Source: Antedon mediterranea (lineage: Eukaryota; Echinodermata; Crinoidea; Comatulida; Antedonidae). Taken from it: DNA of 64,000 bases. Within the stretch, counting starts at the first letter, position 1, and each line of letters begins with the position of its first letter. A program made the position numbers and the translations under genes. The stretch spans positions 563,001 through 627,000 of the forward strand of contig NC_092674.1 in NCBI RefSeq assembly GCF_964355755.1, written 5' to 3'. Of the stretch, positions 1 to 64,000 are shown one piece after another. Under the pieces are notes generated by a model. It did no database searches. It was given only the letters and a program-made list of their open reading frames with translations, and had not been told where the DNA came from.

Positions 1-474
1 AATTGACACAGGATAAAACTTATTCCAAATATTGAGAGCAAAGCAAAGTTATCTTTATTGTGTTTTCACAAACAGGTATAAAAACAAAACTGGTTATAAA
101 ACAGAATATCAATAAAAACCCTTTTATTTTTATCAGGAATCATGACTTCCCTCTCATTACTTGGCGTATATTTGAACTTTTATAATTAATTATTTAAGAA
201 TATCTTTTATAATTTGTTTATTTAAACATAATCAGTGCATCTATTGCTCAATTATTTCTCAAAATTATGATGGAATTTTACTCATCTTTTTTTTAGTAAA
301 TATGTCTGGTTTTTCAGAAAGTCTGGTATTCGGAATGTGTTTGTAATGGTAAAAAGGAATTTGGGACCTTTCGATCCTCAAGAAAAGTCTGGTATTGGGA
401 GAGTTTCTGGTTTTCAGCGAGTCCAGTATTTGAAGATTTCACTGTAATAATGAAATAGGTTTTTCTTTACTCAC

Positions 475-2713
475 CCCCAGTTACCTCACACATGGATGTT
501 ATTGGTGAGTTGTCAACAAGAACCATAGAACCTCCCGGTCTCTCTAACTCCGGCTTCTCTACACCTGGTATACGAAGGACTAGAGCAAATAAACGTTGAT
601 CCCATCGAAATGGTTCCTTAGTTAAATCACCACCAGGAATGGAATAACTCATTGGCAGTTGAAGCTAACAAGAATAAATTTATTTTATTTTTAAAACAAA
701 AAACAACAGCAGAAACAAATCCACCACTTTCAGACAGTTAGAACACCTCAAAAACACATAAACTACGACGAAACAGAGGAAGACTGGAATTAAAAATGTT
801 GAAACTTAATCTACAAATGTAACCATTTTAAAGTACATTGACGCTAATAAAATGTGAATTGTTAATATTGCATGTTGTTTGGTATGTTACCAGACCTAAT
901 AAATAAATAGATATACATATATAATGCACATAAGTTCTCTCTCAGGCAATGACGGCCTGATGTTCTCAATTGAGAACGGCAAAATAAACAAGAAGGACAA
1001 GAACTTCTGAAGTTAAGATGTTGATTACTTAATGTCAGTATTCTCATACCTCTTCATGTACACCAGTAGTTGAAGTGAGAGAACTCCCATCAGTTATTGC
1101 AATAATCATGGCTGGTTCCAAGTAGAAAGGATTGCGTCCCTAAAACAATAAATTTAAAATGTCATTTTCACTATTGGATTGGTTTTTTTTATATTATATT
1201 TCTGCAATGTAAGTGAATATTCCTAAATAAACTCTTAATGTCTGTCTACACTATCAAACTTTATGTGACAAAAAAATGTTATGTGCTCATATATGGACAT
1301 GATGATGTCATATCACTACTATATTTGGACATATTACTACTATATTTGGACATATCACTAATATATTTGGACATATCACTACCATATTTGGGCACACTTT
1401 TTTGATAGTGTAGACAAAGCTTAAGGATCTTAGGATAAGTACATACAAGTAAATGCATTAAGTATAGAACTTGAAACTTACCAAACCAAAGTTGTCGATA
1501 CCGGTGTACAACCTGTTGACATTCAATAGGTCAAAGGTCTTACGAAGGGCAAGACCAACACTCGACAAACTGGTAGCTTCAAGATTTTTTAGCTCTGTCA
1601 TGAAGGTTGCATGGTTATCTTTCCATCCAGCCTAAAAAAATAATTTTTTTTAATCATCTGAACATCATCAATAACTTAAATATATAACGATTTCTTAAAC
1701 CATTTTTATATACAAATTAAAAAAATTTAAAATCATAGTTTTTTACGTCTTGGATTATTTATTTACAATTTCTTCGTTCAATTTGTTTTTCCATGTTCTG
1801 GAGCACAATGAAATTAAGTATTTTACTTTTTGGGATATCCTTTTTAACTTTACTGTTGTACTGATTTTATAATTGTTTTATATGTTTATAATTGTATGTA
1901 TCTGTGTGTAAATCAATCAATGTTGGTTTTGAGTGGTGGGTGGAAGATTGACTGATAAAACTAAACATAAAATTTCATAATTAATTCATTGAGAAATAAT
2001 TGTATTGAAATTATGAAAGGCTCAACATGCTTCCTTATTTACTACAGAGCCGCATGAATAAATAAAAACAATTAACAAAACATACAGTACGCCACCAACA
2101 TTTGGTGGACTCAGTGCGTATAAAATTTGCATATGAATGAGGGTATCCCATCAGACGTTGCTGCAACCTAAACTGAGGAAGCACTCTACGTCAAAAACTC
2201 TTTAATTTTTGGAAAATGTAACGATTTCTTTGTTGGTGTAGGAGAATTTCAGTGTACAACATACATTTGAGATGCTCTGCAAACAGGGAAACCGCCAGAT
2301 TTATAAAGAGAAATGCTATTAAAAACGAAATTGTGTGTCTTTGATTGTACCTTTATTGTGCCTGGTTCATCACAAGTGACGAGCATGTAGCGATCGCCTC
2401 TACTTGTTTGGTCGCGCATCCGAACCTAGGGATAATAATAAAAATGATTTTATATTTCACGAGAATTGGAATCACGTCAGTTCTTATAAACAAAACATAA
2501 GGGATGTCTCTTTTCAAAAATGTTATTCAATGGCCCGATTTAATGTATTATCGTCGGGTAGTCATCGAAAATGTATTTCTCGAAAATCCGACACCCCCAT
2601 ACCTTCATGAACGTTTCCACGGCCCCTTTCGCAATATCCAACATTGTAGTGCCCAAATGTGTCCGCTGATTCATAGAAGCACTGGTATCGATGAGAAAAA
2701 CTAACACCGGCAT
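475..2713 (-). CDS. INTS6: Integrator complex subunit 6, N-terminal part (5 exons, runs off the left edge)
   Basis: Integrator subunit 6 belongs to the nuclear complex that cleaves snRNA 3' ends and attenuates RNA polymerase II transcripts. Five exons join in one frame: 2603-2713, 2351-2425, 1482-1631, 1050-1139 and 475-664, giving about 205 codons. The start MPVLVFLIDTSASMNQR carries the von Willebrand A-domain DxSxS metal-site motif at residues 9-13. Later blocks SRGDRYMLVT, GWKDNHATFM, TGIDNFG and LTKEPFRWDQRLFALVLR match the remembered vertebrate INTS6 sequence closely and in the same order. The last exon here ends in phase 1 at MCEVTGG, followed by the donor GTGAGT. The remaining C-terminal two thirds must lie left of base 1; no further exon is seen in 1-474. 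Introns hold one MITE copy (1235-1424). Identification is strong; only the outer extent is unknown. Confidence 0.95.
1235..1424. mobile_element. MITE copy 1 (CTCTGTCTACAC family) in INTS6 intron 4
   Basis: Inverted termini read TGTCTGTCTACACTATC on the left and the complement of GATAGTGTAGACAAAGC on the right. Both ends are flanked by TTAA, which may be the target duplication. The core holds repeated units of the type CATATTTGGACATATCACTA. It has no coding capacity. Confidence 0.75.
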
Positions 2714-2950
2714 CTTGAAGTTTGATAATTACAGCACGAATATATTGAATTTTGGGTCAAAATACGGCCTATAACGAATAAAATAAACCTAATTACAGTC
2801 CCCTTTTTTCACTTGCTGGCGAGCTTAACGCTGCCGTTTGAGCAGCAGCACGCCACATCGAAGGGTCATGTGATCTCCGCGCCATGATCTCCGTGATTGG
2901 TTGCCGACCTACCCATATTTGCATAATTGGTTTATTTGACGTCACATCCT
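2714..2950 (-). promoter_or_regulatory. Probable INTS6 promoter region
   Basis: The region directly upstream of the INTS6 ATG contains inverted CCAAT boxes (ATTGG near 2896 and 2926), an octamer-like ATTTGCAT near 2917 and a full palindromic CRE, TGACGTCA, at 2937-2944. It is locally GC-richer than its surroundings (about 2815-2910). No TATA box is obvious. The motif cluster and position support a promoter, but the transcription start cannot be fixed from sequence. Confidence 0.5.
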
Positions 2951-4324
2951 CTAGAGCTAAACAAAAACTTATTTATATACTGTATGTACAGCGCGATATA
3001 AATAATTATAATTCCTGTATTAGATTTTTCTTTTGTTTTACTGTATAAACAGAACGTCATTTACCGGAAATTATTTCAATGCTAAATACTGAGGCTAGAT
3101 GACTACAAATATAATGTATAAAATTAGCTAGTTAAAATGATTTTAGAGACCTTCTGTTGTCTAAAATAATTTCGTTTTCTTATTTTTTATATAAAATTAT
3201 TAAAAGTAAAAACGGAAGTTAAGATTTGGTAAATTCCGCTTCATTGGCCTGGTGACATTGAGTGTGTGTTTATAGTATGCTTATTGTTAATTAAAAACGG
3301 GATATATTACTGCCGTCAATTATATCATTTTTTTAAATGTTTTAACAATTTATATTATGTTGTGCTTATTGTATTCTACAGTACTGTACTAAGGTTTGAT
3401 AATGCTTATACGGTATACCGACCTCTATATTTATGATTATCCCAACTCATAAGAAAGTTAAACCTCTGCTTTGAATAAGTTTTGACTTCCAAAGACCACT
3501 AAGGGAATTTGAAATTGCCATAAATAAAAATAATCTGAATTTGTATTGTAATTCAACTGGATTTTGACTTCATCACTCGCAGCACGATGTCTAGAAGACT
3601 TTGTCTAAGCTCTGTCTACACTATCAAACTTTGTGAAAAAAAAAATATGTGATGTGCCCATGGACATACTGTATCACTACCATATTTGTGCACATCACAT
3701 TTTCTTGTCAAACTAGTTTGATAGTGCAGACAGAGCTTCAGAATTGTTATACTACTAGGCCTACTAGGTTTCAGAAGTTCAAAGAAATAACACAGAGACA
3801 ACTTTAAATTTCAGTTATTTAATAAATTAAGTATAATTATTTACATGATTTTTGTACTACTGTATTTTGGTCTGTAAAAACATTTTAAAAACTGTAACCA
3901 ACAAAATGGAAACTATAAGTATGAAACAAGCACCATATAATATATATATATATATATATTCTAAAACAAACGGACACAAATTGTCATTTCTATTGACACA
4001 TTTTGATATAAAATTAAATAAATTTAATTATAAATACTGGTTTTAAGTACTTAATCTATGTCCTTTAGTCCTAAGGGTTGATAACAAGCTGATATTACTG
4101 ATTGTACACCAGACACATAAAATAATTTGATTGAGTTTAAGTAACGTTCATCCTTTTATTTAATATATTCTGACCTTTGACACTATAATTCGTCAACACG
4201 TCATGTCCGTGTGAAGTCACTATGTATACTATTAAGAAAGAGGATCTCTAACCACTTTTATTTATTTTAGTTGAAATAAAGGCATTGGAAGCAGCCACTA
4301 CACCATAGATGGTGCCCGTAGTTT
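2951..4324. other. Intergenic region between INTS6 and the ABCC5-like gene
   Basis: AT-rich sequence with no supported coding exon. It contains one MITE copy (3607-3739) and an (AT)n microsatellite near 3940-3958. Short ORFs here have no recognisable family features. Confidence 0.6.
3607..3739. mobile_element. MITE copy 2 (CTCTGTCTACAC family)
   Basis: Short element with inverted termini AAGCTCTGTCTACAC on the left and its near complement GTGCAGACAGAGCTT on the right. The core is a single CCATATTTGTGCACATCAC-type unit plus the inner palindrome CAAACTAGTTTG. Confidence 0.75.
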
Positions 4325-4550
4325 TGAACCATATTTAATGAGGGTGATCCATCCAGCAATTGCTGATCATTAGGGACCCTCAGGGGTTCACAAGACAAAC
4401 AAATACACAATATGCTCTACATAAACAAAGTCTTATTACAAGTCTTTGGGAGTGGAGTTGTAATTTTGTCCTGACATGTGACGGGACTTGAACCCAGGAC
4501 CCTTGGAGTGGTAGCCAAGCATCATAACCACCAAGTCACAACTTCACTCC
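4325..4550 (-). mobile_element. tRNA-derived SINE-like element
   Basis: Read on the minus strand from 4550, the sequence has a tRNA-like head. An A-box-like stretch TGACTTGGTGGTTATGATGC is followed about 30 bp later by a canonical B box, GGGTTCAAGTCCC. A non-tRNA body then runs to about 4325. The acceptor stem does not pair well, so this is better read as a SINE than as a working tRNA gene. Confidence 0.55.
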
Positions 4551-4892
4551 AAAGTAATCTATTTTAGGCTACACAAAAACATGGTTCAAAAAGCCATTAG
4601 TTTTATTAACAGAATACACGGTTCAAATAACAATTTGTTTTCTGAACAAGAACGTTCATGGTCACCTAAACGGAATGTCACTCACTGACTAGCTTTCTAC
4701 TTGATAAAGTAAATATTATTATATACCTTCTTTTATATACATCATAAAATATAACTTTACTACAAATATATATTCTATTACATTTTTCTGATTAAGTTGT
4801 TAATAATAATAAAATGTGGAAAATACATCCTTTCTGGGTAATACAAATACAGCAACTTGATATTTATGTTTTGTTATAAAATATTGCTGTTG

Positions 4893-4898
4893 TTTATT
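4893..4898 (-). promoter_or_regulatory. Candidate polyadenylation signal of the ABCC5-like gene
   Basis: TTTATT on the plus strand is AATAAA on the gene strand, about 263 nt downstream of the stop codon at 5161. The region between (4910-5160) is rich in CAGCTGC-type motifs and is probably 3' UTR. Confidence 0.4.
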
Positions 4899-5160
4899 AG
4901 CCAGCTGCTTCCTTGCAACTTCAGGTCAAGTTGCAGCTGCTGCCTTACAACTTTAGGTCAAGTAGAAGCTGCTGCTGTTCTATGTGGCTGCTAAAAGCTC
5001 TAACAATTCTAATGTATATTTAACTCAGCTGCAACTATTGCAACTCACATAGACGTTTCAGGTGATTTATAAAGTATTTACAGCTGCAATAAAAACTGCA
5101 GATATTTATTACATAATCATTCAGAATCTGCAACTATACTCTGGTAGAAGCTGCTGATGT

Positions 5161-22716
<17,556 letters not shown>

Positions 22717-23246
22717 CTCAGTTTAACCACATAAAAAATAACTTTAGAATAACTGGAAGAATTAAAATTTGAACAATAAGCACAAATTAGTGAAAGAATT
22801 TGATTTTAAAAAAACATTGAATTCCAGTCCAGAGAAATTATGATATTGATAATGACATTAAAAAAATCATTAATTCTATTTTAGAGCATTTACCTGCCAA
22901 ATTAGTAGTAACTAGTATAAAGTAGTAAGTATAACCAAATTTATTTTTAACATTTAAAATATGTTTTGTGGAGCTATACAGGCAATCTGATGCCTAGTGA
23001 ATTGAATTAACAGTATTGTTACAATTATGTATCACATATCAAGTATAACATAACTAACTGGTTTTGCAGTTCAAAAAATGAATTACAAAAAAGGTAAATT
23101 GTTGATTTATCTATTCTTACTAAATATATTTTAAATGATACTACAGTACTACATATGCATAATAAGACCTTTTAATATTAAGTCAACGTTTATGTTCGTG
23201 AAATAAAAATTAAACATACAGTAGGCTATAGGACAAATAAACTTAC

Positions 23247-23420
23247 CTGCGTACAGCATGTATAGAGTACCACCACTACAGTATCACACTTGATAATGAT
23301 GAAAACAGCACACACACTACAACTTTTATGATGAAATGGTTTACAACTTTTATGATGAAATGCTTTATGAGTGGCGACTTCTCACCTACATTTAAATGAT
23401 ATCTGATTGGTCATTAAAAA
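23247..23420 (-). promoter_or_regulatory. Probable 5' untranslated exon and promoter of the ABCC5-like gene
   Basis: A good donor, CGCAG followed by GTAAGTTT on the minus strand at 23246, suggests a non-coding first exon beginning somewhere right of 23247. An inverted CCAAT box (CTGATTGGTCATT) lies near 23404. Two direct copies of ACAACTTTTATGATGAAATG lie at about 23310-23360. The acceptor joining this exon to the ATG exon is not clear. Confidence 0.4.
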
Positions 23421-23583
23421 AGCATCAGAGGAATTTCCTTCAAAACAAGTCAAGCATGACATAGCCAATAAACCCAATTAAACTTTTAAACCTTGCTATG
23501 CAACATCTGATTTTTATACTATATACTAATAATATAGTATTTAATTCAGTGACATGCCGAGTTACATTACATACACAGTTATC

Positions 23584-23741
23584 AGGGGCGGATCCAGGTT
23601 GGGGGGGGGGGGGAGGGGGCCTTAAATTTGTAAATTGTAATGCAAAAAAAAGGGCATCAAATTATAAGCTCAGCCCTTCATTTCACCATTCTTAAACCCT
23701 CCCCTCCCCCTTTTTATTTTTTATCCTGGATCCGCCACTAG
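23584..23741. mobile_element. TIR element with GGCGGATCCAGG ends
   Basis: The left end CAGGGGCGGATCCAGG and the complement of the right end CCTGGATCCGCCACTAG form terminal inverted repeats about 160 bp apart. The interior includes a long G run. A small non-autonomous DNA transposon. Confidence 0.65.
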
Positions 23742-26700
23742 TCATGGTTATATATAACATAAGAGAAGCAGACATTAAAGTATAGTACTAAAGTAGTTTA
23801 CATTAAAAAAAACAAAAAAGAAGAAATAATATGCATTTAAAATATTAAATAAATTTTACCATTGACATTACTTAGAAGGTAACCTAGAAATAGCTATTGC
23901 AGAATTTCAAAAAGTAAAATTAATAAATTTAATGGTTTTTTTTATCAAACATTATTTTTAATTAATAGTTTAGTAATGAACTGAAATGAGGTTAAAAGAA
24001 ATGAGTAAGCGCATAATTTGAAATGTTGGCCAACAATTAATTTAATCTATAAACAAATACAAACAATTTCACCTTAAGTTATCAGATACCATTTGATATC
24101 TTTAAGATATCACCTGATATAAAACATATCCCAACGTCAGTAAGTAAGTAAGTTTATTCATAGAATGATATTGAGATTCAGGATTTAATTACATTTACAC
24201 TATAAAAAGCATATGTTTGCTAATATTGATAACATCTTGATAGAAACATCCCAGTATGTATGTGAGAGTTTACATTATAAAATAATCTGTTAGATTCATA
24301 ATTTATGCAAATTGTAATTGTCATTAGTCAAACAATATTGCCTTCACTTGCCAACATCTGTCTGATAAATGGTATTATAACACAGTATCATACTTGATAA
24401 AACTTAAGTAATATCTAAGCGAAAGGTTAGGTTGTATTTACTATGAAAGGTTAAACCAAACAAACGATAGAAATAGCATGTACAATGAACACTTATATAT
24501 GTAGGTGAAACGTTAATTTTTTTAATATAGGAAGTCATTGTGATGCCGTAAGTAACGATTATCTGATTACCAACAGGATACAATGAACATTTTAGAATAT
24601 TATGAAATGATGAATATGTTGCACTTGTTGTAGAAATCTTTAGGCCACGCATTACTAAATCTTATTTAAAAGCTAAGTATTTATTTTATAGTTTAATTTA
24701 TTTATTTTCATGACAAAAAAAAAGTGCCAATGAAGATAGAGGTTAATAACAGTTACCTCTACTAAAACAGCTCAATTCAATTTAAATAATAGTAGGGTCA
24801 GAAATACAGGTCAGGTGGAAAGACAAACTAGTCAAGAATAAATATTATGTTCAGATTTTATGATTTAGCAAATAATAAAAATATAAGATCTAAACAAGCA
24901 TTGGGATTTTTAAAATGAAATTGTCATATTGTACTGTTAACTATGCTTTTAATAAAGGTTTTGGAACCTGCGATACTATTGTTTAATCATGGCTTAATTG
25001 TCCATTGTTTAACGAAGAAGACCATAAGATTGATTTTTTTTTTAGATTCCGCACTTAAGTAAGAACTAAATGGTAAACATTAGCCAACGTTTCAATATTG
25101 TAATGTTTACTGTTAGTGACCCTTCACCTACATTTCACACACTTGTGATTTCTGATTGGTCATCGTTGACAATGACAAAGATAAATTGGTAAATAGCCAG
25201 AACTACTACAGCATAAAGATGAATACATCTATTGAAGTCAACTTTACAGTTCTATGAACACAAAAGCCTAGTTAACCTTTATATAATCCATTTATATAAG
25301 TTGTATTGTAAACTGGGTGAGAGGTAACAACAGCTCAATCTTTGGAAATATTTAGTCAGGGAGTAATGAAATTGATGTTACATCTGTCAACTCACTGCAC
25401 CTTACAATAAATTTTCATTTCAAGCACGTAATTTAGGACGGCCATATCTTTTAAAAATAAAATAATGACTATTTTTTTATTTTTCTGCATCTCATCATTT
25501 ATTTTATGAATATTTAGCCACTACCACCCCCTAATCTATAATGCTGGATTCACCCCTGCTTTTTTATTTATCCCTAAACCTAATATTTGCTTTCAAAGCA
25601 GAACAAGTCAACTATTGTGCTATTGAGTCAAGAAGACTTTTGAGGAAAATATTTTAGAAATAAAGGCAGATCATCTCTAGAATAATAAAAATTTCATTCA
25701 TTCATATTTATATAGTTTTTAATTTCAGTGTCAGTAGATCTATATTTAACAAACAATGCATATTATACAACGCTTAAAAAACATACTATTGTACTATAGG
25801 CTATCATCTGTCTATTAGTATAGGCTAGGATTATAATTGTGGAATCTTTTAATACATGCCGTTCGTTAACCAGCGTCAACCACATTCAGATTGATTGGTC
25901 AAAATTGCTAAACGAAAATCTTACCGTAACCAACAAAAGAATCCTGTTAAGAATAAGAGGCCCTAACCTTACTTCAAGACAAAAAACCAGAAAAAAAACC
26001 TTCCAAGCAGAGAGGATCGAACTTACAACAAAAAGTCTAAAGCCTAACCTTACCTCAAGACGATAGTAAGTAAAAACTAGAAAAAATATTAACAAAACAA
26101 AAATACGTTCCAAGCTGAGGATTGCACTTACAACAAAAAGTCTAAAGTAAAAGCCACCGTATTATTTCCAACCAACCGGTCAAACGAATGATTAACTTTG
26201 TTTGTATAATTAATGATGAATACTGCGAAAACGTATTAATTAATAATAATAATGCCACATTATAACCGAATGGAATGGACAAATTAGAACTCGGTTGATA
26301 TGGGGGATGGTTCTCAACTCGCAAATTGATGGAATTTCAATTTGAAAAACGATTTTGAAATAATCTAAAATTATGAATTACAGAATTAACCAAAATAAAG
26401 GAAAAGTTGGTACTCTTATCAGTATGGTACGTTAAAAATTAACCAGACACAATCACACTGACAAACCGCTAGGTCTAGGCCGTCGTATTGTATTGGACAA
26501 TCATCGTCCGTCAACAAAAAGGTGAAGACATCAGTCTCCGACGAGCTCCTCTTCGAATAGTTGTTATCCACATCACCAGTGAGAGATGTAGATGATAATA
26601 TTAAGGCCGGTTGAGACTTGCAATGCAACTATGAATCATATATATACTAGCTATATTTAATGTATCTTACCTTTCGTTACTTATTTATATTTAACAGATG

Positions 26701-28230
26701 ATACAATACAAACAAACACGATCCTTCAGTTTGTTTGTCCTTTCTGCACTGCCAGTCCAGTCCAGTTGTACAGTGTGTCCTAAAATCACGTGTTGTAAAG
26801 AATCAGTCAGGCGTATCAAGACTGTGACGTCACGCCAGCGAGCGCTTAAAAATTAGTGGGAAAACCAAAGAGTCAGTCCGTCAGTCATGTATTTCAATAC
26901 AATTCAATTCAATTATTTCTTCAAGCACTCTGGCTCGGAAAATGGTGTTTCTTGTCACGTATATAAAACATCAAAAATGTGAAAAAATTTGTAAAATACA
27001 GTACGACACCAAGATTTAAAATAAAAATATAAAGGGGAGCTGAATCCATCGTGCCGAGTTAATTTTAAAATTCCACCATTTCAATTGTCAGTTATACGGC
27101 ACCAAAACAGTTTTCTTTGGTTATACATGCAGATAGAAACTCCATAGGCAATTTTATAGAGGAAATATCTTCTTGATAGTATAGGCCGCGGCGCTACCAT
27201 AATTTATATATATTAAAATTAGTTTCACTTCCCAGTTTGGAGTTTGCCCTCTAGCCAATCAGTCTAAAACACTTGTCGGGTATACCATAGAGGGCAGCAT
27301 ATACAAATCCTAATATAAAAACAAAACATATGAAACGCCATTTGTGGCAAATATTTATTTTTATTTTCCAATACCAACATTCACTGTCACGCTGGAACCT
27401 AGAACGTCATCATGTCCACAACCTTTCGTTTTGAATAATCTTCAATCCGATAATTATTTGCATATGTTATAACACGTGTTTTAGCAAAGATTTGAATTCT
27501 TCACATTCACATATGCCTAAGTTGTGAAAAAAAGTACATAAAAAAAAAACATAAAGATGTATTGTGCCCCAAAAATATGAAACATGACGATTTTATTTTT
27601 AATAAAGTTATTCACTTCTGTAGAAACAATTCTTTCAGTTGTAAAAGACAAACGAAACGGTTAATTTTAACTAAAAACATTGTCTGGCAGACAATTTAAG
27701 TTTTTTTTTTCAGGTAAATAATTTTTGTTCCAGTTTTTGGTCAAAGTGAATAATTATCATGTGACATTAAAATGGCATATAATATTTATTTAGGGGAAAA
27801 ATAAATCTTTAACAGGAAAAATAGCTATTTTATGAGTTTCATAATCTATTATTTCTAAATGATGTTTACTTTTACTCACTCTATCACTAAATACAAAATG
27901 CAAATAAGTAATTAGGCCAAATAAAGTATACGTATTGTTATCTATAACTAACACACAGAAGCCAGATGCCATTATTTTTTGCTCTGATTTTAATCTCTCA
28001 AAATAAAATGTTAGTTCTGAAATCATCGATACAAACAAACATACCAAAGTTCTATGGGTACTTGTCTATGTTGTGTTTGCATAGTCACATACTGATGTGC
28101 AAATACAAACATGGGTGATTACTTAAAACGGGATTTATCTTTTTGAATATTTAATTTAATGTAATTTAAGGTCAATCTACAATGAGACTAGATTTAGTCA
28201 GTCACTAGTAAATAGAATACAAATACAATT
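23742..28230. other. Gene-poor intergenic region
   Basis: No coding exon is supported. It holds an imperfect two-copy repeat of about 110-120 bp at 25960-26150, whose shared parts are CCTAACCTTAC...CAAGAC and ACTTACAACAAAAAGTCTAA. It also holds a promoter-like segment with a CRE at about 26770-26880. ORFs at 25839-26113 arise from the repeat and show no family features. Confidence 0.55.
26770..26880 (-). promoter_or_regulatory. Promoter-like segment with CRE
   Basis: TGACGTCA lies near 26825 in a locally GC-richer stretch with an E-box (CACGTG). To its left is a good minus-strand donor (GAAAG then GTAAGATAC) near 26670, and an acceptor-like ATTCATAG near 26628 opens an ORF down to about 26470. 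This could be the 5' end of an unrecognised minus-strand transcript, coding or not. Confidence 0.3.
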
Positions 28231-30058
28231 TTAATTTTGCAGATGACTTGTATTTTGTAAACAAGAATCGGTAACCAAATTAATAAAACCAGCTTTATGT
28301 AAAATTGTAAACATTTTAAACTCCTCAGGCATGCGATGTAAAGTGGAATAGTTCATTGTCCTTTCCTCAAAATAATGATGCTTTAGTTCTCTTCCATTTG
28401 GTGATTTGTGAAATGGATAGAAGCCATAGAGAGAAACTGTTTTGCACAACGATGCTGCAACGGTGTAAAGAAACAGACCTGATGAAGGAGATGTTATGTT
28501 CCAGAAGCTGTAAAAAAGAACAAGTCTTTTAGTGCTTTATAGCTTTGATTCTAACTGTTGATGATTGTGATTATGACTAAGGTTGGATAGATTTTGCTTG
28601 CTTACCTTACTATTTCAGCTCCGATATGTCTATAAGGGTATGCTATTTTTGATCGTATATTGTGTTTATACAGTTGTGATATAACTCCAAGATAAGTTCG
28701 TTTTCTATATCTCCCAAGCTTACTCAACCAAAGAATTGAAGTTTTATAGTCTGCAAACCTATTCAACATTTCTTTGTGACATTTATCCGATTCATTATTA
28801 AAACACGCCAAAGCGATAGTAGCTAGTTCCCCATTTACACTAGCAAAATCAGTTTTTGTTCCAACATCATTTTCAAACCCTTTAATTGGTGCCAAGTTTG
28901 ATCTCATCACAAAATCATGTGAATCTATCTCCTGTCCACACGAACTACTGAGAAGTATTCCAGAATTTCCAATTACTGCACATGTATCTTTTTTACCAAT
29001 AGTTGATAACGTGTTTGGCGTGGCATTCCAAGTTGAACGTTGCAGCAACTGGTAGCTAACATGTATAATTTTTCTTGTTTTTATTCTTCTTTTCTTGGGC
29101 TTCTCTATCAAAATGGTAAGGTTGTGTGGAAATAAACGTTTCAACGAGGATAGTCTGGAAAGTAGAATAATAATTTGATTGGTTGGACTGAATTAATAGA
29201 ATGATCACTATAGTATTAATAATTTGTACAAATCGTTTGGTCTAAATCAGTCGATGAAATGTTTTGTAACATTTGAATATATCAGAAAAAAAGTATTAAA
29301 GTACTAATGTCTTATGGTCCATTGGTGTTTATCCTGCTTACTTACTTTTGTTCGATTGTTGAGTATACCATTGAATTAACATTGAAGAATGGTAATTGTT
29401 CTAGTGTGTCAAGCTGAACAAAAAAGGTGTTGCCGATACTATGGAATAAGAATACGATACACTTCGATTTCTGTTGTTATTGGACAAAATTATTAATCTA
29501 TTATTCCGTTTTTGCAATAAGAATAGTAAGCTACCAAATTGAAAGAATACAGCATTTTTTAGAAGTTATATATGTTTGATAGGTATGTATTTATAAACAT
29601 AACAATTGGTCTTTCTTTAGACTAAATTGATTAGATGAATATTTTTCTCTCGTACTTACGCGCGACTACATCCGCCAACATGAGGCTGATTTGTGTAAGA
29701 CTTGGGTGTGTGATGTGCAAAATAAATATATTCAATTGTAAGTGCTGCTGAAGAAAACACTAAAAAACACAACATTTGAAGTATTTTCCAGCGTGTAGTC
29801 GACCTGAAAAGTAATTTCAATTATTGACACAAAATGTGTTCAGAAATGTGTACAAGCTGGTGGAACTGGACTAATAGTGGCGAGTACAGAATACATATTT
29901 ATATATTAACGATAAATAGAATTCATTATGCTGGTGGACCCAAAGGATAGTTCACATCATACTCAACCCATTTGATCGCAGGTTTTACACGGAAATGTGT
30001 TTCTCGTATAAAATTGGTTTACTCTAATAAGAAAACAATTATAGTTTTATACTTACAT
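28231..30058 (-). CDS. ST8Sia-like alpha-2,8-sialyltransferase, copy A (complete)
   Basis: GT29-family enzyme expected to add sialic acid to glycans in the Golgi. Exons: 30057-30058 (start codon AT only), 29660-29803, 28606-29154 and 28231-28507; 323 residues. A short cytoplasmic tail MSTTRWK and a hydrophobic segment (about 8-25) make a type II membrane anchor. The L-motif starts at [11 protein letters not shown] (Cys about 107) and continues through [18 protein letters not shown] to DVGTKTDF. The S-motif is [20 protein letters not shown], motif III is HHYFE and the VS motif is HRMPEEF. The four cysteines that form the two disulfides known in ST8SIA4 are all present. Sequons NLT, NAT and NIT are visible. 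The L-motif resembles ST8SIA2/4 most. First of three tandem copies; probably active. Confidence 0.9.
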
Positions 30059-30200
30059 TTTATCTTGAAAGTGTAATTGACTGATGTAGGTATACTGTTG
30101 TGTGTTCGTCGATATTGCAGCTCTTTCAAATAATTTGGACATTGGACTACTTTCTTGAACTCTGATTGGTTACGCTTTTTCATCGCAAAAGGTAGCCTAG
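30059..30200 (-). promoter_or_regulatory. 5' UTR and promoter of ST8Sia-like copy A
   Basis: The short first exon lies right of the AT/GTAAGT donor at 30056. An inverted CCAAT box (CTGATTGGTTACG) lies near 30158. The start of transcription is not fixed. Confidence 0.35.
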
Positions 30201-32119
30201 ATAGTTAAGTGTGAATGCAAATGCGCAGAAAACAATACATTCGATTCGAGTTAATACACTTTGAATTTCCTCTTGTGGAAAATGGCACAGGATAGCTCGG
30301 AATAAGCTAAAGTTTCTATTAGGTCACTACAATTTCTCCACTTCGAACGTTTACATAATTGACAAAATAGACGACAAAGTTTAATATGTAGCTAAACACA
30401 TTTATTGTTATATTTATTCATGTAGGCCTATTTATTTATTCATGGTCAAACACAGTAAAATATGTACATGGTTTGAGATTATTCATTTGTTTAAAATTAA
30501 AAAAAATCACATTAAAATATTAAATGAGTTAAAAAGGTTAAAATTCGGTAAAATACAGATAAAAACGTACGGCAGGACTATAAAACATTGTCGTTTACAG
30601 AAACAAATAAATAGACACAATGATTTATGTAGTCAACCAAAATTAGCACCTAGAAACTTGTCACAAAATGAGTCCAAATTTGTTATTTGGACTCATTTAA
30701 ACAAACCCAATGTTGTATCTATTAGAGTTTAGGGTTTTGTATCTAACATTAGAGTTGAGCGTTGGGGATGAGGATAGGTACAAAGAGGAACAATTTTTTA
30801 ATATATTCTTTATATTAAATTATTCTTTATATTTCTTTATTATCCACTCAGTAACGAAATATTTTTTTTATAGGCCTATAAATAATATACCACTAAATAG
30901 AGTAAAACATTTCCGATTTAATACTTTATTAAAACTGTCACTGTCTCATGGTCGATTAAAATAGTAAAGTACATTTAAAGACCACTAATACGTTAATATT
31001 TTTGTAATTATTAATTAATACAAACGTTGAGAAACAACTGACAGTAATAAAGTATTATATTATTATGTGTTTATAATCTAAAAGTAGGGGCTACCCACAC
31101 TCACAGTGATAAAGTTTATTAGTATATTTGTTTATATTATATCTAACAGTACCAACACACTTTTGATTCAAATGGCGATCAAAAGTGGTTTAAAATACCT
31201 ATTTGCAGTATTGTATAGCATTACAATACTATACTATTTCTGTTTATTCTCCAAGGGTCTATACATTTACCTACTTGTGTTAAAACATGGAGGTATGCAA
31301 GTATGGTTAAACCAAATAATTTGGAATGTTCTATTCATTGCAAATCAATACATTTGTATAAACGTATATTAAATCAAAATAGTATTTTTTAAAGAAAATC
31401 GGCCTGTCTTCAACATTATGATGCTGTACTCTAGCTGTTCAACCGGTTGTCAGCTATTAAAAACAATTATCGTAGGAGGAGATAGGAAAATGCGAAGCCT
31501 CCTCGCATTTTTGTGGCGGGTATTTTTCAAGATGGGCATCTATTAGACAGTGTATACCACGATCGGAAAACACCCCTATTTGGGGCAAATCGTTGAACCT
31601 AAATTCGTTTTAATCGTCAATAACTAATTATCTAACTTAATTTAATTAGTAAACAGGGTTACATCAGGTGGTTAAAATCAGTACCGAAAGTACGAACCAA
31701 CTTTATATACCATCGAGTAAAAATTCTAGAAGTAACGCGCGATTTACCGAATTTTGCCCTTACGTAAATTTATATATAGATTCATTCTTATGAATTTTCT
31801 AAAATACTATATAATTATGTTTTTAAAATTTAAATTAGTAATGTTTTCAATGTTTTCTTTTGAATTTGGTGAGTCCAATAGAAATATGGTTTTTTATTAA
31901 ATTTGATTGGGTTATCCTCAGTTCTTTCAGTTAATATTGTTTTTTTGTACATTTTCTTTTTTTTTTTAATGTGTCTGTTCATAAAATAGAAGGACGAATA
32001 TTGATAGAATTGATGATGAATAGAATAAAATGAAATATGCAAAAAACCTTTGGCCTATGTTATCAATTTGATGAATACAAATAGCATTCATCGTCTTCCT
32101 TATTAATATAAAAGCAATG
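30201..32119. other. Intergenic region between ST8Sia-like copies A and B
   Basis: AT-rich sequence with no supported exon. ORFs on the plus strand (30442-31372) have low-complexity AT-rich codon use and no motif. The last 100 bases, just left of copy B's stop codon, resemble the corresponding flank of copy C (CATTAATCGTCTTCCTTATT-like), so they belong to the duplicated unit. Confidence 0.5.
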
Positions 32120-35100
32120 TTAATTTTGTAAACAAGAATCGGTAACCAAATTGATAAAACCAGCTTTATGTAAAATTGTAAATATTTTAAACTCCTCAGG
32201 CATGCGATGTAGCGTGGAGTAGTTCATTGTCCTTTCCTCAAAATAATGATGTTTTAGTTGTCTCCCATTTGGTGATTTGTGAAATGGATAGAAGCCATAG
32301 AGAGAAACTGTTTTGCACAACGATGCTGCAACGGTGTAAAGATACAGACCAGATGAGGGAGAGGTTATGTTCCAGAAGCTGTAAAAAAGAACAAGTCTTT
32401 TTTTACTTAAAACATATTTTTTATTATATGTGAACTTTATTCAATCAATCATACATTTGTTATAATGGTAACCATAATAAGGTATAATATTACAGTAGAT
32501 TTTTACACAAAAAAAACAAAAACAATATAAATATTAAAAATAAATTATAAATAAAATAATAAAATATATACAATGATTATTTACAGTAATGATAATAATA
32601 AAAATTAATTGTTTATATTATATATATATACTGACAAGTTTAATTAGAGGTTTATAATCAATGGAAAAGATGAAAACCTATAATACTGTAAGTATTAAAA
32701 GTAGCGGATAGCGTTTAGGAAGATTACTGTATATTGGCAATGGGCTACAATTGAACATGGTTATAAGCAAAAGTTTTATATTGATTGATTGAATCGAGCA
32801 TTACTATAAGCAAAGCTTTAAAATGTGATGTCCTATTTAGGGCCTAGACAAGATAAAAACACATCAGGTATAGGTATTGTTTTACATGTTTTAGTGCTTT
32901 ATGGTTTTGACTGATGATTGTGATTATGACTACGGTTGTAGTCATGGATTTTGCTTGCTTACCTTACTAGTTCACCTCCAATAAGTCTATAAGGGTATGC
33001 TATTTTTGATCGTATATTGTAGTCATAAAGTTGTGATATAACTCCAAGATAAGTTGGTTTTCTAATTTTGCCAAGCTTACTTAACCAAATAATTGAATTT
33101 TTATATTCTGCAAACCTATTTAACATTTCTTCGTGACATGTATCAAATACATTGTTAAAACACGCCAATGCGTCAGTAGCAAGTTCAGCATTAAAACTAG
33201 CAAAATCAGTTTTGGTTCCAACATCTTTTTCAAACCCTTTAATTGGTGCCAAGTTTGATCTCATCACAAAATCATGCGAATCTATCTCCTGCCCACACGA
33301 ACTACTTAGAAGTATTCCAGAATTTCCAATTACTGCACATGTATCTTTTTTACCAATAGTTGCTAACGTTTTTGGTGTGGTCTTCCATTTTGAACTTTGA
33401 AGCAACTGGTAGGTTGCATGTATACCTTTCTTTGATTTTTGTTGTTTAGGCTTCTCTATCAAAATGGTAAGGTTGTGTGGAAATAAACGTTCCACGAAGG
33501 ACAATCTATAAGGTAAAATAATAATACAAACTATTCAATTCTAGTTGGTTATCCGTTACAACCCACTGTTATCTATTTTTATAGGCTGCTAATTACTTAC
33601 TTTTGTTTGATTGAAGATAATTATATTTGAATTAGCATTGAGCTGACTGCATGCCGAATACAATTCATTCGAATTTTCATCAAATTAATGCAAATAAAAA
33701 CGGAAAAAAAGAATATAAGTTAATGAACATGTATATATATATATATCTTTAGTTTTACCGTTTTATGAGCAAGTTTTAAAGGGTTTTTAACTTTTTTTCT
33801 ATAAAAAAAAAGGACCATACGTAAACAGGTGCTGCATCTATACCGTTTAAAAAAAATAGATATAAACAAATATCAATACCATTAGCATATATTATGTTAT
33901 ATTTTCAAAAACAATACAACTACAATGAATATACTCATGTAAACAAGCTAGCAATGAATGTATTCGACTCAACGAATAGTAGATGTCTAAAGTCCAGGTG
34001 GAATAGCATCCTAGGATGAGAGTGCGTCTTATTGTACTTTGTCACTCATACTTTGTTTAGTTAATGTATACACAATTATGTTATTTTCTATGGACCAAAG
34101 ATTCCAAAATGAAAGATGAATAAATACAAAAAAGAATGAATATATTGTTTTAAGGTAAACATTTGAAAATCGATCCAAATGGTGCTTTGCATATCGGAAA
34201 AAATTATATAATTATATATAAAAAATGTATGACTGAACTCGATTAGTTGGAAGTATTTTCTACCTCCTTCCTTGGTTTATATTTGTTATCATTGTTATTA
34301 CTTCTATACACACACTCGCACTGAGGAAGGGCTAGTGTTGCACAAACCTCTCTCGCACTGAGGAAGGGCTAGTGTTGCACAAACCTCTCTCGCACTGAGG
34401 AAGGGCTAGTGTTGCACAAACCTCTCTCGCACTGAGGAAGGGCTAGTGTTGCACAAACCTCTCTCGCACTGAGGAAGGGCTAGTGTTGCACAAACCTCTC
34501 TCGCACTGAGGAAGGGCTAGTGTTGCACAAACCTCTCTCGCACTGAGGAAGGGCTAGTGTTGCACAAACCTCTCTCGCACTGAGGAAGGGCTAGTGTTGC
34601 ACAAACCTCTCTCGCACTGAGGAAGGGCTAGTGTTGCACAAACCTCTCTCGCACTGAGGAAGGGCTAGTGTTGCACAAACCTCTCTCGCACTGAGGAAGG
34701 GCTAGTGTTGCACAAACCTCTCTCGCACTGAGGAAGGGCTAGTGTTGCACAAACCTCTCTCGCACTGAGGAAGGGCTAGTGTTGCACAAACCTCTCTCGC
34801 ACTGAGGAAGGGCTAGTGTTGCACAAACCTCTCTCGCACTGAGGAAGGGCTAGTGTTGCACAAACCTCTCTCGCACTGAGGAAGGGCTAGTGTTGCACAA
34901 ACCTCTCTCGCACTGAGGAAGGGCTAGTGTTGCACAAACCTCTCTCGCACTGAGGAAGGGCTAGTGTTGCACAAACCTCTCTCGCACTGAGGAAGGGCTA
35001 GTGTTGCACAAACCTCTCTCGCACTGAGGAAGGGCTAGTGTTGCACAAACCTCTCTCGCACTGAGGAAGGGCTAGTGTTGCACAAACCTCTCTCGCACTG

Positions 35101-35771
35101 AGGAAGGGCTAGTGTTGCACAAACCTCTGAAATTTATTCTGCCTTGTTTGACTTAGGTTTTTCTTTTTCTATCTCCATTGAGATCAATCCATCAATACCC
35201 ACAAAATTGTCATTTTTTCAATAATTTAATTTTGGATTATTATTATATTAATATTAGAAATATTGAATTAAACATAATATGAATGAATAGGTCTGTATTT
35301 ATCTGTTACATTCATAAAGTATTTCACTTTAATTCTAATTCAATTTTCTTTCTTCTTCCATAAAATTTAAAAAAATAGTGGAAAATGACATTAACATAAT
35401 GACATACAAATTATTATATCGTACTTACATGCGACTGCTTTCACCATCAACATTATGAGACTGATTCGTGTAAGACTTTGGTGTATGGTGTGTAAAATAA
35501 ATTAATCTAATTATGATAACTATTGAAGAAATCATCAGAAGACTCCGTACTTTCCAGCGTATAGACCTATCAAAATATTAATTTGATACATTATTTAGGC
35601 GTTGCTTTTAAGAAAAGATATAAACAAACCATTTACCATGTTACAATCAATACATTAATGGTAGGAGATCTCAAACTCATCTGATTTCACTCTGTTTTGC
35701 TCGATCACATTATGTTTTACATTTAATTCTTTCAAATTAATTTAATAATGAATTGAAAAAAGTACTTACAT
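32120..35771 (-). CDS. ST8Sia-like alpha-2,8-sialyltransferase, copy B (complete)
   Basis: Second tandem copy with the same four-exon plan: 35770-35771 (AT of the start codon), 35429-35566, 32963-33505 and 32120-32378; 313 residues. Membrane anchor after MSIRWKVRSLLM. L-motif from [11 protein letters not shown] through DVGTKTDFASF, S-motif [20 protein letters not shown], motif III HHYFE, VS motif HRMPEEF. The C-terminus ends DSCLQN, six residues shorter than copies A and C, because a short deletion brings the stop forward. All catalytic motifs and disulfide cysteines are kept, so it is probably functional. The intron between the anchor exon and the L-motif exon holds a 37-bp minisatellite. 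The donor substrate (CMP-sialic acid) follows from the family; the acceptor is unknown. Confidence 0.9.
34321..35128. repeat. 37-bp minisatellite, 22 copies, in ST8Sia-like copy B intron
   Basis: CTGAGGAAGGGCTAGTGTTG recurs every 37 bp from 34321 to 35098 with no variation noticed. The matching place in copy C (about 40278-40305) has a single diverged unit, CTGAGGAAGTGCTAGTGTTG. On the gene strand each unit includes AGCCCTTCCTCAG, which looks like a 3' splice site. Confidence 0.95.
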
Positions 35772-36060
35772 TGTTGTAAACATTTAAGAATGTAATTGTA
35801 GTTTCTGTTTTTGTGTGGTGGGGCAAACGATGGCACTTCTCGGGGAAAACAAACGAGTATGGACATTGGACTATTTCTAATTGAAGGATTACAGCGACGA
35901 CGGTCTCAATTTTATTATCAGGCCCACGTTGTTTAATTCAGGCCTTCGAGGTTTGTTGTCGTCAATAGAGGTGTCGTCAATAGAGGACGCAACACAAGGG
36001 CGTCGTACGCAAAAGTGACAACGATCACCGATTGCGCTGCGTGCTTTCCATTGCGTTACG
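35772..36060 (-). promoter_or_regulatory. 5' flank of ST8Sia-like copy B, shared with copy C
   Basis: CGACGGTCTCAATTTTATTA and AATAGAGGACGCAACACAAG occur both here and at 41165-41260 upstream of copy C. The tandem duplication therefore included the promoter side. Exact promoter elements are not evident. Confidence 0.4.
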
Positions 36061-36371
36061 TCTTTTGAGGAAATCTAGCTTGGAACTTAGTTACTTTTGT
36101 TCCAAAAAAGTTTTTGAACAATCTATGCATGAATTTCTTTCCTCCAATGTCCACCAGAATAATATACCAATATAATATTGCAATATTATACATTAGTTTA
36201 TGAATGGTATTTTTATTGACAATAGCCATTTCTATAGAAGTACAAATATAGAAATTACACAAAAAAACAAAGTGGCACATGAAACAACAAGGCCAACAGC
36301 CATAAGTCGCGTGCTAAAACGCATAGTGATACCGGACCGACAGACAGACCGACAGACCGACATAGTGAACT
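36061..36371. other. Spacer between copy B promoter and LINE
   Basis: AT-rich, with a short ACAGACCG-type microsatellite at 36335-36361. No gene seen. Confidence 0.5.
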
Positions 36372-37745
36372 CAATCAATCAATCAATCAATCAAAGTAAC
36401 ATTTATTTCTCTTCTTGTCTTTCATAGAAAATAAAAATTAACAGTAAATATGATTAAAATAAGATGGGCAACTTCCTAAAAAGCGAAGCTTGTATAAGGC
36501 AGCCCATAGAAACTGAAAAAAAAACCAGGACAACACGGGAACCGGAAACAGGACAAAAACAGTAATGAAGACTTTTAGTTTCAGGGTACCGAAAAGACTA
36601 AATATCAAAACTACAATGAGTGAAAGGATAGGATAATTAAACATAACTAGATAAGAGGTGCCGTTTCAATTTAAAAGAAAACTCTTCTTAGACAAAGCAC
36701 TTTTTATATTAACTGGTACGTTACCGTATCCCAGAGTTTAGGACCAGTGAACTTAATGCTATGTTTAAAAGAAGTAGTTTTAAAAAAAGGAATACGTATA
36801 TGATTTGCGCTCCGAGTTTTGTGGTTATGAAAATTAAGATCGAAACTAAATAAATCATCAAAGTGTGATGGCAGGATCGAGTTTAGCCATGAATAGAGGA
36901 AAACACTTTGTTGAAGATGGTTACTATCCTGAATTTTAAGAAGACCAAATGAAGAAAATAAAGGATTGGAATGGGATAAGGAGGAGCATTTGCTATGTAT
37001 CTTACGGTTTTCTTTTGGATCAATAACAGTTTGTTTAACTAGGACAGGTATGTATTACCCCAAATAATATTACAGTAAGTGAGGTAAGGGAGGATTAGTG
37101 AACAGTAAAGAATCCGGAGTATGTTTTTGAAGGATGAAAGATGATAATCTATATATGATACCAGAACTTTTGGATATTTTGTTTTCGACTTGAGTAATCT
37201 GATGTTTCCAATTTAGCTTACTGTCCAGATAAACACCAATAAATTAAGTTTTCTCAACAATAGGTATTAATTAATCTTTAATTTTTAGTTTGAAAGTACT
37301 AGTATTTAGTGGTATTTGTGAATTTTTGAACACCATACAACAGCACTTCTTTAGATTAACAGAAAGTTTGTTTGCAGAAAAGTATGTTAAAATTTTGGGT
37401 AGATTTTCGATTGATATTTTAAAAAGGGAATCTATATTTTTATCAGTGTAAATTAGGGTTGTGTCATCAGCATACAACAGAAAAGAAAACATATTTGAGG
37501 CATTATGGATATCATTTATGTATAATAAAAATAATAGAGGCCCAAGCAGGGAACCTTGAGGGACTCCACAAATAATAGGAAGAAAATCAGAAAGGGTGTG
37601 TTTAAATTTAGTGCATTGCTTGCGGTTTGAAAGGTAGCTTTTGAATAAATTATATACAGGGCCACGGATTCCATAATTATGTAACTTATATAATAAAATA
37701 TCGTGATCAATTGTATCAAAGGCCTCAAACTATTGAGTCGCGTCC
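36372..37745 (-). mobile_element. 5'-truncated non-LTR retrotransposon (LINE) with reverse transcriptase remnant
   Basis: Reading left from about 37745, the minus strand encodes the middle of a reverse transcriptase: FDTIDHDILLYKLHNYGIRG, GVPQGSLLGPLLFLLYINDI and the catalytic LLYADDTTLIY near 37460. A disrupted C-terminal part follows. The 3' end at 36372 is a (TTGA)n tail. The style fits the CR1/L2/Jockey group. The 5' part (endonuclease) is missing and the downstream frame is broken, so it is dead. It sits between sialyltransferase copies B and C. Confidence 0.85.
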
Positions 37746-38317
37746 ACGCGACTAAAAACATAACAATTGTTGTAGTTATTTGAGTGTCATAATATTATTA
37801 TCTCTAAACGGTGTAGGCCTACTTTTATTGACGGCGTGCAAAACAGAGTAACGTTAGAGTAAATAAAATACAAATGTAAATAAAAATGTATTTTTGCTTA
37901 TATTGATAAAACGAGTTTAATTTATCCAGATAAAGGGAATTGTGAGTATTTATTATATTTTTAATTTCTGAAATCATCGATCCATCAAACTTACGAACGA
38001 TTTTATGTACATAGTTTATCTTTATGGTGTTTGTGTAGTCACATACTGATGTGCAAATACATAGGTTAATAATTAATGTAATAATGTAAACGATTATCAC
38101 ATAGGCCTATTTCAGTTATGTTATTTAATGTTAATCTTGTACTACTTTTAGCTTGATTTAATAACCAGTGAAAAGTACAAAATGCGTTTAGCCTATGTTA
38201 TCTGAATATTGTTAATATTATAGTGGGAATCCAGGACATTTTTATTTTTAAATAGAAAATAAAGAGACCAAACTGATAATATCATTAATCGTCTTCCTTA
38301 TTAATACAAATGCAATG
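37746..38317. other. 3' flank of ST8Sia-like copy C
   Basis: No exon supported. GTCACATACTGATGTGCAAA occurs here (about 38038) and also 3' of copy A (about 28084), showing that the duplicated unit extends some 300 bp past the stop codon. Confidence 0.5.
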
Positions 38318-41039
38318 TTAATTTTGCAAATGACTTGTATTTTGTAAACAAACATTCGTAACCAACCTAATAAAACCAGCTTTATGTAAAATTGTGAACA
38401 TTTTAAACTCCTCGGGCATGCGATGTACAGTCGAGTAGTCTATAGACCGTTCTTCATAATAATGATGCTTTAGTTGTCTCCCATTTGGTAATTTATGAAA
38501 TGGATAGAAGCCATAGAGAGAAACTGTTTTGCACAACGATGCTGCAACGGTGTAAAGAAACAGACCCGATGAAGGAGAGGTTATGTTCCAGAATCTGTAA
38601 AAAAATAAAAAAGTATTATATAATATATCTTTTCAGATTATTATAACTATATTCGACTTGCGGTTATTTATTAACATTGAATGTATGTTGCTTACCTTGG
38701 TGCCAAGTTTGATCTCATCACAAAATCATGTGAATCTATCTCCTGTCCACACGAACTACTGAGAAGTATTCCAGAATTTCCAATTACTGCACATATATCT
38801 TTTTTACCAATAGTTGCTAACGTTTTTGGCGTTTTCTTCCAATTCGAACTTTGCAGCAACTGGTAGGTTACATGTTGTATTTTACCTTTCTTTGATTTCC
38901 TTATTTTGGGCTTTTCTATCAAAATATTAAGACTGTGGGGAAATGAACGTTCCAAGGAGGACAATCTGCAGGGTAAAATAATAATAATATAAATTATTTG
39001 TGGACTATGAACTATTTTAGTTTAATTTTGCAATAATAATTGTACATCTTATAGTATAATTAATGAACAATGTTTGTACGAAATATAACAAACCTAATTT
39101 CTATTCATATATTAATAGTGTAATGAAAATTAAGTTCAAATTTTGTGCTTATTCATATGTACAATAATAATAAAATAATAATTTCGCCGTCCTTTTTCTT
39201 TTTTCTAAATATTTTAACACCCCAGTAGCTTAACGGTATTGTTCTTTTTTTTTTCCTTTGGTAACTTGATTGTTGTTGTTATACTGTGTATATGTTTTCA
39301 TTGTTAAATTGTTATGACTAGTTATGTCAACTTCATCATTGTTTACTTGATGCAATAAAGGATATAAAGTGAAAATTATTGGTTGGTTGGTTGTTGCATA
39401 CAATTAAACAGATTACGGTATAGTTAGAATTAGTGGTTTATGTTAATTGACAATAGTTCGTTCATTACACCAAACTATTCAATTCTAGTTGGTTATCCAT
39501 TCCAGCCCACTATTATCAATTTGTATAGGCTGCTTACTTACTTTTGTTTCATTGAAGAAATATTAATTGAACTAACGTTGAGCTGATCAGAAAATGTGTC
39601 GAAGCCGGTACTGCATATTAAAGCCGGATACACGTTATTCGATTGTTTCATAAAATGAATTGCATTGAAAAAGAAAAAAGAATATGAAATGGATGAAACA
39701 AATGTTTATAAAAATATGTAAACATTAATTTGACAAATATTATAAATGTTATATTGTTTTATAGCTGATTTTGTCAATATGATCAGCATGCATTATGTGA
39801 TATTCCCATAATGCTGTAAGGTACCGTACTAATTATTTTGATACACCTTTATTTGCAGATGAAACTATATTTATACTTAACCCGCATGTTATATTTAGAG
39901 CTTAATAATCGTGTAAACAAATTAACAATGAATGTATTCGTCTCAACGAATAGTAGATGTCTTATATAAGTCCAGGTGGAATAGCATCCTAGGATGAGAG
40001 TGCGTCTCATTGTACTTTGTCACTCATACTTTTTCAGTTAATTTATACACAATTATGTTATTTTCTATGGAGATTGAATGAATGATTGTAGACATCTGAA
40101 AATCGATCCAAATGGTGCTTTACATATCGGAAAAAAGAATTGGGAAGAACTAAACACATTGAGACAGAATTTGTTATGCTATGATAAGAGATTTAACTCG
40201 ATAGATTTATTTATTTTCTACCCCCTTCATATGTTTATATTTTTTATCATTGTTATTATTGCAAAACATACACTTGAACTGAGGAAGTGCTAGTGTTGCC
40301 CAAAAGCTCTGCATTTTATTTCTGCTTGTTTATCGTTTGATTTAGCTTTTTTATTATTTTATTTGTATCTCCATTGAGATCCATCTATCGATACCCAGAA
40401 CATTGTCATTTTTTCAGATCCGTTACATTCAATAAAGTTTTTCACTTTAATTCTAATTTATTTTCTTTGATTATTTCTTTCATAAATTTAAAACAATAGT
40501 GTTAAATGACATTAACATAATGACATACACATTTATATCGTACTTACATGCGACTGCTTTCACCATCAACATTATGAGAGTGAGACTGATTCGTGTAAGA
40601 CTTTGGTGTATGGTGTGTAAAATAAATATATTCAATTATGAGAACTACTGAGGAAATCATCAGAAAACACAGTACTTTCCAGCGTATAGACCTATGAAAA
40701 TATTAATTTAATACATTATTTAGGCGTTGCTTTTAAGACAAAACAAAAACAAATTAGTAATTCGCCAGTTTGTTCATACTTTGCTGACAATGGCGTCCGC
40801 GTCAAGAACATGTTTTTAACCAGTCAACTGCAGCAGCTGGAAGGGTTCTGTTTTCTTACAGTTCTTTATTTTTATTCTTTCTTTCTATTGGACTTGTTTT
40901 TTTACGATGGTACCAACAAAATTCTGAAATTAATGGTAGGCGTCAATAAGTAGGTCTCATACTCATCTGATTTCTGATTTTGCTCGATCAAATTGTGTTT
41001 TATATTTAATTTTTTAATAAAGGAAAAAAGTACTTACAT
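38318..41039 (-). CDS. ST8Sia-like copy C with in-frame internal deletion (probable pseudogene)
   Basis: Third tandem copy: 41038-41039, 40548-40691, 38696-38965 and 38318-38594; 230 residues. The anchor exon, the first half of the L-motif ([11 protein letters not shown] to MRSNLAP), the S-motif, motif III HHYYE and VS motif HRMPEEF are present. The third exon is 270 nt instead of 543-549: everything from after SNLAP to the donor is gone, including the KDVGTKTDF half of the L-motif. The loss is a multiple of three and the exon still ends in AG before GTAAGC, so frame and phase are kept and no stop is introduced. Without half of its donor-binding motif it should not be catalytically active. 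It could be a young pseudogene, a dominant-negative or scaffold product, or an assembly error. Confidence 0.8.
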
Positions 41040-42250
41040 GTTTATATACAAATTTTAAAATGTAATTGACTGTAGTTCCTGTTTTTGTGTGGGCCAACGA
41101 TGGCACTTCTCACAGCAGTTTTCAATAATCACGGGAGAACAAATGATAATGGACATTGGACTATTTTTATTGAAGAGCGACGGTCTCAATTTTATTATCA
41201 GCCCCATGTTTAATCAGGCATTTAAGGTGTGGTTATCAATAGAGGACGCAACACAAGGACGTACGCAGTTGTGTGATTGCGAAGCGTGATTTCAAGTGCG
41301 TCTTTAGAGGGGAAACGATATGGCAAAGGCAAGGAACAACATTTATTCCCTCCAATGTGCACCAGAATAACTCAACATTATACATTCATTTATCAATGGT
41401 ATTTTTATTGACAATTTCCATTTCTATAAAGTTAATGATAAAATACCCACATTTTGTCATTTAAAATGTTATAAAACTTTACCTAAAATGCCTGTAGTAA
41501 CAGGCATATTTTCATTTAACAAAATGCTTCCTATTTTTTTTTATTTTGAAACCCAAACCAACAGCAAACAAAAAATTCGCTATTAACTCTAGGGTTATAA
41601 TTTTATCAAGTTCTTTTGTGATACAAATAATAATTGTATGGTTTATCAAATATAAATCTAGATATCATCAAACGTCTCTTAGTATTTACAATTAAAATAA
41701 TTCGTAACAAATATTAGTATTGCATTTTTAAAAAAGAAGGTAACTTCAAATTGCATTGCTATTTCGTACTTATCTGTAGCTGGTATTTTATACTCTTAAA
41801 TCTTAAGTACTGTATAGAAAGGTGTATAAATATTAGCGAAGGCTGTCTTTAAAATTATATTCATCACTCGCCTGAAGCCGATTTTCCAGTAGGCGAATTT
41901 GTTCCCGTGAATCGAAAGCATCAGCAATATACACATGCGTATTTATGTTTCCATCTTCCCAATACTTCTCTACGCATACGTATTAGCTGACGCCTTCGAT
42001 TCACGTGAACAAATTCGCCTACTGGAAAATCGGCTTTAGTAAAGATACTTTGGTTTGCTTTAACAATTCAACTATATTATCTGTTCATTGCTATTTTCCT
42101 GATAAATTAAGTCCATCGAAATGTGCACATATCGATGCATTTACATTAATAATAATCATAAATAATGTGTAATGAAAATATTTCCTGAGGGCAGATCATG
42201 TGTATATAATTTTAAAACAAGAGAAAAAGAGCAATATTACAGTTCAACCA
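41040..42250. other. 5' flank of copy C and spacer to the FYVE gene
   Basis: 41090-41330 is the paralogous flank of copy B's promoter. The rest is AT-rich without supported exons, apart from a hairpin-forming inverted repeat at 41876-42040. Confidence 0.5.
41876..42040. repeat. Fold-back inverted repeat
   Basis: Left arm GCCGATTTTCCAGTAGGCGA then ATTTGTTCCCGTGAATCGAA; the right arm (about 41985-42036) is its near-perfect complement. Arms of about 65-70 bp are separated by a short spacer. Probably a MITE or fold-back element. Confidence 0.8.
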
Positions 42251-45200
42251 TTACCGCTTCAACATCTCTCCTTCCTTCTGACTTTCCTCAAGTTTACATC
42301 GCAGGGTTGAAAGTGCTTCTTTCGATTTTGTAAACTTTCTGTCGATACTTCTAGATGACAATTGCAGGTGTATCTGCTGAGCAATGTAAGGAACTCGTTC
42401 TGATAAAAATGCTGTTACGTATGTGACACCGTGCGCCCCCACCAGTCGTCGCGATGGACGCAAGTACTGACGTTTCTCTACACCATTTCCCTTAAAAAGT
42501 ACGTTCAATGTTACTAATAACATGTGTAGTTCTATTGGTGATGAATGAACTATAATGCAAGTGAACTCTGCAACCAAAATGGTGGCAGGAGGTTTAAAAC
42601 TGAGGAGTTTCAGCTTTTCTTTTAATGTTATGTATCTATATTTCATTCATTTTATTTTATTTACAGTATTTCGTCAAGACAGAAACATAAAAAACCATAA
42701 CCAAAACCAGTTACGTCAAACGGAATTGCTGTATTGAATTGCTGTATACATTTTCTCCACCTCTCTACTGGAGCAAGAACGAACACAGACACCGTAACTG
42801 TTTAAATGCTTTGTTTTAATTCATTTAGCTTTACAAACAATTTCAATGAGAAAACAAGTGAAATAGTGCGTCGGAACCAATCTCCAAGACAGAATTGAAT
42901 GAAAGAATAATCCATTGCTTGTGATTGGTCAACTTACTTGGGTTGCACCTACGCCATTGCGTTGCATCCAATGGGAACCAATCTTTTAAGTCGTGTTCCA
43001 CTAGAGACGCAACGCAAGCAATTTGACCAATGAACAAATAATCCATTGCTTGTGATTGGTGAACTTACTTGCGTTGCACCTACGCCATTGCGTGGCATCC
43101 AATGGGAACCAATTTTTAAGTCTTGTTCCCACTTGAGATGCGACGCAAGCGATTTGACCAATGACAGAATTGAAAGAAAGAATAATCCATTGCTTGTGAT
43201 TGGTCAACTTACTTGCCTTCCATCCAATGGGAGCCAATCTTTATTATCACCTAAGATAGGTTTGGTAAGAACGATTAAGACTGGTCACATGACAATACAT
43301 TAATGAGAAATAAATTGAACCTACCTTCAATTGTAATTTAATAAAAAGTTCCATTTGCTGACAACATTGTTCCCAGTTTTCACCCCTTTTCTTCATGTGT
43401 TCACGCAACTCCATTTTACACACCTAAAAGGAGATGTATTAAAACAGTTTGTATTACATTTTATACATAAATATAGATATATAAATACTATCACAACTTT
43501 TCAAAAATCAGCATTAAAATCACCTTAATGATGAAAGAAAAAAATATACACAGTAAAACAAAAACTTACAAGTAAGTAATCTGACCAATATATGAATTTT
43601 CTAAATGTGCGTACGACATTGCATTGTGTCAAAGTGATAACCAGCTTTAATTTATCATAACATCCACAAAGTATAAGCATTACTGATCATCATCACAATG
43701 GTCATTATCACAATGGTCATTATCACAATGGTCATTATCACAATGGTCATTATCACAATGGTCATTATCACAATGGTCATTATCACAATGGTCATTATCA
43801 CAATGGTCATCATCACAATGGTCATCATCATTGTATAGTTAAAAAATACTACACCATTGGTTATCACCCAAATTGTGTGTGAAGTGTAAAGCTCTGTCTA
43901 CACTATCAAACTTTATGTGAAAAAAAAATGTGATGTACCCATATATGGACATGATGATGACATATCACTACCATATTTGGGAACATCACATTTTTTTTGG
44001 TCAAACTAGTTTGATAATGTAGACAGAGCTTAAGTGATAAGTTATGCCAAAAAAAAGCACTTTCACATAATTTCACCACCAATGAAATCCTCACCTCAGA
44101 TGTCTGTATAATATTACTGGCCAATGTTTCATCTAATCTGTATTTCAAGCACAGATGTAATGTTTCATACGCTACTTGTGTTATAGACAAACAAGCAATC
44201 TCTATAGTCTGAAAGTTGAACCAAAAACCCCTAAATTAAACCCACAAGAAATGCATGCAATACAGTATAATAAATAACACCCAGAGAAAATGGCTTGCAT
44301 TAATACCGAAAGAAGAAGAGTGTGCATGTGAAGCTCTGCCTACACTGTCAAACTAGTTTGACAAAAAAAGTATCATGTGCCCAAATATGGTAGTGATATG
44401 CTTAAATATGATAATATTATGAAATCATTATGCCCATATATGGGCACATCACATTTTGTTTGTCACATAAAGTTTGATAGTGTAGACAGAGCTCAATGAA
44501 ATAATATAATTTTAAATGACAGAAACATAACAAAAGAATATGTATGAATATTTATATTTCTCAGAATAAAATTATTTATAACAATAGGCCTATAAAAATG
44601 TGATAAAAACAGTGGACGAGCCAATACAATGTTATGGACAATGTGCATGTGTGTGCTCACAAAATGGTAACATTAATTTAGATAATAATTATAGGCCTAT
44701 AATGTGAGCAATGGACCATCCAATACAATGTTATGGACATTGTGCATGTGTGTGCTCACAAAATGGTAACATTAATTTAGATAATAATGATAGGCCTATA
44801 ATGTGAGCAATGGACCATCCAATACAATGTTATGGACATTGTGCATGTGTGTGCTCACAAAATGGTAACATTAATTTAGATAATAATGATAGGCCTATAA
44901 TGTGAGCAATGAACCATCCAATACAATGTTATGGACATTGTGCATGTGTGTGCTCACAAAATGGTAACATTAATTTAGATAATAATGATAGGCCTATAAT
45001 GTGAGCAATGGACCAGCCAATACAATGTTATGGACAATGTGCATGTGTGTGATCACATAATGGTAACATTAATTTAGATAATAATGATAGGCCTATAATG
45101 TGAGCAATGGACCATACAATACAATGTTATGGACATTGTGCATGTGTGTGCTCACAAAATGGTAACATTAATTTAGATAATAATGATAGGCCTATAATGT

Positions 45201-48200
45201 GAGCAATGGACCATACAATACAATGTTATGGACATTGTGCATGTGTGTGCTCACAAAATGGTAACATTAATTTAGATAATAATGATAGGCCTATAATGTG
45301 AGCAATGGACCATACAATACAATGTTATGGACATTGTGCATGTGTGTGCTCACAAAATGGTAACATTAATTTAGATAATAATGATAGGCCTATAATGTGA
45401 GCAATGGACCAGCCAATACAATGTTATGGACAATGTGCATGTGTGTGCTCACATAATGGTAATATTAATTTAGATAATAATGATAGGCCTATAATGTGAG
45501 CAATGGACCAGCCAATACAATGTTATGGACAATGTGCATGTGTGTGATCACATAATGGTAATATTAATTTAGATAATAATGATAGGCCTATAATGTGAGC
45601 AATGGACCAGCCAATACAATGTTATGGACATTGTGCATGTGTGTGCTCACAAAATGGTAACATTAATTTAGATAATAATGATAGGCCTATAATGTGAGCA
45701 ATGGACCAGCCAATACAATGTTATGGACAATGTGCATGTGTGTGCTCACAAAATGGTAACATTAATTTAGATAATAATGATAGGCCTATAATGTGAGCAA
45801 TGGACCATACAATACAATGTTATGGACATTGTGCATGTGTGTGCTCACAAAATGGTAATATTAATTTAGATAATAATGATAGGCCTATAATGTGAGCAAT
45901 GGACCAGCCAATACAATGTTATGGACATTGTGCATGTGTGTGCTCACAAAATGGTAACATTAATTTAGATAATAATGATAGGCCTATAATGTGAGCAATG
46001 GACCAGCCAATACAATGTTATGGACAATGTGCATGTGTGTGATCACATAATGGTAACATTAATTTAGATAATAATGATAGGCCTATAATGTGAGCAATGG
46101 ACCATACAATACAATGTTATGGACATTGTTCATGTGTGTGCTCACACAATGGTAACATTAATTTAGATAATAATGATAGGCCTATAATGTGAGCAATGGA
46201 CCAGCCAATACAATGTTATGGACATTGTGCATGTGTGTGATCACATAATGGTAACATTAATTTAGATAATAATGATAGGCCTATAATGTGAGCAATGGAC
46301 CAGCCAATACAATGTTATGGACAATGTGCATGTGTGTGATCACATAATGGTAACATTAATTTAGATAATAATGATAGGCCTATAATGTGAGCAATGGACC
46401 AGCCAATACAATGTTATGGACATTGTGCATGTGTGTGCTCACAAAATGGTAACATTAATTTAGATAATAATGATAGGCCTATAATGTGAGCAATGGACCA
46501 GCCAATACAATGTTATGGACATTGTGCATGTGTGTGCTCACAAAATGGTAACATTAATTTAGATAATAATGATAGGCCTATAATGTGAGCAATGGACCAG
46601 CCAATACAATGTTATGGACATTGTGCATGTGTGTGATCACGAAATGGTAACATTAATTTAGATAATAATGATAGGCCTATAATGTGAGCAATGGACCAGC
46701 CAATACAATGTTATGGACATTGTGCATGTGTGTGATCACATAATGGTAACATTAATTTAGATAATAATGATAGGCCTATAATGTGAGCAATGGACCATAC
46801 AATACAATGTTATGGACATTGTGCATGTGTGTGCTCACAAAATGGTAACATTAATTTAGATAATAATGATAGGCCTATAATGTGAGCAATGGACCATACA
46901 ATACAATGTTATGGACATTGTTCATGTGTGTGCTCACAAAATGGTAACATTAATTTAGATAATAATGATAGGCCTATAATGTGAGCAATGGACCATCCAA
47001 TACAATGTTATGGACAATGTGCATGTGTGTGCTCACAAAATGGTAATATTAATTTAGATAATAATGATAGGCCTATAATGTGAGCAATGGACCAGCCAAT
47101 ACAATGTTATGGACATTGTGCATGTGTGTGCTCACAAAATGGTAATATTAATTTAGATAATAATGATAGGCCTATAATGTGAGCAATGGACCATACAATA
47201 CAATGTTATGGACAATGTGCATGTGTGTGCTCACAAAATGGTAACATTAATTTAGATAATAATGATAGGCCTATAATGTGAGCAATGGACCATACAATAC
47301 AATGTTATGGACATTGTGCATGTGTGTGCTCACGAAATGGTAACATTAATTTAGATAATAATGATAGGCCTATAATGTGAGCAATGGACCAGCCAATACA
47401 ATGTTATGGACATTGTGCATGTGTGTGCTCACGAAATGGTAACATTAATTTAGATAATAATGATAGGCCTATAATGTGAGCAATGGACCAGCCAATACAA
47501 TGTTATGGACAATGTGCATGTGTGTGCTCACAAAATGGTAACATTAATTTAGATAATAATGATAGGCCTATAATGTGAGCAATGGACCAGCCAATACAAT
47601 GTTATGGACATTGTGCATGTGTGTGCTCACAAAATGGTAACATTAATTTAGATAATAATTATAGGCCTATAATGTGAGCAATGGACCAGCCAATACAATG
47701 TTATGGACATTGTGCATGTGTGTGCTCACAAAATGGTAACATTAATTTAGATAATAATTATAGGCCTATAATGTGAGCAATGGACCAGCCAATACAATGT
47801 TATGGACATTGTGCATGTGTGTGCTCACAAAATGGTAACAATAATTTAGATAATAATTATAGGCCTATAATGTGAGCAATGGACCATACAATACAATGTT
47901 ATGGACATTGTGCATGTGTGTGCTCACATAATGGTAACATTAATTTAGATAATAATGATAGGCCTATAATGTGAGCAATGGACCAGCCAATACAATGTTA
48001 TGGACAATGTGCATGTGTGTGATCACATAATGGTAACATTAATTTAGATAATAATGATAGGCCTATAATGTGAGCAATGGACCATACAATACAATGTTAT
48101 GGACATTGTGCATGTGTGTGCTCACATAATGGTAACATTAATTTAGATAATAATGATAGGCCTATAATGTGAGCAATGGACCATACAATACAATGTTATG

Positions 48201-51200
48201 GACATTGTGCATGTGTGTGCTCACAAAATGGTAACATTAATTTAGATAATAATGATAGGCCTATAATGTGAGCAATGGACCATCCAATACAATGTTATGG
48301 ACATTGTGCATGTGTGTGCTCACAAAATGGTAACATTAATTTAGATAATAATTATAGGCCTATAATGTGAGCAATGGACCATACAATACAATGTTATGGA
48401 CATTGTGCATGTGTGTGCTCACAAAATGGTAACATTAATTTAGATAATAATTATAGGCCTATAATGTGAGCAATGGACCAGCCAATACAATGTTATGGAC
48501 ATTGTGCATGTGTGTGCTCACAAAATGGTAACATTAATTTAGATAATAATTATAGGCCTATAATGTGAGCAATGGACCATCCAATACAATGTTATGGACA
48601 TTGTTCATGTATGTTCTCACATCAGTAACATTTATTAAGATAATAATGATACAATTAATCTTCTAGTATAATCAAAAGTTTAGATATACATAGCCATTGA
48701 CAAGAGAATTTGCTGTATCTTTGTGGTATAATGACTAATAATAATGACTGGGAACGAAGTGCATATAACAGAACATATAAGTATATACTACAACATCTCA
48801 TTGTGTATAAAGAATGGGAACGAATTACATATAACAATACATATAACTACATACTAAAAATATCTCATTGTGTATAAAGAATGGAAAGTAATGGACAGTA
48901 ACAGTACACTATTAGAGTTAACTGAAAACAGGACAACATTTAGCTACACAATGTGTTAACTGAAAACAGGACAACATTTAGCTACACAATGTGTTAACTG
49001 AAAACAGGACAACATTTAGCTACACAATGTGTTAACTGAAAACAGGACAACATTTAGCTACACAATGTGTTAACTGAAAACAGGACAACATTTAGCTACA
49101 CAATGTGTTAACTGAAAACAGGACAACATTTAGCTACACAATGTGTTAACTGAAAACAGGACAACATTTAGCTACACAATGTGTTAACTGAAAACAGGAC
49201 AACATTTAGCTACACAATGTGTTAACTGAAAACAGGACAACATTTAGCTACACAATGTGTTAACTGAAAACAGGACAACATTTAGCTACACAATGTGTTA
49301 ACTGAAAACAGGACAACATTTAGCTACACAATGTGTTTAGAAAAGTAACAAATGTTAAGTCATAAGGATATTATGAACATATAACCCATTATGTGTGTGT
49401 TTGTTTGTATAAAAGAAAAGGTTATAATATTGTAGGTATGAAACACGTTATCTAATCTATTTAAGTACTTATTACTTAAAGATTTATGTAAGGTAGGCCT
49501 ATAATCATTATGTTATAGATATTTATATATAATATAACATGAACTAAACATTATAGACTTAGTACATTAAAATATATACTAATAGCAAAATCCACCTAAA
49601 TACTAATTAATGTATGTTAAACAAGATCAAGAAATATAATAAAGTGTGATTACTGTAATGATAAATAAACAACTATTTACATAATGTTCATGATTGAATA
49701 AGTATGTGTGCTTAGTGTACTGTGTTAGTACGTGTTTATGAAAATACACTAGTGAAAGGAAATCTAAATATATGTGCATAGTTTAATTGTACAATATACA
49801 GTACATAATGTTGGTGAACACTTGTACATGTATGTACATTGACCCAATTTAATGTACCATGTTTAATATTAACATAATGTACATTCAACAAACATTCATG
49901 TGCCCTGTCATCAAATGTACTTAATTCATGTACTACGTTAAATACATGGATGCACATAAACATACATTCATTTACCCTGTTATCCACAAATGTTAATGTA
50001 TGCACAAAAACATACTGTACATTAATGTAACCTGTTATCCACAAATGCATAAACATACATGCACATAAACATACATCCATTTACCCTGTTATCCACAAAT
50101 GTTAATGTATGCACAAAAACATACTGTACATTAATGTAACCTGTTATTAACAAATGTTAATGCATAAACATACATGCACATAAACATACTGTACATTAAT
50201 GTAACCTGTTATTAACAAATGCATAAACATACATGCACATAAACATACATCCATTTACCCTGTTATCCACAAATGTTAATGTATGCACAAAAACATACTG
50301 TACATTAATGTAACCTGCATAAACATACATGCACACATTCATTTACCCTGTTATCTACAAATGTTAATGTATGCACCACAAATAAATTCATGTTTCCATG
50401 TTATCACAAATGTTTGTGAACATTAATGTTACTGAATACTCAAATGATTGTTCACCTTAGAATCAACAATGTCTTGAATGCCTGCTAATATCTCTGGTGG
50501 AGCAACATCTTCTAGTTGTTTCTTTAGTTTTCGAAAGCTGGACATGTTTTCATGGTAAAAATCAAATTTACACTAGAAAAGAAAATCATTTATAAATATT
50601 TACAGTATGTGTATTATTTATATATTGCAAATATGTTAACCCCAGTCGTCTAGAGGCATAATGCAGTGGAATTGAGATTGTCAGTTGATTCCAACTTGGG
50701 AACAACCTCAAGCAAACTAAGTCATCTCCACACAATTTTGCTGTAAAAGTAATTTTAAATCATTACCTTCATTATACTACTTGCTAGTTTTACTTGTATG
50801 TTACTTGACGGCTTGAGTTGTTTAAGACAGCTTACACACATAACAAATTTGTTGAAGTGGTCCATAAGATCACCCTGTAAACAGACCAAGCTAATTACTA
50901 ATTGTAAGTATAGTAAGTTTTAGTACTACAGACTAGCCTGATCCAAGTCTAATACTAATGTTGCTTACATTGCTTCCTCTACTTGCTTGCAATGACATTA
51001 TCAGGCTTACCAAATCTATACTATTACCTTACCTGTGCATACTTAGATCTAGACTGACCTTACCTGTGCATACTTAGATCTAGACTGACCTTACCTGTGC
51101 ATACTTAGATCTAGACTGACCTTACCTGTGCATACTTAGATCTAGACTGACCTTACCTGTGCATACTTAGATCTATACTGACCTAACCTGTGCATACTTA

Positions 51201-54200
51201 GATCTAGACTGACCTTACCTGTGCATACTTAGATCTAGACTGACCTTACCTGTGCATACTTAGATCTAGACTGACCTTACCTGTGATACTTAGATCTAGA
51301 CTGACCTTACCTGTGCATACTTAGATCTAGACTGACCTTACCTGTGCATACTTAGATCTATACTGACCTTACCTGTGCATACTTAGATCTAGACTGACCT
51401 TACCTGTGCATACTTAGATCTAGACTGACATTACCTGTGCATACTTAGATCTAGACTGACCTTACCTGTGCATACTTAGATCTAGACCGACCTTACCTGT
51501 GCATACTTAGATCTAGACTGACCTTACCTGTGCATACTTAGATCTATACTGACCTTACCTGTGCATACTTAGATCTAGACTGACCTTACCTGTGCATACT
51601 TAGATCTAGACTGACCTTACCTGTGATACTTAGATCTAGACTGACCTTACCTGTGCATACTTAGATCTATACTGACCTTACCTGTGCATACTTAGATCTA
51701 GACTGACCTTACCTGTGCATACTTAGATCTAGACTGACCTTACCTGTGATACTTAGATCTAGACTGACCTTACCTGTGCATACTTAGATCTATACTGACC
51801 TTACCTGTGCATGCTTAGATCTATACTGACCTTACCTGTGCATACTTAGATCTATACTGACGTTACCTGTGCATACTTAGATCTAGACTGACCTTACCTG
51901 TGCATACTTAGATCTATACTGTCCTTACCTGTGCATACTTAGATCTATACTGACCTAACCTGTGCATACTTAGATCTAGACTGACCTTACATGTGCATAC
52001 TTAGATCTAGACTGACCTTACCTGTGCATACTTAGATCTAGACTGACCTTACCTGTGCATACTTAGATCTAGACTGACCTTACCTGTGCATACTTAGATC
52101 TAGACTGACCTTACCTGTGCATACTTAGATCTATACTGACCTAACCTGTGCATACTTAGATCTATACTGACCTTACCTGTGATACTTAGATCTAGACTGA
52201 CCTTACCTGTGCATACTTAGATCTAGACTGACCTTACCTGTGCATACTTAGATCTAGAATGACCTTACCTGTGCATACTTAGATCTAGACTGACCTTACC
52301 TGTGCATACTTACAGTAGATCTATACTGACCTTACCTGTGCATACTGTTTTTGTCATGACTTTTTTTTATTTTATTTAATAATTATATACAAATGTATTT
52401 TTTTCTTATGTTTATGGGTCTTGCGTGACAAGTATTCTCTTCTTGCAAGATCCTCTATTAATGGTATTTTTTGTATTTTCTCATTATAAATTATCATTCT
52501 TTTTTATTGTATTGTTATACCATTGATAGAAACTAATAAATGTTGAATTATTATTATTATACTTAGTTCTATACTGACCTTACATGTGCAAACTTAGATC
52601 TAGACTGACCTTACCTGTGCATACTTAGATCTAGACTGACCTTACCTGTGCATACTTAGATCTATACTGACCTTACCTGTGCAAACTTAGATCTAGACTG
52701 ACCTTACCTGTGCATACTTAGATCTATACTGATCTTACCTGTGATACTTAGATCTAGACTGACCTTACCTGTGCATACTTAGATCTATACTGACCTTACC
52801 TGTGCATACTTAGATCTAGACTGACCTTACCTGTGCATACTTAGATCTATACTGACCTTACCTGTGCAAACTTAGATCTAGACTGACCTTACCTGTGCAT
52901 ACTTAGATCTATACTGATCTTACCTGTGATACTTAGATCTAGACTGACCTTACCTGTGCATACTTAGATCTATACTGATCTTACCTGTGATACTTAGATC
53001 TAGACTGACCCTTACCTGTGCTTTGGCTAGGGACTGCATATTGCTGCGATTGGTTGGAAGAGAACGAGGACTGGCTGATGTTATCTCTAATCCATCTACT
53101 AACTGCTTGTACTGTAATAAAATAAGTTCAGTCAGTAAAGTTCAGAAGAAGGTTGCACATATGAAATCATCTGAAGTAAGCAAATGTAAAACCATTATAG
53201 TCAAGTCAAACGTACCTTTGGCAACTGGTCATCAATTTTAGATTGTACTTTATCAATATTTTCATGAATGGTAAACAGTTTTGTCATAGATTCCAGCGTG
53301 AGTCCTTCTTGCTCAGCCTTTTGGGCTTCCAATAACTGAAGATTCTCCAGCATTGGTTTACAAAAATTGCATATGCGTAAGTAACAGTGGATGTCTGGCT
53401 CCTTAGATGGGCACTGAAACACAAAAGCATATACAATACTACCAAAACGCCACACTTAAATGCTACAAAGATCTTTTAGCTTAGGTGCAGTCAGAGTTTA
53501 ACCAGGGGCCGTATTCACCAATGTTAACCACCAAAAAGTCTAAATTTGAGTATTTAAATCATTGTATAATTGATATGACTTACTCCAGTAACTTTGATTA
53601 TAGCCCAGCAGGGCTCATTTCCAAACCGATCTCGCTCATGTTGGTCAGCTACAAACAGAAGCAAGTCACGACTGGAACAGCTATGACAAGTCACAATGCC
53701 ACAAACCCGACAATTATGTTTCGGATTTGCAAGATTGAAAATCTTCTTACAAGTTTGTACAGTACATGTTTGCCGGGAATCCTTAATCTATAATGTTTTC
53801 ACTACAAATGTTTTTATCATGATAGAAGTTCAGAAAAACTATTATTTTTTAAATTGATTACAATAGAAACTTAGTTAATGAAAAGGAAAATAAATTACAA
53901 TAAAGGTGGGTGACTCCCACAAAAGATAATGTAAGATAAGATAAGACAATAATAATAATATAATATAATTTAATAACATTTTCTACAATGATATTGCCTG
54001 TGAGGATATATTTTGGGAATATATACAAATTCACAACATTTTCAGGTCAAAGGTAACTAATACAGTAAACCTTCCAAATACCAAACACCATGTGTGTGTA
54101 TGTCTGGATTTTTCAGAAATTCTGGTACAGTATTCTGAGTTTTGACTTCTTAGACTCTCAAGAAAACTTATTTTGTGAAAGTTTAAAGTTGTCAGAGAAC

Positions 54201-57200
54201 CAGTATTGGTAGAGTCAACTAACTATCATTTTCAGGTTGATATACAGATGCCCATACAGTATAAAAACAACATACCATCCAAGTTTTAGCCCTTTGCCAT
54301 GATGGTGTATCAGATTTACTGATCAGTCCCTGTACTTTGTCTTTTAAACTTTTGTCTTTTGCTAAACTTCCTTTGAAGCCACAAATTAATCTGTTAATTT
54401 CACGATTAATCTGGAAACTGTAAAATGTAAATATTTCTCAGTTGTTAAAAGTGATTTTCTTTTTGTTGTTACAGAACCTGATATTGATTGTAATGTATTC
54501 TATATAAAGTACATTACAAGACAGTACTTCTATGACACAATAAGGTGGAATAGAAGTCAACGATCCATGACAATTAGATTAAATATGAGTGGATGATAGA
54601 ATGTTTAGCCTTGAAATCTCTTTAAAAATTTCTTTTTTTCTATTTTAAGACCAGACATTTTTGACCAACATACCTTTTTCTAATGCCAACTTGGATTTCC
54701 TTAGAACTCAATTCTCTGCATTGACTTGCTTGTCGAAGATCCATAAAAAAAGATTTCCACAAACGAACTTGTCCAACCTCTTGAGGTTCAGAGCTGAAGC
54801 AAACTTCACATACCTACCAATAATTAATGAAAAGAAAATGACATGCAATCATTAGTGCTAGTTCTAAAAGTTTTCTTTAGCATCAGTAAATGAATTACTA
54901 TTAAGTAGAAAATAATACATTATATCTACTGTACAATGAGATCTTCAAAATGATCATATCGTCTGTTTTTAACCTGAGGATATTGAACAAAATTAAATTA
55001 AGCATACTCTCACAGAACCAATTTTAAGGAATACAATTTGCACTCTCAAAACTGTCTTACATTGAGGGCAGTCTTTCATATTTCAGCACAGAGCCATATA
55101 TAGAGAGAGTTTCGACATTGAATGGATTAGAAGCCGTGTTTGTGTCCAACTATGCCTATGTAGCGTATGGAGTTGAGTCTTTTGTTTTGAAAAAATGTAT
55201 AACATCAAAAGGCCTTAACTATCGAATTTAATATCAAACAATCACTTTATGATTGCGTTATTATCTTATCTTATAATCTTAAATTCGATATTTAAAGCCT
55301 TGTGAATGTTATACATTTTTTAAGCAAATGACTCGACTCCATACGCTACAAAGGCATAGTTGGGCACAAACATGGTCGGCGTGCACACCACGTGACTTTC
55401 TAAAATCCATGAACGCAATGCCGTAACTCTCTCTATATATGGCTCTGTTTCAGCATTATCTGTGTCATCATAACATGTAAATATTAAAATCCAAGTACTG
55501 TACAATACATACTTTACTGGAGAAAGTATAAGCACTTACTCCTTCTCACTTTTGTATGTACCAAACATGATATCTTTGATGCAATTACTCATTCCCTCTA
55601 TATTTATAGAGCGGCGAGTGGTTAGCACACTTGACTATCAAACAGAAATACACAGGTTCAAATCCTAAGAAGAAGGACTCCACGTTTATTAAGCTGTGAC
55701 TGAGTATCTGGTTTAAAATATTAAGTAAGATTGTGAACTAAACCTGGTACATGCGACCATTGGGATCATATTCAGCTAATGATGAAAGCTTTCTTTGGTA
55801 TCTTAGACAAGACTTGCAAAATACTTCACCACATCTTAAAGATAAAAAGTAAAGCCTTGTCTACACTATCATCGTGTCCATTATATGGACATGATGATGT
55901 CATATCAGAACCATATTTGGGAATATCACTACCATATTTGGGCACATCACACTTTTTTAAATCAAACTAGTTTGATAGTGTAGAAAGTGCTTAAAGCCCC
56001 ATTCCCTACGTTTTTTAGATCTAATTTAAGATCACAGACTATATTTAATGTAAAAATAATACTATATGGTCCTATTGCGATAACTTTTTTCGTCTTTAAA
56101 CGGTTAAAAATGTGAAAAATAAATCGATTTTAATAATTATAGCGGCCCGCTATAAATCCCAAAATGCATTGCGCGCGGATTGATATTTTTGTTTTTCACC
56201 TGTAATTCACCCACTTTTCGATCGATCGTGAAGCCAAAACAAATGGAAGACTCCTAACTTTTCCGCGAAAATACCGGGTTTTCCCCAATTTGTATCAACG
56301 GAGTCTGGCAAAAATAGAAAGACAATTAATGCAGCAACTATACAACGTCAGGCTAGGTATATAGCTAGCGTACGATGTTCGTACGTTACCGATGTTTACC
56401 AGCTAGGCCTACAAAACTAAGCCTAGCTAGGCTAGGCCTGAGACCGTCCACGAGAGGTCGATCGCCGCGAGCTACTTAGGTAGTGCATTGTTTCTCACTT
56501 TTTATCATAATTTACCATAAAACGTACATTTAAGACAAGGAATGACATGGTTTAATGTTTTTAAAGTGATATATATATAGACAAGAGTTTGAAACAAGAA
56601 AAAAACCTATCTTTAATGAGTTATTTAAAAATTGATTTTTAACCTGAAAAACAATCATAGGGTATCTCACCTTACTGTACATGATAAAGTATAAAAACAA
56701 GTAAAATAAGCAACATACTTCCTGCAATGATGTTTGCGGCGAGTGATATTAAAATTCTTCGCACAGGTACGGTTAACACATTTAGAGCGTTCAACTCCAC
56801 TTATCCAATGGAGTTTAGTTATTTCTGAAAACAAATATAAATATGACAAAAATATAGACCGTTTGAAATCAAAAAGATTGAATTTGAAAGACAGTGGAAT
56901 TGAATTTGAACTCCCTTTTCTTTGATTTAACTTGACCCATGTTCACATAATTTTCAATTCATTTAAATGGGTTTCATCAGCTGCAAGGGTTACCCCTTCT
57001 CTAAAATAAAGTTATTATTTATCATCAAATATTACTACTACTGTACTACTCTTAACACATAGTACCTGATGCCCAATCTTCTCCCTTGTCTCCTGTCTCA
57101 TGTTGCCGTAACAACGTGTCTACCTTTCCCTGTACATCATGCCACTGCGATGCTTCTGCTGCTACACTAGGTTTTTCATTTGTTGCCCAAGGATCAACAA

Positions 57201-57222
57201 AGCCACTTTGTATCATATTCAT
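42251..57222 (-). CDS. Double FYVE-type zinc-finger protein, 13 coding exons
   Basis: Exons: 57066-57235 (ATG at 57222), 56719-56824, 55744-55834, 54674-54813, 54276-54417, 53584-53787, 53216-53413, 53016-53111, 50767-50874, 50456-50572, 44095-44208, 43325-43423 and 42251-42490. They join in one frame to 603 residues. The first finger (about 57-125) has TRRKHHCRKCGEVFCKSC, the basic PI3P-binding core of FYVE domains, and ends QVCEVC. The second (about 213-295) has PKHNCRVCG, TCHSC and RICNFC. In both, the first cysteine pair is CX4C rather than CX2C. The rest is largely helical and charged and ends ESQKEGEMLKR. FYVE domains bind PI3P on early endosomes, so an endosomal role is likely. No named orthologue is recognised. 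Translation could begin further upstream if the preceding exon is coding. Confidence 0.85.
42880..43240. repeat. Approximately 130-140 bp tandem repeat rich in ATTGG/CCAAT
   Basis: AATCCATTGCTTGTGATTGG recurs at about 42909, 43041 and 43184, followed each time by variants of TTGCGTTGCATCCAATGGGA. Inverted GACGCAACGCAAG blocks suggest a tandemly duplicated MITE. Lies in the last intron of the FYVE gene. Confidence 0.7.
43685..43832. repeat. 15-bp minisatellite (GTCATTATCACAATG), about 10 copies
   Basis: Tandem units in the intron between FYVE-gene exons 11 and 12. The repetitive minus-strand ORF across it is an artefact. Confidence 0.9.
43888..44033. mobile_element. MITE copy 9 (CTCTGTCTACAC family)
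   Basis: Left end AAAGCTCTGTCTACACTATC, right end ATGTAGACAGAGCTTAA. It ends about 60 bp left of FYVE-gene exon 11. Confidence 0.8.
44331..44494. mobile_element. MITE copy 10 (CTCTGTCTACAC family)
   Basis: Left end AAGCTCTGCCTACACTGTC, right end TTTGATAGTGTAGACAGAGC, with two or three core units. Confidence 0.75.
44600..48640. repeat. 99-bp minisatellite, about 41 copies
   Basis: AATGTGAGC recurs at 44701, 44800, 44899 and so on every 99 bp. The unit holds CAATGTTATGGACATTGTGC, CATGTGTGTGCTCACAAAAT and AATGATAGGCCTATAATG. Some units have the perfect palindrome ATTATAGGCCTATAAT. Variant positions (ATC/ATA/AGC before CAATAC; ATTG/AATG; GCTCACA/GATCACA) are shared in runs, giving higher-order structure. 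Lies in the intron between FYVE-gene exons 10 and 11. Confidence 0.95.
48918..49336. repeat. 38-bp minisatellite, 11 copies
   Basis: TTAACTGAAAACAGGACAAC recurs every 38 bp from 48918 to 49298, apparently without variation. On the gene strand each unit reads GTTGTCCTGTTTTCAG, a good 3' splice site look-alike. Same intron as the 99-bp array. Confidence 0.95.
49890..50400. repeat. Compound repeat of CATAAACATACATGCACA-type units
   Basis: Irregular alternation of ATAAACATACATGCAC, CCATTTACCCTGTTATCCAC and AAATGTTAATGTATGCAC blocks, ending just left of FYVE-gene exon 10. Minus-strand ORFs here come from the repeat. Confidence 0.8.
51021..53015. repeat. 31-bp minisatellite carrying a 5' splice site, about 57 copies
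   Basis: Unit CTTACCTGTGCATACTTAG then ATCTAGACTGAC. The rightmost unit overlaps the end of FYVE-gene exon 8, whose donor is GCACAG then GTAAGGG at 53015. On the gene strand almost every unit reads GCACAGGTAAGGTCAGTC. Some units are 2 bp shorter (TGTGATACTT) and many carry ATCTATACTG instead of ATCTAGACTG. A 210-bp retroelement interrupts the array at 52350-52558. Confidence 0.95.
52350..52558 (+). mobile_element. Short retroelement 3' end inserted in the 31-bp array
   Basis: Non-repeat sequence begins GTTTTTGTCATGAC and ends AATAAATGTTGAATTATTATTATTAT. ATACT on both sides is a likely target-site duplication. The AATAAA and simple-repeat tail on the plus strand mark it as a retroposon 3' end. 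Confidence 0.6.
55607..55690 (+). mobile_element. tRNA-derived sequence (SINE head)
   Basis: GAGCGGCGAGTGGTTAGCAC resembles a tRNA 5' half with A box, and GGTTCAAATCC about 40 bp later is a B box. No convincing acceptor stem closes it, so it is a SINE-like relic rather than a tRNA gene. Confidence 0.45.
55851..55993. mobile_element. MITE copy 11 (CTCTGTCTACAC family) next to a splice acceptor
   Basis: Left end AAAGCCTTGTCTACACTATC, right end TTTGATAGTGTAGAAAGTGC. Its left end lies only about 16 bp upstream (on the gene strand) of the acceptor of FYVE-gene exon 3 at 55834. Confidence 0.75.
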
Positions 57223-57235
57223 AGTCGATCTGGAG

Positions 57236-58073
57236 CTGTTAAAACAAAAGTTTGTTTGTCTGTTTTTATTGATTTACACCAGAATAAAATAATAAGTACG
57301 AAATAATTTGACTGGTTGGCAAATAAGAACTTAATTACAAGCTTACCCAATAATTAGAATTAAAAACAAACTATTAATTAAATGTTAGCAATGATGTATT
57401 GTATGCATTACATTTTGACATGTGGGGCGCGCCATACTGTACACAACTTTTCATACCACCGGGTCCGAAATGACCATTGCCGACCCAACATACATCTTTA
57501 CTGCGGATCTCCATCCATGGTCCATGATATACCTACCGTGGTTAGATAGTTAGTAGATAGGGCCTAGCATATAATTATTTTATAGAGATATTATCACTAG
57601 GCCTATACAGTATCTCTATTGGCCTAGCTAGGCCTACCTAGTAGTATTATTATTAATATTAAACCACCTCAGCATCTTCTAGTGAGTAGGCTTAGCCTAT
57701 TATATCTAGCTCAAATATGACACTGTAAACACTAGTAACAGCTACTATTACGTACTAACTAAGCCTAGGCCTAGGCCTAGGCTAGTACTAATATTAATAA
57801 TAATATATCCTGTAATTATATAAAGGCTAGCCTAGGCCTAGTAGACTAGGCTAGTAGTAGGTAGTCTTTGTTGTGTTGTCTTACCAAGTAGGCCTACTTT
57901 TATAATAATTTTGCCATCTTTCTAGTGTGAACATTTCTTTTCATTTACTCACTCTAGACCTGCCTACCTTTCGTTATTGCCGTTTTTATCTTCTGGAAAT
58001 TCCAGAATTTCTGGCAGAAGGCGGAAACAACTATAATTTCATTTTTTCAGGTTTTTTTGTAGTTAATATGATG
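57236..58073 (-). promoter_or_regulatory. Probable 5' untranslated exon and promoter side of the FYVE gene
   Basis: An acceptor GTTTTAACAG at 57236 shows that an exon lies upstream of the ATG exon. A minus-strand donor (CTACTTG then GTAAGACA) near 57884 could end a first exon starting near 57.9-58.0 kb. The 57590-57900 stretch is packed with the palindromic word TAGGCCTA. No TATA box is obvious. Confidence 0.35.
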
Positions 58074-60146
58074 CATGGGGGTGAGTGTTGACAAAGTGCG
58101 AGGCAGCGAGGCACGCGAGGCAAGCGCGGCATGCCAAATATTTGTGCGAGGCATCATTTTATCATTTCCAAAAGTGCGAGGCATGCGAGGCATATAGTTT
58201 ACAATTTCAAAAAGGTGCGAGGCATATCTTAACGTGCTATTATGCTATATTATAGGCCTAATAATCAATCGATACAAGCGTATCTAAATAGATTCGTGTA
58301 TACACTCATCATGTTGTTTATTTTTATGTAACGATTGTTTTTTTATTCAAGTCATATCGTGTCAAATTTTACTTTTACAAAAGTGCCCAAACTACGGTTC
58401 CAAAATCTGAACGACAGTCTTCAACTTTCGATAAACAATAATTGTTATAGCGACACACTCATCAAATGACTGCAATGTTTGTTGGCATTTCGAGCGTGTT
58501 CACTCACATGTCTCTCGAACATAGCAGAGTGAAAGTAATATTTTGTCACACCCCTGCGCCTAGATCGGGTAGACCCGAGAGATGGAAAATCCCTCTTTAC
58601 TATTTAGCAGGTAGCGGAATGATTCAGCCCTCAGCTAGCTCAGAGGATTGTGGGGCATTCCCCTCCTATAGCACGTGGTTTCAGCAGCAACGCACAGACT
58701 TCTCTCTGAGCGGCGTGCCAAAGACATTTTTGACATTCCATTCTCTAGGAACAACACGTGTACCTCTCTCGCAAATAAGGTGAACAGCGATTGCCAGGAC
58801 AAGTTCAATAACTGGCGGTGAATAAAAGGTAACTGATATGGCGATCCAATAACATGCCGCAAAGAAAAAAATTGCGACAGAATTCTGGAGCGCGTGTGAA
58901 AAAAGACTTACGTCCGACAATTGTAATACTAGGCCTAAAATTAAACTTTAGCTAATATGCTTAGCCCTAACCTAGATAAGAGGCCTATGTAGAAAATAAT
59001 TTAATCAATTTTGATATAATAATAATTGGTGTAATATTTAATAATGATACACTATTCCTGTTTTAGTAAGCTAGGTATATTACGAACGATTTTTATTTAT
59101 TGTTGTCCATGTACGTACTAATAAACCTGGCGCTAGTTTCCTTCGCTTGTATTTTTACTCCAAATTTGATAACTAACTTTATCGTGTGAATACCACACCT
59201 TAGAAGTATACCTCATGAGTACTTTAATGAAAGAATCACATAAAAAGTAACAAATAAATCCTTAAATTAATGATTTTACAGGCGTGTTTCTCGCACACTG
59301 TTCGCGAATTTCACTTATTCAATGTTCAATATTTTTGTTTCTATGGAGCGCCAAAAGAGCAACGATAATAGAGGACTAAAACTCAGTGGAATGCGTCAAT
59401 TTCTCATGCATTTATTGGTGAAAATTTATTTCAATATATTTGTTAATTTGTCAATAAAAATGCTGTAATATGTTACTGCTGATACTGTTCTGTTTTCAAA
59501 GAATAATAATCGATCCTAAATCAACATCACTAACTACCTAGTCTAGACCTAGGGCATCCTACTAAGGATATTATGATGAATTTTTTCTATTTTATTCTTT
59601 AAAAGGTTAACGAAACCGTGTACATTATCAACAGTAACATTTTTCCTTACTGACAGTGACAAAATCTATTGAAATTGTACTTGATTTTCACCAAATAATG
59701 CGTTAAATATAAATGGATTCTACAGAGTTTTTAGCCCTCTAATTAATTTTGCTCTTTTGGCGTTCCATAGAAACCAAAATATTGAACATTGAGTGTGCGA
59801 AATGCGAGAAAAACAACGTCTGTAAAATCACCAATTTAATGGATTTATTGTTACTTTTATGTGATTTTTCTTCATTAAAGTAGGCCTACTAATTCTAAGC
59901 TGTGGTATTCAGGATAAAGTTGGTTAAAATACAAGGCAGGTGCAAAAGGAAACTAGCCTAGCGGGCCTAGGCCTAGGCTACTTCAATTTCGGTGATTTCC
60001 TGCCTTGCAATTTTGAGAAATGATAAAATGATGCCTCGCATTTTTTGATGATGGTAAAACGATGCCTCGCAAAAATTTCTGACTTGCCTCGCATGCCTTC
60101 CCTGCCTCGCGTGCCTCGCTGCCTCGCACTTTGTTACTACCCCATG
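58074..60146. mobile_element. Fold-back transposon-like element with GCGAGGCA ends and an interrupted arm
   Basis: The outer inverted repeats run 58074-58230 and about 59990-60146; both begin CATGGGG and contain AAAGTGCGAGGCAGCGAGGC. Inner inverted arms run about 59132-59445 and 59670-59961 (for example TGGAGCGCCAAAAGAGCAA against its complement near 59751). The right arm is continuous, while the left arm is split by about 900 bp (58231-59131). No transposase is recognised. Confidence 0.7.
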
Positions 60147-63100
60147 GGGGTGGTTGAGGTACGTATATTCATAGCGTGTCATTCTGACGACTGGAGCATT
60201 CTCTACTTCTCTACGGAGCGCCATTTATGCCTTTATTAACTTCAATAATAGAAATAGTACTACGGTAACTGCTCAAGTGGACTCAATTTAGCACCAGGGT
60301 AGCACAGTGATATAAAATAGAAATAAAAGTCACTACTTTTAATATCGTTTCGTATATACCCATATCACAAACTGACAAACAGAAACATCTTGGCATTCAC
60401 ATTGATTCAAATTTATCTTTTTCTTTTCATGTAAATAAACTCCCTTCCATTGTTCATCTCCATCTTATCGCGTGCTCGGTCATTTCATTAATAAATTATT
60501 AATTATTTATTTATTCTGCCATAAAATTTTATTCACAACATATTAGTAGGCCTACAATACATTATCTTGCATGAAACGGATAAAACGGTTGAATTATAAT
60601 TATAATGTAAAAGAATAACAAAATAAAAATTGAACAGTGTTGAGTGTTGATCGCGAATAAGTAACAATACCATCTTTCCCCCAGCACATGTGCACACTCA
60701 TTTGCATAACAAACGCACGACATACCAAACTACGATGAGATAAAATTAATTCACTTCTAAACACGTAACGTGACTTAAACTCAACTTTCATCTCCCTACC
60801 ATCTATGTCTGCTGCCACCTAACGGCGTACGTACGTATTAAACAGACTACACTGGGGAAACGCCCACTCTTCCAAAAAATGCTATTTATAGAGTTATTTA
60901 AAGCTCACATATGAAACAGAAGCGTACAGGTAAATATACTGTGTTTTCGAATGGATTATTGTATTTGAATAAACCACCGATTAGCAGTCAAAATTCTGTA
61001 ATCAGCGGTGGTGGTCGGTGCATCATATCACAGACGCGCAAAACAAAAGATCTGAGTTAAATGCACTTAAATCGTTCTGATAAACTTCACATGACCTCTT
61101 GTTATCCAATATCTTTACCAAATTATCATGCCTTTAATTCATATAATTGACGTCTTCTAGATAGACCCACTTTTTTAAATTGACTTGCTATATTTATATA
61201 TTGATATCAACATTGTTTCTGATTTAACGAATTAGCAATAATTGGCAGAGTCTTAATAACATTACGGAAACACAAGTTGTCAACATCTTATTGGTGATAA
61301 AATGAATGAGTTCCAATTAGATCTATCAATTAACAACATCAGAAAACCATTCGTAACATGAAATAAGATTTTCAATTGAAAGTGGTGAAATGAATGAAAA
61401 AGAATACGAGAATCAGACGATACTAAAAGAGGCCAAAAATAAACATACCATTTGACCCGAGTTCCAAAAAAAAAAATGCATGAAACGCCATACCACCACG
61501 AAAGTGTAGACTGAATAAAGGTTGATGTCTCTTCTCAATAAGTAAATAAAAAGCGCGCGTACATATTGTTATAGATGTATTGGAATATTTATACCTCTCA
61601 CTAAGTATAAATACTTTGTTTTCAATAAATAATAGTTGTACTGTATCATTCCTGCTGCTGGCAATTAGAACGTATTGTGAGATGACGAGATTTATAGACT
61701 CAAGTTTAGCAACATGTCGAGTATAATTGTCATTATACTGTTTTGACAATCAGACATGTAGATTGTGACATTGTGTTTACAATCAGTGAGTAATTTACGG
61801 AACGCATTCTGGACAAATCAAAGAAAGGTGTGAATAAATAGATTGATAACTTGATTACTATCAACTGACATTTAAGGATATAAAAATAGGATGAGACACA
61901 AACATGACACGCGCGTTTAAATGATGATGATTTAATGACACGCGTCACGCGACTACGCAGCTATCGAGTAAAAGAAGTTATGCGCGCGCACAGAAATACA
62001 TGCGCAGAATGATTTTTAGACTCAATAGTTGCAAAGTCGCCTGGCATGTCGAGACACCAACACACTTATCCGTATTTGAACACAAATAGCGAGTTTGGAA
62101 AAACATGGTTGTCAAATCAACTAGTGTTCAATCGCTCTGTTCAAGAACGAGTTTCATAATAATTTTGAACCAATCACAAACTAGTAATGACTTTTATTTT
62201 CTCAGCGTATATTTACATTATGCACTCATTACTATTCAATCATTGTTAATACTCTATAATATAAGAAAATAATTCATTATACGCATAAAACAGATAACAC
62301 ATAACGAAAATAGTAGTTTTCTGTATCAATATAATATATTTATATAATAGTATTATTTCAAAAAAATAACACTAATAAATTAGGAAAAAATAATAAAAGT
62401 AACAGTATTTTTTAATCTTGTCTATCGATTGAATATTGTTGTTTATCATTGACTATAACACTAGGCTAATTGGTTTTCTACAGTCAGAACGATTTAATGG
62501 ATATTCTATCTTTGATGATGAACAAGAAATTATCAAATTCTGTACTTTTCATTTAATACTTTTAATCATTTGAAAATAAATACAATTTTGGAAAATAACA
62601 TATAGTTACACTGTCTTATTAGCTCCATGGCGTGCCTTGTTAGATTGGCTTTATTTAATACTGAAGTGCGCGCGGTTATGTCAAAGTTCATGACATACAA
62701 ACACAACCAGCACATACAGATATGACGTCACCTACAGTAATAATATACTTGGATAATTTAATTGATATTTCATAAACATTGTTTAAATTTACCAAATTAT
62801 TTTACATTTGAAAATTGATTGATTCCAAACATTGGGCCTGCTTGATTCCTCTCTGGACGGAATAGTCGCTATTAGTCCGGATAGTCACATTAGTTACGGT
62901 ACCGTAACCCAGTAACCTGTCACGTAGACGTCACAACGATTACTCCAAATACGGAATTTAATCTAAATTTTACACAATCAAGATGGTTAGAAACGAATAT
63001 TAAACGAAATTATTTATAAACTGGATGCATACTTATCATTAAATGAGTTTGAAATATCTGACAATTTTTCAAGATAAAAAATAATTGATACTATTTTGTT

Positions 63101-63363
63101 CTAAAATACAATAATCATATATTAATATTGTAAAAAATAAATCAGTGAACAAGGTGTTCACAATTTCCATTTGGCGGTATGAAAACCATACTTCTACCGA
63201 CTTTAAGAAAAATAAGTCTATCTAAGTTGTTGATTTCATCACTAAACATTATAGCTCCAATTTTGTTGAGGCTCCTCTGATCTTGTACCGAAGTGGAGTG
63301 ATCTAAAGCAAGGCACGTTTTTCGTTAGGACACTCGGAACTTGTCTAAATTTAAGAAGTGATG
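60147..63363. other. Intergenic region and 3' flank of the neuropeptide gene
   Basis: No coding exon supported. It contains scattered TAGGCCTA words and two GACGTCAC CRE-like words (about 62724 and 62928). ORFs at 61423-61948 show no motif. The bases immediately left of 63364 should be the 3' UTR of the neuropeptide gene. Confidence 0.5.
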
Positions 63364-64000
63364 TTACATGTCTGCCCAAGTCGCTGCTCTTTTTCCAAAA
63401 TACAGACCTTTATGAAGAGCTGCTGGCGGGAACCTTCTCACTGATGTTTTTGGATCCGCTGAACGTTTGGTTTCGGTTTGCACGTTTTCTTCTTCATCTT
63501 CATAATCCGGTACAGATGACATCCTCTTGCCTGCTCCGAAGTTATCCCAAATGTTAGAAGGTGTTTTACCGTTTCCAGGATATACTGGACGCTGAAACTT
63601 AGCTTTTCTCTTTACACTTGAACTAGATTCCAATTCTTGCAACTCCGAAACTTCAGCTTGATTTGGTATATCAGTGTCATCGTAAATCACATTATTCATG
63701 TTGTCTTCTATCCTTTCTCGGTTTCCATCACTTAGAACATAATGTTTACCTTCATGTTCTACTTTGTTATCATAGTAATTGTTTCCCATATGTCGTTGAA
63801 CGTCATTTTCTCCCAATTCTCTTCGGCCCATAATGAAATCACTTATACGTGGATCTCGTTTTCCCATTATATAATCCGATAAGCGTGCTTCTCTTTTGCC
63901 CATCATAAAATCGCCTAGTGCATCTCTTTTACCAAACGTAAAGTCACTAAAGCCTGGATCTCTCTTTCCTAGCATAAGGTCGCTCAGTCGCGGATCTCTC
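63364..64000 (-). CDS. Neuropeptide precursor, probable SALMFamide type (3' part)
   Basis: Open frame from the right edge (64000 is the third base of a codon) to TAA at 63364. Secretory-pathway processing would cut at KR/RR and amidate the exposed Gly, releasing DPRLSDLML-amide, DPGFSDFTF-amide, DALGDFMM-amide, EARLSDYIM-amide and DPRISDFIM-amide. An acidic spacer of about 70 residues follows. Then comes a longer peptide ending SNIWDNFGA-amide and finally FPPAALHKGLYF-amide before the C-terminal AATWADM. SDFTF-amide fits the F-type (FxF-amide) and KGLYF-amide the L-type (LxF-amide) of echinoderm SALMFamides, which are muscle relaxants. The other four end in Met or Leu instead of Phe. The signal peptide and earlier peptides lie beyond the window. 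That it is an amidated peptide precursor is clear; the family name is less certain. Confidence 0.8.
   Translation of the reverse strand, partial: RDPRLSDLMLGKRDPGFSDFTFGKRDALGDFMMGKREARLSDYIMGKRDPRISDFIMGRRELGENDVQRHMGNNYYDNKVEHEGKHYVLSDGNRERIEDNMNNVIYDDTDIPNQAEVSELQELESSSSVKRKAKFQRPVYPGNGKTPSNIWDNFGAGKRMSSVPDYEDEEENVQTETKRSADPKTSVRRFPPAALHKGLYFGKRAATWADM

Follow-up and report, generated by a model that had tools for sequence, protein, structure and literature searches.

Why should an exon be followed directly by dozens of near-identical 5' splice sites? The question is raised by a stretch of 64,000 nt of contig NC_092674.1 of the crinoid Antedon mediterranea (positions 563,001 to 627,000; hereafter the window), which has a G+C content of 33.1%. 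A predicted gene on its minus strand encodes a product in which Pfam finds a pair of FYVE zinc fingers (1.8e-14 and 5.8e-7). An open frame and splice sites predict a coding exon of 96 nt and phase 0 in this gene (53016..53111, minus strand; exon 8 of an earlier sequence-only reading), with the acceptor TTATTACAG. Read from 53111 to 53016, its 3' end and the start of the intron are AAAGCACAG/GTAAGG (the slash marking the exon border). The predicted exon borders delimit an intron of 2141 nt (50875..53015, minus strand), 1990 nt of which are taken up by a repeat array including an insert. The predicted next exon, called likewise from an open frame and splice sites, is 39 nt long (GDLMDHFNKFVMC; 50836..50874, minus strand) and has the acceptor CTGTTTACAG.

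The array is a 31-bp minisatellite with the unit CACAG/GTAAGGTCAGTCTAGATCTAAGTATG (51026..53021 by TRF, score 2807), the unit being read on the minus strand, whose sequence corresponds to the RNA of the FYVE gene. Segmentation at the junction motif yielded 58 units, from the first at 53020 to a degenerate last one at 51037; this count takes in both the degenerate last unit and the unit in which the exon's own donor and last five bases lie. An intact CAGGTAAG is carried by 51 of the 58 units, the exon's own site counted. The sequence-only reading had claimed about 57 tandem 5' splice sites directly after the exon, and that the unit touching the exon holds the exon's own donor. Both claims are borne out, the junction GCACAG/GTAAGG lying within unit 1 (53010..53021, minus strand; read from the sequence and the segmentation). 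Each unit consists of 5-6 exon bases and about 25 intron bases.

Tandem repeats spanning exon-intron boundaries have been described in amphioxus as mirages, with regular splicing said to be undisturbed in the available text of the papers (PMC3087553, PMC3902484). Two features of mirages are present at the FYVE gene: the repeat spans an exon-intron boundary (the exon being predicted from frame and splice sites), and the splice signal is retained in most units. The array is most probably (roughly 0.88) a mirage-type minisatellite that has grown by ordinary repeat turnover, and its decoy donors have no job. A stretch of the last 5-6 exon bases and about 25 intron bases would have been duplicated once by chance and would then have grown to 58 units by minisatellite turnover, that is, slippage and unequal exchange. 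The array, sitting in the intron, would be spliced out along with it. In the row of near-identical donors the exon's own would come first, the rest acting as decoys, and the choice of the exon-proximal donor would presumably be left to exon definition.

Within the array lies an AT-rich insert of about 213 bases (about 52347..52559, no strand assigned), which has a (TTA)n end and a putative target-site repeat of 4-5 bases, (A)TACT; by its look it resembles the 3' terminal part of a LINE. Outside the donor, the exon-proximal block (52567-53021) is more diverged than the distal block (51026-52346), at 0.042 and 0.016, respectively, as if the distal part of the array had been amplified later.

Minisatellites are common in this genome, and a dispersed satellite from elsewhere might have been inserted by chance beside the exon. 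Fourteen arrays were found in the 64-kb window (period of 10 or more, three or more copies, score of 80 or more), compared with five in 80 kb sampled as 20 stretches of 4 kb over contigs C1-C4, one of these five having a period of 373 bases. However, an exact-match search of the 354-Mb genome (18 contigs) places all 30 copies of the 18-mer unit core GCACAGGTAAGGTCAGTC in this array, which makes the array unlike a dispersed satellite that landed by an exon; the backward control of the 18-mer gave no exact match in the same 354 Mb. The unit also contains the exon's own end, and at a second gene, DHX8, the unit contains conserved coding sequence (see below). Chance neighbourhood is accordingly regarded as extremely improbable.

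Growth in place by repeat turnover would have left the FYVE gene with its 57 decoy donors, and a frame test led to a stop codon for every one of them, 55 within the retained array and two further on. Splice-site slippage, likewise suggested by the sequence-only reading, would thus disrupt the frame or run into a stop at all 57. Since the use of any decoy wrecks the reading frame, the decoys must mostly be passed over; the use of the first donor in the FYVE gene is inferred. The units look like poor acceptors as well, given that pyrimidines make up just 6 of the 15 bases preceding the unit's AG. The variation at donor bases (see below), the stops and the poor acceptor look are consistent with a passive repeat, to be disregarded by splicing.

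The row of donors could instead have a function. It had been proposed from the sequence that the array serves as a U1 sponge or protector, the donors recruiting many U1 snRNPs and blocking premature polyadenylation in the intron. In other animals U1 telescripting is established, according to the partial text available; U1-binding motifs within introns can suppress premature polyadenylation in this way. The computed pairing of CAGGUAAGGUC with U1 is strong (-11.5 kcal/mol, against -14.0 for the full consensus) and equal for the common unit and the exon's own site (-11.5 kcal/mol for both); the array holds 51 sites with strong pairing. Three AATAAA and one ATTAAA are found in sense orientation in the 2141-nt intron. 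All four lie within the AT-rich insert, however, and these possible poly(A) signals came with an insert that, judging from its flanks, landed in an existing array; the intron, moreover, is merely 2.1 kb long. The exact unit core is unique to this locus, and other genes carry unrelated units.

Selection on the U1-pairing motifs would be expected to leave the donor bases better kept than the remainder of the unit. Donor sites carried 9 distinct variants per 72 and the other sites 48 per 282 (P 0.25 for a donor count this low) in a comparison of 8 of the 13 arrays in nine blocks, with the window array entered as two blocks and three arrays being without an exon; as the arrays were picked for intact donor words, this comparison is biased towards fewer donor variants. 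No clearly better retention of donor bases, and hence no clear sign of selection on them, was found in these eight arrays. In the main block of the window array, mismatch rates were 0.017 at donor sites and 0.016 elsewhere. The exon-proximal block showed 0.008 at donor sites (1 of 120 cells) versus 0.042 elsewhere (14 of 334), and these fewer donor changes could hint at constraint, the count being small. Taken together, a sponge or protector role appears very unlikely, and the proposal is not upheld.

Other donor-side arrays were sought by searching the 354-Mb genome for three tandem CAGGTAAG with gaps of 15-45 and then of 24-45, of which 100 of 225 and 100 of 111 matches, respectively, were listed. 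At least 12 donor loci besides the window were read, seven on C1-C4 (gaps of 15-45) and five on C5-C9 (gaps of 24-45). Searches with the backward word supplied four control loci among the matches listed (of 215, up to C4). As both sets were drawn from matches listed only, neither the 12 donor loci nor the four controls are complete sets. The 5' edge was read for an exon at the 12 donor loci and both edges at the four controls; 3' flanks were also printed for seven of the 12. Exons were judged by eye from frames and splice sites. The raw numbers of triple-donor matches (225, and 215 with the backward word) were discarded in favour of a count of loci, because a single array yields dozens of matches. 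A pattern with spacing of 46-76 (577 matches) was also set aside, as it is dominated among the matches listed by a dispersed 79-bp satellite on C3; two loci new at this spacing (L039 and L040) showed no clear exon and are excluded from the 12. The satellite itself (G000, C3:19.63-22.30 Mb) carries CAGGTAAGAGG in the units listed, forms many blocks over at least 2.7 Mb and is maybe pericentromeric.

At eight of the 12 donor loci the array starts at an exon-like open frame's own donor, and upstream of the frame stands a start codon or a site that resembles an acceptor. These include exons of DHX8 (L001; PDB E 1.1e-20) and TIMELESS (L004; Pfam 6.1e-11, PDB 6.3e-18), an EGF exon (L006; 2.4e-7) and an exon of an ENaC/ASC channel (L035; ASC 4.7e-9), whose own donor, GTATGC, lies in a degenerate first unit. 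For an MCT-like exon (L038), MCT2 was matched weakly in the PDB (E 0.27-0.29), the top row of that search being an unrelated chloroplast protein (E 0.16). The remaining three of the eight, called on an open frame plus a splice site or start codon alone, are an exon without a name (L003) and one signal-peptide-like first exon found at two paralogous loci (L036 and L037). The exons at L003, L036/L037 and L038 had no Pfam match. The donor-array architecture was found on unrelated genes, with unrelated units. No exon was seen at the 5' array edge in the other four donor loci (L002, L005, L007 and L034), nor at either edge of the four control arrays, one of which (L008) lies within an intron between two exon-like frames. 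The difference between 8 of 12 and 0 of 4 is not significant (Fisher P 0.077).

Two of these cases deserve separate description. The same signal-peptide-like first exon recurs at the paralogous loci, at 30.48 and 30.50 Mb of C6, each time with the same 53-bp mirage; as the two loci, 23 kb apart, have array and exon in common, the array was probably copied along with the gene. In L034 (C5:6.498 Mb), where no exon was seen, the units are partly inverted (CTTACC...GGTAAG), giving a donor-like word on both strands.

The direction of origin can be read at DHX8. Of the unit's bases there, 29 come from the exon (one base, the codons for MQIHLTEPP and one further base that opens the next codon) and 8 from the intron, and its coding part is conserved in DHX8 structures (PDB). 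Since the unit holds conserved coding sequence, it was from the exon edge that the array grew. The residues that come next (GDIL) are not encoded on the intron side, which indicates that an existing intron was enlarged. If the whole array is spliced out from the first donor to the following exon, all 58 residues match DHX8 without a gap (PDB 6hys, E 4.3e-31). The first donor is thereby inferred to be the one used, protein conservation providing indirect support.

On the acceptor side, a parallel array in an ABCC5-like gene had been noted in the window and is found as described: an 80-bp unit in 15 copies (13863..15065, minus strand) lies over the acceptor of the NBD1 exon as a second mirage and repeats the beginning of that exon, which codes for Walker A. 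A genome search with an acceptor pattern gave 34 matches at 10 loci, the reading of which included the 3' edges of L041, L049 and L050. One of the 10 loci is on an exon, a small acceptor array at DDX54 (L042; PDB 9.3e-14, no Pfam match for the exon). At L041 and L047 the array ends shortly before an exon-like frame and leaves its acceptor uncovered. A 49-bp array at C10:23.34 Mb (L049 and L051) carries TTTTCAGG or TCTTCAGG in its units, and part of it can be translated as an open peptide (GLPVTIGSNAGLFVV); its 3' edge showed no exon. In the window, a 99-bp array of 41 copies (about 4 kb, 44613-48651) showed no exon at its edges.

The sequence-only reading had further suggested that splice-junction sequence seeds minisatellites in this genome. 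That some arrays grew from junctions holds; no clear excess over chance was found. The donor word CAGGTAAG occurs 10,601 times in the genome and its backward form 6,247 times. If the whole excess (4354) consisted of true donors, 41% of CAGGTAAG would be donors, an upper bound because satellites also carry the word. Against this share of up to 41% under random seeding, 8 of 12 arrays lie on donors (P 0.067), or 7 of 11 when the paralogous pair is counted once (P 0.11). Per occurrence, 8 of 4354 compares with 4 of 6247 (Fisher P 0.083). In the window, where array edges were read in minus- and plus-strand frames, 2 of the 14 arrays straddle exon ends, with 0.25-0.5 expected on an assumed 30-60 exon ends (P 0.03-0.09).

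The donor-side and window comparisons all lean towards junctions as preferred birthplaces of minisatellites, for example by a mechanism linked to splicing or to R-loops at junctions. No estimate is clearly significant, however; acceptor-pattern loci lie on an exon in just 1 of 10 cases, and the array loci in C1-C4 number seven of donor type versus four of the reversed word, among the matches listed. Preferential seeding is possible, yet as an account of these arrays it is doubtful: few loci were counted, and no support comes from the acceptor pattern. The wider picture, in which junctions outside amphioxus favour the birth of minisatellites, introns are rebuilt gene by gene from tandem copies of the splice sites that they carry and the exon-proximal one has to be picked among dozens of near-identical donors, is similarly speculative and rather improbable. 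Ordinary repeat turnover without a job for the decoys is preferred for the FYVE gene. The array then sets up a natural competition among dozens of near-identical 5' splice sites, in which an open frame comes from the exon-proximal one alone. Compared with RNA, such loci would show the weight of position and exon definition versus donor strength in splice-site choice.

The array may be compared with three known systems. U1 telescripting differs in that the motifs of the FYVE-gene array are without a clear sign of selection. The Rogers model of intron gain by tandem duplication of AGGT (named in PMC3087553), for which a case in potato RdRp has been described (PMC4974935; both papers as far as their available text goes), resembles the arrays here in its tandem copies with AG/GT at the joints. 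Intron gain of this type was nevertheless rejected, as it requires an exon-only unit, whereas the FYVE-gene unit is mostly intron sequence and an existing intron was enlarged at DHX8.

The closest likeness is with the mirages of amphioxus. The name itself reportedly goes back to a 2002 paper on amphioxus Adh3. The G+C content of Branchiostoma, about 41%, lies above the 33.1% of the window, and searches of the genome for the GFP, tunicate-type GH6 and COX1 families gave no match, a result short of proof of absence for GFP and GH6, for which no control genome gave a match either. The available text of the same amphioxus papers (PMC3087553, PMC3902484) reports mirages in genes for globin, troponin C and PGBD5. 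Like the FYVE-gene array, the mirages of Adh3, globin BflGb6/BflGb9, troponin C and PGBD5 span an exon-intron boundary and keep the splice signal in many units; as far as that text goes, they lie on the donor or the acceptor side and have units of 10-160 bp. Among the literature matches listed, in the text available, no other report of such arrays beyond amphioxus was recognised. The FYVE-gene array is a real, clear case of this known kind, with 58 units compared with 3-6 reported in the available text for amphioxus globin BflGb6, and the presence of about ten such genes in one genome, seven with firm homology, widens a kind already known from amphioxus.
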